NCBI RefSeq assembly: GCF_000427625.1
Contig: NZ_KE386569.1
Location: 3,615,789 to 3,679,788, forward strand
Direction of reading: 5' to 3'
DNA: 64,000 nt
From: Methylobacter luteus IMV-B-3098
GTDB taxonomy: Bacteria > Pseudomonadota > Gammaproteobacteria > Methylococcales > Methylomonadaceae
Below the pieces are notes generated by a model that saw only the letters and a program-made list of their open reading frames with translations, searched no databases and had not been told where the DNA came from. The position numbers and the translations under genes are program-made. Positions 1-64,000 of this stretch are shown piece after piece; the first letter of the stretch is position 1; each line of letters begins with the position of its first letter.

Positions 1-336
1 CAGAATTTCGTCTTCGCGTTTGCCGACGCCCGAGAACACGATTTTTTGGGGATCGCCGCCAGCGGCAAGGACGCGCTCCATTTCGCCCAGTGAGACAATG
101 TCAAAGCCTGATCCCAGGCGTGCCAGCAAATTAAGAATGGCAATACTGGAGTTGGCTTTGACGGCATAGCAGATCAGATGCGCCTGATCGCCAAAGGCTC
201 GGTCAAAGGCATGCCAGTGCCTTTCCAGTGTGGCTCTGGAATAAATGTAACAAGGACTGCCATATTTATAGACGATGTCCTGTACAGACACATCTTCGGC
301 GAACAGTTCGTCGTTTCGATAATTAAAATAATCCAT
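1..336 (-). CDS. lysA: Diaminopimelate decarboxylase, N-terminal part (cut by window edge)
   Basis: PLP enzyme that decarboxylates meso-diaminopimelate to L-lysine, the last step of lysine synthesis. Translated leftward from the ATG at 336 the protein begins MDYFNYRNDELFAED and contains CYAVKANS, the alanine-racemase-fold motif whose lysine forms the Schiff base with PLP, followed by GSGFDIVSLGE, the typical next segment of the family. Only about 112 residues lie in the window; the rest is beyond position 1. It follows lptM with a 1-nt gap, the usual gammaproteobacterial lptM-lysA pair. Confidence 0.93.
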   Translation of the reverse strand, partial: MDYFNYRNDELFAEDVSVQDIVYKYGSPCYIYSRATLERHWHAFDRAFGDQAHLICYAVKANSSIAILNLLARLGSGFDIVSLGEMERVLAAGGDPQKIVFSGVGKREDEIL

Positions 337-337
337 T

Positions 338-466
338 TTATTCGTCTTTATCCGGTTCTACGTGAATAGGCGCAGGTTGGCCTGGCAGGTAAAGCGGTCC
401 CGGCTGCCCGCAGCCTGCGGCAACTGAACTTAGCAGTAATAATAGTAGTAATTTATAGTTTTTCAT
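338..466 (-). CDS. lptM: LPS translocon maturation chaperone LptM (YifL-type lipoprotein)
   Basis: A 42-residue lipoprotein, below the usual ORF size cut-off. It has a short basic start, a run of seven leucines, then SSVAAGC with the lipidated Cys at residue 19, followed by GQPGPLYLPGQ. The CGxxGPLYxP pattern is diagnostic of LptM/YifL, which helps the outer-membrane LptD-LptE translocon mature. It lies directly upstream of lysA, as in many gammaproteobacteria, and is probably cotranscribed with it. Confidence 0.9.
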   Translation of the reverse strand: MKNYKLLLLLLLSSVAAGCGQPGPLYLPGQPAPIHVEPDKDE

Positions 467-1051
467 GAGGCATTGATAAAAATAGTCGGCAACCATGTGA
501 TGCTAAGGACGCATGGTTAAAAACAACTCACATAATAAGCCGAATTATAATAAAAGACATACAGCTTTATAGATTTGTCCAATTGTGGCCTATAGCAAAT
601 ACCGGCAGGGCGTGGGGCGGCGGTTGAAGTTATTGGAAACCCCGATTTTAACTGAAAGCCTATGCCTGTGGAACTTTCTTTACCTAAAAAACAATCCCTG
701 AATTGGGCTTGGAATGAATTCGGGCAAGGTCGCCAAAGGCAAGATCCTATTCCCGTAGCGCCTCATAGGAGACCAGTGCCTGAACAATCCCGCCGGCGGA
801 CAGCAGGCGCTCTGACTTTGCTCATTTTTTCCGGGATCGACAAGGCTCTGCCGCGGTAGAGGCGGCGATGATTCAGGTAAGCCCAAGAAAGAATTGGAAT
901 TGTGACCGATGAGACAAGCTCATGCCTTGCCTGACAGAGGCGCGTTTATCGCTTGCCAAGGCAAAGCCGATCTGGCTTTCGGATTCAATAAGCGGTGCGG
1001 ATCTATTGCATCCTTGCCATATAATGATCGTTAGCGCTGCACGCTTCCCGC
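467..1051. other. Gene-poor stretch between lptM and the fructosamine-kinase gene
   Basis: I see no convincing gene here. cyaY, often found divergent from lptM, is absent. Short open frames on both strands (about 60-80 codons) overlap, change frame often and match nothing I recognise. One short frame near 955-1030 reads GKADLAFGFNKRCGSIASL before a stop and looks mildly coding-like, so part of the stretch may be a decayed gene. The first 100 bases upstream of lptM are AT-rich and must hold its promoter. Confidence 0.4.
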
Positions 1052-1201
1052 ATGTGCGCTATGATCCGGCCAGGACAAATCAATTTTGTCACCGGCGAAG
1101 AAAGCCAGACCATCTTCGCTCATTTAAAAAGGACGGCCCAGACGTTATTGACGCCTGATGTGGCCAAACGGCGTCAATGGCTGCTGAAAGCCTGTCTTTG
1201 A
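1052..1201 (+). CDS. Small hypothetical protein or gene remnant
   Basis: A 49-codon open frame starting MCAMIRPGQINFVTGEE and ending RRQWLLKACL. It is hydrophilic and helical-looking with ordinary codon use, unlike the random frames around it. The in-frame stop at 1025 limits how far it could extend upstream. It ends 30 bases before the fructosamine-kinase gene and could share its transcript. I do not recognise a family; it could be the tail of a decayed gene rather than an active one. Confidence 0.3.
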   Translation: MCAMIRPGQINFVTGEESQTIFAHLKRTAQTLLTPDVAKRRQWLLKACL

Positions 1202-1231
1202 ACAACAGTTTGGAAACAGGGTAGGTAAATT

Positions 1232-2113
1232 ATGAATTGGCGGATTATTTCAGAACATATTGGGGCGGCAACGGGGCAGGCTTTTACGGTCGTTTCGTCA
1301 CAAGCCGTAAGCGGCGGTGACATCAATTCCGCCTTCCGACTGAAAGGACATGATAAAACCTATTTTGTGAAGCTCAATCGCGCTGATTTGGCTGCGATGT
1401 TTGAAGCCGAATTCGCCGGCCTGATGGAGATAGCATCGGCTCAAGCCCTGCGTGTGCCTGCGGCCATCGCTGCCGGCAGCACGGCGGATCATGCCTTTCT
1501 GGTGCTCGAAAATATTGAATTCGGTGCATCGAGCAAGGCGTCCGAGCGTCTGCTGGGGCAGCAGCTTGCGCGTCTGCATGCCGTGAAACAGCCGTATTTC
1601 GGCTGGCACCGCGACAACACCATCGGCAGCACGCGGCAACCCAACGGCCAATATATCGACTGGCTGAGCTTCTGGCGTGAGCAGCGTCTGGGCTTTCAGC
1701 TGAAACTGGCGGCATCGAACGGTTACGGCGGACGGTTGCAAGCGAGCGGCGAGCGGCTTCTCGGTGATCTGGCCGCTTTATTCGATAGCTACGCGCCCGA
1801 GCCTTCCCTGCTTCACGGCGACTTATGGGCCGGCAATGCGGCCGTGGACACGCAGGGGCTTCCCGTTATCTTCGATCCTGCCTGTTATTATGGCGACCGC
1901 GAGGCCGATCTGGCCATGACCGAACTGTTCGGCGGGTTCGGGCGCGATTTCTATGCCACCTACCGGGAAGCCTGGCCTTTAGACCAAGGCTATAGCGTCA
2001 GGAAGACACTGTACAATCTGTATCATATTCTGAATCACCTGAATCTGTTCGGCGGCGGTTATCTGCGGCAGGCCGAAAGCATGATGGCCATGTTGCAGGC
2101 CGAGGTGAAATGA
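1232..2113 (+). CDS. Fructosamine kinase family protein (FN3K / YniA-like)
   Basis: 293 residues, the full family length. These kinases phosphorylate sugar adducts on protein amines (ketosamines or ribulosamines) and so help remove glycation. The fold is aminoglycoside-phosphotransferase-like. The ATP-site lysine is probably in YFVKLNR near residue 47, the catalytic loop is HGDLWAGN at residues 195-202, and the metal-binding aspartate is in FDPA (Asp215), followed by GDREADLAMTELFGG, a hallmark of the family. The RBS is a weak GTAGGT before the ATG. Its last 116 bases overlap the 3' end of the convergent thrB. Confidence 0.92.
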   Translation: MNWRIISEHIGAATGQAFTVVSSQAVSGGDINSAFRLKGHDKTYFVKLNRADLAAMFEAEFAGLMEIASAQALRVPAAIAAGSTADHAFLVLENIEFGASSKASERLLGQQLARLHAVKQPYFGWHRDNTIGSTRQPNGQYIDWLSFWREQRLGFQLKLAASNGYGGRLQASGERLLGDLAALFDSYAPEPSLLHGDLWAGNAAVDTQGLPVIFDPACYYGDREADLAMTELFGGFGRDFYATYREAWPLDQGYSVRKTLYNLYHILNHLNLFGGGYLRQAESMMAMLQAEVK

Positions 2114-3038
2114 CGGATGCTTGCCCCCGGTGCTGTTCCAGCAGCTCCCGGAAAACCAGCGGGTCTTTCTGCTGGGTGATTTCGCCGGGGCGCGGATGCA
2201 GCCGATGTTGCAGCCGTGATAGCCAGAAGCGCAAAGCCGCGGCTCTGAGCATGAGCGGCCAGCGTTGTCTTTCCATCGGTTCCAGCGGGCGCAGCGTTTC
2301 ATAGGCCGATAACAGGGCCGCGAATTTATCGGGATTTACGGCGCCGTTATCGCAACACCAGTCATTGGCCGTTATCGCGATATCGAGCAGCAAAGCATCG
2401 GTACAGGCGCTGTAGAAATCCAGCAGGCCACTGAGCCGCCCGTCCACGAACAAGACATTGTCCCTGAACAGATCGGCATGAATAACGCCGCGCGGCAGAA
2501 GATTCGTGCTGTTTTGGCGCTGAACACGCAGCTCATCGCCAATCAAGGCCCGATCCGCCGGGCATAAGGCCGGGCCGATTTCCGTGAACACGCGCTGGCA
2601 CCAGTCCAGCCCTCGGCTGTTCTTTATCGGGAACACGTAGGCTTGCGTAGAATTATGCAGACGCGCCAGGTGCAGGCCGATCTGCCGGCAATGCGCGATC
2701 GACGGTGAAGTGACGGCGGCGCCGGCCAGGCGGTTGAATAGTGCGGCCGGCTTGTCGATCAGGATGCGCAACGGATTCGCTTGTCGGTCGGGCAGGGGAC
2801 GGGGGCAAGCGATTTCGCTTTTGCCCAGATGCGTCATTAAATCCATGAAAGGCGGCAGGTCATCGGCCGTCAATGACTCGAACAAGGTCAGAACGAAACG
2901 GCCGCGAGTGGTTGTGACGAAATAGTTGGTGTTTTCTATGCCGTCTCTTATCCCTTCAAAATCGGTGACTTTGCCAAGGCTGTAAGTGCTGAAGAATTGT
3001 TCGAGTTGCAGGCTATTTACAGGCGTATAAACGGACAC
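1998..3038 (-). CDS. thrB: Homoserine kinase, APH-fold type, with read-through C-terminal tail
   Basis: Phosphorylates homoserine for threonine synthesis. This is the choline/aminoglycoside-kinase-fold homoserine kinase of Pseudomonas type (about 316 residues there, 346 here). It starts MSVYTPVNSLQLEQF as in that family; the catalytic loop is HADLFRDN (His187, Asp189) and the metal Asp207 is in LLDFYSA. Family similarity ends near residue 305. The remaining residues are Pro/Arg/Ser-rich and are encoded exactly where the reading frame crosses the stop codon of the convergent fructosamine-kinase gene, so the tail looks like read-through after loss of the original stop. It lies 11 bases downstream of the DUF2782 gene. 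Confidence 0.92.
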   Translation of the reverse strand: MSVYTPVNSLQLEQFFSTYSLGKVTDFEGIRDGIENTNYFVTTTRGRFVLTLFESLTADDLPPFMDLMTHLGKSEIACPRPLPDRQANPLRILIDKPAALFNRLAGAAVTSPSIAHCRQIGLHLARLHNSTQAYVFPIKNSRGLDWCQRVFTEIGPALCPADRALIGDELRVQRQNSTNLLPRGVIHADLFRDNVLFVDGRLSGLLDFYSACTDALLLDIAITANDWCCDNGAVNPDKFAALLSAYETLRPLEPMERQRWPLMLRAAALRFWLSRLQHRLHPRPGEITQQKDPLVFRELLEQHRGQASVISPRPATWPSCFRPAADNRRRTDSGDSEYDTDCTVSS

Positions 3039-3049
3039 CGGTTATATTC

Positions 3050-3385
3050 TTACCATTCCAGTATTTTCCACATGTTGATGTTGCTTTCCCGATTCGCGTC
3101 ATCACGGCGCACATCCATGACGCCATCATTATTTTTATCAATGAAATAATAAGGCGGACCGACATCCGGTATAACTTTAATCATGTATAGTTTGCCGCCC
3201 CGGCGATATTCTTGTATGGTCTGCCTGCCTTTGCGGATAATGGTGATATCGGGTTCGAGCGTTTCACCGCTTTGCACGGGCATGGGCGGTTCCGGCACTT
3301 CCGGCACGGCCTCGAGCTGGGGCGGTCGCTCATCAACGGCGAATGCCGGGAAGGCAATAAGGCTAAGAAATATAAAACGGCGCAT
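3050..3385 (-). CDS. DUF2782 domain-containing exported protein
   Basis: 111 residues. An N-terminal signal peptide (MRRFIFLSLIAFPAFA) is followed by a proline-rich spacer and the conserved DUF2782 core: ITIIRKGRQTIQEYRRGGKLYMIKV, then PPYYFIDKNNDGVMDV, with the DUF-typical ending NMWKILEW. Expected to be periplasmic; molecular function unknown. In gammaproteobacteria this family commonly sits beside thrB and polA; here thrB follows 11 bases downstream, suggesting cotranscription. Confidence 0.9.
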   Translation of the reverse strand: MRRFIFLSLIAFPAFAVDERPPQLEAVPEVPEPPMPVQSGETLEPDITIIRKGRQTIQEYRRGGKLYMIKVIPDVGPPYYFIDKNNDGVMDVRRDDANRESNINMWKILEW

Positions 3386-3608
3386 GGTCGTGCCTCATCA
3401 GGAATAAAAACTGGCGTTATCTTATTACAGTTTGGGGCGGTTTGCTTGATTAAAAGCAGGATTGGAGATGAGCAAAATCAATCACCGACGCGTTGATTCG
3501 CTATAATGCCGTAAAATGAAGAGGTAGCACGTTTCGATGAGCACCGTGGCATAATAAAAGGTTGATTTTTAATCTGTCCGACTCAGGCAGAAATTTTGGG
3601 GGATAGTG

Positions 3609-4910
3609 ATGGGTGACAATAATAAAAAACATAAAATAGTGATTGTGGGGGGCGGAGCGGCCGGTCTTGAGCTTGCTACCAGTCTGGGCAATAAATTAGG
3701 CAAACGAGGCCCGGCGGAAGTCATGCTGCTGGATGCATCATCGACACACATCTGGAAGCCGCTGCTGCATGAGGTAGCCGCCGGCACGCTAGGCGAAACC
3801 GAAGAAGTCGAATACTTGAACCAGGCGCATCGTAATCATTTTCGCTTCAGGCTGGGCCGGATGGAAGGGCTGGACCGCAAGAAGAAGGAAATTTACGTCA
3901 GTCCTACCCTGGGCGATAACGGCGAGGAGCTGATCCCACGGCGCACCTTCAGCTACGACACGCTGGTCATGTCGGTCGGCAGCGTCAGCAATACGTTCAA
4001 TATCAAAGGCGTGGCTGAACACTGCATGTTTCTGGACACGACTTTACAGGCATTCAAGTTCCAGAAGCAACTCGTTGAAGCCTATATTAGGAATCATGCC
4101 AGCATCAACACCGCCGATAAGCCGCTGTCGATCGCTATCGTCGGCGCCGGGGCAACCGGGGTCGAGCTGTCGGCCCAGCTGCATGAGGTAACCGATCTGC
4201 TGGCCGTTTACGGGCTGGATGAGTCCAGCAACGTGAAGCTGACCATTATCGAGGCCGCGACCCAGTTGCTGCCGGCCTTGCCGAGCAAACTGGCGACCGC
4301 CACGCAACAGCAGTTGGTCAAGTTGGGCATCGATCTGAAAATGGGCCGCCGCGTGGTCGAGGTAACCAGGGAGGGCATCAAGACGCACGACGGAGAAATG
4401 ATCGAAGCCGACCTTAAAGTCTGGGCCGCGGGCATCAAGGCACCGAACTGGGTGACGCAGTTGGACGGCCTGGAAACCAATCACATCAATCAGCTGGTGG
4501 TTGACCAAACGCTGAAAACCAGCGATGACGATATTTTTGCGATGGGCGATTGCGCGGCCTGCCCCTGGCCAGACCATAATGAAAATGTCCCGCCCCGCGC
4601 GCAGGCGGCCCATCAGCAGGCGTCGACGTTATACAAAACCATCATCAACCGGTTGAACGGCCGCGCGCCGATCAAATATGTCTATCGTGACTACGGTTCG
4701 CTCGTGTCACTGGGCAAATACACCACGGTCGGCAACCTGATGGGCAACCTGATGGGCACGGTCAGCATCGGCGGCTTCATTGCCCGCGTGGTTTACCTGT
4801 CCTTGTATAAAATGCACCAGGTGGCGATACATGGCTATTTCAGAACGGCGATGCTGACGCTTTCCAATCTGTTCAGACGCAGTGCGCATGCAAAAATCAA
4901 AATGCACTGA
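3609..4910 (+). CDS. ndh: NADH dehydrogenase type II (FAD-dependent NADH:quinone oxidoreductase)
   Basis: 433 residues. A non-proton-pumping membrane-associated flavoenzyme passing electrons from NADH to quinone. It has an FAD-binding GGGAAGLELA near residue 14, a second dinucleotide fold GAGATGVELSAQL near residue 178 for NADH, and the C-terminal FAD motif FAMGDCAACP near residue 310. The C-terminal helix (FIARVVYLSLYKMHQ) fits the membrane-docking region of the family. A GTG at 3606 directly precedes the ATG at 3609; I prefer the ATG, with GGGGGA just upstream as RBS. A YcxB-like membrane protein follows 35 bases later. Confidence 0.92.
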   Translation: MGDNNKKHKIVIVGGGAAGLELATSLGNKLGKRGPAEVMLLDASSTHIWKPLLHEVAAGTLGETEEVEYLNQAHRNHFRFRLGRMEGLDRKKKEIYVSPTLGDNGEELIPRRTFSYDTLVMSVGSVSNTFNIKGVAEHCMFLDTTLQAFKFQKQLVEAYIRNHASINTADKPLSIAIVGAGATGVELSAQLHEVTDLLAVYGLDESSNVKLTIIEAATQLLPALPSKLATATQQQLVKLGIDLKMGRRVVEVTREGIKTHDGEMIEADLKVWAAGIKAPNWVTQLDGLETNHINQLVVDQTLKTSDDDIFAMGDCAACPWPDHNENVPPRAQAAHQQASTLYKTIINRLNGRAPIKYVYRDYGSLVSLGKYTTVGNLMGNLMGTVSIGGFIARVVYLSLYKMHQVAIHGYFRTAMLTLSNLFRRSAHAKIKMH

Positions 4911-4945
4911 TAGCGCCTTATTTTTTAAATTTACCAGAAATTATC

Positions 4946-5476
4946 ATGCTAGAAATTGAATACGAGTTTCGCGAAGAAGACCTGATCCACTTTAATGAAT
5001 TACAGTTTACGAGGTCCGAGGAGATACAAAACAACATCCGGAAGAACAGGCTGATCGTACCTGGCGTCATGGCGTTGGTGGGTTTTTTCTATTACATGTA
5101 CTACCGGGACGCGATGTCGGCCGGGTATGTCATGATTATCGCCATGTTGTGGGCATTATTGTCGCCCAAGATCATGATGCTGGATTTGCGCCGGCAGATA
5201 TTGGCCAATTACACTAACAAGGAAAAGGTCAATATGTTCGGCACGTATACGTTGACCATCGATCCGGCCAACCCGAAATATCTGCTGGAGAAATCGCCCA
5301 GCGGCAAGCACAAAATGGCGTGGGAGGATCTGCTGCGGGTTGAATACGGCAAACGCTATGTCTACATCTATATCGATTTGAAGACAGCCCTGGTGATTCC
5401 CGTGGAAACGATCAAAAGAGGCAATCTGGAGCAGTTCGCCGCGCAGGCCGAGAAAATGATTGAGAGGGCCGCTTAA
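4946..5476 (+). CDS. YcxB-like membrane protein
   Basis: 176 residues. The N-terminal stretch FREEDLIHFNELQFTRS is followed by two close transmembrane helices (about residues 35-75, with ..VGFFYYMYYRD between) and a soluble C-terminal part (KMAWEDLLRVEYGKRYVYIYID) typical of the YcxB-like domain. Function unknown. It starts 35 bases after ndh and may be cotranscribed; no strong RBS is visible. Confidence 0.78.
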   Translation: MLEIEYEFREEDLIHFNELQFTRSEEIQNNIRKNRLIVPGVMALVGFFYYMYYRDAMSAGYVMIIAMLWALLSPKIMMLDLRRQILANYTNKEKVNMFGTYTLTIDPANPKYLLEKSPSGKHKMAWEDLLRVEYGKRYVYIYIDLKTALVIPVETIKRGNLEQFAAQAEKMIERAA

Positions 5477-5602
5477 ACAGCCGTTTGGTTTCCTAACTAA
5501 AACCGCCGCTTCTATTCATATATCTATTCCGCGGCCTGAGCGAAGGCTTGCGGAATTTGTTTTTCATGCGGCTATCCGAGCCGATATTAATGCTGTACGT
5601 TC

Positions 5603-7489
5603 ATGCTGAATTTTAAAAATATATCGTTGCGCCGGGGTGCCCGGGTTTTGTTCGCCAACGCCTCGTTCACCATCCACAAGGGGCAGAAAGTCGGGGTTAC
5701 CGGCGCCAATGGTGTCGGCAAGTCCAGCCTGTTTGCGCTGCTTCGGAACGAACTGCACCTGGACGAGGGCGATTTCTCCATGCCGCCAGGGCTGGAAATC
5801 GCGCATGTGGCGCAGGAAACGCCTGCCGTCGGCTGCTCGGCCATCGATTACGTCATTGACGGCGACCGCGAATTAAGGCGTCTGCAACAGCAACTGACCG
5901 CCGCCGAACAAGCCGATGACGGCTTAAAACAGGCACAACTGCACGCGATGCTGGACACGATCGGCGGCTATTCGGCCCAGGCGCGGGCTTCGCGGCTGAT
6001 GAGCGGCCTGGGCTTTACGGCCGATCAGGAGCAGAACCCGGTCAGTTCGTTCTCCGGCGGCTGGCGCATGCGGCTCAATCTGGCCCAGGCCCTGATGTGC
6101 CGGTCCGATGTCTTGCTGCTCGACGAGCCGACCAACCACCTGGACCTGGATGCCGTGATCTGGCTGCAGGATTGGCTGTGCAAGTACCCCGGCACGTTGC
6201 TGCTGATCTCGCATGACCGCGATTTCCTCGACGCCATCACCGACCATATCGTCCATATCGAGCAGAACAAGGCCGAAATCTATACGGGGAATTATTCGGC
6301 TTTTGAAACAATGCGCGCCGAAAAGCTGGCGCAGCAACAAGCCGCTTACCTGAAGCAGCAACGGGAAATCGCCCATATGCAAAGCTTTGTCGACCGGTTC
6401 AAGGCCAAAGCCACAAAGGCGCGCCAGGCGCAGAGCCGGATCAAGGCTCTGGAAAGAATGGAGCTGATCGCCCAGGCGCACGTCGATTCGCCGTTCGATT
6501 TCAGCTTTCCAACGCCCGGCAGAATGCCCAATCCCTTATTGAGACTGGATAAGGCCGACATCGGCTATGGTCAGAAGCGCGTGATCGAACAGGCGAGCCT
6601 GTCGATATCGCCGGGCGACCGCATCGGCCTGCTGGGCCCGAACGGGGCCGGAAAATCCAGCCTGATCAAAGTGCTGGCCGGCACCATGCCGCCATTATCG
6701 GGAACACGGCTGGAAGCAGACGCACTGAGGATCGGTTACTTCGCCCAGCATCAGCTGGAACAATTACGTGTGGATGAGAGTCCATTATGGCATCTGCAAA
6801 AATTGGACAATCAGGCCACCGAGAAGGATTTGCGCAATTTCCTGGGCGGATTCGACTTCCAGGGCGACAAGGTCCTGGAGCCGGTCAAGCCTTTTTCCGG
6901 TGGCGAAAAGGCGCGCCTGGTCCTGGCGATGCTGGTTTATCAAAATCCTAATCTACTGCTGCTCGATGAGCCGACCAACCATCTGGATCTGGAAATGCGC
7001 CATGCCTTGAGCGTGGCATTGCAGGACTATGAGGGTGCTATCGTCGTCGTATCCCATGACAGGCACTTATTGCGCTCGGTGACTGATCAATTGCTACTGG
7101 TGGCCGATGGCAAGGCGCAGCCGTTCGACGGCGATCTGGATGATTACCGCCTCTGGCTGGCCGAACAGAAAAAAAACGAAGAGAAAACCGTGGCCGATGC
7201 AACGCCGGCCGTCTCACGCAAAGACCAGCGAAAGCTGGAGGCGGAACGCCGGCAGAAATTCAAGCCGCTGTTCGATGCGCTGAAAAAAGCCGAGCAGGCC
7301 GTGGAAAAATACCATGCCGAACAGCGGCAGCTGGAACAGCAACTGGCTGACCCCGCGATCTATGCCGATTCGGAAAAGGAGCGCTTAAAGAAGCTGATGG
7401 AACGAAAGGCGCAGGTCGACAAGGCACTGGACGAAGCCGAAGCCGCCTGGATGGAGGCCGAGGAAAGGATTGAAGAGACTAAGTTGTAG
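5603..7489 (+). CDS. yheS: ABC-F family ATPase YheS
   Basis: 628 residues, close to the E. coli YheS length. ABC-F proteins have two ATPase domains and no membrane part, and act on ribosomes. Walker A motifs are GANGVGKSS (residues 34-42) and GPNGAGKSS (near 347). Both halves have FSGG signatures and LLLDEPTNHLDL Walker B motifs. The interdomain linker is arginine/lysine-rich (FVDRFKAKATKARQAQSRIK), and a charged coiled coil fills the last 100 residues. The opening ISLRRGARVLFANA and VIDGDRELRRLQ match YheS rather than Uup or EttA. Its TAG stop lies inside a palindromic repeat. Confidence 0.95.
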   Translation: MLNFKNISLRRGARVLFANASFTIHKGQKVGVTGANGVGKSSLFALLRNELHLDEGDFSMPPGLEIAHVAQETPAVGCSAIDYVIDGDRELRRLQQQLTAAEQADDGLKQAQLHAMLDTIGGYSAQARASRLMSGLGFTADQEQNPVSSFSGGWRMRLNLAQALMCRSDVLLLDEPTNHLDLDAVIWLQDWLCKYPGTLLLISHDRDFLDAITDHIVHIEQNKAEIYTGNYSAFETMRAEKLAQQQAAYLKQQREIAHMQSFVDRFKAKATKARQAQSRIKALERMELIAQAHVDSPFDFSFPTPGRMPNPLLRLDKADIGYGQKRVIEQASLSISPGDRIGLLGPNGAGKSSLIKVLAGTMPPLSGTRLEADALRIGYFAQHQLEQLRVDESPLWHLQKLDNQATEKDLRNFLGGFDFQGDKVLEPVKPFSGGEKARLVLAMLVYQNPNLLLLDEPTNHLDLEMRHALSVALQDYEGAIVVVSHDRHLLRSVTDQLLLVADGKAQPFDGDLDDYRLWLAEQKKNEEKTVADATPAVSRKDQRKLEAERRQKFKPLFDALKKAEQAVEKYHAEQRQLEQQLADPAIYADSEKERLKKLMERKAQVDKALDEAEAAWMEAEERIEETKL

Positions 7490-7580
7490 GGTACGCACTG
7501 CGTACCTCTTCAGAGCGCCAGGAATCGGCAAATTTTGAAAAGGTATGCAATATCCTATAAGGCAAAAAGCATACCCTAAC
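7486..7580. repeat. Palindromic intergenic repeat, family B, copy 1
   Basis: A pair of facing palindromes: GTAGGGTACGCACTGCGTAC at the left edge and GCATACCCTAAC at the right edge, which pair as outer arms. The same element occurs at 34537-34611 and 52974-53051. The TAG inside the left arm (7487-7489) is the stop codon of yheS. REP/MITE-like; it may also serve as transcription terminator. Confidence 0.85.
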
Positions 7581-7612
7581 AGAGCTTCGTGTTTTTCGCG
7601 GTTAATCAGTAA

Positions 7613-7645
7613 TCTGTCTACATGCTGTCTACATGCTGTCTATTG
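7613..7645 (+). promoter_or_regulatory. Three 11-bp direct repeats, possible PhoB-type operator
   Basis: CTGTCTACATG at 7613 and 7624, then CTGTCTATTGA at 7635: three half-sites of CTGTCTA spaced exactly 11 bases apart. This is the geometry of Pho boxes (CTGTCAT half-sites with 11-bp period), and five of seven bases agree with that consensus. The site ends 87 bases upstream of the membrane-protein gene at 7733. PhoB and PhoR are encoded elsewhere in the window. The assignment is inference; another tandem-binding regulator is possible. Confidence 0.4.
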
Positions 7646-7732
7646 AATAGGCGGACTTTCTGCTTAAGTTGATGCTTACGAATAATAAAAATAAATATTG
7701 CCGAAGTTTAGCGCATATCAGGAAGGAAGATT

Positions 7733-8245
7733 ATGTTCGAAATCATAAAGCTATTATTTGATATCTGCCTGTTCAGGAAAGGGCCTCAGCATTTGCCGTA
7801 TTCTCCATGGCTGCTGCGCATAACGATAGTCATCTATGCCATCGTTAACTTTTTGATGATCAATATCAGTGTCGGCTGGCTTTATGCGCTGTTTATAGTA
7901 GCCATCGGCATCCTGATCGTTGTCGGATTCAGCTGGACCATGCTGTATTTTGGGCACAGGCCGGGGCGTTTTTATCAAACCACCTGCGCTTTATTGGGCA
8001 CCGATGCTCTGATCAGTTTTTTTGCCGTGCCCGGGGTGGCCTCAATGGCGATCGGAGGCATGACTTTATTGGCATTTTCGGTCATGATAGGTCTGATGAT
8101 CTGGCATTGGGCTATTACCGGCCATATTATCCGCAATGCGTTGGACCAGACATTGATGTTTGGCTTGAGTCTGGCGTTTTTATACCTGCTCGTATCGTAT
8201 CAGGTAATGGTCTTGTTGTTTCCTGAAGTTACCGGCGTTGAATAG
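7733..8245 (+). CDS. Four-helix membrane protein of unknown function
   Basis: 170 residues with about four hydrophobic helices: LLRITIVIYAIVNFLMINIS, WLYALFIVAIGILIVVGF, ALISFFAVPGV..LLAFSVMIGLMIW and a last one before PEVTGVE. The N-terminal KLLFDICLFRKGPQHLPYS is a conserved lead seen in uncharacterised proteobacterial membrane proteins. I cannot assign a function. The next gene, a universal stress protein, has its AGGAGG ribosome site overlapping this stop codon, so the two form an operon behind the tandem repeats at 7613. Confidence 0.7.
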   Translation: MFEIIKLLFDICLFRKGPQHLPYSPWLLRITIVIYAIVNFLMINISVGWLYALFIVAIGILIVVGFSWTMLYFGHRPGRFYQTTCALLGTDALISFFAVPGVASMAIGGMTLLAFSVMIGLMIWHWAITGHIIRNALDQTLMFGLSLAFLYLLVSYQVMVLLFPEVTGVE

Positions 8246-8253
8246 GAGGAATC

Positions 8254-8697
8254 ATGGGAGATTATAAACATATATTACTGGCGGCCGACTTTTCCACACA
8301 CGGGGAGGAAGTGGCCAGGAGGGCGAAGGATCTGGCTGACAAATACCAGGCAAGGCTGAGCGTTGTGCATGTCGTGGACAATCTGCCGCTGACCGATGCG
8401 GCGTATGGGCCGGTTATCCCGTTTGATCTGGACCTGACCGAAGAGCTGATGACGGCGGCAAAAGACAGATTGGCCAAACTGGCCGAAAGCCTGGGTATCG
8501 CCGATGATCGTCAGTGCATAGCGGTCGGCAGTCCGAAGCTGGAAATAATCAGGGTTGCCGAGGAAAACCAGGTGGATTTAATCGTAGTCGGCTCGCATGG
8601 CCGGCATGGACTGGCTTTGTTGCTCGGTTCGACTGCGAACGGCGTATTGCACCATGCGCATTGCGATGTGTTGGCCGTGCGTTTGAAAAGCGAGTGA
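8254..8697 (+). CDS. Universal stress protein, UspA family
   Basis: 147 residues, a single Usp domain. The start YKHILLAADFSTHGEEVARRA is typical, and the ATP-binding pattern G-2x-G-9x-G(S/T) is present as GSHGRHGLALLLGSTA near residues 111-126, so it should be of the nucleotide-binding class. Strong AGGAGG RBS. It sits 8 bases after the membrane-protein gene and is probably cotranscribed with it, suggesting a stress- or starvation-linked pair. Confidence 0.93.
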   Translation: MGDYKHILLAADFSTHGEEVARRAKDLADKYQARLSVVHVVDNLPLTDAAYGPVIPFDLDLTEELMTAAKDRLAKLAESLGIADDRQCIAVGSPKLEIIRVAEENQVDLIVVGSHGRHGLALLLGSTANGVLHHAHCDVLAVRLKSE

Positions 8698-8764
8698 GAG
8701 TGTTAACTGGGCGCACAGACTTACAACTAATAAAGCGCTCTTGTATTGTTAAAGGTAGATATAA

Positions 8765-9178
8765 ATGATTGGACATATTGAAAGTTATGATCCTGAAGCC
8801 AAAACCGGGGTCATAAAAAGCGATGAGGCATTGTTTGAATTTAATGCCGGTGACTGGGTGGCGGAAGCGCAGCCGGAAACAGGCGATGACGTCACTTTTG
8901 ACGCCAAAGGCAATGCGGCGGTCAACGTGAATCTGGTGGGGGCGTATCTGGCCAAACCGGAGGCTGTCAAATACCGTTATGTGGCCGCTGTGCTGGGGCT
9001 GGTTTTAGGGGGCATCGGCGCGCATCGGCTGTACTTGGGATATTACTGGATTGCCCTGGCCCAGTTGGCGCTGACCGTTTTAACGGTCGGTTTCGGCGTG
9101 GTCTGGGGATTTGTCGAAGCGGTACTGCTTTTTGGCGGGCAGATAGACAAGGACGCCAAAGGCCGCCCTTTGAAATAA
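8765..9178 (+). CDS. TM2-domain protein with N-terminal OB/cold-shock-like domain
   Basis: 137 residues. Residues 1-60 (IGHIESYDPEAKTGVIKSDE, then F-AGDW.....GDDVTFD) resemble a cold-shock/OB fold with a KTGVI in place of KGFGFI. Residues 68-125 are a TM2 domain: two helices with GGIGAHRLYLGYYWIALAQL between. Likely an inner-membrane protein with a cytoplasmic nucleic-acid-binding-like domain; role unknown. It ends at a strong bidirectional terminator facing a real cold-shock gene. Confidence 0.82.
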   Translation: MIGHIESYDPEAKTGVIKSDEALFEFNAGDWVAEAQPETGDDVTFDAKGNAAVNVNLVGAYLAKPEAVKYRYVAAVLGLVLGGIGAHRLYLGYYWIALAQLALTVLTVGFGVVWGFVEAVLLFGGQIDKDAKGRPLK

Positions 9179-9196
9179 TTTATCGAAAGCTATAAA

Positions 9197-9228
9197 AAAG
9201 GCCCTGATGATGCCTCATCAGGGCCTTT
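9197..9228. terminator. Bidirectional Rho-independent terminator
   Basis: A perfect 14-bp stem, AAAGGCCCTGATGA / TCATCAGGGCCTTT, with a TGCC loop and A/T flanks on both sides. It lies between the convergent TM2 gene and the cold-shock gene, ending both transcripts. Confidence 0.9.
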
Positions 9229-9248
9229 CAGAATCTGAATGCGATCCC

Positions 9249-9452
9249 TTATTTAGGTTGCACGTTAGCGGCGGTTAGGCCTTTTGGACCAGATTCGATG
9301 TCAAAGATGACTGTTTGGCCTGGGGACAGTGTTTTAAAACCTTCTCCCTGAATAACCGAATGGTGAACGAAAACATCTTCGCTACCTTCTGAAGGCTCAA
9401 TGAAACCAAAACCTTTTGTGTTATTAAACCACTTTACAGTGCCTGTTGCCAT
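9249..9452 (-). CDS. Cold-shock protein (CspA family)
   Basis: 67 residues, one cold-shock domain. RNA-binding motifs RNP1 (KGFGFIEP) and RNP2 (VFVHHS) are intact. Such proteins bind single-stranded RNA and melt secondary structure. Good CAGGAG RBS 7 bases before ATG. The roughly 140 bases between it and the CBS-protein gene hold its leader and promoter. Confidence 0.95.
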
Positions 9453-9597
9453 TTTGAAAACTCCTGAAAAAATAACTTACGGTTAACACAGAACTAAAAC
9501 ATTGATAACCGGACAACCTAACAACCTAGGAATCCCTAACTCAACATCTGCCGTCTGATCGCGGGCTATTGTACTGTTATTTTTGGCCGGATGCCAT

Positions 9598-10008
9598 TTA
9601 TTGAAAAATTTTGTAGAGTCCGTCCAGCACCAGCGCATTGGGACTGACCATGCCGACGACTTGCTGATTTTCAACGACCGGCGCCCTGACCAGATCATAT
9701 TGGGCAAACAGCCTCGAACAGTAACGGATGTCCATGTCCGGGTCGACGCTGATAACCGGTTTCATCATGATTTCATAGACGTTGACGCGTTCCGGCGCGC
9801 GGTCTTTCGCCAGCACATGGCGCGCGATGTCGCCGGATGTGATCATGCCGAACTCATCGTCATCATGGCGTTTGTTGACGATCAGCACGGACGTCTTAAG
9901 CGATTTCATTTTTTTCAGGGCGTCGGCTACGGTCGCAATGCCGTCGATGCTGCCGACCTCGGTTTTCATGATATCCCTGACGCGGGTTATTGGAAGCTTG
10001 CCTGTCAT
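9598..10008 (-). CDS. CBS-domain protein of the DUF1538/PII operon
   Basis: 136 residues, two CBS motifs forming one Bateman module: VRDIMKTEVGSIDGIATVADALKKM near the start and VYEIMMKPVISVDPDMDIRYCSRLF in the second half, each followed by a GMI/GMV strand (GMITSGDIARHV, GMVSPNALVLDG). Such modules bind adenine nucleotides and gate enzymes or transporters. Its start overlaps the stop of the PII-like gene by 4 bases, and it is the last gene of a four-gene operon with two DUF1538 membrane proteins, so it is likely a regulatory subunit of that transporter. Confidence 0.9.
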   Translation of the reverse strand: MTGKLPITRVRDIMKTEVGSIDGIATVADALKKMKSLKTSVLIVNKRHDDDEFGMITSGDIARHVLAKDRAPERVNVYEIMMKPVISVDPDMDIRYCSRLFAQYDLVRAPVVENQQVVGMVSPNALVLDGLYKIFQ

Positions 10009-10355
10009 ATTTTATCCTCGATTTCATGGGTTAATTCTTCAACCTGATGCGTGACGCCAATGGCATCCTCGACATCGATCTGGAAAGCGATGCCGGTGCC
10101 GGGCCTGCTGTCGAACTGGGCTGCCTGGGCTACGGTTTCGAGAATATGCCGGCTCAGATGCTCTTCCACCAGTAACAGCAGGACATCGCGTTGCGTCTCA
10201 AGCGTCAGGCCAAAAAAGGTTTTTGAGCGTTTAAGACCTTCGCCTCGGGCATTATTGACAACGGTTGCGCCCTTGGCGCCGTTTTTACGCGCCGTTTCAA
10301 GCACCAGATCGGTTTTATCATCTTCGACAAGTACGATAATTAATTTGAAATGCAT
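10005..10355 (-). CDS. PII-like signalling protein of the DUF1538 operon
   Basis: 116 residues. The ferredoxin-like PII fold is recognisable: MHFKLIIVLVEDDKTDLVLETARKNGAKGATVV, a short T-loop-like segment (NNARGEGLKRSKTFFGL), then RDVLLLLVEEHLSRHILETV and GTGIAFQIDVEDAIGV near the C-terminus. It lacks the canonical T-loop tyrosine of GlnB/GlnK, so it belongs to the wider PII-like superfamily. It starts 8 bases after a DUF1538 gene and overlaps the CBS gene by 4, so all four are probably translated together. I infer that it senses a nucleotide or ion state and controls the DUF1538 pair. Confidence 0.82.
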   Translation of the reverse strand: MHFKLIIVLVEDDKTDLVLETARKNGAKGATVVNNARGEGLKRSKTFFGLTLETQRDVLLLLVEEHLSRHILETVAQAAQFDSRPGTGIAFQIDVEDAIGVTHQVEELTHEIEDKI

Positions 10356-10363
10356 AGTTTTCC

Positions 10364-11143
10364 TCAGGGGTTAGATGAAGTTTTGTTTCTGCTGAGCCAT
10401 TGCGCAATTTGCGCATAACCCAATACGGCAATGATGGGAAACAAGCTGGCAAAGGCGATCAGGCCAAAACCATCCAAAAGCGGGTTGCGGCCGGGTATGG
10501 CCTCGGCCAGTCCCAGTCCCAATGCGGTGACCAGCGGTACGGTAACCATCGATGTAGTCACCCCGCCTGAATCATAGGCCAGGCCGATAATCATTTTGGG
10601 GGCAAAATATGTCTGTATAGTGACGATGACATAGCCCGCGATAATGAAAAAAGAGAGATCCAGTCCTGTGACTATTCGGAACGTACCCAAGGCCAGACCC
10701 AAAGCGACCCCTATGGCAACCGAGATTCGCAGTCCCCAGGCAGGAATAGTTCCGCCCGAGATTTGCTCGACCTTAATGGCGACAGCCAGCAGGGCGGGTT
10801 CGGCCAAAGCCGTGGCGAAGCCGATGCTGGCAGCAAAAACATAGACCCAGGAATAGGTGAACCAGGATACAGGCTGGTTGACAGGATTAATGCCCAGGAA
10901 TTCAGGCGCGGTCAACTGGGACGCCATCAAGCTCCCAAGCGGGAACAACGCCATATCCAGTCCTTCCAGAAAGACAACAATGCCAAGCAGGACATAGAAA
11001 AAACCTATCAGTGTTCTCTTGGGATGGGCCAAGGGCCTGCGGATTACCAATAACTGAAAACCAATGATAGTTATCGCAATAGGCAGAATATCCCGGCAGG
11101 TTTGCAACAATTCCATTAATAAATGTATTGACCATTCAATCAT
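10364..11143 (-). CDS. DUF1538 (UmpAB-type) membrane protein, second subunit
   Basis: 259 residues, about seven or eight helices. Contains the family pattern LGTFRIVTGLDLSFF..GYVIV and LAYDSGGVTTSMVTVPLVTALGLGLA followed by PGRNPLLDGFGLIAFASLFPI. The upstream gene encodes a paralogue with the same motifs, overlapping by 4 bases. DUF1538 pairs have been reported as two-component monovalent-cation/proton antiporters (UmpAB) in Halomonas; that is literature recall, not shown here. The conserved DSG in the membrane repeat is a candidate ion site. Confidence 0.88.
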   Translation of the reverse strand: MIEWSIHLLMELLQTCRDILPIAITIIGFQLLVIRRPLAHPKRTLIGFFYVLLGIVVFLEGLDMALFPLGSLMASQLTAPEFLGINPVNQPVSWFTYSWVYVFAASIGFATALAEPALLAVAIKVEQISGGTIPAWGLRISVAIGVALGLALGTFRIVTGLDLSFFIIAGYVIVTIQTYFAPKMIIGLAYDSGGVTTSMVTVPLVTALGLGLAEAIPGRNPLLDGFGLIAFASLFPIIAVLGYAQIAQWLSRNKTSSNP

Positions 11144-11874
11144 ATGATCATTCCATAGGCCATGACGAAGATCATCGGCATCAATACCGCGAAGACGATG
11201 AGCCCAAAGCCGTCCGTCATCGGATTGCGGCCTTTGATGGCCGTGGCCAGGCCGACGCCGAGCGCGGTCACCAGCGGCACAGTAATGGTCGATGTGGCGA
11301 TGGCACCTGAATCATAAGCGATGCCAATGATCTCATCAGGCGCGAAGGGAGTCATGACGGCAACGCAGCCAAAACCTGCGAAAACCGGGTAATGGACCGG
11401 CCAGCCCCGGATAATCCTGAATACGCCGACTAGAATTGCAAAGCCGATGGACAGGGCAACGGTAACGCGCAGTCCCAAGGCGTAACTATCCTTGGCTACG
11501 CCAGATTGTTCAATAAGCCCCCCTGTAGCGGCTATGTTGGCGGCTTTGTCGGCAACGGCTATGAGCGCCGGTTCGGCAATCGCCGCGCCAAAGCCCAGAC
11601 AGAAAGCAAAAGCCAACAGCCAGAGCAGGCTGCCTTTACGGGCGAACGCGTAGGCCATGGATTCACCCAGCGGGAACAGGCTTTGTTCCAGTCCCTGAAC
11701 GAACAAGGTGAGGCCGAGCACGACCAAAAAAGTGCCGATGATTAATTCGGCCACATCGGGAATAGGCTGTTGGATAACGAAAACCTGAAAGATGATCACG
11801 ACAGCAAGAATCGGCGCCAGATCCAGAAAGCTGCTGAATAGCTGCCTGATAAAAGGATTGTTCAATAAGGGCAT
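11140..11874 (-). CDS. DUF1538 (UmpAB-type) membrane protein, first subunit
   Basis: 244 residues, multi-helix. Paralogous to the next gene: GVFRIIRGWPVHYPVFAGFG, IAYDSGAIATSTITVPLVTALGVGLA and KGRNPMTDGFGLIVFAVLMP align one for one with it. It is the first gene of the leftward operon DUF1538-DUF1538-PII-CBS. The promoter must lie in 11875-12056, which is shared with the divergent clpB. Predicted inner-membrane transporter subunit, probably a cation/proton antiporter. Confidence 0.88.
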   Translation of the reverse strand: MPLLNNPFIRQLFSSFLDLAPILAVVIIFQVFVIQQPIPDVAELIIGTFLVVLGLTLFVQGLEQSLFPLGESMAYAFARKGSLLWLLAFAFCLGFGAAIAEPALIAVADKAANIAATGGLIEQSGVAKDSYALGLRVTVALSIGFAILVGVFRIIRGWPVHYPVFAGFGCVAVMTPFAPDEIIGIAYDSGAIATSTITVPLVTALGVGLATAIKGRNPMTDGFGLIVFAVLMPMIFVMAYGMII

Positions 11875-11990
11875 GTTTAATATAAATTTATTTTCATCAT
11901 TAGTCTTTTTCAGTTAAGCAACAATCCCATTAAAAATCAAGTCGGGTTTGAGGGTGGAATAAATCCTGTCATCAAAGTTAGCGACCCTGT

Positions 11991-12019
11991 CTTGAAAACT
12001 GCCGGATTACCCCCCATCT
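11991..12019 (+). promoter_or_regulatory. Sigma-32 (heat-shock) promoter of clpB
   Basis: CTTGAAA (11991-11997) and CCCCATCT (12012-12019) match the RpoH consensus -35 CTTGAAA and -10 CCCCATNT with a 14-base spacer. It lies 37 bases upstream of the clpB start, giving a leader of about 30 bases. Confidence 0.85.
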
Positions 12020-12056
12020 TAGCGGTAACTTAAAAATTATCTTTAGAGGTAACAAA

Positions 12057-14633
12057 ATGCGCATGGATAAATTAACCAGCAAGTTTCAAATGGCGCTGGC
12101 CGATGCCCAAAGTCTGGCTCTGGGAAGAGACCATCAATTCATCGAGCCGGCGCACGTCATGCTTGCCTTGCTGGATCAGGAAGGCGGCAGTGTCAAGCCG
12201 CTATTGGCCCAGATTGGCGTCAATACCAATACGCTGCGAGTCGAGCTGAACAAAGAGATTGACCGTATCGCCACGGTTAGCGGTTCGGGCGGCGATGTGC
12301 AGATTTCCAATGAATTGAACCGGTTGCTGAACCTGACCGATAAACTGGCGCAGAAACGCAACGACGCCTTTATCTCCAGCGAACTGTTCGTCTTGGCCGC
12401 CCTGGAAGAAAGGGGTACCTTGCAGAACCTGCTTAAAAAAGCCGGCATGACCAGAGAAGCGGTCGAAAAAGCCATCGACGCCATGCGCGGCGGTCAGGCG
12501 GTCAATGACCCGAATGCCGAGGATCAGCGACAGGCCCTGAAAAAGTATACGATCGATATCACCGAGCGCGCCGAAGCCGGCAAGCTGGATCCGGTGATCG
12601 GCCGCGACGATGAAATCCGCCGCACGATTCAGGTCCTGCAGCGCCGCACCAAGAACAACCCGGTCCTGATTGGCGAGCCCGGCGTCGGCAAGACCGCGAT
12701 CGTCGAAGGCCTGGCGCAGCGTATCGTCAACGGCGAGGTGCCGGAAGGCATCAAGGGCAAGCGAGTGCTGGCGCTGGACATGGCGGCCCTGATCGCCGGC
12801 GCCAAGTTTCGCGGCGAGTTTGAAGAACGCCTGAAAGCCGTCCTGAACGATCTGGCCAAACAGGAAGGTCAGGTCATTCTGTTCATCGACGAACTGCACA
12901 CCATGGTCGGCGCCGGCAAGGCCGAGGGCGCCATGGATGCCGGCAACATGCTGAAGCCGGCCCTGGCGCGCGGCGAACTGCACTGCGTCGGCGCGACCAC
13001 GCTCGACGAGTACCGCAAATACGTCGAAAAAGACGCGGCCCTGGAGCGCCGGTTCCAGAAAGTGCTGGTCGACGAACCGTCCGTCGAGGACACGATCGCG
13101 ATTCTGCGCGGACTGAAAGAGAAATACGAGGTTCATCACGGCGTCGACATCACCGACCCGGCCATCGTGGCTGCCGCGAGCCTGTCTTACCGCTATATCT
13201 CGGACCGGCAATTGCCCGACAAGGCTATCGATTTGGTCGACGAGGCGGCCAGCCGCATCCGCATGGAAATCGATTCCAAGCCGGAAGCCATGGACAGACT
13301 GGACCGGCGGCTGATTCAATTAAAAATAGAACGCGAAGCGCTGAAGAAAGAAGCCGATCCGGCCTCCAAAAAACGCCTGGAAATCCTTGAGGAAGACATT
13401 GCCGAACTGGAAAAGGAATACTCCGACCTGGAAGAAGTCTGGAAAGCCGAAAAGGCTTCGCTGCAAGGCACGGCATCGATCAAGGAAAAGCTGGACCAGT
13501 CCCGGATCGAACTGGAAGCGGCGAGCCGCGCCGGCGATCTGGCGCGCATGTCGGAATTGCAGTACGGCATTATTCCGGCGCTGGAAAAACAGCTCAATAC
13601 GGCATCATCGACAGAGCCCCATAAAATGACCTTGCTGCGCAACAAAGTCACCGAAGAGGAAATCGCCGAAGTCGTGTCGAAATGGACCGGCATACCGGTT
13701 TCCAAAATGATGGAAGGCGAACGCGAAAAACTGCTGCACATGGAAGACGCGCTTAGCAAGCGCGTGGTCGGCCAGGAAGAAGCGCTGAAAGCGGTCAGCA
13801 ACGCCATCCGCAGGTCACGGGCCGGCTTGTCGGATCCGAACCGGCCGAACGGCTCGTTTCTGTTCCTGGGGCCTACCGGCGTCGGCAAGACCGAACTGTG
13901 CAAGGCGCTGGCCGAATTCCTGTTCGATACGTCGGATGCAATGGTGCGCATCGACATGTCCGAATTCATGGAAAAGCATTCCGTCGCGCGACTGATCGGC
14001 GCGCCTCCGGGCTATGTCGGCTATGAGGAAGGCGGGTATCTGACTGAAGCGGTCCGGCGCAAACCGTACTCGGTCATTCTGATGGACGAAATCGAAAAAG
14101 CCCATCCGGATGTTTTCAACGTGCTGCTGCAAGTGCTGGACGACGGCCGCCTGACCGATGGGCAGGGCCGGACCGTGGATTTCAGAAACACCGTTATCGT
14201 CATGACCTCGAACCTGGGCTCGGACCGCATTCAGGAACTGGCCGGCGAAGCGCATTACAATGAGATGAAAGCGGCGGTCATGGAGATCGTCGGCCTGCAC
14301 TTCAGGCCCGAGTTTATCAACCGGGTCGATGAAACGGTCGTTTTTCACCCACTGGGACGCGACCATATCCGGGCCATTTCCAAAATCCAGATCGACTATC
14401 TGCGCAGACGTCTGCAGGATCGTGAGATCGGCTTCGAGATCAGCCAGGCCGCGCTCGACAAACTGGGCGAAGCGGGCTTCGATCCGGTTTATGGCGCCCG
14501 GCCGCTGAAACGGGCCATCCAGCATCAACTGGAAAACCCGCTGGCCCAGGAAATCCTGGCCGGTAGGTTTGAAGCGGGCGATGTCATAAAAGTAGACGTG
14601 CAAAATGACGAGCTGAAATTTTTGAAAGGCTAA
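12057..14633 (+). CDS. clpB: ATP-dependent disaggregase ClpB
   Basis: 858 residues, full length. ClpB works with DnaK to pull proteins out of aggregates. Order: N-domain (Clp repeats, residues 1-150), AAA+ 1 with Walker A GEPGVGKT near 206, the coiled-coil middle domain (about 410-530, [22 protein letters not shown]), AAA+ 2 with GPTGVGKT near 605, and a C-terminal D2 small domain ([15 protein letters not shown]). The start [11 protein letters not shown] matches E. coli MRLDRLTNKFQ, so the first ATG is chosen over the one 6 bases later. AGAGG RBS. Preceded by a sigma-32 promoter. Codon use is GC-biased, as expected for high expression. Confidence 0.98.
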
Positions 14634-14641
14634 GCGATATC

Positions 14642-14668
14642 GGGTGGGCAGCGCCAGGCTGCCCACCC
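14642..14668. terminator. Hairpin between convergent clpB and mscL
   Basis: Perfect 10-bp stem GGGTGGGCAG / CTGCCCACCC with a 7-base loop, 9 bases after the clpB stop and just before the mscL stop. Followed on the + strand by a T-rich run (TCATTTTCTTTCTTT). Likely terminates clpB and possibly mscL. Confidence 0.8.
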
Positions 14669-14676
14669 TGATCACC

Positions 14677-15075
14677 TCATTTTCTTTCTTTAAGCAAATC
14701 GCGGATTTCAGCCAGCAACAGCGTTTCTTTGGTAGGGATGGATTCCGGCGCCGCTTCCTGTTTCCTCCTAAGACGATTGATAAGCTTGACCAGCATGAAA
14801 ATGGCGAAGGCAATAATCGTAAAATCAACCAAAGTCTGAATGAAATTGCCGTAATTAAGCGTTACGGCAGGTGCGTCCGCAGTGGCTTCCTTAAGCGTTA
14901 CTGCAAGTTTGGTGAAGTCGACGCCTCCGACCAGTACGCCAATCGGGGGCATGATGATATCGTCCACCAGCGATGAAATGATTTTGCCGAAGGCGGCTCC
15001 GATAATGATGCCGATGGCCATATCGATGGCGTTGCCTTTGATGGCGAATTCCTTAAATTCACGTAATATGCTCAT
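14677..15075 (-). CDS. mscL: Large-conductance mechanosensitive channel MscL
   Basis: 132 residues. Osmotic safety valve of the inner membrane that opens under membrane tension. N-terminal amphipathic helix [15 protein letters not shown], pore helix TM1 [24 protein letters not shown] with the conserved glycine/alanine packing, VMPPIG-type [11 protein letters not shown] after TM1, TM2 [21 protein letters not shown], and the charged C-terminal helix ending [10 protein letters not shown]. Full length and intact. Confidence 0.97.
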
Positions 15076-15227
15076 AATCGGCTCCCCTCATGGGTATTGT
15101 TTTAAATATGCGCCATCAGGCTTTTTTTAAAGCAGCGAACGCATCTGGACTTAAAATAGAATGAGCTTGTCCATAGAGATTCTTTTGAACCGGCAACCTT
15201 GATCAGCCCATCTATAGGAGAATGACC

Positions 15228-15707
15228 ATGAATGCTAATGATGAGTTCAGACCCCCAGTGCCGCCTTTCACTCGAGAGACGGCCATACAGAAAGTCCGCA
15301 TGGCCGAAGACGCATGGAACAACTGCGATCCGCAGCGGGTCGTTCCGGATTATACGATCGACAGCCAGTGGCGCAGCCGGGTCGAGTTTCCGAAAGACCG
15401 AGAGGAAATCATCCGGCTTTTGACGCGCAAATGGGTTCGTGAACAGGAATTCCGGATGATCAAGGAACTCTGGGCCTATGAAAACAATCGCATCGCAGTC
15501 CGGTTCGCCTCTGAATGGCACGATTACATCGGCAACTGGTTCCGCTCCTACGGCAACGAAAACTGGGAATTCGATACGAACGGCTTGATGCAAAAACGAT
15601 TTGTCAGCATCAACGATATGCCCATCAAGGAATCGGAACGCAAATTCCACTGGCCCCAGGGACGCCGGCCTGATAATCATCCGGAACTCAGTGAACTCGG
15701 TTTGTAG
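15228..15707 (+). CDS. DUF1348 protein, nuclear-transport-factor-2-like fold
   Basis: 159 residues. Conserved DUF1348 features: [20 protein letters not shown], DCxW-type [26 protein letters not shown]-like [19 protein letters not shown], and [24 protein letters not shown]2-like alpha+beta barrel; biochemical role unknown. Two ATGs compete at 15222 and 15228; AGGAG at 15216-15220 is 7 bases from the second and 1 base from the first, so the second is chosen. YjbQ follows 34 bases later. Confidence 0.88.
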
Positions 15708-15741
15708 TCACTTTTCAAAGTGCCCTATTTAAGGTTTTACC

Positions 15742-16167
15742 ATGTGGATTCAGAAAGAATTTAAACTGAAAGCGCGGCCTCGCGGATTTCATCTCGTTAC
15801 CGATGAAGTGCTGAAAGCCATACCGGAGCTGGAAACCATCCGATGCGGGCTGCTGCATGTGCTGCTGAAGCATACATCGGCCTCGCTGACGCTGAATGAA
15901 AACGCCGACATAACCGTGCGCCAGGACTTCGAAAATTTTTTCAACAAAGCGGTGCCGGAAAACGAGTACTACTATCTGCACAATTACGAAGGCAGCGACG
16001 ATCTGCCCGCGCATTTAAAAAGCAGCATCCTGGGCGCCACGCTAACCATTCCCATCACCAACGGCAGGCTGAATCTGGGTACCTGGCAGGGCATTTATCT
16101 GTGCGAGCACCGGAACCATGGCGGCAGCCGCAGTTTGGTGGTGACTATTCAAGGGGAGAGTAGATAA
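15742..16167 (+). CDS. YjbQ family protein (secondary thiamine-phosphate synthase-like)
   Basis: 141 residues, the full UPF0047/YjbQ length. Conserved signatures: CGLLHVLLKHTSASLTLNEN near residue 45, HNYEGSDDLPAHLKSSILG and LGTWQGIYLCEHRN near the C-terminus with histidines that bind metal in the family. Some members have weak thiamine-phosphate synthase activity; the physiological role is unclear. Probably cotranscribed with the DUF1348 gene. Confidence 0.9.
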   Translation: MWIQKEFKLKARPRGFHLVTDEVLKAIPELETIRCGLLHVLLKHTSASLTLNENADITVRQDFENFFNKAVPENEYYYLHNYEGSDDLPAHLKSSILGATLTIPITNGRLNLGTWQGIYLCEHRNHGGSRSLVVTIQGESR

Positions 16168-16308
16168 TGAATCCTGTCTTTTTTAGATATAAAGTGGATG
16201 TTGTGTCTTAGAAATACAAAATTCCGATATATCTTTGTTTCTACAGTTGGGGTTGGTGTATAAGATATGCCGACATAAATATTAACTTGTTATGCAATCA
16301 TGGCTTGA

Positions 16309-16962
16309 ATGATTGAAGATATTAGAAATAGTAAAAATCTTAAGATCTATCTAGAGCAGATGGAAGAGGTAAAAGCTAGGCTTGAATTTATCTCAAATTA
16401 CTCGAATCCAGAGCGAGATAGATTTGTAATTGAAACTCATGCATTGCAGATAAGAAAGCTGATTGAGTTGCTGGCATTTTCTCTCATGGCTATTCATCAA
16501 ACCAAATATAAAGGGTTTAGAAAAAAGGTCGGTCAAGATTATACAAAGGACTGGAATGGTAGAGATATCATCACAAACCTTCTGAAGATAAATCCTGATA
16601 TGTTTTTTCGGGCATCAGAAAAGCAACCCTTAATTTTAGATGATGGCACAAAACAAATTCAGCTAAAACCTGAGAAAGAATGCTATACACTAAAGCGTAT
16701 GGCGAAATTGTATGATAGATGCGGTGGTGTTCTTCATGTAGCTAATCCTTGGAAAGAATCAAATAAAATCGACTCTTTCCATCATGAATTACCCTCAATC
16801 ATTGAAAAATTAAATAATACGTTTCTTAATCATATCGTGTTGGTAAATCATTGGGATGAAAAAGAGTCTACCGCTGTCTTATTCGCACTTTGTGATAATG
16901 GAGAAAAACCTACCTATGCCCTTGCACAAGCACCAGGTAATTTCAGCTTCACCAATGCATAA
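16309..16962 (+). CDS. AT-rich orphan gene, hypothetical protein
   Basis: 217 residues, not recognised. Soluble and rich in Lys, Asn and Ile. Base use differs strongly from its neighbours (one 60-base line inside it has 24 G/C, against 48 of 60 in a line within oadA), and codons such as AGA, ATA and AAT are common, so recent transfer is likely. The N-terminal half is helical (KIYLEQMEEVKARLEFI; ETHALQIRKLIELLAFSLMAIH). An Arg38-x5-His44 string superficially recalls HEPN RNases, which alone proves nothing. No clear RBS. Flanked downstream by repeat-rich DNA; it could be a defence or toxin-type accessory gene. Confidence 0.7.
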   Translation: MIEDIRNSKNLKIYLEQMEEVKARLEFISNYSNPERDRFVIETHALQIRKLIELLAFSLMAIHQTKYKGFRKKVGQDYTKDWNGRDIITNLLKINPDMFFRASEKQPLILDDGTKQIQLKPEKECYTLKRMAKLYDRCGGVLHVANPWKESNKIDSFHHELPSIIEKLNNTFLNHIVLVNHWDEKESTAVLFALCDNGEKPTYALAQAPGNFSFTNA

Positions 16963-17020
16963 CAAAGTTGTTATGTGTATGAGTAGAAAATTTTGCATTA
17001 CTATCACAATAGCAATCGCT

Positions 17021-17092
17021 AGGCTGGGTTGATAAACCCAGCACTCGAAGCCGCCAATGCCGGGTTTCCGCTAAAGCTTCAACCCAGCCTAC
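17021..17092. repeat. Palindromic repeat, family A, copy 1
   Basis: 72-base element beginning AGGCTGGGTTGATAAACCCA and ending CTTCAACCCAGCCTAC, with terminal arms that pair and inner GGGTTT/AAACCC segments. Similar elements at 17528-17590, 18525-18570 (inverted, partial) and 19469-19543. Likely a non-autonomous REP/MITE-type element. Confidence 0.8.
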
Positions 17093-17147
17093 ACGTGCAG
17101 CATCAATGTCGAGTTTCCGAACCATTAATGGTCGAGACTGGTTCGTT

Positions 17148-17209
17148 GGATGCGCCAGGTATGAAGCACATCAATTGCGAACGATGCATCTCCTGTCGTT
17201 GGCGCATCC
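17148..17209. repeat. Inverted repeat with 10-bp arms
   Basis: GGATGCGCCA (17148-17157) and TGGCGCATCC (17200-17209) are exact reverse complements around 42 bases. A single copy in the window; may be a REP-like element of another family. Confidence 0.6.
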
Positions 17210-17331
17210 TATGGCCTTATGCCCGCAGAGTGGCAAAAACGTTTGACAGGTTCGTGGGCGAAGTCTACAAGTTAGCTGAAGAAGTTTTCAGGATGGCGGT
17301 CGATGATGGCGCTCCGCCGCCTCTCTCAACT

Positions 17332-17580
17332 TCATAACCAAGGGTGATGACAATGATGAGGATGGTGCTGGAAATAGCAATGGTGATAGCGGTCGTACTC
17401 GGGATGGTGATGGTGATGAAGGTAACCGCAAAAGAAAATGAGGCCGATAAAACCTTGCCCGGCAGCGAGAATGGCGATGATGACAATAAAGATAGCGGCA
17501 GTGCGTAGGACAGAATCCGTTATCTGCAGGCTAGGTTGATAAACCCGGCAATTCGTAGTCGCCCATGCCGGGGTTATCAA
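17332..17580 (-). CDS. Possible His-rich small membrane protein
   Basis: 82 codons on the minus strand. After an unconvincing lead, a clean helix follows (TAAIFIVIIAILAAGQGFIG) and then a tail packed with histidine: YLHHHHHPEYDRYHHCYFQ, then HHPHHCHHPWL. A membrane anchor plus His-rich tail suggests Ni, Zn or Cu binding. The only ATG lies inside repeat copy 2, which argues against it, and the His run equals the GATGGTG tract read in this frame. Reported as possible only. Confidence 0.3.
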   Translation of the reverse strand: MITPAWATTNCRVYQPSLQITDSVLRTAAIFIVIIAILAAGQGFIGLIFFCGYLHHHHHPEYDRYHHCYFQHHPHHCHHPWL

Positions 17581-17590
17581 CCCCGCCTAC
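17528..17590. repeat. Palindromic repeat, family A, copy 2
   Basis: 63 bases, AGGCTAGGTTGATAAACCCG at the left and GGGTTATCAACCCCGCCTAC at the right; the same layout as copy 1 with an extra exact GGTTGATAA/TTATCAACC pairing. Confidence 0.8.
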
Positions 17591-17720
17591 GAACCTGGCT
17601 GTGCCGCTACGCGAATTACGCTGAGTTCGCCGCCTTGAGTAGTGTCCGATAGAGCAGGCTTGAAGTGTTCGTCCACGGTCGTTAACCCTACAGCAGAATG
17701 ATTAGTCACAGGAGATTGGA

Positions 17721-18527
17721 ATGTCGCTAACCCAGATAGTCTCGCTTGCCGCACTGTGTTGCCTTACTGCTGGTTGCGCTACTCAATACGGCAGTTTTCC
17801 TTCGGGACAGTGGATAGACTTGTCGTATGATTATTCCTCGGAAACCATCTATTGGCCGACAGCCGAACCGTTCAAGCTGGATACCGTCTCTGCCGGTATG
17901 ACGGAGAAAGGGTATTACTACTCAGCCTATGAATTTTGTGCCGCGGAACACGGCGGCACCCATATTGATGCGCCAATCCATTTTTCATACGGTGGGAAAA
18001 CGGTCGATCAGATCCCGCTGACACAGCTTATTGCTCCGGCAGTCAAAATCGATGTTTCACAGAAAGCAATGGCAAATCGTGATTACCAGATCAATGTAGA
18101 GGATTTCAATACTTGGGAATCTTTGCACGGGAAGATACCGGATGGCAGCATAGTGTTGCTGCAAACAGGGTATGGGCGCTATTGGCCTGACCGGGTGAAG
18201 TATTTGGGCACTGATAAGCGCGGGGCTGAAGGCGTAGCTGAGCTGCATTTCCCCGGTTTGCACCCTGAAGCGGCCAAGTGGCTGGTCAGTAGCCGAAGAA
18301 TTAACGCAATAGGGATAGATACAGCCAGCATTGACTACGGGCAATCGCAGGCATTTGGCAGTCATGTAATGCTGATGGGGAAGAGCACGCCTGTATTTGA
18401 GAATATTGCAAATCTGGACAAAGTGCCAACTACGGGAGCACAGGTTATCGCTCTTCCGATGAAGATCAAAGGAGGCAGCGGAAGCCCGCTACGGGCAATA
18501 GCTTTCATACCGGATGAGGCGCGGTAA
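17721..18527 (+). CDS. Lipoprotein of the cyclase / kynurenine-formamidase-like family
   Basis: 268 residues. Metal-dependent hydrolases of this family cleave amide or lactam bonds; the signature HGGTHIDAPIHF near residue 75 supplies metal ligands, and GIDTASIDYGQSQ later in the protein matches the family's second conserved block. An N-terminal signal with lipobox LTAGC (Cys19) predicts a periplasmic, membrane-tethered protein, unlike the cytosolic formamidases. AGGAG RBS. Substrate unknown. Sits in the repeat-rich accessory patch, next to a phosphatase. Confidence 0.87.
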   Translation: MSLTQIVSLAALCCLTAGCATQYGSFPSGQWIDLSYDYSSETIYWPTAEPFKLDTVSAGMTEKGYYYSAYEFCAAEHGGTHIDAPIHFSYGGKTVDQIPLTQLIAPAVKIDVSQKAMANRDYQINVEDFNTWESLHGKIPDGSIVLLQTGYGRYWPDRVKYLGTDKRGAEGVAELHFPGLHPEAAKWLVSSRRINAIGIDTASIDYGQSQAFGSHVMLMGKSTPVFENIANLDKVPTTGAQVIALPMKIKGGSGSPLRAIAFIPDEAR

Positions 18528-18570
18528 GCTGGGTTGGCGCTTTAGCGGAAACCCGGTATGGATGGCTAAC
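18525..18570. repeat. Palindromic repeat, family A, partial inverted copy 3
   Basis: Reads AGCTGGGTTGGCGCTTTAGC followed by GGAAACCCGG; this matches the reverse complement of the right half of copy 1 (GGCTGGGTTGAAGCTTTAGCGGAAACCCGG). It overlaps the stop codon of the cyclase gene (TAA at 18525-18527). Confidence 0.7.
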
Positions 18571-18599
18571 ATCCGATCAACATCTCTATAGGTCCTGCC

Positions 18600-19472
18600 A
18601 TGAAAAGCAATGCTCCCATCCGAAAGCTCCCCGCTAATACATTAGGCAAGGACTATGTCGTGGGCGACTTGCACGGCTGCTATGATTTGCTGGAGCAATT
18701 GTTGAATGAGGTGGATTTCGACAAAACCCGTGACCGGCTGTTTGCGGTCGGCGATCTGATCGATCGAGGGCCAAACTCCCTGCGTTGCCTGCAATTACTT
18801 GCGGAACCCTGGTTTTACGCAGTACGGGGCAATCACGAACTGATGATGCTCGATTTCTTTTCATCCTACCTGACCAGCGGAAAACTCGATCCATTCGAGG
18901 ACATTAAAGATAATGGATTTCTGGAATATGGCGGCGACTGGGTGAGCGAATATTTCGACTCTGACCGGAACTGCATGACGCAGGAGTTTAATCATGGACT
19001 GATTTTGGCGTTACAAATGCCGCTGCTATGGGTAGTGGGAGAAAACGGCAATCGCTTTCATGTCATTCACGCAGAACTGGTCAGGCCGGATTATAAAACC
19101 GCCGATCATGCCGTCTGGCTGAATAGCGATGTCGACCAGTGGCTTGAGCAACAATTTATACCACCCGAAATTGAAAATCGCTTGTACTGGGGGCGAACAC
19201 TGATGTTGAGCCAGTTGGCCAGTCAGGAATTCGCCAGGACGCAACCCGGTCTTTCTCTGACCTTTTGCGGGCATACCTACGCAGCTAAACCGCGCCAGGT
19301 ATTATCCCATCTTTGCCTGGATACCGGCGCTTTTGTGTCCTGGTGGCCTTATGCCTATGGTGAAGAGGGCGACAGTTCCAGTCTGACATTGTTTGACGTG
19401 CAGGAATCGCGTTGGGTTTCGGCGTCCTATAAATGGGATGATGTCCTGTGGAGTGAAGTTTTAGGGGTGTAG
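18600..19472 (+). CDS. PP1-like metallophosphatase (bacteriophage-lambda type Ser/Thr phosphatase)
   Basis: 290 residues. Calcineurin-like phosphoesterase with the complete metal signature: GDLHGCYDLLEQLL near residue 22, VGDLIDRGPNS near 49, and VRGNHELMMLDF near 78, then HAELVRPD and FCGHTYA later for the remaining histidines. Resembles PrpA/PrpB and lambda phosphatase; expected to remove phosphate from Ser/Thr (and possibly Tyr) in proteins. Cytoplasmic. Separated from the cyclase gene by 72 bases holding repeat copy 3. Confidence 0.9.
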   Translation: MKSNAPIRKLPANTLGKDYVVGDLHGCYDLLEQLLNEVDFDKTRDRLFAVGDLIDRGPNSLRCLQLLAEPWFYAVRGNHELMMLDFFSSYLTSGKLDPFEDIKDNGFLEYGGDWVSEYFDSDRNCMTQEFNHGLILALQMPLLWVVGENGNRFHVIHAELVRPDYKTADHAVWLNSDVDQWLEQQFIPPEIENRLYWGRTLMLSQLASQEFARTQPGLSLTFCGHTYAAKPRQVLSHLCLDTGAFVSWWPYAYGEEGDSSSLTLFDVQESRWVSASYKWDDVLWSEVLGV

Positions 19473-19543
19473 GCTGAGTTGGGAAACCCGGCATTCGAAG
19501 CCGCCAGGCCGGGTTTCCGCTAAGGCTACAATCCAGCCTGCAC
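19469..19543. repeat. Palindromic repeat, family A, copy 4
   Basis: 75 bases, starting GTAGGCTGAGTTGGGAAACC and ending CTACAATCCAGCCTGCAC, containing the inner CGAAGCCGCCAGGCCGGGTT shared with copy 1. Its TAG (19470-19472) is the stop codon of the phosphatase gene, and it lies between that gene and the convergent HMA-TauE gene. Confidence 0.8.
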
Positions 19544-19576
19544 ATGCTCATTAATGATCTCGTTTGGCGGTCTCCG

Positions 19577-20941
19577 TCATTTCTTCACAATAAACGTCCC
19601 CGGTATCATGCCCATGTAGCAGCTCCAACTGATGGCGCCCATTTGTTGCGGCGTGAATTCGACGACTTGCAAGCCGGGTTTCAGATCGATGGTCATATCC
19701 AGCGAAGGAATAATGATTCTTTTGTTGCAGCTGGACAGTTCCTTGACGTTAATGACCCATTTAACCGGAATGCCGTAGCGCAGCGTGAATTCGTCCGGCT
19801 TGTAGGCGATTGCCTCGGCTTCCATGTAAATGACCTGATAGCCGTCCTGCAGATGGGAGCCTGCGTCGGCATGGTCATGCTGCCAGGTCATGAAGCGCGC
19901 CTGCAATGCCTGCGACGCCCTTGACAGCAACGAATTGACATCATAGCCGGAGCCTGAAATCAGAAGGCTGCGATTGAGCATGGCCGCTCCGAGCAGCAGG
20001 ATGATGATGGCGGATATTTTCATAAACCGCCGCGTGGCGCCGCTGGAAATCATGCCGGCAAAATAGCCGAAGGCCAGCATGACAGGCAGCGTGCCCAGCG
20101 CAAAGGCGGCCAGCAGGGTTGCGCCCGCTACGGCGCTGCCCGTGCCTGCGGCCATGATGTACATGGCCTGCAAGGGGCCGCAGGCGATCATCAGGCCGTT
20201 CAGCAAGCCGATCATGAAGGGACTGGATGCGCGCTGGCGCCGCCTGACCAATAAACGGTTAACGAAGAAGGGCAGGCGTATGTGCAGACGCCTTAAGCCG
20301 CTGAATGCATCCAGCATGCTCAATCCGTAAAGGATCAGAAACACGCCCGCTAGGGCCGATACCATGCTGCGCATGCCCAGCGTGAAGGTAATGGCACCGC
20401 CGATCAGCCCGAACAGCGCGCCGAAACCGGAATAGGACAGCGTTTTTCCAAGGCCGTAAAGCAGGTGGCTGAAATAGCCGGGTCTGCCCGATTTCGCGCC
20501 GGCTACCGTATAGCTGATGACAAACGCGCCGCACATGCCGATGCAATGGAAGCTGGTCAAAACGCCGACCAGAAACACCAGGCCGTAATTGGTTGTTTTC
20601 CCGACATCTTCGAGGGACAAATCGAGCTGAACAAATTTGTTCAGCTGCAGCAGCAGAATAATGCCCGTAATGGCAATGACAACCAGGAAAAGACGTCTGC
20701 CCAAGCCCGTCGGTTTATGCCGGGCGCGGTTCGAGCATTCGTAGCCAGTCGATTTGACTGCCGCGCAAACCGTTTTGAGCGATATGATGTCGTCGTCCAG
20801 ATCCAGCGTCAGTGTTTCATCGGTAAAGCTGGCCTGCGCATTGATAATGCCGGGGAGTCCGGCAACAGCCTCGACAATACGGTTTTCGCACTCTGCGCAT
20901 TGCATGCCGGTGACAGGCAGGTCGTAATGCTTGGGTTTCAT
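19577..20941 (-). CDS. HMA-TauE/SafE-cupredoxin fusion protein, probable copper handling
   Basis: 454 residues from the ATG at 20941 (MKPKHYDLPVTGMQCAEC); an upstream start at 21016 is possible but its lead is poor. Domain order: a heavy-metal-associated domain with GMQCAEC (Cys15, Cys18); a TM anchor (LFLVVIAITGIILLLQL); a TauE/SafE (DsbD/UreH-like) six-helix block with GVLTSFHCIGMCGAFVISY and GLLNGLMIACGPLQAMYIMA; and a C-terminal cupredoxin-like domain with SWSCYMGMIPGTFIV, whose Cys and Met fit a copper site. All three parts suggest copper or electron delivery across the inner membrane. Confidence 0.86.
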   Translation of the reverse strand: MKPKHYDLPVTGMQCAECENRIVEAVAGLPGIINAQASFTDETLTLDLDDDIISLKTVCAAVKSTGYECSNRARHKPTGLGRRLFLVVIAITGIILLLQLNKFVQLDLSLEDVGKTTNYGLVFLVGVLTSFHCIGMCGAFVISYTVAGAKSGRPGYFSHLLYGLGKTLSYSGFGALFGLIGGAITFTLGMRSMVSALAGVFLILYGLSMLDAFSGLRRLHIRLPFFVNRLLVRRRQRASSPFMIGLLNGLMIACGPLQAMYIMAAGTGSAVAGATLLAAFALGTLPVMLAFGYFAGMISSGATRRFMKISAIIILLLGAAMLNRSLLISGSGYDVNSLLSRASQALQARFMTWQHDHADAGSHLQDGYQVIYMEAEAIAYKPDEFTLRYGIPVKWVINVKELSSCNKRIIIPSLDMTIDLKPGLQVVEFTPQQMGAISWSCYMGMIPGTFIVKK

Positions 20942-21098
20942 ATTGCGATTAAGAATATCAGGGTTTAATGAATTGTATAGGCCCGGATCTGGTTTGCCAA
21001 TGCGTCCGGGTGTCACGGTTCAATGCACAGGCCATGCAATATATTTACAAACGGGAAAGCTCGAATACACTGTAACGGATTTCAAACAATTAATACCT

Positions 21099-21767
21099 AT
21101 GACTTTATTCCTTATCATTTTAACGGTCGTGACAATAACCGTGTTTTTTGCAGCCAGACAGGCCGCTTTTGCCAGGCGTGAAAAATACATAGCCGGCTAT
21201 TATTTCCACAAGGGCATCGTCGGCAAACTAGCACAAAAGCATCCCCAATTGAAAGAGCAAGAGATTGAGCTGGTCATGCAAACTTTGAGGGATTATTTCC
21301 TGATGTGCTTGCGCGCCAAACGGAGGCTGGTTTCCATGCCATCCCAGGTAGTCGACGATGCCTGGCATGAATTCATTCTATCGACGCGAATCTACGGCGA
21401 CTTTTGCCGGCGCGCATTCGGGTGCTTTCTGCATCATACGCCCGCCGAGGCGATGGCAACGCCGACCCAGGCTAAAGAAGGGATAAAAAGGGCCTGGCGC
21501 CTGGCCTGCATCCATGAAAAGATCAATCCGAAAACACCAGCCAAATTGCCTCTTATTTTTGCCATCGACGGCCTGTTGAACATTCCCGGCGGTTTTACTT
21601 ATCGATTGCACTGTGATCGGGATGCAAGCGGTATTGGCAGTGGCGTTTACTGCGCCAGCCATATAGGCTGCTCATCGGGTTGCGCGGGGGATTCGGGGGA
21701 TGCTTCCGACAGTCCCGGCTGCAGCGGCGACGGCGGTTGCGGCGGGGGCTGCGGTGGCGGTGACTAA
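21099..21767 (+). CDS. GRDP-like membrane protein with Cys/Gly-rich tail
   Basis: 222 residues from ATG 21099. One N-terminal helix (MTLFLIILTVVTITVFFAA), then a soluble domain with VVDDAWHEFILSTRIYGDFC and AFGCFLHHTPAEA, the conserved core of bacterial proteins related to plant glycine-rich-domain proteins. The last 35 residues are almost all Gly, Ser, Cys, Asp (GCSGDGGCGGGCGGGD at the very end), ten or so cysteines that could bind metal or anchor the protein. Function unknown. Divergent from the HMA-TauE fusion gene. Confidence 0.72.
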   Translation: MTLFLIILTVVTITVFFAARQAAFARREKYIAGYYFHKGIVGKLAQKHPQLKEQEIELVMQTLRDYFLMCLRAKRRLVSMPSQVVDDAWHEFILSTRIYGDFCRRAFGCFLHHTPAEAMATPTQAKEGIKRAWRLACIHEKINPKTPAKLPLIFAIDGLLNIPGGFTYRLHCDRDASGIGSGVYCASHIGCSSGCAGDSGDASDSPGCSGDGGCGGGCGGGD

Positions 21768-21862
21768 GACGTTAACGCCGGATCTCTCAATGCGTGGCGT
21801 TTAAGTATAATGAGTCGGAACGTTAAAAATTCCGGCAACCATCCAGCAGGCAGGTTGAACAG

Positions 21863-22327
21863 ATGAATAAAGAAGATTACATGCGCAGGGCCATCGAACT
21901 GGCTTTGCAAGTTCCCGAGTTTCCGTTCGGCGCGGTCATCGTGCGGCGGGCGACCGGCGAGATCGTCGCCGAGGGCTTTAATCAGTCGGCGCTGAATCCG
22001 ATCTGGCACGGCGAGATGGTCGCGATCAACCATTGCGCGCAGTCGCACCCCTCGGCGGACTGGAGCGAATTCGATCTGTATACGACGGCGGAACCGTGCC
22101 CGATGTGTCAAAGTGCGATCGAATGGGCGGGTATCACTACGGTTTATTACGGCACGTCCATTCCTTACCTACAAAACCGGAACTGGTGGCAAATAGATAT
22201 TCGCGCCGAGGAAATCGTTGCCAGAACGCCGTTCCGGAACAGCCGCATCATCGGCGGATTACTGGAAGCCGAATGCAATGAACTGTTCGATAAGGCGCCC
22301 AGAGGCCTGTTTCATAAAGTTACATAG
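21863..22327 (+). CDS. Cytidine/deoxycytidylate deaminase family protein (guanine deaminase-like)
   Basis: 154 residues. Zinc hydrolase: HGEMVAI supplies the zinc His49 and proton-shuttle Glu51, and PCPMC supplies zinc Cys79 and Cys82. The usual HAE is HGE here, still functional in sequence terms. Overall it resembles bacterial nucleoside/guanine deaminases; the substrate cannot be read from sequence. It lies 95 bases after the GRDP-like gene and 79 before phoB. Confidence 0.9.
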   Translation: MNKEDYMRRAIELALQVPEFPFGAVIVRRATGEIVAEGFNQSALNPIWHGEMVAINHCAQSHPSADWSEFDLYTTAEPCPMCQSAIEWAGITTVYYGTSIPYLQNRNWWQIDIRAEEIVARTPFRNSRIIGGLLEAECNELFDKAPRGLFHKVT

Positions 22328-22343
22328 GGCAATTGACGGCCTC

Positions 22344-22363
22344 TTGTCATAAAAACGTAATAT
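22344..22363 (+). promoter_or_regulatory. Weak candidate Pho box / -10 region of phoBR
   Basis: TTGTCAT (22344-22350) matches one Pho half-site at six of seven bases, but the expected second half 11 bases later is only partly conserved. TTGACG at 22333 and TAATAT at 22358 could serve as -35 and -10 with a long 19-base spacer. PhoB autoregulation is usual in this system; support here is modest. Confidence 0.25.
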
Positions 22364-22406
22364 AGGCTTCCTACAATACAAAGATTTATTGATCTCTATA
22401 TTAATT

Positions 22407-23099
22407 ATGTCCAGATTTAAGATTCTCGTTGTTGAAGATGAAGATGCTATCAGAGGCATGTTAATGATGGTATTGGAGCAGGCCGGTTTTATGTCGATTG
22501 CGGCCGCTGATGCTGAAGAAGCTCAGAAAATGCTCGATGAAAATTTGCCGGATTTGATTCTATTGGACTGGATGCTGCCGGGTATCAGCGGCGTTGAATG
22601 GGCCAGGCGCCTGAAGAAAGATCAGACGAATCGGGAGTTGCCCATTATCCTGTTGACGGCGCGCGGCGAGGAGGAGGACAAGGTCAGAGGGCTGGAAATC
22701 GGCGCCGACGATTACATGACCAAGCCTTTTTCACCGAAGGAATTAGTAGCGCGCGTCCGCGCCGTGTTGCGCAGGAGCGGAAAAATCCAGGGTTCGGCGC
22801 AAATAGAACTGGGTGATCTGGTACTCGATACCGAACAGCACCGTCTCAGTATCGGCGACAAGCAGCTGGACGTGAGCCCGACCGAATTTCGTTTGATGCT
22901 GTTTTTCATGACGCACCCCGACAAGGTGTATAACCGCTCGCAATTGCTGGATCAGGTCTGGGGGCGTAGCGTTTATATCGAAGAGCGCACGGTCGACGTG
23001 CATATCCGTCGGCTCAGGAAAATCCTCGGTGAATACGGCAGAGAAGATCTGGTTCAGACTGTGCGCGGCTTCGGCTACAGATTCTCGTTGACGAATTAG
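22407..23099 (+). CDS. phoB: Phosphate regulon response regulator PhoB
   Basis: 230 residues from ATG 22407 (the in-frame upstream TTG adds a poor lead). OmpR/PhoB architecture: receiver with acidic pair Glu10-Asp11, phosphorylation site Asp54 (LLDWMLPG), lysine in TKPFSPKELVARV, and a winged-helix domain with RSQLLDQVWGRSVYIEERTVDVHIRRLRK. Activates the phosphate-starvation regulon. phoR follows after 3 bases. Confidence 0.95.
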   Translation: MSRFKILVVEDEDAIRGMLMMVLEQAGFMSIAAADAEEAQKMLDENLPDLILLDWMLPGISGVEWARRLKKDQTNRELPIILLTARGEEEDKVRGLEIGADDYMTKPFSPKELVARVRAVLRRSGKIQGSAQIELGDLVLDTEQHRLSIGDKQLDVSPTEFRLMLFFMTHPDKVYNRSQLLDQVWGRSVYIEERTVDVHIRRLRKILGEYGREDLVQTVRGFGYRFSLTN

Positions 23100-23102
23100 T
23101 TT

Positions 23103-24380
23103 ATGAGCGTCTGGCAAAAAGAGATCGGCATTGCGCTGCTGCTGTTTCTGGTTGCGTTGATTGCCGGCAGTCTGACCGGTCATGTCCTGCTGTTTGTGTT
23201 CCTGCTGACGCTGGGGCTCTGGATCCGTCAGTTATTCCAGATCAGCCGTTTTGAAAGATGGCTGAGCATGGGCGGGCGCGGCAAATACCCTAAGGCGACC
23301 GGCATCTGGGAAGATATTTATTACCATGTCTACCGCATCAAAAAAAACGAGAAAAAGCGCAAGAAGAAACTGAGCAAAATGGTGAATCAGTTTCGCAAGT
23401 CAACGGAAGCCTTGCCTGATGCGGCCGTCGTTCTGGGTCCGAATGACGAAATAGAGTGGGCCAATAAAGCGGCCAGAGAAGTTCTGGGGCTCCAGCAGAC
23501 CGATAAAGGCCAGCGCATTCCCAATCTGGTCCGTTTTCCCGAGTTTATCCGCTACCTTAAATCCGGCAATTACAATGAAGCAGTCATCCTGCCCGCACCG
23601 GTGGACCACCGCATAACACTGGCCATGCGGATCGTTAAATATGGCGCCGGGCTGCGGCTGCTGCTGGCTCAGGATGTTACGCAGCTGAAAAAAATGGAGA
23701 GAATGCGCAAGGACTTTGTCGCCAATGTATCGCATGAGCTCAGAACCCCGCTGACGGTGTTGAAAGGCTATCTGGAAACCATGCAGGATATGGATGACGG
23801 CAATTCGCCGTTACTGACGCATTCGGTTCAGCAAATGCAGGGGCAGACCGAGCGCATGCAGCATCTGGTCGATGACCTGTTACTGCTGACGCGACTGGAA
23901 ACGCAACAAAAGAAAGTACAGTGCGTCGATATCCCGGCTTTGCTGAGCCAGATCTGCAAGGAAGGCGACGCGCTGGAAACGGCGGCCGGGCGCATCGAAT
24001 TATTGCTCGAAACCGATACGCATATCACCGGCGAAGAACAGGAATTGCGCAGCGCTTTTACCAACCTGCTAGGCAATGCATTGAAGTATTCACCTGACGA
24101 TTCAAAAGTAACAATTCGCTGGCATCGGTCCGAAAACGCCATCATGCTGGATGTCGAAGACCAGGGCGAAGGCATTGCCGCGCCCGAAATCCCGCGCATT
24201 ACCGAACGTTTTTACCGGGTTGAAGTCAAGCGCAGCAAAAAGGTCAACGGCACCGGGCTGGGCCTGGCTATCGTCAAGCACGTGCTGATGCGCCATGATG
24301 CCAAGTTGAACATCGTTAGCGAGTTGGGCAAGGGCAGTCGCTTCCGTTGCTGTTTTCCTGTGACACGGGTTTGCAACTGA
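23103..24380 (+). CDS. phoR: Phosphate regulon sensor histidine kinase PhoR
   Basis: 425 residues. N-terminal two-helix membrane hairpin (IALLLFLVALIAGSLTGHVLLFVFLL), a basic linker (KKNEKKRKKKLSK), a PAS domain (ALPDAAVVLGPNDEIEWANKAA), then HisKA with phospho-His211 in FVANVSHELRTPLT and a HATPase domain with N box NLLGNALKYSP, G1 DQGEGI and G2 GLGLAIVKHV. No periplasmic sensor domain, as usual for PhoR. Cotranscribed with phoB. Confidence 0.95.
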   Translation: MSVWQKEIGIALLLFLVALIAGSLTGHVLLFVFLLTLGLWIRQLFQISRFERWLSMGGRGKYPKATGIWEDIYYHVYRIKKNEKKRKKKLSKMVNQFRKSTEALPDAAVVLGPNDEIEWANKAAREVLGLQQTDKGQRIPNLVRFPEFIRYLKSGNYNEAVILPAPVDHRITLAMRIVKYGAGLRLLLAQDVTQLKKMERMRKDFVANVSHELRTPLTVLKGYLETMQDMDDGNSPLLTHSVQQMQGQTERMQHLVDDLLLLTRLETQQKKVQCVDIPALLSQICKEGDALETAAGRIELLLETDTHITGEEQELRSAFTNLLGNALKYSPDDSKVTIRWHRSENAIMLDVEDQGEGIAAPEIPRITERFYRVEVKRSKKVNGTGLGLAIVKHVLMRHDAKLNIVSELGKGSRFRCCFPVTRVCN

Positions 24381-24396
24381 TACCGCTTTTTATTTA

Positions 24397-24420
24397 TGCC
24401 GGCCTCGACCACTGCCGGCA
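24397..24420. terminator. Hairpin after phoR
   Basis: TGCCGGC (24397-24403) and GCCGGCA (24414-24420) form a 7-bp stem 16 bases beyond the phoR stop. No T-run follows, so termination efficiency is uncertain. Confidence 0.4.
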
Positions 24421-24545
24421 ACTCGCCTCCCGTTAGCCTCCTTCAAAGCCTTGTCAACTGCCCGTCACATTTCAATTCGGCGGGCAGCGATCGTAAATTC
24501 GCTTATAATGAGACGGGCCAATAAAAATAATAAAGGGGGAACTCA

Positions 24546-25268
24546 ATGCCGGTCGACATTCTGCTTACGGTTATTCTGACCACTCTCATCCAATCCGTTT
24601 TCGGCGTGGGCGTATTGCTGTTCGGCACGCCTGTGCTGCTTCTGTTGGGGCACGACTTTGTCGATGCGTTGCTCGTCCTGCTGCCTATTTCCATCGCGAT
24701 AAATTCCCTGCAGCTGTTAAAACATTACCGCTATGTCGACATCGGATTCTACAAAAACGTATTGATTTACAGCATTCCTTTTGTCGTGTTGTTCCTATGG
24801 ATCATTACCTCCGTCAAGATCAATATCAGCGCATTGGTCGGTGGATTGCTTATATTGGTAGCGTTAAAGGCTATTTCACCGGCCGTGGATAAGGCACTGC
24901 GGCCCTTGTTCAATTATGAAAGAACCTATCTGGCGATGATGGGAGTTATTCATGGCATGACTAACCTGGGCGGCTCATTATTAACCGCCATCGTTTACGG
25001 CAAGCCGTATCAGAAGGATCAAATACGCGCGACCGTGGCAAGCTGTTACGCAACCTTTGCCCTGTTTCAATTGGCTACGCTGTTTTTTATCAGCCACGGG
25101 TTTGATGTGTCTTATGCGGACAATATCGGCTTTCTTCAAGTGGGGGTTGTGACGTTCCTGTTGGCCGAGGAAATGCTATATAGCAAAATTGATAATAAAA
25201 AATACAATATGTTATTCGCCGGGTTTTTGTTGGCGTCGGGCATCTTGCTATTGGTTAAATCCCTATAG
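24546..25268 (+). CDS. TauE/SafE family permease (TSUP)
   Basis: 240 residues, about seven or eight helices. Family marks: VFGVGVLLFGTPVLLLLGHDF near the start (first half of the TSUP repeat) and GVIHGMTNLGGSLLTAIVYGK at mid-protein (second half). Such proteins move sulfur-containing or organic anions; the substrate is unknown here. GGGGGA RBS. DUF502 and a sodium/alanine symporter follow closely, suggesting a membrane-transport operon. Confidence 0.85.
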   Translation: MPVDILLTVILTTLIQSVFGVGVLLFGTPVLLLLGHDFVDALLVLLPISIAINSLQLLKHYRYVDIGFYKNVLIYSIPFVVLFLWIITSVKINISALVGGLLILVALKAISPAVDKALRPLFNYERTYLAMMGVIHGMTNLGGSLLTAIVYGKPYQKDQIRATVASCYATFALFQLATLFFISHGFDVSYADNIGFLQVGVVTFLLAEEMLYSKIDNKKYNMLFAGFLLASGILLLVKSL

Positions 25269-25281
25269 TAGCGGAGAAAAA

Positions 25282-25872
25282 ATGAGTGCGTTGATTAAGA
25301 AGTTATTGAATTATCTTTTGATAGGGATTTTGGCGGTTATTCCCATCGTTCTGGTTTTACAGATCATCATGTTCGTAAAAGACCGGGTTGCCGATTTGTT
25401 TCAGCTGGTTTACGGTTATTCGGTCAGCTACCTTTATACGCTGCTGATTTTTGCCGTCAGCTTCATTATTCTCGTATCCATAGGCCGCCAAATCGCCAAA
25501 CAGGGCCGTCCCTGGTTTATTGCCGCTTTTGAGCATGTTATCGACAGAATTCCTTTTTTAAATACCGTCTACAGGGTTGTCAAGAAGGTCGTGAACATGT
25601 TCTCGTCGCATGACAAGGCCATCGCCAAGGAGGTCGTCTACGTGGAATACCCGAAAGACGGGATTTGGGTGCCTGCTTATGTCACGAACCGGTTTGATGA
25701 CAAGTACGTGCTTTTTGTGCCTACCTCGCCGAATCCGACATCGGGATTTACCATCATCGTCGATAAGACAAAAATCATAAAATCCAACATGAACATTGAG
25801 GAAGCCACCAGTTTTATCGTCAGCGTCGGCGTCGATTTCAATAAAGGCACAGAAGTGAGTCAATTACCTTAA
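25282..25872 (+). CDS. DUF502 membrane protein
   Basis: 196 residues from ATG 25282, with GGAG RBS. Two N-terminal helices (LLNYLLIGILAVIPIVLVLQII; YLYTLLIFAVSFIILVSIGR), then the DUF502 core: EHVIDRIPFLNTVYRVVKKVVNMF and VFVPTSPNPTSGFTIIVDK. Function unknown; the family is widespread in bacteria and plants (LIKE COV). The TAA stop overlaps the ATG of the symporter by 1 base, so translation is coupled. Confidence 0.92.
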   Translation: MSALIKKLLNYLLIGILAVIPIVLVLQIIMFVKDRVADLFQLVYGYSVSYLYTLLIFAVSFIILVSIGRQIAKQGRPWFIAAFEHVIDRIPFLNTVYRVVKKVVNMFSSHDKAIAKEVVYVEYPKDGIWVPAYVTNRFDDKYVLFVPTSPNPTSGFTIIVDKTKIIKSNMNIEEATSFIVSVGVDFNKGTEVSQLP

Positions 25873-27296
25873 TGAACATCATCGAAGATTGGTTAAGCCA
25901 GGCCAGCGGCCTGATTTGGGGGCCGGCGATGCTGGCCTTGTTGCTGGGCGTTGGCGTTTATCTGACGATAGGGTTGAAGGCCTTGCCATGGCGCAAGACG
26001 CCGCACGCCTTTGTGCTGCTCTGGCGCGGCCGCAAGTCCGGGCCGGAGGAGGAAGGCGATATCACCGCGTTTGCAGCCTTGATGACGGCACTATCGGCCA
26101 CCATCGGCACGGGCAACATAGCCGGTGTCGCGACAGCTATTTTTCTGGGCGGTCCGGGCGCCGTGTTCTGGATGTGGATGACGGCATTATTCGGCATGGC
26201 GACCAAATATGCCGAGGCGGTGTTGGCCGTTCAATACCGCGAAGTTGACGAACTGGGCAAATACGTCGGCGGCCCGATGTATTACATCAAGAACGGCCTG
26301 GGCGCGAAATGGCGATGGCTGGCTGCGGCATTCGCCCTCTTCGGCACTCTGGCTTCGTTCGGTATCGGCAATATGGTGCAGGCGCATTCGGTTGCCGATG
26401 CGGTCGAGTCCATGTTTCACATCCCGGACTGGATCAGCGGCGCGGTCATGACCGTGTTCACCGCTTTTGTCATTCTGGGCGGCATTAACCGCATAGCCGA
26501 CGTCGCGGCAAAGCTGGTGCCGTTCATGGCCATCTCCTATATTGTCGGGGCATCGATCATTATCATCGCCGACATCGAAAAAGTGCCGTCAGCTCTGGGA
26601 CTGATCATTGACAGTGCGTTTAACGGCACGGCCGCGGCGGGCGGCTTTGCCGGCGCGGTGGTCTGGGCCGCGATCCGGTACGGCGTGGCGCGCGGCGCCT
26701 TCTCGAATGAGGCGGGACTGGGCAGCGCGCCGATTGCGCAGGCGGCGGCAAAAACCACGAATCCGGTCCAGCAGGGCATGATTTCGATGCTGGGCACTTT
26801 TATCGATACGCTGGTCGTCTGCACGATGACCGCCTTGGTCATCGTTATGACCGGCGCCTGGAGCAGCGGCGAAAATGGCGCGGCGCTCTCCACACTGGCG
26901 TTCAATACCGGGTTGCCCGGTTGGGGCGGCTATATCGTTGTGTTTGGCCTGGTCATTTTTGCGTACACGACGATTCTGGGCTGGAGCTACTACGGCGAGC
27001 GCTGCGCCGAGTTCCTGTTCGGCGTCAGGATCATAACGCCTTACCGCCTTTTATGGATAGGCGCTATTCCTTTGGGTGCGATGGGCAAACTGACCGTCAT
27101 CTGGACGCTGGCCGACGTCATGAACGGGCTTATGGCGATTCCGAATCTGCTGGCTTTAGGTTTGCTAAGCCCGGTTCTTTTTAAATTGACGAGAGAGTAT
27201 GTGAAACCGGCGGAAAGCGATAGCCAACCAGAGCTATTTGACACCCAACCAGAATTATTAACAGAGCGAGTAAGGATAGATGAAATCAATAATTAG
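25872..27296 (+). CDS. Sodium:alanine/glycine symporter (AGCS family)
   Basis: 474 residues, about eleven helices. Family signatures: GDITAFAALMTALSATIGTGN near residue 57, GGPGAVFWMWMTALFGMATKY, and ARGAFSNEAGLGSAPIAQAAA in the centre, which lines the sodium/amino-acid pathway. Takes up alanine or glycine with Na+. The 3' end overlaps a small lipoprotein gene by 17 bases. Confidence 0.94.
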   Translation: MNIIEDWLSQASGLIWGPAMLALLLGVGVYLTIGLKALPWRKTPHAFVLLWRGRKSGPEEEGDITAFAALMTALSATIGTGNIAGVATAIFLGGPGAVFWMWMTALFGMATKYAEAVLAVQYREVDELGKYVGGPMYYIKNGLGAKWRWLAAAFALFGTLASFGIGNMVQAHSVADAVESMFHIPDWISGAVMTVFTAFVILGGINRIADVAAKLVPFMAISYIVGASIIIIADIEKVPSALGLIIDSAFNGTAAAGGFAGAVVWAAIRYGVARGAFSNEAGLGSAPIAQAAAKTTNPVQQGMISMLGTFIDTLVVCTMTALVIVMTGAWSSGENGAALSTLAFNTGLPGWGGYIVVFGLVIFAYTTILGWSYYGERCAEFLFGVRIITPYRLLWIGAIPLGAMGKLTVIWTLADVMNGLMAIPNLLALGLLSPVLFKLTREYVKPAESDSQPELFDTQPELLTERVRIDEINN

Positions 27297-27483
27297 AATA
27301 ACGATCATGATGTCATTAATGGCAATTGCCGGTTGCAATGGCGACGACAAACCGGCCAAGGCGGTTGACAGTGAAGTTTTTAAAACCCAGACAGACGCAC
27401 TGGAAAAGGCCAGGGCAGTCGAGCAAACGGTTCTGGATGCGGCCGCGAGACAGCGGGAGCAAATCGAACAAAGCGCGCAATAA
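27280..27483 (+). CDS. Small lipoprotein
   Basis: 67 residues. Signal peptide with lipobox MAIAGC (Cys18), then a short hydrophilic helix (ALEKARAVEQTVLDAAARQREQIEQ), like other tiny gammaproteobacterial lipoproteins of unknown role. Its start overlaps the end of the symporter gene and it is followed at once by a hairpin, so it is the last gene of that operon. Confidence 0.75.
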   Translation: MKSIIRITIMMSLMAIAGCNGDDKPAKAVDSEVFKTQTDALEKARAVEQTVLDAAARQREQIEQSAQ

Positions 27484-27489
27484 AGCGGC

Positions 27490-27510
27490 GCCCTCATACA
27501 GAATGAGGGC
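27490..27510 (+). terminator. Hairpin after the small lipoprotein gene
   Basis: GCCCTCAT / ATGAGGGC, perfect 8-bp stem with a 5-base loop, 7 bases after the stop codon. The T-tract is weak; a further CCCTCAT follows at 27521-27527. Confidence 0.6.
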
Positions 27511-27658
27511 CGACTTGTGACCCTCATTTAATCTGCTTGTAGATTCTTATTTTTTGATTGACTTTGAACGTTTGGCTTGTTATGAATGAGTCTGCGTACT
27601 AGCAAAAATGTAACAAAAATATAATAAACACAAACAATTACATGAGGGGAGGGTCATT

Positions 27659-28471
27659 ATGGAATCTGATAATCTTGTCGTTACCGGCGGCTTGCTAACT
27701 AAATTAAACCAACTGGAAGAACAGGTATCAACGCTTTCCAGGGAACTGGAATCAAGTAAGGACGCCATTAGTCTATTAAAGTTGACGCTAACCGAGCGCG
27801 ATTCACAAATTTATGAATTGGAAGCAAAACTGACTGCGGCGCAAAACGCGCAATTGAAAACAACGGTAAACTGGATCGACCGTTGCAGGGATCAAATCAA
27901 AAATGGTGTGGACGAAAAAATCATTAACCCGGCGTTAGCGAAAATTCGCCAGCGCATCGAGGTCATGCAGCGATTGGTCTACGAAACCAGGGATTTCATC
28001 AACAAAAAAGTAGCCGTTATTCACGAGAATATCCATAGTCATTCCGCGCTGGTCAAACAGTGGCCCGAACAGGCCAGGCTGTATTTTGAACAAGGTTTTG
28101 TCGAGCCAGTCAACTTATTGATCCATGAGAGGACAGCATTAGCCTACAGCTATTTGAAAGCCATCCGGGATCTGGTCGAGCAAAAAGTCCTCTATCCCTG
28201 CAAAGTCCTGTATGAGGAAACAGTCGTCGCCGTCCTGGCGCTGCCTTCGCAAAGCCGTATTATTCTTCAGGTGTGGCTGATTGACCCGGCCAGAGAGCAA
28301 ATGGCCGAGTTGCCGGCTTTGGGCGAGAAATTTTATGCCAATGCCCTGGCATGGCTGAAGAAGTCGATTGATCGACTAAGAGCGTTGATCGATCACGTAG
28401 TTGAATCTATAGGAAAAGCCATTAGAAACTCATCGTTCTGGAATGGAAACCAGCCAATAGAAGCGGCTTAA
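27659..28471 (+). CDS. Helical coiled-coil protein of unknown function
   Basis: 270 residues, no signal peptide or membrane helix. Residues 10-65 form a clear coiled coil (LTKLNQLEEQVSTLSRELES; LTERDSQIYELEAKL). The remainder is long amphipathic helices, e.g. KIRQRIEVMQRLVYETRDFI. GAGGGGAGG precedes the start. I know no named family; a phasin-like or scaffolding protein is conceivable. The upstream 175 bases are AT-rich; a terminator follows. Confidence 0.7.
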   Translation: MESDNLVVTGGLLTKLNQLEEQVSTLSRELESSKDAISLLKLTLTERDSQIYELEAKLTAAQNAQLKTTVNWIDRCRDQIKNGVDEKIINPALAKIRQRIEVMQRLVYETRDFINKKVAVIHENIHSHSALVKQWPEQARLYFEQGFVEPVNLLIHERTALAYSYLKAIRDLVEQKVLYPCKVLYEETVVAVLALPSQSRIILQVWLIDPAREQMAELPALGEKFYANALAWLKKSIDRLRALIDHVVESIGKAIRNSSFWNGNQPIEAA

Positions 28472-28498
28472 ACAGGGGAGTTGGTTTGGCAAGCAAAT

Positions 28499-28536
28499 AA
28501 AAAGCCCTGTCAGGGATATCCCGGCGGGGCTTTTGT
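28499..28536. terminator. Bidirectional terminator
   Basis: AAAAGCCC at the left pairs with GGGCTTTT at the right, with further pairing AGGGATATCCC inside; A-rich and T-rich flanks on either side. It lies between the helical-protein gene and the convergent oadB. Confidence 0.8.
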
Positions 28537-28556
28537 TTAGGCGAAGATATCGCCGG

Positions 28557-29684
28557 TTATTTCACCAGGCTCAGCAAAATACCGGCGGCGACCGCCGAGC
28601 CGATCACGCCGGCCACGTTCGGGCCCATGGCGTGCATGAGCAGGAAGTTGTGCGGATTGCTCTCCAGGCCCAGCTTGTTGGCGACGCGCGCCGCCATCGG
28701 CACGGCCGACACGCCGGCCGCGCCGATCAGCGGGTTGATCAGCGTCTTGCTGAATTTGTTCATCAGCTTGGCCATCAGCACGCCGGCCGCCGTGCCGATC
28801 GCGAACGCCGCCGCGCCCAGGGCCAGAATCCCCAAGGTCTCCATCTGCAAAAACGCCTCGGCGCTGAGCTTGGAGCCGACCGACAGCCCCAAAAAGATGG
28901 TCACGATGTTGATCAGCTCGTTCTGGGCGGTCTGGCTGAGCCGGTCGACCACGCCGCAGGCGTTCATCAGGTTGCCCAGCGCGAACATGCCGACCAGCGG
29001 CGCGGCCGACGGCAGCAGCAGCGCGGTCAGGGCGATCAAGAGCAGCGGGAAGACGATCTTCTCGGTGCGGCCGACCGTGCGCATCTGCTGCATCTCGATG
29101 CGGCGCTCGGCTTCCGTGGTCAAAGCGCGCATGATCGGCGGCTGGATCAAGGGCACCAGGGCCATGTACGAATAGGCCGCGACCGCGATCGCGCCGAGCA
29201 GGTCCGGCGCCAGGCGCGAGGCCACGTATATCGCGGTCGGGCCGTCGGCGCCGCCGATGATGGCGATGGCCGCCGCATCCTTCAGGCTGAATTCCAGGCC
29301 CGGCACGATGTTCAGCGCCAGGGCGCCGAGCAGGGAGGCGAAGATGCCGAACTGCGCGGCCGCCCCGAGCAATAAGGTCTTCGGGTTGGCCAGCAGCGGC
29401 CCGAAATCGGTCATGGCGCCGACGCCCATGAAGATCAGCAGCGGAAACAGCCCGCTCTTGATGCCGAAATACAGGTAATAGAGCAGGCCGCCCTCGTCGG
29501 CGATGCCGGCGACCGGGATGTTGCTGAGGATCGCGCCGAAGCCGATCGGCAGCAGCAGGAGCGGCTCGAAGCCTTTCTTGATGGCCAGGAACAGCAGCAG
29601 GAAGCCGACCAGCATCATGAGCGCCTGGCCGCCGGTCATATTGTACAGGCCGGTGCTGTGCCAGAGTGAAAGCAGATTGTCCAT
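28557..29684 (-). CDS. oadB: Oxaloacetate decarboxylase beta subunit (Na+-translocating decarboxylase)
   Basis: 375 residues, about nine helices. The beta subunit carries the decarboxylation of carboxybiotin coupled to Na+ export. Family motifs: [20 protein letters not shown] with the key Asp, [21 protein letters not shown] with the second Na+/proton site, and [18 protein letters not shown]. The 3' part follows oadA on the same strand with a 57-base gap carrying a GC hairpin. Very GC-rich. Confidence 0.95.
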
Positions 29685-29715
29685 CGGATGAGTCTCGTCT
29701 GATAATCAGGGAAGG

Positions 29716-29732
29716 CCCCGCCTCGGGCGGGG
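29716..29732 (-). terminator. GC hairpin between oadA and oadB
   Basis: CCCCGCC / GGCGGGG, a 7-bp all-GC stem with a 3-base loop in the oadA-oadB gap. No T-run; could attenuate oadB or protect the upstream mRNA. Confidence 0.5.
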
Positions 29733-29740
29733 CGGTGCTA

Positions 29741-31522
29741 TTACAGGCTGATCAGGGTGTCGCCGACCGTGACCGCGGCCCCTTCCTTGGTATGCACGGC
29801 GCTGACGATGCCGCTGGCCCGCGAGCGCACTTCCGTTTCCATCTTCATGGCTTCCATGATCACCACCACATCGCCCTCGGCTACGGCGCTGCCGACCTGC
29901 ACCAGCACTTTCAGGATCGTGCCGGCCATCGGCGCCTCGACCGAGACGCCGTCGCCGGCTACGGCCGGGGCCGTGATGGCCACCGGCTGGATGCTGACGG
30001 CATTGCCGCCAGGGCCGACCGCGACGTTGAAATGGCGGCCGTCGACGTTGACGCTGTAGGTTTCCACGGCCTGGGCCGCCGGCGCCGGGGTGGGCGCGGG
30101 CGACACGGCCGGGGCCGGCACGCTGCCCGGCACCGGCTCGAAGGCGGCCGGATTGCCGCGGTTGGCCAGGAATTTCCAGCCGACCTGCGCGAACAGGCCG
30201 TTGATCAGCGCGTCCTCCTCGACATGCTCGCTGAGTTTGACGCCCTCGGCGCGGGCCTTGTCCTGCACCTCGGCGATCAGTCTGGCCATTTCCGGCGCCA
30301 AGAGGTCGGCCGGCCGGCCCGTGATCGGCTCGGCGCCGGCCAGCACGCGCGCCTGCAGCTCGGCATTGACCGGCGCCGGCGTGGCGCCGTATTCGCCCTT
30401 CAGCACGCCGGCCGTTTCCTTGGTGATGGTCTTGTAGCGCTCGCCGGCGATGACGTTCAGGACGGCCTGGGTGCCGACGATCTGCGAGGTGGGCGTGACC
30501 AAGGGGATGAAGCCCAGGTCCTCGCGCACGCGCGGGATCTCGGCCAGCACGGCGTCGAACTTGTCCTCGGCGCCCTGCTCCTTGAGCTGGCTTTCCATGT
30601 TGGTGAGCATGCCGCCCGGCACCTGCGAGACCAGGATGCGGCCGTCGACGCCTTTCAGGCTGCCTTCGAAGGCCGCGTATTTCTTGCGCACGTCGCGGAA
30701 ATAGGCCGCGATCTCTTCCAGTTTGGCCAGGTCCAGGCCGGTGTCGCGGTCGGTGCCCGCGAGGCTGGCCACGATGGTTTCGGTCGGCGTATGGCCGTAG
30801 GTCATGCTCATGGAGGAGATGGCGGTGTCGACGTTGTCGATGCCGGCCTCGGCGGCCTTCAGCACCGCGCCGGTGCTGAGCCCGGTCGTGGCGTGGCACT
30901 GCATGTGGATCGGGATAGCGACGCTGGCTTTCAGGCGCGTGACCAGCTCGAAGGCGTCATAGGGTTTGAGCAGGCCGGCCATGTCCTTGATGCAGATCGA
31001 GTGCGCGCCCAGGTCCTCGATCTGCTTGCCCAGGTCGACCCACAGGTCCAGGGCGTGCACGGGGCTGGTCGTGTAGGAGATCGTGCCCTGCGCGTGCGCG
31101 TCGGTCTGCAGCACGGCCTGGACGGCGCGCTGGATGTTGCGCATGTCGTTCATGGCGTCGAAGATGCGGAACACGTCGATGCCGTTGACGGCGCAGCGCT
31201 CGACGAAGGTGTCGACCACGTCGTCGGCGTAATGGCGGTAGCCGAGCAGGTTCTGGCCGCGCAACAGCATCTGCTGGCGGGTACGAGGCATGGCTGCCTT
31301 GAGCTGGCGCAGGCGCTGCCAGGGGTCCTCGCCCAGGTAGCGGATGCAGGCATCGAAGGTGGCGCCACCCCAGGTCTCCAGCGACCAGTAGCCGATCCGG
31401 TCGAGCTTGTCGCAGATCGGCAGCATGTCATCGATGCGCAGGCGCGTGGCCAGCAGGGATTGATGGGCATCGCGCAGGACGACTTCGGTGATGCCCAAGG
31501 GCTTGTTGTTATGTTGAGCCAT
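29741..31522 (-). CDS. oadA: Oxaloacetate decarboxylase alpha subunit / pyruvate carboxylase subunit B
   Basis: 593 residues. Carboxyltransferase domain starting [17 protein letters not shown] with metal ligands in [11 protein letters not shown], then the post-CT domain, a Pro/Ala-rich linker (residues 475-495) and a biotinyl domain with EAMKMET, Lys560 carrying biotin. With OadB it forms a sodium pump; alternatively it could work with a PycA-type biotin carboxylase as pyruvate carboxylase. No OadG gene is present upstream. Extremely GC-rich third codon positions create long antisense open frames that are not genes. Confidence 0.95.
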
Positions 31523-31695
31523 GCTATAACCTTTTTGGGTTGGAGTTCGCGGACCTTATGGGTCGGTTTGCGGTTGTATGGAAATCGGGGCGCATGCCAG
31601 TTCCGTCTCTCTACTTTAAAATTTTTGAAACTCGGCATTGTATCATAGGCCTAATTGGTACTAATCGCGTTCTAACTACGTTAAAAGGCATGATT

Positions 31696-32217
31696 ATGGC
31701 GAAAATTGAGATTATTGAGTCTGATATCACGGCGCTCGCGGTCGATGCGATCGTCAATGCCGCCAATCCCTCATTGTTGGGCGGAGGCGGCGTCGATGGC
31801 GCGATCCACAGGGCGGCAGGCCCTGAATTGCTGGCCGAATGCAGAACCCTGGGCGGCTGCGAGACAGGGCAGGCCAAAATGACCAAGGGCTATAATCTGC
31901 CCGCGCACCATGTAATCCATACGGTAGGGCCAATCTGGTCCGATGGCGAGCACGACGAGCCGGCCCTGCTGGCTTCCTGTTACCGGGAATGCATGGCGCT
32001 GGCTAAGGCCTATAAAATGCAATCGATTGCCTTTCCGGCCATTTCCTGCGGCGTTTACGGTTTTCCGGTAACGCTGGCGGCGCAAATCGCGATCAGGACC
32101 ATCAGCGAGTGCCTACAAGACAATCCTTATTTGCAAAAAGTCTATTTAGTCTGCTTTGGCGATGCTGTTTTGAAAGCGTACAATGAGCAATTTTACCAAT
32201 TGATGCATGACGGATAA
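31696..32217 (+). CDS. Macro-domain protein (O-acetyl-ADP-ribose deacetylase-like)
   Basis: 173 residues, one macro domain. Ligand-loop signatures: [20 protein letters not shown] near residue 20 and [12 protein letters not shown] near 117, as in YmdB. Removes ADP-ribose from proteins or deacetylates O-acetyl-ADP-ribose. AAAAGG (31683-31688) is 7 bases before ATG 31696, favoured over ATG 31690. msrB follows immediately. Confidence 0.92.
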
Positions 32218-32602
32218 CATTATGAATGACGAACAATGGCGCGAAAAATTATCGCCCGAACAATTCAATATTTGCCGCCATAAAGCCACCGAAGCCCCTT
32301 TTACCGGAAAATATACCGACTGCAAGAAAGACGGCATTTATCATTGCGTGTGCTGCGGCAATCCTTTGTTCGATTCCGAAACCAAATACAATTCAGGCTC
32401 GGGCTGGCCGAGTTTCTGGGATGTCATTTCCGATGACAGCGTGGCCCGCCATACCGATTTCAGCCACGGCATGAGCCGAGTTGAAATAACCTGCAAAGCC
32501 TGCGACGCGCACTTAGGTCATGTGTTTGAAGACGGCCCGCCGCCGACCGGCTTGCGCTACTGCATCAATTCCGCGGCCCTGGACCTGAAAGAACGATCAT
32601 GA
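32207..32602 (+). CDS. msrB: Peptide-methionine (R)-S-oxide reductase MsrB
   Basis: 131 residues (126 if the ATG at 32222 is used; both are plausible). Reduces methionine-R-sulfoxide in proteins. Zinc CxxC pairs are in VCCGNP and [12 protein letters not shown], and the catalytic cysteine is in [18 protein letters not shown] and HGMSRVEI are family blocks. Overlaps the macro gene at its start and the aminopeptidase gene by 4 bases at its end, so the three genes are coupled. Confidence 0.95.
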
Positions 32603-33897
32603 GTGCGCAGCAACAGGTTCAAGACTTACTGGCTTTTATCGATGCCAGCCCCAGCCCCTGGCATGCCGTCAACAGCATGGTCAGCAGACTGGATGCGGCC
32701 GGCTTCTCGAAACTCGATGAAACCGAAAAATGGATGCTAAAGCCCGGCGGGCGCTATTACGTCGTGCGCGGCGATTCGTCCATTATCGTGTTTGTGCACG
32801 GTCAGAAGCCGCTGGTTGAAACGGGGTTTAAAATCATCGGCGCCCATACCGATTCGCCGGGCCTGCGGATCAAGCCCAATGCGGCCGGCTATGTCGATGG
32901 TCTGTTAAGACTGGGCGTCGAAGTGTACGGCGGGCCGATACTGGCGACCTTCACCGACCGGGACCTGAGCCTGGCCGGCCGCATCGGTTATAAGGATGAG
33001 CAGGGCAGGATCGCGAGCCGGCTGGTCCGGTTCGATCAGGCATTGCTGCGCCTGCCTAATCTGGCGATTCATATGAACCGCGGCGTCAACGAAGAAGGTC
33101 TGAAACTGCACAAGCAGCTGGAATTGCCTCTCATCATGTCCGCCATCGCGCAAGAGCAGTTGCCGCAGCCGTATTTCCTGTCGATATTGGCGCAGGCCTC
33201 GGGCATAGAAGTCGGGCGCATCCTGTCCTGGGATCTGAATGTCTACGATACGCAGAAAGGCGTGTTCTGGGGCGCGCAACAGGAGTTTTACGCCGACAGT
33301 CAGCTCGACAATCTGGCCTCATGCCATGCCGGTTTATCGGCCCTGCTTGATGATGCCGTGTTGCAGGCCGACAGCACGCTGGTCTGCGCTTTCTTCGATC
33401 ACGAGGAAATCGGCAGCGAAAGCCACAAAGGCGCCGACGGCAGTTTCCTGCCGGATGTGCTGCAGCGCATCGCCTCGGCCGTGGACCGTGACGATTATCA
33501 GCGGGCCCTGGCGCGCAGCTTCATGATCAGCGCCGACATGGCGCACGCCTATCAGCCCAATTTCCCCAATGCCTACGATCCCGACCATAAGGTCATCGTC
33601 AACAAAGGGCCGGTCATCAAGGTCAACGCCAACCATCGCTACAGCACCGAGAGCGTTTCGGAAGCGATGTTTGCGGGCTGGTGCGAGCAGGTCGGCGTTT
33701 CGTATCAGAAATATTCGCACCGGACCGATCTGCCCTGCGGCAGCACGATAGGCCCCATGACGTCAGCACGGCTGGGCATTCGCACGGTCGATGTCGGCAA
33801 TCCGATGTGGGCCATGCACAGCATCAGGGAGAGTGCCGGCGTGTTCGATCATGACGCTATGATCCGCGTCATGAAACGCTTTTTCCTCGATAGCTGA
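32599..33897 (+). CDS. M18 family aminopeptidase
   Basis: 432 residues. Dinuclear-zinc aspartyl-type aminopeptidase. Metal ligands lie in [14 protein letters not shown] (His near 82), [10 protein letters not shown] (Asp near 236), [10 protein letters not shown] (Glu-Glu near 271), and a C-terminal [11 protein letters not shown] / [12 protein letters not shown] (His). Cytoplasmic peptide turnover. ATG overlaps msrB stop by 4 bases. Confidence 0.94.
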
Positions 33898-33902
33898 GGC
33901 CG

Positions 33903-34532
33903 ATGGACACCGAAGCCGATGCGTTACGCGATGATATCGCCGGTTTCGGTGACAATCGGCTGCCGTTCGATGGCGAGCTGTATCTGGTCCGGCAGTTTTA
34001 CCGACCGCCCGAGTCCGACCGGTTATTGGCCATATTGACGGCCGAACTGGACTGGCGAGAGGAGGACATCTTCATTTTCGGCCGCTGGGTCAAAGTGCCG
34101 CGGCTGATGTGCTGGTACGGCGATGCCGATGCGCATTATAGCTATTCGGGCGTCGACCATGCGCCGTTGCCCTGGACGGCCGAGTTGCAGGCGATCAGGG
34201 ACAAGGTGGAACGGCAGTGCCGGTACCGCTTCAACAGCGTGCTGGCCAATCTGTACCGCGACGGCCGTGATTCGATGGGCTGTCATGCCGACAATGAAAA
34301 GGAGCTGGGCCCTAATCCGGTCATTGCCTCGTTAAGCTTCGGCGATGAGCGCCTGTTCAGGCTGCATCATAAAAAGCGCAAGAAGGCATCGCTGGATATT
34401 GTGCTGGGCCATGGTGATCTGCTGCTGATGGCGGGTACGATGCAGCATCACTGGCTGCATGCGCTACCGAAAACGAAGCAATTGAAAAAGCCTAGAATCA
34501 ATCTGACGTTCCGAAGGATTCTTCCAAGTTAA
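33903..34532 (+). CDS. AlkB-like 2-oxoglutarate/Fe(II) dioxygenase
   Basis: 209 residues. Resembles the ALKBH2/3-type DNA dealkylases: FNSVLANLYRDGRDSMGCHADNE gives the Fe His-x-Asp, then IASLSFGDERLF, LGHGDLLLMAG, MQHHWLHALPK with the second Fe histidine, and RINLTFRRI with the 2-oxoglutarate Arg. Likely repairs N-alkylated bases in DNA or RNA. Five bases after the M18 gene, so the last gene of the macro-msrB operon. A family B repeat follows 5 bases after the stop. Confidence 0.92.
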   Translation: MDTEADALRDDIAGFGDNRLPFDGELYLVRQFYRPPESDRLLAILTAELDWREEDIFIFGRWVKVPRLMCWYGDADAHYSYSGVDHAPLPWTAELQAIRDKVERQCRYRFNSVLANLYRDGRDSMGCHADNEKELGPNPVIASLSFGDERLFRLHHKKRKKASLDIVLGHGDLLLMAGTMQHHWLHALPKTKQLKKPRINLTFRRILPS

Positions 34533-34536
34533 GCGG

Positions 34537-34611
34537 TAGGGTACGCATCGCGTACCATTTTCAAATTCCTTTGATGAACCAGCCACAAAGGTACGCAGTG
34601 CGTACCCTACA
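34537..34611. repeat. Palindromic intergenic repeat, family B, copy 2
   Basis: 75 bases bounded by GTAGGGTACGCATCGCGTAC and GGTACGCAGTGCGTACCCTA, each arm itself palindromic and the two arms complementary. It sits between the convergent AlkB-like gene and purD and can act as a bidirectional terminator. Confidence 0.88.
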
Positions 34612-34625
34612 GCACTTCGAGATAA

Positions 34626-35900
34626 CTATTTTATCGCCTTGAAACCGATATCGGTGCGGTAGTAGACATCATCCCAATGGATGGCGCGCGTTAACTCATA
34701 GGCCTTGCTCTGCGCTTCCTGAATATCTCGGCCCAGGGCGCAGGCGCATAATACGCGGCCGCCGGCCGTGACAATCTTGTCGCCGGCCTGCTGCGTGCCT
34801 GCATGAAATACCTTGCGATCTTCGCTTTCCTGATCTGGCAGGCCCGAGATCACATCGCCTTTGCGGTAGTCATCGGGATAACCGCCGGCCGCCAGCACGA
34901 CGCCAAGGGCCGCACGCTCATCCCAGTCCGTATCCATTTTGTCCAGTTCACCGGCCAGAGCGACTTCGCACAGTTCCACCAGGTCGCTTTTCAGGCGCAT
35001 CATGATCGGCTGTGTTTCAGGATCGCCGAAGCGGCAGTTGTATTCCAGCACTTTAGTGGAACCGTCATTGGCAATCATGAGGCCGGCATACAGGAAGCCG
35101 GTATAGGCATGTCCGTCCGCAGCCATGCCTTTTAGAGTGGGCTCGATGACTTCGCGCATGACGCGCGCGTGAATTTCGGGCGTCACGACCGGGGCTGGCG
35201 AATAAGCGCCCATGCCGCCGGTATTGGGGCCTTTGTCGCCGTTGTCGCGGGCCTTGTGGTCCTGTGAGGTTGCCATTGGCAACGCGTGTTGGCCGTCGGC
35301 GATCACGATGAAGCTGGCTTCCTCGCCGGCCAGAAACTCTTCTATGACAACGCGGTGGCCGGCTTCGCCGAAGACATTGCCGGACAGCATGTCTTCAACG
35401 GCCGCGTTCGCTTCCTGTACCGTCTGGGCGACGATGACGCCCTTGCCGGCGGCCAGACCGTCGGCCTTGACGACAATGGGCGCGCCTTTTTGCTGAATAT
35501 AGACCAGCGCCTGTGATTTATCGGTAAAGGTCTGGTACTCGGCCGTCGGGATGTGATGGCGGGCCATGAAATCCTTGCAGAAAGACTTGGAGCCTTCCAG
35601 TTGCGCGGCTTTGGCGCTAGGGCCGAAGCATTTCAGGCCGGCTTCCTGAAAACGGTCGACGATGCCGGCCACGAGCGGCACTTCAGGGCCGATAATGGTC
35701 AGTCCGATCGCTTCTTTTTGGGCGAAATCAAGCAGAGCGTCAATATTGTCGGCGGCAATCGCCACGTTTTCAATGCCCGGTTCCAGTGCCGTGCCGGCGT
35801 TGCCCGGTGCGACAAAAACTTTTTCGACTTTGGTCGACTGTTTGGCTTTCCAGGCCAGCGCGTGTTCACGGCCGCCGCTGCCGACAATCAGTATCTTCAT
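34626..35900 (-). CDS. purD: Phosphoribosylamine-glycine ligase
   Basis: 424 residues. ATP-grasp enzyme making GAR in purine synthesis (phosphoribosylamine + glycine + ATP). Starts MKILIVGSGGREHALAWKA; ATP-grasp core IVVKADGLAAGKGVIVA; FLAGEEASFIVIADG; and metal ligands in YNCRFGDPETQPIM. Complete. Separated from purH by 87 bases with a palindromic repeat. Confidence 0.97.
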   Translation of the reverse strand: MKILIVGSGGREHALAWKAKQSTKVEKVFVAPGNAGTALEPGIENVAIAADNIDALLDFAQKEAIGLTIIGPEVPLVAGIVDRFQEAGLKCFGPSAKAAQLEGSKSFCKDFMARHHIPTAEYQTFTDKSQALVYIQQKGAPIVVKADGLAAGKGVIVAQTVQEANAAVEDMLSGNVFGEAGHRVVIEEFLAGEEASFIVIADGQHALPMATSQDHKARDNGDKGPNTGGMGAYSPAPVVTPEIHARVMREVIEPTLKGMAADGHAYTGFLYAGLMIANDGSTKVLEYNCRFGDPETQPIMMRLKSDLVELCEVALAGELDKMDTDWDERAALGVVLAAGGYPDDYRKGDVISGLPDQESEDRKVFHAGTQQAGDKIVTAGGRVLCACALGRDIQEAQSKAYELTRAIHWDDVYYRTDIGFKAIK

Positions 35901-35918
35901 GGTGATTCTCGTATGTTT

Positions 35919-35974
35919 TGTGGGGGCGACTTCAGTCGCCAGTGTTTTAAAGGGCGGCTGAAGCCGCCCCCACA
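35919..35974. repeat. Palindromic repeat C between purH and purD
   Basis: TGTGGGGGCGACTTCAGTCG and GGCTGAAGCCGCCCCCACA bound the element: outer arms TGTGGGGGC / GCCCCCACA pair exactly, and each side contains its own small palindrome (GGCGACTTCAGTCGCC; GGCGGCTGAAGCCGCC). REP-like; may modulate purD expression within a purH-purD operon. Confidence 0.8.
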
Positions 35975-35987
35975 GTATGTCTCTTAA

Positions 35988-37547
35988 TTAATGCCTGAAA
36001 TGGCGCATGCCGGTGAAGACCATGGCGATGTTGTTTTCATCGGCCGCCTGGATGACTTCCCCGTCGCGAATCGAGCCGCCGGGGTGGATGATGGCTGTAA
36101 TGCCGGCTTCGGCGGCCGCATCGATACCGTCCCGGAACGGGAAGTAGGCATCGGAGGCCATGACCGAACCGGGCACGACCAGTCCTTCATCGGCGGCTTT
36201 GATGCCGGCGATTCGGGCCGAATAGACGCGGCTCATTTGCCCTGCGCCAACGCCGATCGTGCGGCCGTTCTTGCAGTAGACGATGGCATTGGATTTGACG
36301 AATTTGGCGACTTTCCAGGCGAACAGCAGATCGGCCAGTTCCTGTTCCGTCGGTGCGCGCTTGCTCACGACTTTCAGATCGGCGGCAGTGATTTTGCCGA
36401 AATCCTTGTCCTGAACCAGCAGGCCGCCGGCCACGCGTTTGAAATCCAGTGCGGTCTCGTCTGTGTCGGTCCAAGTGCCGCATTCCATGGCGCGCACGTT
36501 TTGTTTCGCAGCCAGCACGGCCTTCGCATCGGCGCTGATGGATGGCGCGATAATGACTTCGACGAACTGGCGACCGACGATTTCGGCCGCGGTCTGTTTA
36601 TCGAGCTCGCGGTTAAACGCAATGATGCCGCCAAAGGCCGAGGTTGGGTCAGTGGCGTAGGCCAATTTATAAGCGGCCAGCAGCGTGTCGGCTTCGGCAA
36701 CGCCGCAGGGGTTGGCATGCTTGACGATCACGCAGGCTGGCTTGTCGGTGAATGACTTGACGCATTCGAGCGCCGCATCGGCATCAGCAATGTTGTTATA
36801 GGACAGTTCCTTGCCCTGCAGTTGCTTCGCTGCGGCGATCGTGCCCGAGGCCGGCGCTTTTTCACGGTAGAAAGCGGCCTGCTGGTGCGGATTTTCGCCG
36901 TAACGCATGCTCTGGCTTTTATAAAACTGCAGGCTCAGTGTTTCTGGAAAACGCGTGCCGGCCAGATTGCCCAGATAGGCTGAAATGGCCGTGTCATAAC
37001 GAGCCGTGTGCTCGAAACTTTTCAGGGCCAGATTGAAGCGGGTCTTGGCGGACAGGCTGCTGTCGCTGTTTTTCAGTTCGGCAATGATGTCGGCATAATC
37101 GGCCGGGTTGACGACGACCGCGACGTCGGCATGATTTTTGGCGGCCGCGCGGATCATGGTCGGGCCGCCGATATCGATGTTTTCGATCGCGGTTTCAAAA
37201 TCGCAGTCCGGTCTGGCGATGGTCTGCTCGAACGGGTACAGGTTGACGACCACCATATCGATCGGCTTGATGCCGTTCTCGGCCATGATTGCATCGTCCA
37301 CGCCGCGACGGCCCAGAATGCCGCCGTGCACTTTCGGGTGCAGGGTTTTGACGCGGCCGTCCATCATTTCCGGAAAGCCCGTGTAATCAGAAACTTCCGT
37401 GACGGGAATCTGGTTGTCGGCAAGGGTTTTGGCCGTGCCGCCGGTGGACAGGATTTCTATGCCCAGCTGGCTCAGTTCCCGGCAAAAATCGACGATGCCG
37501 GATTTATCCGAAACACTGATTAAAGCGCGGGTGATTTTTTTGTTCAT
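35988..37547 (-). CDS. purH: Bifunctional AICAR transformylase / IMP cyclohydrolase
   Basis: 519 residues. Last two steps of IMP synthesis. N-terminal cyclohydrolase domain ([33 protein letters not shown]) and C-terminal transformylase domain with the catalytic [29 protein letters not shown] and [12 protein letters not shown] segments. Complete; ends GMRHFRH as in the family. Lies downstream of dusB-fis on the same strand. Confidence 0.97.
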
Positions 37548-37605
37548 GCAGACCTCTGATGCAAGGGTAAATTAGATAAATGAGGATTAGCCGAGGAGCG
37601 CGGCC

Positions 37606-37902
37606 TTAGGATAGTCCGTACTGGTCCAGTTTTTTGCGCAGGGTGCTGCGGCTCAAGCCCAATGCTTTGGCGGCTTTGGTCTGGTTGTAGCCGGCATGTT
37701 CGAGAGCCGCTTCCAGCAGAGGCCTTTCGACTTCGCTGATGACCATCGCGTGCAGACCGACGGCGTCATGACCGTTCAATTGCGATAAATACACCTCTAC
37801 TGTTTTTTTGACGTAGGCGGACAAAGGGATAGAGGTATTTTTTGAGCTATCCAAATCAATGATTTCAGCGCTTTTTTGAGATGCTTTCATATTATGCAGC
37901 AT
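37606..37902 (-). CDS. fis: DNA-binding protein Fis
   Basis: 98 residues. Nucleoid protein that bends DNA and activates rRNA and other growth genes. The C-terminal helix-turn-helix is nearly invariant: GYNQTKAAKALGLSRSTLRKKL. N-terminal beta-hairpin region is shorter and divergent from E. coli. Its start overlaps the end of dusB by 11 bases; dusB-fis is the classic gammaproteobacterial operon. Confidence 0.96.
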   Translation of the reverse strand: MLHNMKASQKSAEIIDLDSSKNTSIPLSAYVKKTVEVYLSQLNGHDAVGLHAMVISEVERPLLEAALEHAGYNQTKAAKALGLSRSTLRKKLDQYGLS

Positions 37903-38875
37903 GATCGATTGTTAAAAGATTAAAAGCCGAATTAATCAGCGCTAATTGTTGCGATGGTACTTGAGCTTGATTGATCTTGTCTTGTATGGACGGGCGCACC
38001 GTTCCGAGCTGCTTGAAGTACCAACCGATGTGTTTCCGCGCTATTCTAACACCGCTTACATTTCCGTAGAAGTCGTACAGTTGTTCCAGATGGCTCAACA
38101 ATGTGTTTTGTACGTCGGTAACCGTCGGATTTTCAAGGTTTTTACCATGATCGAGAAAATAATTGATCTGGTTGAACAGCCATGGATTACCTTGAGCGGC
38201 TCGGCCTATCATCAGGGCATCGGCGCCGGTTGAGCGCAGCACCCAGGCGGCTTTTTCGGGCGTATCGATATCGCCGTTGGCGATGACCGGGATGCCGACC
38301 GATTGCTTGACTTTTTTGATGGTTTCATATTCGGCCTGTCCGTTAAATTTACAGGCCCGGGTCCGTCCGTGAACGGTTAAAGCTGAAACACCGGCGTTTT
38401 CCGCTATTTTTCCGACTTCGACCGCATTGCGGCTGAATAAATCCCAACCTGTACGGATTTTTAGCGTCACCGGTACATCGACCGCGTTGACCACCGCGTC
38501 CAGAATCCTTTTTACCAGCGCCTCATCGCGCAGCAGCGCCGAACCTGCGGCAACTGAGCAGACTTTTTTGGCCGGGCAGCCCATGTTGATGTCGATGATC
38601 TGGGCGCCGCGCTCGACGTTGATTTTCGCGGCCTCGGCCATTTGCTTGGGATCGGTGCCCAAAATCTGTACCGAGCGTATACCCGTATCGCCGTTATGAT
38701 CGGTTTTCAGCAAGGTTCTTTTGTGCAACCTTAACGCCGGGTTTGATGCGACCATTTCCGATACGGTCAGCGCGGCGCCATGCCGGCGGCATAATTCCCT
38801 GAACGGGCGATCAGTGATGCCGGCCATGGGCGCAAGTATCAGTTTGTTGGCAAGTTGATAAGGGCCGATTTGCAT
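37892..38875 (-). CDS. dusB: tRNA-dihydrouridine synthase B
   Basis: 327 residues. FMN-dependent reductase making dihydrouridine in tRNA. Starts IGPYQLANKLILAPMAGITD; catalytic cysteine in NMGCPAKKVCS; FMN-phosphate loop VIANGDIDTPEKA and GADALMIGRAAQGNPW; C-terminal helical tRNA-binding domain. Cotranscribed with fis. Confidence 0.97.
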   Translation of the reverse strand: MQIGPYQLANKLILAPMAGITDRPFRELCRRHGAALTVSEMVASNPALRLHKRTLLKTDHNGDTGIRSVQILGTDPKQMAEAAKINVERGAQIIDINMGCPAKKVCSVAAGSALLRDEALVKRILDAVVNAVDVPVTLKIRTGWDLFSRNAVEVGKIAENAGVSALTVHGRTRACKFNGQAEYETIKKVKQSVGIPVIANGDIDTPEKAAWVLRSTGADALMIGRAAQGNPWLFNQINYFLDHGKNLENPTVTDVQNTLLSHLEQLYDFYGNVSGVRIARKHIGWYFKQLGTVRPSIQDKINQAQVPSQQLALINSAFNLLTIDHAA

Positions 38876-38991
38876 GGGGGTGTCACATGTACAAAAAAAG
38901 GGCGCCTATCATAACCTAAAAAGCCGGTCAGGTGAGTATGACAATGAGTTTTTTTAATAAATTCTATGGTCGGAAAGTTGGTTTTACAGGA

Positions 38992-39024
38992 AGAGCACGA
39001 AGAAAATCCCATACTTCGTGCTCT
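38992..39024 (-). terminator. Terminator-like hairpin after the Cys-rich module
   Basis: AGAGCACGAAG (38992-39002) and CTTCGTGCTCT (39014-39024), perfect 11-bp arms, 14 bases beyond the stop of the 199-residue membrane-protein gene. Ends the leftward transcript and separates it from dusB. Confidence 0.7.
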
Positions 39025-39037
39025 TCGGGTAAACAAA

Positions 39038-39637
39038 TTACTTAATGGCGGAATTGGCCGCAATCGGGCTGTCGAGGCCTTCATCTTCCGACTGGGACAG
39101 ATCTTCGGGAGATGCATCGGTCCCATCATTCCAGATCGGGTTGTCGCGGTCTTCTTTTTCCAGATTGGCAAGGTCTTCCGGATATAAATGCCAGAATGAT
39201 TTATCGATCATGGCATTTTTATAGCTTTCTTTTTTCTCGTGCGTGAACGGACACCACCAGTTTTCGACGATCTTGACCATATAGGCATGCCATTCGAACA
39301 GTGCCACGCTGTAAGGACAATACCAGGTGCAGTTCAGGATCCAGAACAGTTTGGATTGCGCCATGCTGACCTTGAAAGTGGGCTTCATCGTGATCTGGCT
39401 TTTCAGGTCGTAACGGTGGCTGGCGCGGTCGGGAATGAAGTCGGAATAGGTTTTGATGTTTTTTCCACCGACCATGCGCAAATGATAGTAAGTCAGATAG
39501 GCACTGATAAAGACGAATGGAAAAGTCAAAATAGGCAGGTAGATTAAAATCATGCCGATGCCGCGCTGTAGCACGGGGATTTTTCTATGGTTTTTGCCGA
39601 TTTCAACACGGCCGGCACAGGATTCGCACGCTTTCAT
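39038..39637 (-). CDS. Conserved-looking Cys/Trp-rich membrane protein, unknown function
   Basis: 199 residues. N-terminal CESCAG pair, a 22-residue helix near 28-50 (GMILIYLPILTFPFVFISAY), then a soluble part rich in Trp and Cys: FWILNCTWYCPYSVALFEWH, ENWWCPFTHE, FWHLYPEDL. The acidic tail looks disordered. Cysteine spacing suggests metal or disulfide use. I do not recognise the family. Its ATG overlaps the stop of the 66-residue metal-binding-type protein, so the pair is coupled. Confidence 0.72.
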   Translation of the reverse strand: MKACESCAGRVEIGKNHRKIPVLQRGIGMILIYLPILTFPFVFISAYLTYYHLRMVGGKNIKTYSDFIPDRASHRYDLKSQITMKPTFKVSMAQSKLFWILNCTWYCPYSVALFEWHAYMVKIVENWWCPFTHEKKESYKNAMIDKSFWHLYPEDLANLEKEDRDNPIWNDGTDASPEDLSQSEDEGLDSPIAANSAIK

Positions 39638-39834
39638 TTCTTTATCTCCTCATTATTATTAAGTTTAGTGGTGGGGTTGGTCTTTAGTTTTTCTTTATTG
39701 ACCAGTTGGTAAATGCTCAGGCAGCCCGCGCAACAAAAGCGCAGCCTGCCTGTTATCGTATTGATTGTGTAACCCGGAATTTCCACCGGTTGACCGCAAA
39801 GGGGACAGTACTCTTTAGCTTCTGGATGGCTCAT
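39634..39834 (-). CDS. Small metal-binding (TRASH / P-ATPase N-terminal-like) protein
   Basis: 66 residues. EYCPLCGQPVEIPGYT and RLRFCCAGCLSIYQLV give two cysteine clusters (CPLC; CCAGC), the pattern of the metal-binding domain found at the N-terminus of some copper/heavy-metal P-type ATPases. Here it stands alone, upstream of and overlapping the Cys/Trp-rich membrane protein. Likely binds copper or zinc. Confidence 0.75.
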   Translation of the reverse strand: MSHPEAKEYCPLCGQPVEIPGYTINTITGRLRFCCAGCLSIYQLVNKEKLKTNPTTKLNNNEEIKK

Positions 39835-39850
39835 ACAAAGGCCTCAGTCA

Positions 39851-41044
39851 TTACAAACTAGAGGATACCGAACAAAAGAATGTTTTTAAATACTCTGTTT
39901 CAGGTGCGGCCGGATCGATCGGATGATCAGGCCCCTGGCCGCCGCCGGCAATAAAGACCAGGTGGCGATCGATATGGCGGCCCGATGAGCGCAGGATCTC
40001 CTGCAGGTTGTCGCGGCTCAGATGATGCGAGCAGGAGGCCGAGATCAGGATGCCGTTTTTGCTCAATACCTGCAGGGCCAGATGGTTCAGTCGGCGGTAG
40101 GCTTCGTAGCCTTGCTTGAAGTCTTTTTTGCGCTTGATCAGGGCCGGTGGGTCCAGCACGACGATGTCGTAAAGCTGGTTGTCCTGGCGGGCCTGCTTCA
40201 GGAATTCAAACACATCGCTGCGAACGAATTGCATGCGTTCGGCGACCTGATTGAGCCGGGCATTTTCCTGGGCCAGTGTCAGCGCGCCTTCCGAGGCGTC
40301 AACGCAGGTGACCTCATTGGCGCCGGCCACGGCGGCCGGAATGCCCCAGGCGCCGGTATAGGAAAACAGATCCAGCACGCGCCGGCTTTTCGCCATGCCG
40401 GCCAACAGGGCGCGACTGCAGCGGTGGTCATAGAACCAGCCGGTTTTCTGGCCGTCCAGAATATCGACTTTAAACTGCGCGCCGTTTTCCTCGATGATCA
40501 GCCGTTCAGGCAGCTTGCCGTAGGCGATTTCCGATTCCAGGTCCAAGCCTTCCAGTTGCCGCTGGCTGTTGTCGTTCTTCAGGACAATCGCTTCAGGGTT
40601 CAGCAGTTCAATCAGCGCCGAAAACAAAAACTCTTTGCGCCGGTCGATGCCGGCCGTGGTTATCTGGACCGACAGAACCTCGCCGAAGCGGTCGATCACC
40701 AGGCCGGGCAGACCGTCGCTTTCGCCGAACACCAGCCGGTAATAGGGTTTGTCGAAGAGCTTCTCGCGCAGGGCCAGTGCCGTAGTCAAGCGTTCCTTGA
40801 AGAAATTGGCACCGCATTTGATGGATTTTCTGGACAGCAGGCGCGCGCAGATCAGCGCTTGCGGATTGATATAGGCCGTGCCCAGCGCTTTGCCGTCCTC
40901 GCTTTTGACCTGTACCAGATCACCCGGCGCGAACTGCTCGAGCGGCGAGCGTTTCGTGTCGACTTCGTTGCTGAAAACCCATAAATGCCCTTTGCGTAGG
41001 CGTTTGTCTTCGTTTTTCTTTAAATAAATTTCTGGGTGAGACAT
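39851..41044 (-). CDS. rlmI: RlmI-like 23S rRNA methyltransferase
   Basis: 397 residues. N-terminal PUA domain (KGHLWVFSNEVDTK; FAPGDLVQVKSEDGKALGTAYI) then a Rossmann methyltransferase: VLDLFSYTGAWGI for SAM, CVDASEGAL, and YDIVVLDPPALIKRKKDF. Homologous to E. coli RlmI, which makes m5C1962 in 23S rRNA. The C-terminal AGGGQGPDHPIDPAAPET block is typical. The zinc-ribbon gene ends 3 bases upstream. Confidence 0.9.
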   Translation of the reverse strand: MSHPEIYLKKNEDKRLRKGHLWVFSNEVDTKRSPLEQFAPGDLVQVKSEDGKALGTAYINPQALICARLLSRKSIKCGANFFKERLTTALALREKLFDKPYYRLVFGESDGLPGLVIDRFGEVLSVQITTAGIDRRKEFLFSALIELLNPEAIVLKNDNSQRQLEGLDLESEIAYGKLPERLIIEENGAQFKVDILDGQKTGWFYDHRCSRALLAGMAKSRRVLDLFSYTGAWGIPAAVAGANEVTCVDASEGALTLAQENARLNQVAERMQFVRSDVFEFLKQARQDNQLYDIVVLDPPALIKRKKDFKQGYEAYRRLNHLALQVLSKNGILISASCSHHLSRDNLQEILRSSGRHIDRHLVFIAGGGQGPDHPIDPAAPETEYLKTFFCSVSSSL

Positions 41045-41047
41045 AGC

Positions 41048-41713
41048 TTAAATGAGTTTGAACGTATAACCGCCGACTTTGGTTGCGGGGGCGGCGATGG
41101 TAAGGCTGATTTCCGTCGTCTTATCAGGGATCATTACTGTTGCGCCATTCGTTTCGGGCAAATAGTCCCGAGGATAAAAAACCCTATGCGCGAAAGGTTT
41201 TTCATTATAGTCCAGAAGCGTCAGCTTGATGGTCGGATAGGCCTGCGCAAAATCGGCCTGATTGGTAATGACGGCGCGGAAGGCGTAATTGCGATCCGGC
41301 AGCAGCACAAACGAGCCCTGTAGCACGTTGAAGTCGTCGAGGTTTTTATAAACGGGCAGCGGGCAGCTCAGGCGCTCGCAGATTTTTTCCAGATAGGGGC
41401 GGAAGGCCGGGTTCTGGCTGAGGGCATAGCCTTCAAAATACACGATTTGCGCGATCAGCAGGAACAGGCCGAGGATCAGGCCAGCCTGCCAGTAGGCGCG
41501 GCCGGCTGCTTTTACCGGTTCCCAGGGCAGGCGCTGCGGCGGCTTCTCTTCCTTGCTGACAGCAACCGGCTTCGATTCGCTGATAAATTCCAGCACATCA
41601 AACAGGGACGAGCAATTGTTGCAGCGCATCACGCCCCGGTCGCTGCGCAATTGCTCCAGCGTCAGCGCATGGGTTGTTTGGCAATCGGGGCATACGGTAA
41701 ACATGGTTTTCAA
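41048..41713 (-). CDS. Zinc-ribbon and DUF3426 membrane protein
   Basis: 221 residues. N-terminal MJ0042-type zinc ribbon (TVCPDCQTTHAL; VMRCNNCSSLFDV: two CxxC pairs), a central helix (LILGLFLLIAQIVYFEGYAL), then the DUF3426 domain (FNVLQGSFVLLPDRNYAFRAVITNQ; YLPETNGATVMIPDKTTEI). Bitopic inner-membrane protein; function unknown. Overlaps prmA by 4 bases and is commonly next to it in the group. Confidence 0.9.
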   Translation of the reverse strand: MKTMFTVCPDCQTTHALTLEQLRSDRGVMRCNNCSSLFDVLEFISESKPVAVSKEEKPPQRLPWEPVKAAGRAYWQAGLILGLFLLIAQIVYFEGYALSQNPAFRPYLEKICERLSCPLPVYKNLDDFNVLQGSFVLLPDRNYAFRAVITNQADFAQAYPTIKLTLLDYNEKPFAHRVFYPRDYLPETNGATVMIPDKTTEISLTIAAPATKVGGYTFKLI

Positions 41714-42588
41714 CGCTTGACGCCTTGCAGCCGGATCCAGTCCTCCTGTTGCAGGGGGGGATCGAAGTCGATATAGGGCTGGTATGCCTGCATGACCGAC
41801 TCGGCCTGCTCATGCAGGATGCCCGACAGGACTAGTTGCCCGCCCGGCCTGACCAGGCTGGCTATCTGGCCGGCCATGTCGATGAGCGGTTTGGCCAGGA
41901 TATTCGCCAGAACGACATCGGCCTGAAAAGGCGCGAACTGTTCGGGCAGGTAACAGTGGACTTTATTCTGAACCTTGTTTTTCAAGGCGTTGTCCTGGGT
42001 CGCCGTGATGGCCTGCGGATCGATGTCGACGGCATGGGCCTCACTGGCGCCCAGCAGGATTGCGGCAACGGCCAGGATGCCCGAGCCGCAGCCGTAATCG
42101 ATAATGGTTTTGCCGGTCAAATCATGGCTGGCCAGCCATTCCAGGCACAGCGCCGTGGTCGGGTGCGTGCCGGTGCCGAAGGCCAGGCCCGGGTCCAGTG
42201 TCAGGCAGACCGTGCCGGGCTCGTGCTGTTCCTGGCCGGTCGGGCAAACCCAGAGTCTGTCGGCAAATTTCATCGGATGGTAATATTCCATCCAGGCACG
42301 CTCCCATGCCTGGTCGGCAATCTCTTCAACAAGCCAGTTATGGAGTTGTTCGGGCGGAAATTGCTTGCAGACCTGGTCTTTGATCAACGCCGGCTCGGCA
42401 TCGAGTTCATAGAGCGCGATGACCTGGGTATGGCTCCATATTTTCGTTTCACCGATCCCTGGTTCGTAAACCGGCTCGTCTTCGGCATCCATGTAAGTGA
42501 CAGAAACCGCGCCGAGATCGCTGAAGAAATCGGCGAGCCGGGGTGCGGTGTTTTCGTTCGTGATAACGGAGATTTGATGCCAGGCCAT
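41710..42588 (-). CDS. prmA: Ribosomal protein L11 methyltransferase
   Basis: 292 residues. Trimethylates L11. GTGTHPTTALCLEWL, IDYGCGSGILAVAAILLGAS (SAM site), AVDIDPQAI, and NILAKPLIDMAG are the family blocks. Complete. Follows accC after 68 bases holding a terminator, so it probably also has its own promoter. Confidence 0.96.
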   Translation of the reverse strand: MAWHQISVITNENTAPRLADFFSDLGAVSVTYMDAEDEPVYEPGIGETKIWSHTQVIALYELDAEPALIKDQVCKQFPPEQLHNWLVEEIADQAWERAWMEYYHPMKFADRLWVCPTGQEQHEPGTVCLTLDPGLAFGTGTHPTTALCLEWLASHDLTGKTIIDYGCGSGILAVAAILLGASEAHAVDIDPQAITATQDNALKNKVQNKVHCYLPEQFAPFQADVVLANILAKPLIDMAGQIASLVRPGGQLVLSGILHEQAESVMQAYQPYIDFDPPLQQEDWIRLQGVKR

Positions 42589-42621
42589 AAAAAAATCGGA
42601 CTTGATGTAACGAGAAAAAAC

Positions 42622-42643
42622 ACAGGGCAGCTAGCCGCCCTGT
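42622..42643 (-). terminator. Rho-independent terminator of the aroQ-accB-accC transcript
   Basis: On the minus strand ACAGGGCGG..CTGCCCTGT forms a stem of at least 8 bp with loop, followed directly by GTTTTTTC. It sits 14 bases after the accC stop and just before prmA. Confidence 0.85.
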
Positions 42644-42656
42644 CATTCAGCCGGGC

Positions 42657-44000
42657 TTAATAGATACCCAGTTTCTTTTCCAGATAATGGATGTTCTGGC
42701 CGCCGGCCGCGAAAGCGCTGTCAGTCATGATATCGTGCTGCAGCGGAATATTGGTCTTGATGCCTTCAATAATGATCTCGCTTAACGCCGTATTCATGCG
42801 CGCGATCGCGCTTTTGCGGTCTTCGCCGTGCGCGATCAGCTTGCCGATCATGGAATCATAATACGGCGGCACTTTATAGCCATTGTAAATATGCGTTTCA
42901 CAGCGGATACCGGGGCCGCCCGGCATGTGGAACTGCTCGATCGTGCCGGGGCTGGGCATGAAGGTTTTCGGATCTTCGGCATTCAGCCGGCATTCGATCG
43001 CGTGACCCTGGATCTTGACCTGATCCTGCGTGATCGACAATGGTTCGCCGGCGGCGATGCGCAGTTGCTCCTTGACGATGTCGAAGCCCGTGACCATTTC
43101 AGTGACCGGATGCTCGACCTGCACGCGCGTGTTCATTTCGATGAAATAAAATTCGCCTTTCTCATACAGGAACTCGAAGGTGCCGGCGCCCAGATAGCCG
43201 ATATCGACGCAGGCTTTCGCGCAACGCTCGCCTATGAACTTGCGCTGTTCCTCGGTAATGCCGGGCGCCGGCGCTTCTTCGACGACTTTCTGGTGACGGC
43301 GCTGCATGGAGCAGTCGCGCTCGCCCAGGTGAATGGCGTTGCCATGCGAGTCGGCCATGACCTGAAACTCGATGTGACGCGGATCCTCGAGGAATTTTTC
43401 CATGTACACGGTCGCGTTGCCGAAGGCGGTTGCGGCTTCGGCCTTGGTCATGGCAATCGCGTTCAACAGGGCTGCTTCGGTATGTACGGTGCGCATGCCG
43501 CGACCGCCGCCGCCGCCGGCCGCCTTGATAATGACCGGATAACCGACTTCATGAGCCAGCTTCAGGTTCTTTTTAGGGTCATCGGTCAACGGTTCGCCAT
43601 TGCCGGGCACGCATGGAATGCCGGCTTGCAGCATGGCTTTTTTGGCGGAAATCTTGTCGCCCATCATGCGGATGGTATCGGCGTTAGGGCCGATGAAAAC
43701 AAAGCCGCTTTGCTTTACTTTTTCAGAAAAATCGGCATTTTCGGCTAGAAAACCATAGCCCGGATGGATAGCTTCAGCATCGGTTACTTCGGCGGCGCTG
43801 ATGATTGCCGGGATATTCAGGTAGCTGTCCACGGAAGCGGCGGGGCCGATGCAGACGGATTCGTCGGCCAGACGCACGTGTTTCAGGTTGCGATCCGCCT
43901 CGGAATGGACGGCCACCACCTTAACGCCTAATTCTCTGCATGCGCGCAGAATGCGCAGTGCAATTTCGCCGCGATTGGCGATCACTATTTTATCGAACAT
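42657..44000 (-). CDS. accC: Acetyl-CoA carboxylase biotin carboxylase subunit
   Basis: 447 residues from ATG 44000 ([20 protein letters not shown]); the upstream in-frame ATG at 44072 lies within accB and is rejected. ATP-grasp enzyme that carboxylates biotin on AccB for malonyl-CoA and fatty-acid synthesis. [13 protein letters not shown] glycine loop, [35 protein letters not shown] are all intact. Confidence 0.97.
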
Positions 44001-44019
44001 GAGTTTCCCGCTTTTTGTG

Positions 44020-44461
44020 TTATTCAATGATGAATAAAGGTTGGCCATATTCGACAGGCTGGGCGTTTTCAACCAGGACTTTAGTGACGATGCCGCTTTT
44101 ATCGGCTTCGATCTGGTTCAGGATTTTCATCGCCTCGATAATGCAGAGCGTATCGCCAACCTGTACGGATTGGCCGACGTCGGTAAAGGGTTTTGAGCCG
44201 GGCGAGGCCGAGCGATAGAAAGTGCCGACCATAGGTGATTTGACCGCATGGCCGGTGATTTTTTCTTCAGCAGGCGTTGCGGCGGGGAGCCGCAGCTGCA
44301 GCCGGCGCTGCCGCAACGGCGTGAGTTGCGTAAGCTACCGGCGCGGGAGCTGCGGAATAACGGCTGATACGGACAAATTCTTCGCCCTCTTTGATTTCCA
44401 GTTCGGCGATTCCTGATTCTTCAATGATTTCGATAAGTTTTTTTATTTTTCTAATATCCAT
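44020..44461 (-). CDS. accB: Biotin carboxyl carrier protein, apparent frameshift in linker
   Basis: The N-terminal half ([20 protein letters not shown] ... Ala/Pro linker) is read from 44461 but meets TGA after PRRNAC. The C-terminal biotinyl half ([31 protein letters not shown] with biotin Lys, ending LFIIE) is in the next frame. Dropping one base from the GGGG run at 44283-44286 restores a continuous protein of about 146 residues, reading ..[10 protein letters not shown].. across the join. As AccB is essential, a sequencing or assembly error is most likely; a real or programmed frameshift is possible. Confidence 0.88.
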
Positions 44462-44465
44462 TACT

Positions 44466-44912
44466 TTATAGTCTCTCGGCTAATATTTGATGAGCGGCCG
44501 TTAAGGCCAATTCGTACCCTGTTGCTCCCAGTCCGCAGATCACGCCCCTGGCTATGTCTGAGAAATAGGAATGTTTTCTAAAAGGTTCCCGTGCGTGAAC
44601 GTTGGATAGATGCACTTCTATAAACGGGATCTTGGTCGCCAGCAGCGCATCGCGAATGGCGACGCTGGTATGCGTGAAGGCTGCCGGATTGATAATGATG
44701 AAATCGACATGGTCAGCATACGCTTGATGAATCAATTCCACGATTTCGTGTTCGGCATTGCTCTGGTGAAAATTGAGCTGATGCCCCAGGCCGGCTGCCG
44801 CTTCTTCAAGCGAATGCTGGATGTCGGCGAGCGTTTTGTTTCCGTAATGGCCGGGTTCTCGTACGCCCAATAAGTTCAAATTAGGGCCATTTAATACGGT
44901 GATGTTCGCCAT
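44466..44912 (-). CDS. aroQ: Type II 3-dehydroquinate dehydratase
   Basis: 148 residues. Shikimate pathway step 3. [21 protein letters not shown] with the catalytic Tyr, [36 protein letters not shown], and [15 protein letters not shown] with catalytic His are family blocks. The usual YG is YG in GHYG. First gene of the aroQ-accB-accC operon; accB starts 4 bases after its stop. Confidence 0.97.
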
Positions 44913-45102
44913 TAAGGTATTTTTCAGTCAGGTTAAAGGGGCATTAAGACCGCTAATTTTGCCCAATTTGCAGGGGTTTGTCTAGGCATTCTGTTTTTCG
45001 GAACAATTAGCGACAAAAAACGCAGATTTTGCCGCTGTTACTTTCATGATCGGCTATTTTCATCTCGAAAACAGGTAAGGAAATTAATGCGGGTTGTCTG
45101 AT

Positions 45103-45627
45103 TTAATTCAACAGCGGTGTAATAATTTTCAGCATCTGTTCGTCGGAGAAAGCGCCAGGCTGACGGTGTACAATCTGGCCTTCCCGGTTGACGACTACCG
45201 TGAACGGAACCGCATTGATGCTGTTGCCCATTTGCTGGGAAAGGGCGACGGCATCATCGCCGCCAATCAATATCGGGTAATTGATCGCGATCGATTTGAG
45301 GTATTCGGCAACCGGTTCGCGCTCTTCTATGGCAATGCCTACAAACTGCACGCCTTTCTCGCCATATTGCTGCTGCATATTGATGAATTCCGGGATTTCC
45401 TTGATGCAGGGCGGGCACCAGGTCGCCCAAAAATTGATGATCCGAATCTTGCCCTGCCATTCGGCGCTATGGCGCGCCTTGCCGGATGGATCGGGAAAAC
45501 TGAAATCAGGCGAAGGCGATGTGGCCTGGCTGGTCTGGACGACGGGCGACAGCAGAAAATGCCGGGCGATGATGCCGCCACCCAATGCGATAACGGCGGC
45601 GATAATAATTATAAAGGTTGGTCTCAT
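45103..45627 (-). CDS. TlpA-like thiol-disulfide oxidoreductase
   Basis: 174 residues. N-terminal anchor (FIIIIAAVIALGGGIIA) then an AhpC/TSA-type thioredoxin domain with WATWCPPC (Cys71, Cys74) and cis-Pro in NAVPFTVVVNREG. Periplasmic, tethered reductase. ATG overlaps the dsbD stop by 1 base: electrons from DsbD probably keep it reduced. Confidence 0.92.
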   Translation of the reverse strand: MRPTFIIIIAAVIALGGGIIARHFLLSPVVQTSQATSPSPDFSFPDPSGKARHSAEWQGKIRIINFWATWCPPCIKEIPEFINMQQQYGEKGVQFVGIAIEEREPVAEYLKSIAINYPILIGGDDAVALSQQMGNSINAVPFTVVVNREGQIVHRQPGAFSDEQMLKIITPLLN

Positions 45628-47870
45628 TATTTAACCCGTACCAGTGTCTTAAGAAAAGTGTCTGCATCCTGATAACCGATGACGCGCAAGGATGGGTCTT
45701 CCTGGCCGTCAGCGCTGAAAAACAGCACGCCGGGCGGCCCGATCAGGTTGAATTTCGCCAGCAGCGCCTTGTCGTCGTCCGAATTTTTCGTGACATCGGC
45801 CTGTAGCAGAACAAAATCGGCCAGCGCCTGTTTGACTTTCGAATCGGTGAAGGTGTAGGCCTCCATTTCCTTGCACGAAGTGCACCAGTCGGCGTAAAAA
45901 TCCAGCATGACCGGTTGGTGGCGGGCCTGGGCCTGCCGGATTCTGGTTTCCAGTTCCGTAACCGAGGACACTCGCTCAAAGGCAATGCCCTGGTTCGAGG
46001 CTTGCAAGGTGTTCATGCCCAGGCCGTGCAGCGGTTGTAATGGATTGGTATTGCCGATGCTGAAGCCTATCAGCACTAGCACGCCATAGGATAGCATGAT
46101 CAGGCCGACGCCTTTCCACAGCTTGCGCCAGCCGCTCGCCTGTTCGGGCAGCGGATCGATCGCGCTCAGATAAATGGCCGGGATGATCAGGAGCATGGCC
46201 CAGAGCAACATGGTGACCGGCGCCGGCAAAATACGCTCCAGCATCCAGACCGCGACCGCCAGCATGATGACGCCGAACACGGCTTTCGTGGAATTCAGCC
46301 AGTTGCCGGCTTTCGGCAACAGCTTGCCGGCCGAGGCGCCCAGCAGCAATAGCGGCACGCCCATACCCAGGCCCATGGTGAACAAGGCGCTGCCGCCCAG
46401 CACGGCGTCGCCGGTCTGGCCGATATAGATTAAAGCGCCGGCCAGCGGTGCGGCCACGCAGGGGCCTACAACCAGCGATGACAGCGAGCCCATGATGGCC
46501 GCTCCCCAGAGTGAGCCGTCTCGATGCCGCTCGCTGGAGTTGTGCAGCTTGACCTGTAGGGACTTCGGCAGTTCCAGGTGGTAAAAGTCGAACATCGACA
46601 ATGACAGCAGCACGAACACGGCGCTGAACAAAGCGATGATCCAGGGCTGCTGAAAAGTTGTTTGCAGATTGCTGCCGAACAGCGCCGCCAGGATGCCGAA
46701 TACTGTATACGTCGCGGCCGAGGCAACGACGTAACTGAGCGACAGCAGGAATGCCCGGCCGGTCGTGATGCGGTTGCCGTGACCCACGATGATGCCTGAC
46801 AGTATCGGTATCATCGGGAACACACAAGGCGTGAACGCCAGCAGCAGGCCGAAGCCGAAAAAGCTCAGCAGCGTCATCGACAAGGTATCCTGACGCAGCG
46901 ATTGGACAATGCGGTCCTGTTCGGATAGCACCGAGGGCGCTACGGCGTAATCGGCAGGCGGGGCGCTCTGTACGAGCTCGGCATTCTGCAGCGCCGCGGG
47001 CAGGTCAAGGCTGATTTCCTGGTTCATGGGCGGATAGCAAACGCCGCGGTCCGCGCAGCCCTGGAATTTCGCCTGCAGAGTGATGCCGTGCGCCGACGGG
47101 TTTGAGCGGATCAGGGGCAGGTCAAAGCCGAGTTCGCTATGGAACGTTTCCACCTGGCCGAAAGCTTCATCGTATTCAGGCGTGCCCCTGGGTATGTCAT
47201 AAGTGCCCAGTCGGGCGCCGGCTGCGTCGATCAGCTCAAGCCGGATTTTTTCGCGGTAAAGATAATAGCCGTCCGCGATCCGCCAATCGACACGCAGTGT
47301 CTGGGCGTCTTTTACCGAGGCCAGAAACTGGAAAGCCTGCTCCGGCGGCAGCAACTCGTCCTGAAACAGATTTCGTGTGATGTTGGGGTTGCTTTTGACC
47401 AGCTGTTCTATCGGATTGGCCGAAGTTGAGGGCGCTGCAGCAGGCAGCGCGATGTCCAGCGTGGTTTTTTGCGGCGGATAGCAAACGCCTTGATCAGCGC
47501 AGCCCTGATACTGCACCTGTAGCTGAAGGTTTGAGACGCCGTCGGCTACTGTCAAGGGTACCGGGATATTCACGGCGTGCCGGTAAATAACCATCTCGCC
47601 GAAAAATTCGTCATGCTTGGTTTCGCCGTCCGGCAAAGCGGGCGGCGTTGCCTGGATGGCTTCGGTCCTGGACTCGAAACGCATCTTGTCGCGATACAGG
47701 TAATAGCCTTCGGCGATCTGCCACGAAACTTCAACCTGACTGGCAGAGATTGCCTTGCCGGATATCTTGAAAGCCTGCTCGGGCGGCAAAAGCTCGTCGC
47801 TCTCCAGCGCCAGAACGGGCAGGTTGATCAGCGATAAAAGGCAGAAAAAAATTAATTTGGAGATAAGCAT
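45627..47870 (-). CDS. dsbD: Protein-disulfide reductase DsbD with two N-terminal alpha domains
   Basis: 747 residues, against about 570-600 in usual DsbD. Signal peptide, then two DsbD-alpha domains in tandem: residues 24-141 and 170-291, each opening with DELLPPEQAF and each ending in QGCAD-GVCYPP (Cys124/Cys130; Cys272/Cys278). Then eight TM helices of DsbD-beta (FFGFGLLLAFTPCVFPMIPI; GPCVAAPLAGALIY, the two membrane cysteines), and a C-terminal thioredoxin domain with YADWCTSCKEME. Transfers electrons from cytoplasmic thioredoxin to periplasmic partners. Start overlaps cutA end. Confidence 0.94.
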   Translation of the reverse strand: MLISKLIFFCLLSLINLPVLALESDELLPPEQAFKISGKAISASQVEVSWQIAEGYYLYRDKMRFESRTEAIQATPPALPDGETKHDEFFGEMVIYRHAVNIPVPLTVADGVSNLQLQVQYQGCADQGVCYPPQKTTLDIALPAAAPSTSANPIEQLVKSNPNITRNLFQDELLPPEQAFQFLASVKDAQTLRVDWRIADGYYLYREKIRLELIDAAGARLGTYDIPRGTPEYDEAFGQVETFHSELGFDLPLIRSNPSAHGITLQAKFQGCADRGVCYPPMNQEISLDLPAALQNAELVQSAPPADYAVAPSVLSEQDRIVQSLRQDTLSMTLLSFFGFGLLLAFTPCVFPMIPILSGIIVGHGNRITTGRAFLLSLSYVVASAATYTVFGILAALFGSNLQTTFQQPWIIALFSAVFVLLSLSMFDFYHLELPKSLQVKLHNSSERHRDGSLWGAAIMGSLSSLVVGPCVAAPLAGALIYIGQTGDAVLGGSALFTMGLGMGVPLLLLGASAGKLLPKAGNWLNSTKAVFGVIMLAVAVWMLERILPAPVTMLLWAMLLIIPAIYLSAIDPLPEQASGWRKLWKGVGLIMLSYGVLVLIGFSIGNTNPLQPLHGLGMNTLQASNQGIAFERVSSVTELETRIRQAQARHQPVMLDFYADWCTSCKEMEAYTFTDSKVKQALADFVLLQADVTKNSDDDKALLAKFNLIGPPGVLFFSADGQEDPSLRVIGYQDADTFLKTLVRVK

Positions 47871-48178
47871 GAGTCAATCCAATTCAGGTATTCAGGTAAG
47901 CCGGCTTCGACAGGAACGGCTATGATTTCGGGGATTTCATAGGGGTGGTTGTCGCGTATCATCGCTTCAAGCGCCTGATAGCGGTCTTTACGCGATTTAA
48001 TCAGCAGCAGATGTTCCTGTGCTGACTCAACCTGTCCCTGCCAGATATAAACAGACAAAAGGCCGGGCAAAATGTTCACGCAAGCGGCGAGTTGGCCTGT
48101 TACCAGCAGATGGGCGATTTTCTCGGCCGTGTCTTGATCAGGGCACGTGCAGAGAATGATTTGATGGCAAGTCGACAT
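47852..48178 (-). CDS. cutA: Divalent-cation tolerance protein CutA
   Basis: 108 residues. Trimeric PII-fold protein: ILCTCPDQDTAEKIAHLLV, AACVNILPGLLSVYIWQGQVE, LLLIKSRKDRYQALE, HPYEIPEIIAVPVEAGLPEYLNWI. Linked to copper tolerance in E. coli, where it also precedes dsbD. Overlaps dsbD by 19 bases. Confidence 0.96.
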   Translation of the reverse strand: MSTCHQIILCTCPDQDTAEKIAHLLVTGQLAACVNILPGLLSVYIWQGQVESAQEHLLLIKSRKDRYQALEAMIRDNHPYEIPEIIAVPVEAGLPEYLNWIDSCLSPN

Positions 48179-48462
48179 ATTGGCGAGTTACTCTACTTAA
48201 GTCCGGAAATTGTCTGAAAGCTGAAATGTATTTGTATTGTATACATAGTTCATCCTGAAAACCTATCCTGAGGATTTTGTTGGTATAAAATCGGTCATGT
48301 CCTTATTAATCTGAATAATCAGCGGAACGGACGCTTTTGTGCCGCCGTTTCCGCCGGTCACCAAGCGCGGCATTGGTTGCTGAAGTGTCGAGATTATTCT
48401 AGAAATTAAGCGGCATTGCCCTTATATTGTAAGGTCAATGATAGTATTTCAAGAGTGTTTAG

Positions 48463-48900
48463 ATGAAAGTTTTCCAAATTGCATTGCTGTTTTTATTGGT
48501 CGTCCCTTTTGTAGAAATTTATTTGCTGTTGCAGGTGGGCGGCATCATCGGCGCTGTCCCAACCATTTTTCTTGTGGTGCTGACGGCCGTATTGGGGGCC
48601 TGGTTGCTAAAGCAGCAGGGCTTGGCGACACTGCAACGGTTTCAGGCCAGCCTGGCGCAAGGCACGCTTCCGGCCTATGAAATGGTCGAAGGCCCGATAC
48701 TGCTGGTCGGCGGCGCCTTATTGCTGACACCGGGCTTTATTACCGACATCATGGGCTTTGCCTGCCTGATTCCGCAGCTGCGCCGGAAAATAGCCCAATA
48801 TGTGATTGAACATCACCTGATCCAGGCCGGCGGGCCTTTTCAGCGGGCCAGACCTGCCGAGAAAGACGCGCTGGAGGGTGAATATCACAAGGAAGACTAA
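48463..48900 (+). CDS. fxsA: FxsA family membrane protein
   Basis: 145 residues. FxsA fold: VPFVEIYLLLQVGGIIGAVPTI, LTAVLGAWLLKQQGLATLQRFQ, GPILLVGGALLLTPGFITDIMG, LIPQLRRKI. Cytoplasmic-membrane protein; in E. coli, overexpression blocks F-plasmid exclusion of T7. Its end overlaps the convergent DUF3422 gene by 4 bases. The 284 bases upstream hold its promoter and cutA's; I see no further gene there. Confidence 0.93.
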   Translation: MKVFQIALLFLLVVPFVEIYLLLQVGGIIGAVPTIFLVVLTAVLGAWLLKQQGLATLQRFQASLAQGTLPAYEMVEGPILLVGGALLLTPGFITDIMGFACLIPQLRRKIAQYVIEHHLIQAGGPFQRARPAEKDALEGEYHKED

Positions 48901-50246
48901 GGGGGCGTGGTCTTGATCATTCTATGGATGCGCCTGATGGCTAAGATAACGGCGACCATGATGAACGGCAGGGACAAGCCGACAATAAGCTCGGGATTGA
49001 CCGGCCAGCCCGCGGCGTAAATTGCTTTGGCGATCATGCCGACCAGACCGGCGCTGTAATAGGTAATGGCGACGACGGAAATGCCCTCGACTGTCTCCTG
49101 CATACGCAATTGCATTTTTGCGCGCAGATCCATCGAAGCCAGCAAATCCTGGTTCTGTCGCTCAATTATGATGTCCACGCGCGTGCGCAGTAATTGCCCG
49201 GCATTGCTGACCCTTTCCGATATTGACGTAAAGCGGTTCGCGGTCGACTGGCAGGTCTTGATGGCCGGCTCCATGCGCCGTCTTATGAACTCGCCCAGGG
49301 TCTGGATGCCCTGGATTCTGATTTCGCGCAAATCATCGAGGCGCTGTTCCACAAGCTGATAATAGGCATTGGCCGCGCCGAACCGGAAGTGGCTGCTCGA
49401 TATGTGGTTTTCGACTTCGGCCGCCAAGCGCGTCAATTCATCCAGCAGTTCCGCGTCATTGCTGTCCGGCTGCGCCATGGCGTTTGTGATCGTGTACAGT
49501 TGCCGGTCGGCTTTCTTCAGCTCCGGCGCCAGTCTGCGCGCTATCGGAAACGCCAATAAGGCCATCACGCGATACACTTCAATTTCAAACAACCGTTGCA
49601 GCAGGCGGCCGGCCTGTTCGGTTCTGAGGTAGTTATCGATGATCAGGAAACGGCTGAAGCCGTCCACATGAATGCGAAAATCGGTAAACGCAAAAGCGGC
49701 ACCTCCCGTGACTTCGGAGCCGACTACAGGGTTGCCGTCAAAGTATGAAGCCACAGTATGCAGATCGGGTTCCAGATAGGCCTCTTCGTTTGGTTTGGCT
49801 ATGATGGCCGCATGCGCCGCCACCATGACTTTGCCGGGCAGCAGGGCCAGCCAATCTACCGGCACTTTCGTCAAGGCCGGTTCTGAAAACGGATCCTCGG
49901 GGCTGTCCTGCACATAAAACGTATAGGTGCTGAATTCACCGTGTTGCTCCCAGCGAATCTGGAACGTGTCGAACGCCGCACTGAAATGGTCGGCGTCCTG
50001 TTTCGGCGGCGTGACGCCAAAGCGCTCGCACAGCGTAGCCAAGTGTTTGCGTTCCTGTATTTTCTCGGCAGTGGATAACAGCAGCGCCAGATGACTGGCC
50101 CTGACCGGCAGATCCAGAACCAGGGAGGCCCGGGCGTGGACTTCGTTATGCAGGACGAAGCGTTGCGGATGATTTTCAGGAATAGGGAATAAGGTAGCCA
50201 CTTGTCTATACTCTCTTATCAGGTGCCGGTCATACGATAACAACAC
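48897..50246 (-). CDS. DUF3422 membrane protein
   Basis: 449 residues. Soluble N-terminal part with HPQRFVLHNEVHARA (the DUF3422 hallmark), GFSRFLIIDNYLRTEQAGRL and FRFGAANAYYQLVEQRLDDLRE, then two C-terminal helices (YYSAGLVGMIAKAIYAAGW; VGLSLPFIMVAVILAI). Full length. Function unknown. Confidence 0.92.
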   Translation of the reverse strand: MLLSYDRHLIREYRQVATLFPIPENHPQRFVLHNEVHARASLVLDLPVRASHLALLLSTAEKIQERKHLATLCERFGVTPPKQDADHFSAAFDTFQIRWEQHGEFSTYTFYVQDSPEDPFSEPALTKVPVDWLALLPGKVMVAAHAAIIAKPNEEAYLEPDLHTVASYFDGNPVVGSEVTGGAAFAFTDFRIHVDGFSRFLIIDNYLRTEQAGRLLQRLFEIEVYRVMALLAFPIARRLAPELKKADRQLYTITNAMAQPDSNDAELLDELTRLAAEVENHISSSHFRFGAANAYYQLVEQRLDDLREIRIQGIQTLGEFIRRRMEPAIKTCQSTANRFTSISERVSNAGQLLRTRVDIIIERQNQDLLASMDLRAKMQLRMQETVEGISVVAITYYSAGLVGMIAKAIYAAGWPVNPELIVGLSLPFIMVAVILAIRRIHRMIKTTPP

Positions 50247-50459
50247 ATGGAGCGGGCATTGGTTTTTTGATGATTTTTAGAGACGTCTCCGGCCGCCTTA
50301 GGGCTTGCCGATACGAAAATAACTGAATAACCCTATGGACCGCGATAGATTTGGCGGTCATAATGGCGTGATTATTGCGTTTGTTTTTGAACTATGGCTG
50401 ATGACAGGCGATCAGAGCATCAGCGTTGGAAACTACGTCCTTGTAGTCAGGCGATTGAA

Positions 50460-50699
50460 TTAGCCGGCTGTGGCGTCGCTGCCGCCGGTATCGCGGGTAT
50501 TTTTATGGAAGCCTGAATAGACAGGGCACCAGCCTGAGTAGCCGGTGGCAACCAGCACCAGACCCAGAACCAATAAAATGATTTTGGCCGTGAAAATTGA
50601 GATGGCAAGTAATACGGCGCCGCCCGCCATGCGGTAATTTTTTTCCTTGTCGCCAATATTATATTCAAACTTAATCATACGTTTATAATCAAAGCTCAT
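50460..50699 (-). CDS. DUF2892 (YgaP-like TM) small membrane protein
   Basis: 79 residues from ATG 50699. KFEYNIGDKEKNYRMAGGAVLLAI then a hydrophobic hairpin (ILLVLGLVLVATGYSGWCPVY) matches the DUF2892 inner-membrane domain: GxxxRxxxG..GWCP-Y. Tail is polar. Divergent from uvrD. Function unknown. Confidence 0.85.
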   Translation of the reverse strand: MSFDYKRMIKFEYNIGDKEKNYRMAGGAVLLAISIFTAKIILLVLGLVLVATGYSGWCPVYSGFHKNTRDTGGSDATAG

Positions 50700-50811
50700 C
50701 TTGAAAACCTTCTTTGTGATAGTAATTATTTTTAACAAGGCAATGGTTTTGCCCGTCTGACTAAATCCGAAACAATATACACAGCTCCAAAAAATGTGCA
50801 AGCGATAACAC

Positions 50812-52977
50812 ATGGATATTACCAGAATTATAGACCCTCTAAATGATGCCCAGCGCCAGGCTGTTTCGGCGCCATCCCAATCCATGCTGGTGCTGGCCGG
50901 CGCCGGCAGCGGCAAGACCCGGGTTCTGGTGCATCGCATCGCCTGGCAGATTCAGGTCGAAGGCTTGTCGCCGCACAGCATTCTGGCCGTCACCTTCACG
51001 AACAAGGCCGCACGAGAGATGCGCGGCCGTATCGAAGACTTGCTGGGCATATCGACGCACAGCATGTGGATAGGGACTTTTCACGGTCTCGCGCACCGCC
51101 TGTTAAGGCGGCACGCGCAACAGGCCAAACTGCCGGAGACGTTTCAGGTCATGGACTCGTCCGATCAGTTAAGGCTTATCAAGCGTTTGCTGGCGACACT
51201 GAATCTCGATGAGAAGAAATGGCCGCCGAAGCAGATACAGTGGTATATCAACGCGCAGAAGGACGAAGGCATCAGGGCGCGTCACATACTCGAGACCGGC
51301 GATCTGTATCAACGCCAGATGCTGATCATTTACCGCGCCTACGAAGAGATCTGCGAGCGTTCCGGCCTTGTCGACTTTGCCGAGCTGCTGCTGCGCGCGC
51401 ATGAGTTGCTGCGCGATAACCAGGACGTGCTGGAGTTCTACCAGCAGCGTTTCAGGCAGGTGCATGTCGACGAGTTTCAGGATACGAACACGATTCAGTA
51501 TGCCTGGTTGAGATTGTTGACCCAGGACAAGGATAACCTGTTCGTGGTCGGCGACGACGATCAGTCCATCTACGGCTGGCGCGGCGCCAAAATCGAGAAT
51601 ATCTACAATTTCCAGAAACATCACCCGAATCACCAGGTCATCAAGTTGGAGCAGAATTACCGCTCGACCGGCCATATTTTGAAAGCGGCCAATAAGGTCA
51701 TCGCCAATAACGACGGCCGCATGGGCAAGGAGCTGTGGACCGATACCGGCGACGGCGATCTGATCTCGCTGTACGCGGCCTTCAATGAACAGGACGAGGC
51801 TTATTTTGTCATCGAGCGCATCAGGACCTGGATCAATGAAGGCGGAGCGCGTAGCGATGTGGCCATTTTATACCGTTCCAACGCCCAGTCCCGACAGTTT
51901 GAGGAACGCCTGATGGCGACCGGCACGCCGTATCGCGTCTATGGCGGCCTGCGGTTCTTCGACCGGGCCGAAATCAAGAACGCGCTGGCTTATCTGCGCC
52001 TCACCTCGAATCGGCATGATGACGCGTCGTTCGAGCGGGTCATCAACACACCGACACGCGGCATAGGCCCTAAAACCCTGGATGATCTGCGCAGTCTCGC
52101 ACGCAATCAGCGCATTTCTTTATGGGCCGCGGCCGAGGAAATGCACAGGTCAGGTCGGCTATCCGCGCGTGCAGCCAATGCCTTAGGCGGATTCATGCAG
52201 TTGATCGAGCAGATGGCCGGACAGGCCGAGGGCCTGGAGCTGTTTGAGAAAGTCAAACTGGTGATCGAAAAAAGCGGCTTGATCACGCTGTATCAAAACG
52301 ATAAAGCCGATAAAGGCGAAGAAAAGGTCGAAAACCTCGAGGAGCTCGTCAACGCGGCGCGCCTTTTCGATTTTGATGCCGACAATGAGGAAAACCTCGG
52401 CGAGCTGGATATGTTTCTGGCGCATGCGGCGCTGGAAGCCGGCGAAATGCAGGCCGATGATTTTGAGGATTGCGTGCAGCTGATGACCCTGCATTCGGCC
52501 AAGGGGCTGGAATTCAAGCTGGTATTTCTGGTCGGCATGGAGGAGGGGCTGTTTCCGTCCCTGCAATCGGTTGAAGACGCGGGCCGCCTGGAAGAGGAAC
52601 GCCGGCTTTGCTATGTGGGCATGACGCGCGCCATGAAACAGCTCTATCTGACTTATGCCGAATCGCGGCGTTTATACGGTCGTGAGTCGTACCCGAGACC
52701 GTCGCGTTTCCTGCGCGAGATTCCGCCCGAATTCATTCAGGAAGTCAGAATGCGGGCCAATGTCAGCCGTCCCGTAACGGCCGTCAAACCGAAAGCGCCT
52801 GGCTTAATGACGGAAGGAAAATACAAACTGGGGCAACGCGTCAGTCATGAGAAATTCGGCGAGGGCGTGGTCTTGCAAATGGAAGGCGAAGGCGCGCATG
52901 AACGCGTGCAGATCAATTTCAGAGCGGTCGGCATAAAATGGCTGATGCTGGCTTATGCCAAGCTGGAAGCTTTGTAG
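50812..52977 (+). CDS. uvrD: DNA helicase II (UvrD)
   Basis: 721 residues. SF1A helicase for nucleotide-excision and mismatch repair. LNDAQRQAVSA Q-motif, Walker A AGAGSGKT near 31, FTNKAAREM, DEFQDTN motif II, GDDDQSIYGWRGA motif III, QNYRSTGHIL motif IV, TLHSAKGLEF motif V and VGMTRAMKQLYL motif VI, plus the C-terminal Tudor-like GQRVSHEKFGEGVVLQMEG. The stop TAG lies in a family B repeat. Confidence 0.97.
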   Translation: MDITRIIDPLNDAQRQAVSAPSQSMLVLAGAGSGKTRVLVHRIAWQIQVEGLSPHSILAVTFTNKAAREMRGRIEDLLGISTHSMWIGTFHGLAHRLLRRHAQQAKLPETFQVMDSSDQLRLIKRLLATLNLDEKKWPPKQIQWYINAQKDEGIRARHILETGDLYQRQMLIIYRAYEEICERSGLVDFAELLLRAHELLRDNQDVLEFYQQRFRQVHVDEFQDTNTIQYAWLRLLTQDKDNLFVVGDDDQSIYGWRGAKIENIYNFQKHHPNHQVIKLEQNYRSTGHILKAANKVIANNDGRMGKELWTDTGDGDLISLYAAFNEQDEAYFVIERIRTWINEGGARSDVAILYRSNAQSRQFEERLMATGTPYRVYGGLRFFDRAEIKNALAYLRLTSNRHDDASFERVINTPTRGIGPKTLDDLRSLARNQRISLWAAAEEMHRSGRLSARAANALGGFMQLIEQMAGQAEGLELFEKVKLVIEKSGLITLYQNDKADKGEEKVENLEELVNAARLFDFDADNEENLGELDMFLAHAALEAGEMQADDFEDCVQLMTLHSAKGLEFKLVFLVGMEEGLFPSLQSVEDAGRLEEERRLCYVGMTRAMKQLYLTYAESRRLYGRESYPRPSRFLREIPPEFIQEVRMRANVSRPVTAVKPKAPGLMTEGKYKLGQRVSHEKFGEGVVLQMEGEGAHERVQINFRAVGIKWLMLAYAKLEAL

Positions 52978-53051
52978 GGTATGCAATGCATACCTTTCAA
53001 AATCTGCCCGTTCGTACGAATTTAAAAAAAGGTACGCTGTGCGTACCCTAC
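52974..53051. repeat. Palindromic intergenic repeat, family B, copy 3
   Basis: 78 bases bounded by GTAGGGTATGCAATGCATAC and GGTACGCTGTGCGTACCCTA. Same arms as copies 1 and 2. The TAG at 52975-52977 is the uvrD stop codon. Confidence 0.88.
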
Positions 53052-53105
53052 GATGCTGTAGGCAACCTGCCTAAAAAAGTCGTCCATCAATAAATTCATA
53101 ATTCG

Positions 53106-53165
53106 CCACGAAGAACACAGAGGACACGAAGTTTTTATTTTGTTTTTTCTTCGTGTCCTTCGTGG
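53106..53165. repeat. Inverted repeat D (CCACGAAG/CTTCGTGG)
   Basis: CCACGAAGAACACAGAGGAC at the left and TCTTCGTGTCCTTCGTGG at the right, complementary with one small bulge. Elements of this sequence are widespread in diverse bacterial genomes. Lies between uvrD and the convergent fbaA; may act as terminator. Confidence 0.75.
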
Positions 53166-53205
53166 TTATGTCTGAAGCTAGAGGAACAGCCGGAGTTTTA
53201 CCTGT

Positions 53206-54285
53206 TTACAGGGAATCAACCGCATTCAATTCCTTGAAAGCCTGTTGCAGGCGCGCCACCATGCTGAGCTGGGCCGCGCGGATCCAGACACGTGGGTCAT
53301 AGTATTTCTTGTTGGGCTTGTCGTCGCCGTCGGGATTGCCGATCTGCCCTTGCAGATAGCCCTCGTTGCTCCGGTAGAATTCTCGGATGCCGCTCCAGTA
53401 AGCCCATTGCGTATCCGTGTCGATGTTCATCTTGATCACGCCGTAGCTGATCGATTCCTTGATCTCTTCAGCGGACGAGCCGGAGCCGCCGTGGAACACG
53501 AAATTCAAGCTGTTGTGCGGCACGCCGTATTTTTCCGATACATGTTTTTGCGAATTCGCCAGAATGGTCGGCGTCAGCTTGACGTTGCCAGGCTTGTAAA
53601 CGCCGTGCACGTTGCCGAACGAGGCCGCGATCGTGAAATTCGGGCTGATCTTGATCAGTTGTTCATAGGCATAGGCCACATCTTCGGGCTGCGTGTACAG
53701 CGCAGAATGATCCATATCCGTGTTGTCGACGCCGTCTTCTTCGCCGCCGGTACAGCCCAGTTCGATTTCGAGAGTCATGCCCATCTTGGCCATGCGGGTC
53801 AGGTAGCGCGCGCTGATTTCGATGTTTTCTTTCAGGGGTTCTTCGGACAGGTCCAGCATGTGGGAGCTGAACAGCGGTTTGCCGGTCTCGGCGAAATGTT
53901 TTTCACCGGCATCGAGCAGGCCGTCGATCCAGGGCAGCAGCTTTTTGGCCGCATGGTCGGTATGCAGAATGACCGGCACGCCGTAGTATTCGGCCACCGT
54001 ATGCACATGTTGAGCGCCGGAAATCGCGCCCAGGATGTGGGATTGCTGGCCTTCCAGCTTGAGGCCCTTGCCGGCCACGAACTGGGCGCCGCCGTTGGAG
54101 AACTGGATGATGACGGCCGATCTGGCCTGGGCAGCCGCTTCCAGTACCGCATTGATCGAATCGGTGCTGATGACGTTGACGGCAGGCAGCGCGAAGTTGT
54201 TTTCCTTGGCAATCGCGAAGATTTTCTGGACATCGGAGCCCGTCACAACGCCGGGTTTAACTACGTCTAAGATTTTCTGTGACAT
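53206..54285 (-). CDS. fbaA: Class II fructose-bisphosphate aldolase
   Basis: 359 residues. Zinc aldolase (fructose-1,6-bisphosphate to DHAP and GAP; also used in sugar-monophosphate cycles and the Calvin cycle). PVILHTDHAAKKLLPWIDG carries zinc His and catalytic Asp, LEIELGCTGGEEDGVDNTDM, ANVHGVYKPGNVKL with zinc His, and LNFVFHGGSGSSAEEI. E. coli FbaA-type. Divergent from a CbbR-like regulator. Confidence 0.97.
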   Translation of the reverse strand: MSQKILDVVKPGVVTGSDVQKIFAIAKENNFALPAVNVISTDSINAVLEAAAQARSAVIIQFSNGGAQFVAGKGLKLEGQQSHILGAISGAQHVHTVAEYYGVPVILHTDHAAKKLLPWIDGLLDAGEKHFAETGKPLFSSHMLDLSEEPLKENIEISARYLTRMAKMGMTLEIELGCTGGEEDGVDNTDMDHSALYTQPEDVAYAYEQLIKISPNFTIAASFGNVHGVYKPGNVKLTPTILANSQKHVSEKYGVPHNSLNFVFHGGSGSSAEEIKESISYGVIKMNIDTDTQWAYWSGIREFYRSNEGYLQGQIGNPDGDDKPNKKYYDPRVWIRAAQLSMVARLQQAFKELNAVDSL

Positions 54286-54542
54286 ATCTTGATCCTGGTT
54301 TGGTTTGTTATATATTCCTACGCTGGCGCGTGAGGATGGTGGAGCAATTTAAGCTCGGTTCTGCATAAAACGTATATAAACAAATTATTGTCCGGCTTAC
54401 AAATGATTCTGCAGTTATTCGGATGGGGCAGTGCTTTTTCCCTGGAAAAATACGGAGATTAAGATCATCAAAGGCCAAAGCTGGGGTATTATAATGAAAA
54501 GCGAGTGAATTCGGCTAAATGCATAAGGTTTGGGAGTAGTTT
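54286..54542. promoter_or_regulatory. Divergent promoter region fbaA / CbbR-like gene
   Basis: 257 bases with an AT-rich core (TAAAACGTATATAAACAAAT near 54366) between the divergent fbaA and LysR-type gene. LysR regulators normally bind such intergenic regions at T-N11-A sites; I see AT-rich candidates but none that stands out. No gene present. Confidence 0.45.
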
Positions 54543-55448
54543 GTGAACGTAACGCTTAGGCAACTGAGAGTGTTTGAAATGGTGGCTCGGCACTTGAGTT
54601 TCACGCGGGCCGCGGAGGAGCTTTTCCTGACTCAGCCGGCGGTATCGATGCAAATCAAACAGTTCGAGGATGCGGCAGGGCTGGCCTTGTTCGAGCGACT
54701 GGGGCGCAAGATCTATTTGACCGAAGCCGGCGAAGAGATGTACCGCTTGAGCAAGGATATCATCGCCAAGATGTCCGAGGCCGACCTGATTCTGGATGAA
54801 ATAAAAGGCTCGGAAGGTGGTCGCCTATTGGTTTCCGTCGCCAGCACGGTACAGTATTTTGCGATCCGCTTGCTGGCCGGGTTCTGCAAGCAGTATCCAA
54901 AGGTCAATGTCAATCTGAAAGTGACCAACCACAAGGGTTTGATTCAGCTGCTGGAGAATAATGAAACGGATATTGTGTTGATGGGCAAGCCGCCGGAAGG
55001 GCTGGATCTGATGTCCGAGCCTTTGCTGGAAAATCCGCTGGTCGTGATTGCGCCGCCCAATCACCATTTAAAGGATAAGAAAGGCATTTTGCTGGCCGAG
55101 CTGAAAAATGAGACTTTTTTGATGCGTGAGCAAGGCTCGGGAACCCGGACCTCAACGGAACGGTTTTTTGCTGAAAATGGCATGAAAATTTCAGCCAATA
55201 TGGAGCTGAACAATAACGGCGCCATCAAGCTCGGCGTAGAGGAGGGCCTTGGCTTGGGGGTGGTGTCTCAGCATACGATCGATAGCGAAGTCAAGACCGG
55301 GCGGTTGGTCATTCTGGATGTGCAGTTCTTTCCGCTGGTCAGAACCTGGTATATGGTGCGCCGCGAAGGCAAGCGACTGTCGGCCGTCGGCACGGCCTTT
55401 GAAAATTTCGTGCGTCGGGAAAAATTTCGTTTTGTAAGGCTCCCCTAG
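54543..55448 (+). CDS. cbbR: LysR-type regulator, CbbR-like
   Basis: 301 residues from GTG 54543, with GGGAG upstream. N-terminal winged HTH: LRQLRVFEMVARHLSFTRAA then LTQPAVSMQIKQFEDAAGLA, closest to CbbR regulators, which sense metabolites such as PEP or NADPH and activate carbon-fixation operons. Effector domain VASTVQYFAIRLLAGFCKQYP. Its place between fbaA and pyk-gap supports control of these genes; the exact name is inferred. Confidence 0.82.
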   Translation: MNVTLRQLRVFEMVARHLSFTRAAEELFLTQPAVSMQIKQFEDAAGLALFERLGRKIYLTEAGEEMYRLSKDIIAKMSEADLILDEIKGSEGGRLLVSVASTVQYFAIRLLAGFCKQYPKVNVNLKVTNHKGLIQLLENNETDIVLMGKPPEGLDLMSEPLLENPLVVIAPPNHHLKDKKGILLAELKNETFLMREQGSGTRTSTERFFAENGMKISANMELNNNGAIKLGVEEGLGLGVVSQHTIDSEVKTGRLVILDVQFFPLVRTWYMVRREGKRLSAVGTAFENFVRREKFRFVRLP

Positions 55449-55458
55449 AGCAAGCATT

Positions 55459-55484
55459 TTGTGCCCGGCCCTGGCCGGGCACAA
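55459..55484. terminator. Bidirectional terminator
   Basis: TTGTGCCCGGCC / GGCCGGGCACAA, perfect 12-bp arms with a 2-base centre, between the convergent CbbR-like gene and pyk. On the minus strand AAAATGC follows. Confidence 0.85.
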
Positions 55485-55490
55485 GCTGTC

Positions 55491-56933
55491 TTAGGGCGTT
55501 AAGCCCTGTCCGACCGTGAATACTTTCAGGGCATTGGTGCCGCCTTGCACGCCGGTCAGATCGCCTTTGGTGATGATGAATTTATCGCCGTCCTTGACGT
55601 TCTGGTATTTTTTTAATTGATCGATGATTTCGCGGTTTACTTCGGCATGATCCTGCGCTTCATGCGTGAAATAAACCGGAAAAACGCCACGGTACAGCGT
55701 TACACGGCCCAAGGTTTTCTGGTGACTGCTGAAGGCGAAAATAGGAATGCCCGAACTGATCCGGGACATCCACAGTACCGTGGAGCCGGATTCCGTCAAC
55801 GCGGCAATACCGGCGATCTTGGTATGGTTGGCCATATACATGGCCGACATGGCGATCGCCTCATCGACGCGCTCGAACTGAATGCTGACCCGGTGATCGG
55901 AGACGCGGACACTGGGCTGTTTTTCAGCCTCTATGCAGATGCGATGCATCGCTTCAACGGCTTTGATCGGGTATTTTCCGGAGGCGGTTTCGGCCGACAG
56001 CATGATCGCATCGGTGCCGTCGTAAACGGCATTCGCCACGTCGAAGACTTCGGCGCGCGTTGGAATCGGATTGTCTATCATCGACTCCATCATTTGCGTG
56101 GCCGTAATCGCGACGCGATTCAGTTCGCGCGTGCGCTTGATCATGTGTTTTTGCACGGCGGGCAGGTTGGCATCGCCTATTTCGACGCCGAGGTCGCCGC
56201 GGGCCACCATGATCGCATCGGAAGCCAGAATGATCGCATCGAGCCCCTTCAGCGCTTCGGCGCGTTCGACCTTGGCCACGATGCCGGCTTCGCAGCCGGC
56301 TTCGCGCAGCAGGCGGCGGGCTTTGTGCAGATCATCGGCCGAGCGGGGAAACGAGATGGCCACATAGTCGGCGCCTATTTCGGCAATCGTTTTGATGTCT
56401 TCCATGTCCTTGTCCGTTAAGGCCGCAGCCGAAAGTCCGCCGCCCAGCAGGTTGATGCCCTTGTTGTTGGACAGCACGCCGCCGACGACGACAGTGCAAT
56501 TGACGCGCATGTTGTCGACGCTGACCACATCCAGCACAATGCGCCCGTCATCGAGCAGCAGCCGGCTGCCGGGCTTGACTTCCAGGGCCAGCGGCTCGTA
56601 GGTAATGCCAACCTGCGAATGATCGCCCTCGTTCTCATCAAGATTGATGTCCAGCGCAAAATCCTGGCCTTCGTTCAGGAAGACACTGCCGTTTTTGAAG
56701 CGGGCAATGCGAATTTTCGGGCCCTGAAGATCAGCCAGAATGCCCACGAGCCGGCCGGTTTTCCGGCTGAGTTCGCGCACGGCATTGGCCCGGTTAATAT
56801 GATCCTGAGCCGAGCCGTGCGAGAAGTTCAGGCGCACGACATCGACCCCGGCATGAAACAAGCCTTCGAGGACGCCGGGCTGATCGGTTGCAGGTCCTAG
56901 CGTGGCTAAAATTTTGGTTCGTCTTAGCATCAT
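55491..56933 (-). CDS. pyk: Pyruvate kinase
   Basis: 480 residues. PEP + ADP to pyruvate + ATP. Starts [66 protein letters not shown] and [17 protein letters not shown] are catalytic blocks; C-terminal allosteric domain follows. The ATG at 56933 overlaps gap's TGA as ATGA, so gap and pyk are translationally coupled; the ATG at 56930 is an alternative. Confidence 0.97.
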
Positions 56934-57946
56934 GATTTGGCGTTGACTAAAGCAATGGAGGTATCCAGCATGCGGTTTGAAAAGCCCCATTCATTGTCGT
57001 ACCAGGACAGGACTTTGACGAAGTTGCCGTTCATGACCTTGGTAGACGGCGCTTCATAAATCGAGGAAGCCGGGTTGTGGTTGAAATCGATTGACACCAG
57101 CGGTTTGGTGTTGATTTCCAGAATGCCTTTCAAAGGGCCGGCCGCGGCGGCTTTCAGGATATCGTCGATTTCTTCCTTGCTGGTGTTTCTGGAAGCCAGG
57201 AAGGTCAGGTCGACTACGGATACGTTAATGGTCGGCACGCGCATGGCGAAACCGTCCAGTTTGCCGGCCAGTTCGGGCAGAACCAGTCCTACGGCCGCGG
57301 CGGCGCCGGTTTTGGTAGGAATCATCGATTGTGTCGCCGAGCGGGCGCGGCGCAGGTCGCTGTGATAGACATCGGTCAGAACCTGGTCATTGGTATAGGA
57401 ATGAATCGTGGTCATCAAGCCGCTTTGAATCCCTAAGGCATCATGCAGAGGCTTGACCAGTGGCGCCAGGCAGTTGGTCGTGCATGAGGCATTGGAAATG
57501 ACGGTATCCGATGCTTTCAGCACATTATGGTTGACGCCGTAAACGATAGTGGCGTCGACGTCATTGCCGCCGGGCGCTGAAATGATGACCTTTTTGGCGC
57601 CGGCGCTGATATGGGCCGATGCCTTGGCTTTGCTGGTGAACAAGCCGGTGCATTCGTGCACGACATCAATGCCCAGGTCGGCCCATGGCAATTTGGAGGG
57701 ATCCCGTTCCGAGAATACCCTGATCCTGTCGCCGTTGATAACGATATAGTCGCCATCGACGTTGACTTCAAAAGGAAATTTTCCATGCACCGAATCGTAT
57801 TGAGTCAGGTGCGCATTGGTTTCGCTGCTGCCCAAATCATTGATTGCAACAATTTGAATTTCATCGGTGCGGCCTGATTCGTACAAAGCGCGCACGATAT
57901 TCCGGCCAATACGACCATAACCATTAATTGCAACTTTAATTGGCAT
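56930..57946 (-). CDS. gap: Glyceraldehyde-3-phosphate dehydrogenase, type I
   Basis: 338 residues. NAD-type signature [15 protein letters not shown] and VAINDL (Asp favours NAD). Catalytic cysteine in [17 protein letters not shown], then [15 protein letters not shown], and C-terminal [14 protein letters not shown]. Complete. First gene of the gap-pyk unit; the 480 bases upstream carry its promoter. Confidence 0.97.
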
Positions 57947-58428
57947 AGAATTTCTCCAGATAGATAGTTTGAAAGGCTAATTGGAACGGATACTCCGAAA
58001 TTCCGTAACTTCGGTGACTATACCAAAAGCCAAGGCGGTTAGTCCATTGATGCGGGACTTGGGCCATGCGAAACGTCAGCTATAAAAGATAATCCGGCAT
58101 ATCCGTTAATAGCTGCATGACATTAAATCAGGCATTTAGTTTGGCTTCTGTATTTTGTTTATTTAGGTTAGGTGATAAATGGTTTGCAATTGTTCCGGAC
58201 TATTGATGCTCAATGCGGAAAGTGACGAATCGATACGGGTAATACAAGTTGGGATGAAGGTGCGGGTTTTTATGCGGCTCTCGATAAGGCGTCTTTCAAC
58301 AGCCGCTATCGGCAAGTATGCTGTTCCCGGTTAGTGAGAGGTGAGGAGCCGGCCCGGATCAATCCTGCATTGAGGCAGATGCCTCAAGGTGCAAAGCGCT
58401 ATGAGGGCTTGCACCTTGAGATCGGCGG
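57947..58428. other. Gene-free region between argH and gap
   Basis: 482 bases with many stops on both strands. AT-rich near 58090-58190, which should hold the gap promoter. The region close to argH ends in a long inverted repeat (58383-58420). No ORF or RNA gene recognised. Confidence 0.6.
58383..58420. terminator. Long inverted repeat after argH
   Basis: CTCAAGGTGCAA (58383-58394) and TTGCACCTTGAG (58409-58420), exact 12-bp arms, 8 bases from the argH stop. No U-run, so termination may be weak or Rho-linked. Confidence 0.6.
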
Positions 58429-59826
58429 CTATTGGCCCGTCGGCATGCCTTGCCGCGCGGCCTGAATAGCCCGCTTTACGGTTTCGGGCGCCGTGCCGCC
58501 GATATGTTTACGGGCCGCGACGGAACCTTCCAGCGTCAACACATCGAACACGTCGGCCGTAATCGCCGCTGAAAACTGTTGAAGTTCCGCCAGTGACAAT
58601 TCCGACAGATCGCGGTTGCTGTCAAGACCCAGGCGCACGGCCTGTCCTACCACTTCATGCGCATCGCGGAAAGCCATGCCCTTGCGTACCAGGTAATCGG
58701 CCAGGTCGGTGGCCGTGGCAAAGCCGCGTTTGGCCGAATGGTACATGTTCTGCCGTTTGGCAATAATATGCGGCACCATGTCGGCAAAGGCGCGCAGGCA
58801 GTTGATCAGGGTGTCGACCGTATCGAACAGCGGTTCCTTGTCTTCCTGATTGTCCTTGTTGTAAGCCAGCGGCTGGCTTTTCATCAGCATCAGCAGCGAC
58901 ATCAGGTGGCCGGTGACGCGGCCGGATTTGCCGCGCACCAGTTCGGGCACATCAGGGTTTTTCTTTTGCGGCATGATCGACGAGCCGGTGCAGAACGCAT
59001 CCGGAATATCGATAAAGTTGAACTGGGCGCTGGACCACAGGATCAGCTCCTCGGAAAAACGCGACAAATGCATCATGATCAGGCTGCCGGCCGCAGTGAA
59101 TTCAATGGCGAAATCCCGGTCGCTGACCGAATCGAGCGAATTGGCCGACGGGCGGCTGAAGCCGAGCAGGTCGGACGTCATCTGACGATCGATCGGGTAA
59201 CTGGTGCCGGCTAATGCGGCAGCGCCCAGAGGCATGATGTTGAGGCGTTTTTTGCAGTCCTGCAGTCTTTCGTAGTCGCGGCTCAACATTTCAAACCAGG
59301 CCATCAGGTGGTGGCCGAACGTGACCGGCTGGGCAACCTGCAGATGTGTGAAGCCGGGCATGATCGTGTCGGCTTCTTTTTCGGCAAGATCGAGAATGGC
59401 AGTCTGCAGGCGCATGAGCTGATCGCTGATGCTATTGATCTCGCTACGCAGATAAAGCCGGATATCGGTCGCTACCTGGTCGTTGCGCGAGCGGCCCGTA
59501 TGCAGTTTCTTGCCGGCGATGCCGATCATATCGGTCAGCCGCGCTTCGATGTTCATGTGCACATCTTCCTGTTTGATCGACCAGACAAAATTGCCGGCCC
59601 TGATTTCCTGCCCGATTTGGGTCAGGCCTCCGATGATGGCGTCGCGTTCCTGCTCGGTCAGGATGCCGATCTTGCAGAGCATGGTGGCATGTGCGATGGA
59701 ACCTTGAATATCCTGCTCCGCCATGCGCTTGTCAAAATCCACCGAAGCGGTGAATACCTCGACGAAGGCATCGGTCGCCTCGGCAAAGCGGGCACTGGAA
59801 AGTTTGTCGGAATTAACTGTGGTCAT
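58429..59826 (-). CDS. argH: Argininosuccinate lyase
   Basis: 465 residues. Cleaves argininosuccinate to arginine and fumarate. Signature [21 protein letters not shown] with the catalytic serine loop near residue 280; [37 protein letters not shown]. Complete. Divergent from the algZ-like gene by 58 bases. Confidence 0.97.
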
Positions 59827-59884
59827 GGCGATTTTTTAATGCAATTAACGGAAAATTCCGAATTATACAACTAAACTGTTGGTT

Positions 59885-60937
59885 ATGAATTTAAAAGCAG
59901 AGAAGATTTTCCTGCCGGATTTTTGCTCAGTCAGAATGCTGCTGGCCGTGTTCTTTCTAGCCGAATTGCTGGCGTTTTTACTGACATTGGCAACCGATAC
60001 GTCGGTGTTGGGATTTTTATCCGAATTCGGCATCAGGTCGTTGCTCGCGCTGTGGATCGCCCTGATGAGTGCGGCCAGCTTGTGTCTGCTAAAGAAAAAG
60101 CTGGCGCGCGGCAATGATTTTGTCGTCGGGCTGGCGGCGTTTTGCATTATACAATTGATTAGCGTTTTGGTTTGCTGGCTGGTGGCTGATGTGTTGCCGG
60201 ATGCGAATCTTTTAATCCCATTGATAAAGCCGGTGCAAAAGGCAGAGTTTTACTGGCGTACGGTAGGCATTAGCAGTCTGGTTTCATTGGCAGTCCTGCG
60301 CTATCTGTTTGTCTTGCATCTATGGCGGCAACAGGTTGAAGCTCAGGCTACCGCCAGCCTGGATGCGTTGCAGGCAAGGATGAGGCCGCATTTTCTGTTT
60401 AACAGTTTAAACACCATCGCCAGCCTGACCCGAATCCAGCCCGAACTGGCGGAAGAGTTGGTGGAAGATCTGGCGGAACTGATTCGCGCGAGCATGCTGG
60501 TCGATCATGCCCGTCTGGTCCGACTGGACGAGGAGATCAAGCTGGTAAACCTGTATCTGGCGATCGAGTTTCACCGTCTGGACGAGCGTTTGAAAGTCAG
60601 CTGGGATATCGACGACTTGCCCAAGGACGTCCTGCTGCCGCCGCTTAGTCTGCAGCCGCTAGTTGAAAACGCGATCTACCATGGCGTGGAACCCGATCCG
60701 AACGGTGGCGAAATTGTCATCAAGGGGGCCAGGAGCATTGGCGGAATTGTGCTGTCGGTAAGAAACACGCTGCCGCCTGACGGAGCCCATCGTCAGCGCA
60801 AAGGCAATCAGGTCGCGATGGCCAATCTGGCGGCCAGAATAGCGGGATGTTTCGCGGGCAACGGTCGCATCGATCGGTATGTCAAAGAAGGCAATTATCA
60901 CGTGGATATAATGATTCCTTATCAACTCGCATCATGA
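59885..60937 (+). CDS. algZ: LytS/AlgZ-type sensor histidine kinase
   Basis: 350 residues from ATG 59885; a TTG 6 bases earlier is an alternative. Four N-terminal helices, then HisKA_7 with the phospho-His in LQARMRPHFLFNSLNTIASL and a HATPase with PPLSLQPLVENAIYHG. No extracellular sensor domain. Overlaps algR by 4 bases. Orthologous in arrangement to Pseudomonas AlgZ(FimS)-AlgR next to argH and hemC, which controls alginate and type IV pili there. Confidence 0.9.
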   Translation: MNLKAEKIFLPDFCSVRMLLAVFFLAELLAFLLTLATDTSVLGFLSEFGIRSLLALWIALMSAASLCLLKKKLARGNDFVVGLAAFCIIQLISVLVCWLVADVLPDANLLIPLIKPVQKAEFYWRTVGISSLVSLAVLRYLFVLHLWRQQVEAQATASLDALQARMRPHFLFNSLNTIASLTRIQPELAEELVEDLAELIRASMLVDHARLVRLDEEIKLVNLYLAIEFHRLDERLKVSWDIDDLPKDVLLPPLSLQPLVENAIYHGVEPDPNGGEIVIKGARSIGGIVLSVRNTLPPDGAHRQRKGNQVAMANLAARIAGCFAGNGRIDRYVKEGNYHVDIMIPYQLAS

Positions 60938-61695
60938 AAGTTTTAATCGCCGATGATGAAAAACTGGCCAGGTTGCGTTTGAAAAGCCTGCTCAATGAAT
61001 TGGCTGAGGATGTCCAAATCGTTGCGGAGGCCGAAAACGGCCGCGTAGCATTGCAAAAATGGCAGGAAACAGGGGCCGATATTCTGCTGCTGGACATCAG
61101 AATGCCTGACATGGACGGGCTGGACGTGGCGAGGGAACTGACAAAGACACAATCGCCGCCGGCCATTATTTTCACGACGGCCTATGATGAGCATGCCCTG
61201 CAGGCTTTTGACGCGAATGCGGTCGATTATTTGCTGAAACCGATACGTAAGGATCGCTTGCTTAATGCTATCCAGAAAGCGAAGGTGTTCAGCCGCGCAA
61301 AATGGGACGGATTGGTGCAATGGCTGCCCGAGAGATCCGTGCGATCTCATCTTTGCGTGCAGGTGCAGACAAGACTGCATCTGATCCCGGTTAAAGACAT
61401 TGTGTTTTTTCAGGCCGATCAAAAATACGTCATCGTCAGAACGCCGCAGAAAGAGCATTTGCTTGATGAGCCGTTGAAGGCGCTGGAAGACGAATTTGGG
61501 GGGCTATTTATCCGCATACACCGCAATGCGCTGGTTTCCCTATTGCATATTGAAGATCTGGAGAAACAGCCGGATGGACAGTTGCAGGTCAAATGCCAGG
61601 GCATTGACGAGAAACTGGTGGTTAGCCGCAGGCTGGCTGCGAAAGTGCGCACTTGTTTTAAAGATTTTAAGCGCAATAAGACGCCATTGCGTTAA
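60934..61695 (+). CDS. algR: LytTR response regulator AlgR
   Basis: 253 residues from ATG 60934. Receiver: acidic DDEK near residue 7, phospho-Asp54 in [22 protein letters not shown]-terminal LytTR DNA-binding domain from residue 145: [44 protein letters not shown]. Same order as in Pseudomonas (argH, algZ, algR, hemC). Confidence 0.93.
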
Positions 61696-61730
61696 ATGGA
61701 GTTACAATGCGCTTTTTATATTCAAAATAG

Positions 61731-61735
61731 AAGGG
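61731..61735 (+). promoter_or_regulatory. Ribosome-binding site selecting a TTG start for hemC
   Basis: AAGGG lies 6 bases before the TTG at 61742. No ATG or GTG start lies close to the conserved N-terminus of hemC, and the longer upstream frame runs through algR's 3' end, so this RBS decides the start. Confidence 0.7.
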
Positions 61736-61741
61736 TTTATT

Positions 61742-62668
61742 TTGGCTGAAAAAATTATTCGTATAGCCACGCGCAAGAGTCCTCTCGCGCTGTGGCAGGC
61801 AGAACATGTCGCCGAACGTCTGGAACGAGCTTTTCCGGGCCTGAAAACCGAGCTGGTAAAAATGACTACTCGCGGCGATAAAATCCTGGATGCGCCTTTG
61901 GCCAAGGTTGGCGGCAAAGGGCTGTTTGTTAAGGAACTGGAACAGGGCATGCTGGAAGGAACGGCCGATATCGCCGTGCACTCGATGAAAGATGTTCCGG
62001 TGGAATTTCCGGAAGGGCTGCACTTGGCCGCTATTTTAACACGAGAAGATCCAACCGATGCTTTTGTATCGAACCGTTATGCATCATTGGAAGAGTTGCC
62101 GGCTGATGCCCGAATCGGCACCTCCAGCTTGCGCCGGCAGTGCCAGATAAAAGAGCGATATCCCGGGGCGGAAATCCTGTCACTGAGAGGCAATGTCAAT
62201 ACGCGACTGGCCAGGCTCGATGCCGGCGAATTTGATGCCATCATCCTGGCTTCGGCCGGATTGAAAAGGTTGGGCATGGCCGGTCGGATTACGGAATGCC
62301 TCGATCCCGGCATCAGCCTGCCGGCCATAGGGCAAGGGGCTATCGGCATAGAATGCCGCGCGGATGATACAGAAGTCAACGAGATGCTGAACGCCCTGCA
62401 TGACCATGAAACCAGCATTTGCGTCAGCGCCGAAAGAGCGATGAATGCGCGTCTGAACGGCGGCTGCCAGGTGCCGATTGCCGGTTTTGCGCAACTGCAA
62501 GGTAATCAGCTGGTCATGCGCGGATTGGTCGGCAGCCCCGACGGTACGGTGATTTATCGCGCCGCGCAATCAGGTACTCCGGATCAGGCCGAGTCCATTG
62601 GACGCTCTATCGCGGAAGATTTATTGGCCTGTGGCGCAGATAAGATTCTGCAAGCGTTGTTTCATTGA
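61742..62668 (+). CDS. hemC: Hydroxymethylbilane synthase
   Basis: 308 residues, from TTG. Polymerises four porphobilinogen units in heme synthesis. [21 protein letters not shown] at the start, [41 protein letters not shown], and the dipyrromethane-cofactor cysteine in [10 protein letters not shown]. Stop overlaps the hemD start by 4 bases (TTGA). Confidence 0.96.
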
Positions 62669-63438
62669 TCAGAGGATTGAACGGTGCGCGGGTTTTAGTG
62701 ACGCGGCCGGCGCATCAGGCTGAAAATCTAAGCCGCTTGATTCAGGAACGCGGAGGCGAGGTCGTTCGGTTTCCCGTGCTCGATATTGTTGCGCGTGACA
62801 ATATTGAAGAGGTTCAGGATGCGTTAAAAAACCTCGACAAATTCCAATGGGTTGTTTTTATTAGCCCAAATGCAGTAAATTTTGCACTGAAAGCGAATAA
62901 TGGCAAAATAGATCGATTAAAGACCGTGCGTTTTGCCGCAGTGGGGCGAGCAACCGCTCAGGCATTGGAAGCCGCCGGATTGACTGTCGATGTGGTGCCT
63001 GAACAGGGTTATACCAGTGAAGCATTGTTGGCTATGCCGCAGATGCAACAGGTAAAAGGACAGGCCTGCCTGATCGTACGAGGAGAAGGCGGGCGAGAAG
63101 AACTGGCTAATACACTGCGCAGTCGGGGGGCAGTGGTTCAGTATTTGGAAGTTTACAAAAGAACAATTCCCAGCATTGATAGCTCGCAGGTAGTCCAATT
63201 ACTTGCCCAGCAACGCCTGGATGTTATTACGGTAACCAGCGGTGAAGCCTTACAGAATTTATTGATCATGCTGGGCGAAAATAATCATCAGCTGTTATTG
63301 CCAATACCCATGGTGGTGGTGAGCGATAGGATTAGGCAATTAGCTGCAGGAATGGGGTTTAAGCGAATTGCCGTGACGGAAAATCCTGCTGATACAGCAA
63401 TTCTTGAGACAGTAACAATAATATGTAATGGGGAATAG
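62665..63438 (+). CDS. hemD: Uroporphyrinogen-III synthase
   Basis: 257 residues from TTG 62665 (another TTG 12 bases later is possible). Closes the tetrapyrrole with inversion of ring D. The loose family pattern is present: [61 protein letters not shown], and [15 protein letters not shown]. Coupled to hemC; hemX follows 1 base after. Confidence 0.94.
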
Positions 63439-63439
63439 T

Positions 63440-64000
63440 GTGGCCGAATTGAGTGAAAAACAGGAACAGAATGTGAGCGAGAGTAATAAAGTTCACCGGT
63501 CTCGTAGCGGATTCTGGTTTGGCATCATTATTTTGCTCATTATTATCGGATTGGCGGGCGCCGGATTCTTCCTTTTTACACAACTGCGCGAGCAGCAGGC
63601 CAGTTTAGGCGGTGAAGTCGACAAGGGTGATATGCAACTGATCGAGTTGTCGAAGCAGATCAGCGGTTATCAATCGCAATTGGCCTCCGTGCAGTCGCAA
63701 TTGGCAACCCTGGAAGCCAGCATTGCCGGCAAAGACACACATTTCACCAAAACGCTCGAGGATTTTTCCCGGTTACATAACGAAAAACTTGACAGCACCC
63801 GCAAAGAATTAAATAGCGCCATTCAACAGGTACAGCGTCAGCTTGGCAAGACACGCGGCGACTGGCTGATTGCCGATGCCGAATATCTGCTCAGTACCGC
63901 CAGCGAGCGTTTGCACCTGATAGGCGACGTGAACACCACGCGTGCGGCATTGGAAGCGGCCGATCAACGCTTGCGCGAAAGCGGTGACGCGGCGGTATTC
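63440..64000 (+). CDS. hemX: HemX (uroporphyrin-III C-methyltransferase-like membrane protein), 5' part
   Basis: 187 codons before the window edge, from GTG 63440 with GGGGA at 63430-63434. Acidic N-terminus, one helix (FGIIILLIIIGLAGAGFFLF), a coiled coil (QLIELSKQISGYQSQLASVQ), and the HemX signature TRGDWLIADAEYLLSTASER. The fourth member of the classic hemCDXY group; hemY is expected beyond 64000. HemX lacks known catalysis and probably scaffolds. Confidence 0.92.
   Translation, partial: MAELSEKQEQNVSESNKVHRSRSGFWFGIIILLIIIGLAGAGFFLFTQLREQQASLGGEVDKGDMQLIELSKQISGYQSQLASVQSQLATLEASIAGKDTHFTKTLEDFSRLHNEKLDSTRKELNSAIQQVQRQLGKTRGDWLIADAEYLLSTASERLHLIGDVNTTRAALEAADQRLRESGDAAVF

Follow-up and report, generated by a model that had tools for sequence, protein, structure and literature searches.

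A DUF1538 membrane protein pair of Methylobacter luteus is encoded with a PII-like protein and an accessory two-CBS protein in a recurrent gene module

A characterized member of the DUF1538 family is UmpAB of Halomonas zhaodongensis, which the accessible part of its description reports to be a Na+(Li+,K+)/H+ antiporter and to confer antiport on its own in E. coli KNabc (PMC5484666). Two extra genes are thus unnecessary for transport there, and the terms PII, P-II and CBS are absent from the text of that paper (PMC5484666). Excerpts of other studies connect the family to growth conditions, DUF1538 being among the Pfam features tied to growth pH by machine learning (PMC13255231) and UmpAB homologs of cable bacteria being linked to salinity (PMC10030654, PMC12093952). 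Soluble regulators of transport include the PII-fold proteins GlnK, which acts on AmtB, and SbtB, which acts on SbtA. Two-CBS modules serve as nucleotide sensors for transport in MgtE, CorB/MpfA and OpuA, as far as the portion of PMC10710835 available to us goes. In the literature searched, which leaves out most subscription journals, we found no description of a form that combines a DUF1538 pair with both kinds of regulator.

We describe such a form in the window, the whole 64,000-nucleotide stretch of the Methylobacter luteus genome that was analysed. Four minus-strand open reading frames at 9598-11874 encode UmpA-like, UmpB-like, PII-like and two-CBS proteins (Table 1) with a spacing of -4/+8/-4: the two membrane protein genes overlap by 4 bases, a gap of 8 bases leads to the PII-like gene, and the CBS gene overlaps the latter by 4. 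The four-gene operon and its overlaps, as proposed in a first-pass annotation of this DNA, are borne out by the frame coordinates and by Pfam and NCBIfam matches. A promoter and terminator scan gave results at chance level. A cold-shock protein gene lies directly downstream on the same strand, and a universal stress protein gene farther along adjoins a hydrophobic protein that has no Pfam match at E ≤ 0.001. The 5.03 Mb genome contains one DUF1538 pair, and the closest named relatives of its UmpA-like protein (≤83% identity) are from gammaproteobacterial methanotrophs (Methylococcales).

Table 1. Features of the locus and its surroundings, in window coordinates
Feature	Position	Strand	Evidence or remark
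umpA-like, DUF1538 membrane subunit 1 (244 aa)	11140..11874	-	PF07556 209 bits; NCBIfam UmpA 339 bits, cut-off 490
UmpA-like E101, invariant acidic	11572..11574	-	21/21 rows of A4; fused homolog E101 64/65 rows of A3
UmpA-like D188 of DSG motif	11311..11313	-	21/21 rows of A4
umpB-like, DUF1538 membrane subunit 2 (259 aa)	10364..11143	-	PF07556 222 bits; NCBIfam UmpB 308 bits, cut-off 500
UmpB-like E115	10799..10801	-	30/30 rows of A5
UmpB-like D191 of DSG motif	10571..10573	-	30/30 rows of A5
PII-like protein (116 aa)	10005..10355	-	PF00543 44.6 bits; model mean pLDDT 87.6, PII topology; Foldseek best GlnK/PII
Codons for K45-T-F-F-G-L50, T-loop region	10206..10223	-	placed by alignment to solved PII
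GAGGAT within PII-like frame (E113-D114), likely RBS of CBS gene (start codon 10006-10008)	10014..10019	-	E113 codon bias
Two-CBS (Bateman) protein (136 aa)	9598..10008	-	PF00571 64.3 bits, two stretches
Cold-shock protein gene	9249-9452	-	PF00313
Universal stress protein gene	8254-8697	+	PF00582
Hydrophobic protein	7733-8245		

Like H. zhaodongensis UmpAB, the membrane pair is encoded by homologous DUF1538 genes that overlap, are similar in length and belong to the same Pfam family; the published work confirms for UmpAB the association with cation/proton antiport that the first-pass annotation had cited (PMC5484666). Both proteins score well over the PF07556 cut-off of 22.6 bits. Unlike the Halomonas proteins, however, they fall under the curated UmpA and UmpB equivalog cut-offs (NF041627 and NF041628), which counts against the antiporter reading. 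The UmpA model found nothing over its cut-off in 369 genomes of the class or in 20 genomes of its best match's order, and the only two matches at E ≤ 1e-120 in the 369 class genomes (423 and 408 bits) have PII and CBS genes downstream. Each subunit of the window pair also matches the NCBIfam model of the other (177 and 190 bits), in keeping with the ancestral duplication already suggested. The shared motifs on which that suggestion was based, AYDSG and GRNPxxDGFGLI, are present in both proteins, although two residues and not one separate NP from DGFGLI.

The predicted fold of a natural UmpA-UmpB fusion (L187) has a mean pLDDT of 91.8 and a pTM of 0.90. In this model two predicted helices leave a gap in which the conserved E101 is found, and a short helix has D177 close to its end, an arrangement suggestive of the layout common in ion-binding transporters. 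Foldseek found no PDB match to the model at E ≤ 0.001, all rows being weak, and VIA-align 2 found none at Z ≥ 8 among 996 chains, a search in which single-domain matches to so long a model can escape. Searching PDB sequences by phmmer with the UmpA-like protein of the window returned nothing at E ≤ 1. The fold modelled for the fused homolog is possibly one without a solved representative in the PDB.

The PII-like protein exceeds the PF00543 cut-off of 25 bits, and its model has the order strand-helix-strand-strand-helix-strand-helix. Foldseek returned 224 PDB matches to the model at E ≤ 0.001, the best being GlnK/PII at E about 2e-6, so structure prediction, the check named in the first-pass annotation, does yield a PII fold; at the sequence level the resemblance to PII proteins of solved structure is slight, the best profile E being 1.6e-4. 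The genome holds three P-II family genes, and since the other two score higher and lie far from the operon, the PII-like protein of the operon is a separate specialist.

Canonical GlnB and GlnK proteins are marked by the lysine of a GDGK B-loop, a glutamine at the base of the T-loop and a modified tyrosine. The PII-like protein departs from this pattern. The G-x-G of the B-loop is kept, the lysine position (89) being I, V, L or M in 46/46 non-redundant CBS-linked PII-like proteins, and at least 40 of these 46 carry K, N, E, T or V where the T-loop-base glutamine would be; nucleotide binding by the protein is thus not assured. It is also without the C-terminal disulfide-containing redox loop (R-loop) that the accessible text of PMC10991534 describes for SbtB, since there is no cysteine among its 116 residues. 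The T-loop region presents a different picture, each residue of T46-F-F-G-L50 exceeding 90% conservation among the PII-like proteins of separate-gene clusters, whether CBS-linked (60 proteins) or CBS-less (26 proteins), as would be expected if the T-loop touches the constant partner UmpAB. The loop sequence differs from TFFGL in the clade with a fused DUF1538 protein of about 600 aa (for example L222 and L213), which counts against universality. The arrangement is like GlnK-AmtB in that a PII-fold protein is encoded beside its presumed membrane partner, with the T-loop as the likely contact, but the membrane family is another one, the T-loop-base glutamine and modified tyrosine are not kept, and the PII-like gene is itself followed by one for a CBS or another PII-like protein. 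With SbtB-SbtA it shares the apparent dedication of a PII-like protein to a secondary transporter, whereas the transporter family is different, SbtB is a weak match of our PII-like profile (E 0.11-0.12), and in DUF1538 clusters the next gene is often one for CBS or a second PII-like protein.

To see what stands downstream of DUF1538 genes more widely, we searched 398 Pseudomonadota genomes and found a DUF1538 match in 126, of which 118 supplied the 122 clusters counted; some second clusters and the other 8 genomes are outside this count, one of the latter (G148) having PII and CBS genes in a short locus (L103). A PII-like gene is downstream of DUF1538 in 116/122 clusters, and also in two second clusters outside the 122 (L255 and L256). 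CBS genes are downstream in 65/122, the 57 clusters without one including 4 that run into a contig end. As a control, the 1.5 kb upstream, available for 101 clusters, held PII in 0/101 and CBS in 2/101. The most frequent form is the separate pair followed by PII and CBS (60/122), then the pair with PII (26 clusters, and 2 ending at a contig edge after PII). Fused DUF1538 proteins of about 600 aa are followed by two PII genes in 18 clusters and by one in 3, with another cut after PII, and fused proteins of about 500 aa by PII and CBS in 5. The remainder are an incomplete DUF1538 copy with PII-PII, a cluster at which the contig ends before PII, and 5 clusters with no PII beside DUF1538. Two genomes among these five (G084 and G116, both drafts) keep a PII-CBS pair on a different contig from umpAB (L259 and L260 versus L198 and L212), two (G093 and G121) carry their PII-like genes at other sites, and one (G245) has no PII-like match genome-wide at the threshold used. 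By eye, the PII-CBS pair of L260 adjoins a malic-enzyme-like gene. Two loci have DUF1538 clusters side by side: fused-PII-CBS and then PII-DUF1538-DUF1538, with the PII before the pair, in L159, and DUF1538-DUF1538-PII and then fused-PII in L213.

The 80 named-relative loci most similar to the window, which were picked by similarity and hence are not independent, have PII downstream in 75 cases and CBS in 74; the remainder are cut by contig ends (5 before PII, 1 after). Among the 74 loci with the full order, L041 has broken reading frames, and L031 is from Methylotuvimicrobium buryatense. Recurrence of the four-gene order in these relatives, together with its presence as separate genes in the phylum survey, indicates that the arrangement is not due to chance. 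Rare linkage of DUF1538 to PII genes would have told against the first-pass annotation, and the survey shows the opposite. The interpretation given there is partly supported. With CBS unseen in 57 of the clusters and a second PII-like protein present instead in one clade, several forms exist besides the four-part one, and the PII-like protein is the core partner and the CBS protein an accessory.

Co-occurrence at the level of whole genomes follows the same pattern. A PII-like profile built from 20 rows, all DUF1538-linked copies, matched 120/398 genomes at a threshold of our choosing (E ≤ 1e-12), 115 with DUF1538 and 5 without, and left 11 DUF1538 genomes without a match, including fused-PII-PII genomes with divergent PII. 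Fisher's test gives p 9e-80 with relatedness ignored, the genome counts not being phylogenetically independent; both families are found in 43/213 genera. A CBS profile (27 rows, DUF1538-linked copies; E ≤ 1e-22, likewise our choice) places the CBS subfamily in 71/398 genomes, and 71/71 also carry DUF1538 and the PII-like protein. DUF1538 was further found in 9 plasmid-collection records. The 7 examined, from Bacillota and Alphaproteobacteria, all have a P-II gene directly downstream of DUF1538, and their examined stretches have no match to the CBS model of this subfamily. In clostridial plasmids among them, a fused DUF1538 gene precedes one for a P-II protein some 220 aa long (L263:3862-4530, L265:3862-4530, L266:4652-5341, L268:3896-4549); in a Pfam scan of two of these proteins (222 and 217 aa), that of L263 had two P-II stretches and that of L268 one, in its second half. 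The 5 genomes with a PII-like but no DUF1538 match, and unlinked paralogs elsewhere, count against a gating role. No DUF1538 gene was seen alongside the unlinked copies inspected. By eye, a FAD-dependent dehydrogenase-like gene adjoins PII-like paralogs away from DUF1538 in L241, L242, L244, L257 and others, and an acetylglutamate-kinase-like gene is near some unlinked paralogs.

A quick tree of 130 clusters, for which one in four of the named set was taken and cut clusters were excluded, requires 9 changes of the CBS label, at least 7 of them forced by well-supported branches; several branches are long, deep placements are unsure, and gain and loss of CBS are indistinguishable on it. The PII-like protein is thus the partner that stays, while the presence of CBS varies. 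The fused-PII-PII form occupies one side of a single branch, one deep clade in which a second PII-like protein stands in place of CBS.

The CBS protein has the two-CBS architecture of the transport sensors MgtE, CorB/MpfA and OpuA but, unlike the modules in the portion of PMC10710835 available, it is a separate protein, apparently coupled in translation to the PII-like protein, and is not built into the transporter. Across 62 non-redundant CBS proteins, G119 of CBS2 is found in 62/62, S or T at 122 in 55/62, and D60 of CBS1 in 56/62. These residues belong to the ribose-phosphate motif usual in CBS domains, but the threonine that precedes D60 is not conserved (15/62), which counts against a nucleotide-sensing role. 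The coupling to the PII-like gene is suggested by a putative ribosome-binding site inside the PII tail together with the overlapping ATGA. The E113 codon is GAG in 53/54 glutamate codons from 60 CBS-linked loci, compared with 19/59 to 45/59 at six other conserved PII-like glutamate positions, and an RBS-like motif is present in the last 24 bases of PII in 50/60 CBS-linked versus 8/27 CBS-less loci. Of four CBS-less PII tails inspected, three end in TAA. The site and the ATGA are both kept in L145, which lacks CBS and is close kin of CBS-bearing loci, and a GAGGA is kept in L162.

We considered two features of the PII-like protein as marks of a CBS partnership and set both aside. The conserved acidic tail (V112-E113), which differs or decays in PII-like proteins where CBS is missing, had been a candidate CBS contact and is largely explained by the embedded ribosome-binding site. 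Positions 69, 73, 94 and 97 differ between CBS-linked and CBS-less sets, but the CBS-less rows are mostly one clade, and these positions are mostly unchanged in the smaller CBS losses inspected.

These data establish a conserved module, in which a known antiporter type is encoded with dedicated and modular sensor-like cytoplasmic proteins. On balance we think it probable, if by no means firmly so, that the module is an UmpAB-type monovalent-cation/proton antiporter with its own post-translational control by the PII-like and CBS proteins. UmpA and UmpB would form the membrane exchanger, as published for the Halomonas pair. The PII-like protein would dock on the cytoplasmic face via the TFFGL of its T-loop, as GlnK does on AmtB and SbtB does on SbtA, and hold or release the exchanger according to its bound ligand. 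The two-CBS protein would serve as another sensor, with adenine nucleotides as its likeliest ligands, and act through or beside the PII-like protein; its slot can be left empty or, in one clade, be occupied by a second PII-like protein. Such control may serve to stop cation efflux and proton entry when the energy state forbids them. Adenine nucleotides as the ligand are our guess, made from the fold only. We extend the idea more tentatively, and with some doubt, to a widespread antiporter family that is PII-gated via the T-loop, has an interchangeable second sensor (CBS, a second PII-like protein or a tandem PII-PII) and possibly an unsolved fold. The accessible text of PMC10710835 indicates that PII control seems restricted to transporters able to act as trimers; UmpAB is described as a heterodimer, and this counts against PII gating.

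The window pair might instead move another substrate, such as bicarbonate, ammonium or another ion, with the PII-like protein controlling it as in carbon and nitrogen uptake. The PII partners listed in the available part of PMC10710835 are indeed ammonium, nitrate, urea and bicarbonate transporters, and the literature searched contains just one DUF1538 pair with an assay (PMC5484666). We nevertheless regard this reading as unlikely, as the invariant acidic residues of both subunits fit cation/proton binding and the reported ties of the family are to growth pH and salinity. The PII linkage in 116/122 clusters could also be that of an obligatory structural subunit, the PII-like and CBS proteins then being parts of a four-part transporter and not sensors. 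This seems improbable in the face of the activity reported for Halomonas UmpAB alone, of the minimum of 7 CBS label changes that the tree requires, and of PII and CBS being known ligand-binding folds.

Mere co-transcription, with the two soluble proteins acting elsewhere, would account for the PII-like paralogs that some genomes carry without an adjoining DUF1538 gene. It is hard to square with the tight co-occurrence across 398 genomes, which extends to two genomes where the genes are unlinked, and with linkage in two phyla, and we judge it very improbable. We give scarcely any credence to gating by c-di-AMP, read by the PII-like protein as in PstA or by the CBS protein as in OpuA. Such roles have precedents in the accessible parts of reports on PstA (PMC4316997, PMC4475381) and on the CBS domains of a transporter (PMC10710835), and when 48 of the 71 CBS-bearing genomes were tested, the cyclase domain PF02457 was present in 23. 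However, PF02457 has no match in the M. luteus genome or in the other 20 genomes of the same class among those 48, which makes c-di-AMP an unlikely ligand here.

UmpAB has been characterized as a two-protein machine, and if dedicated sensors are normal for DUF1538 antiporters then assays of the bare pair miss their regulation. Should control of the antiporter by the PII-like and CBS proteins be confirmed, this would be the first PII-controlled ion antiporter, as far as the literature searched shows, and PII regulation would reach beyond nutrient uptake into ion/proton exchange. The alternation of CBS and a second PII would amount to a natural experiment in sensor swapping. There would also be a role open to testing for a PII-like subfamily whose plasmid-borne members are annotated as 'P-II family nitrogen regulator' despite the lost B-loop lysine, and homeostasis of pH and salt would be coupled to the adenylate state of the cell.
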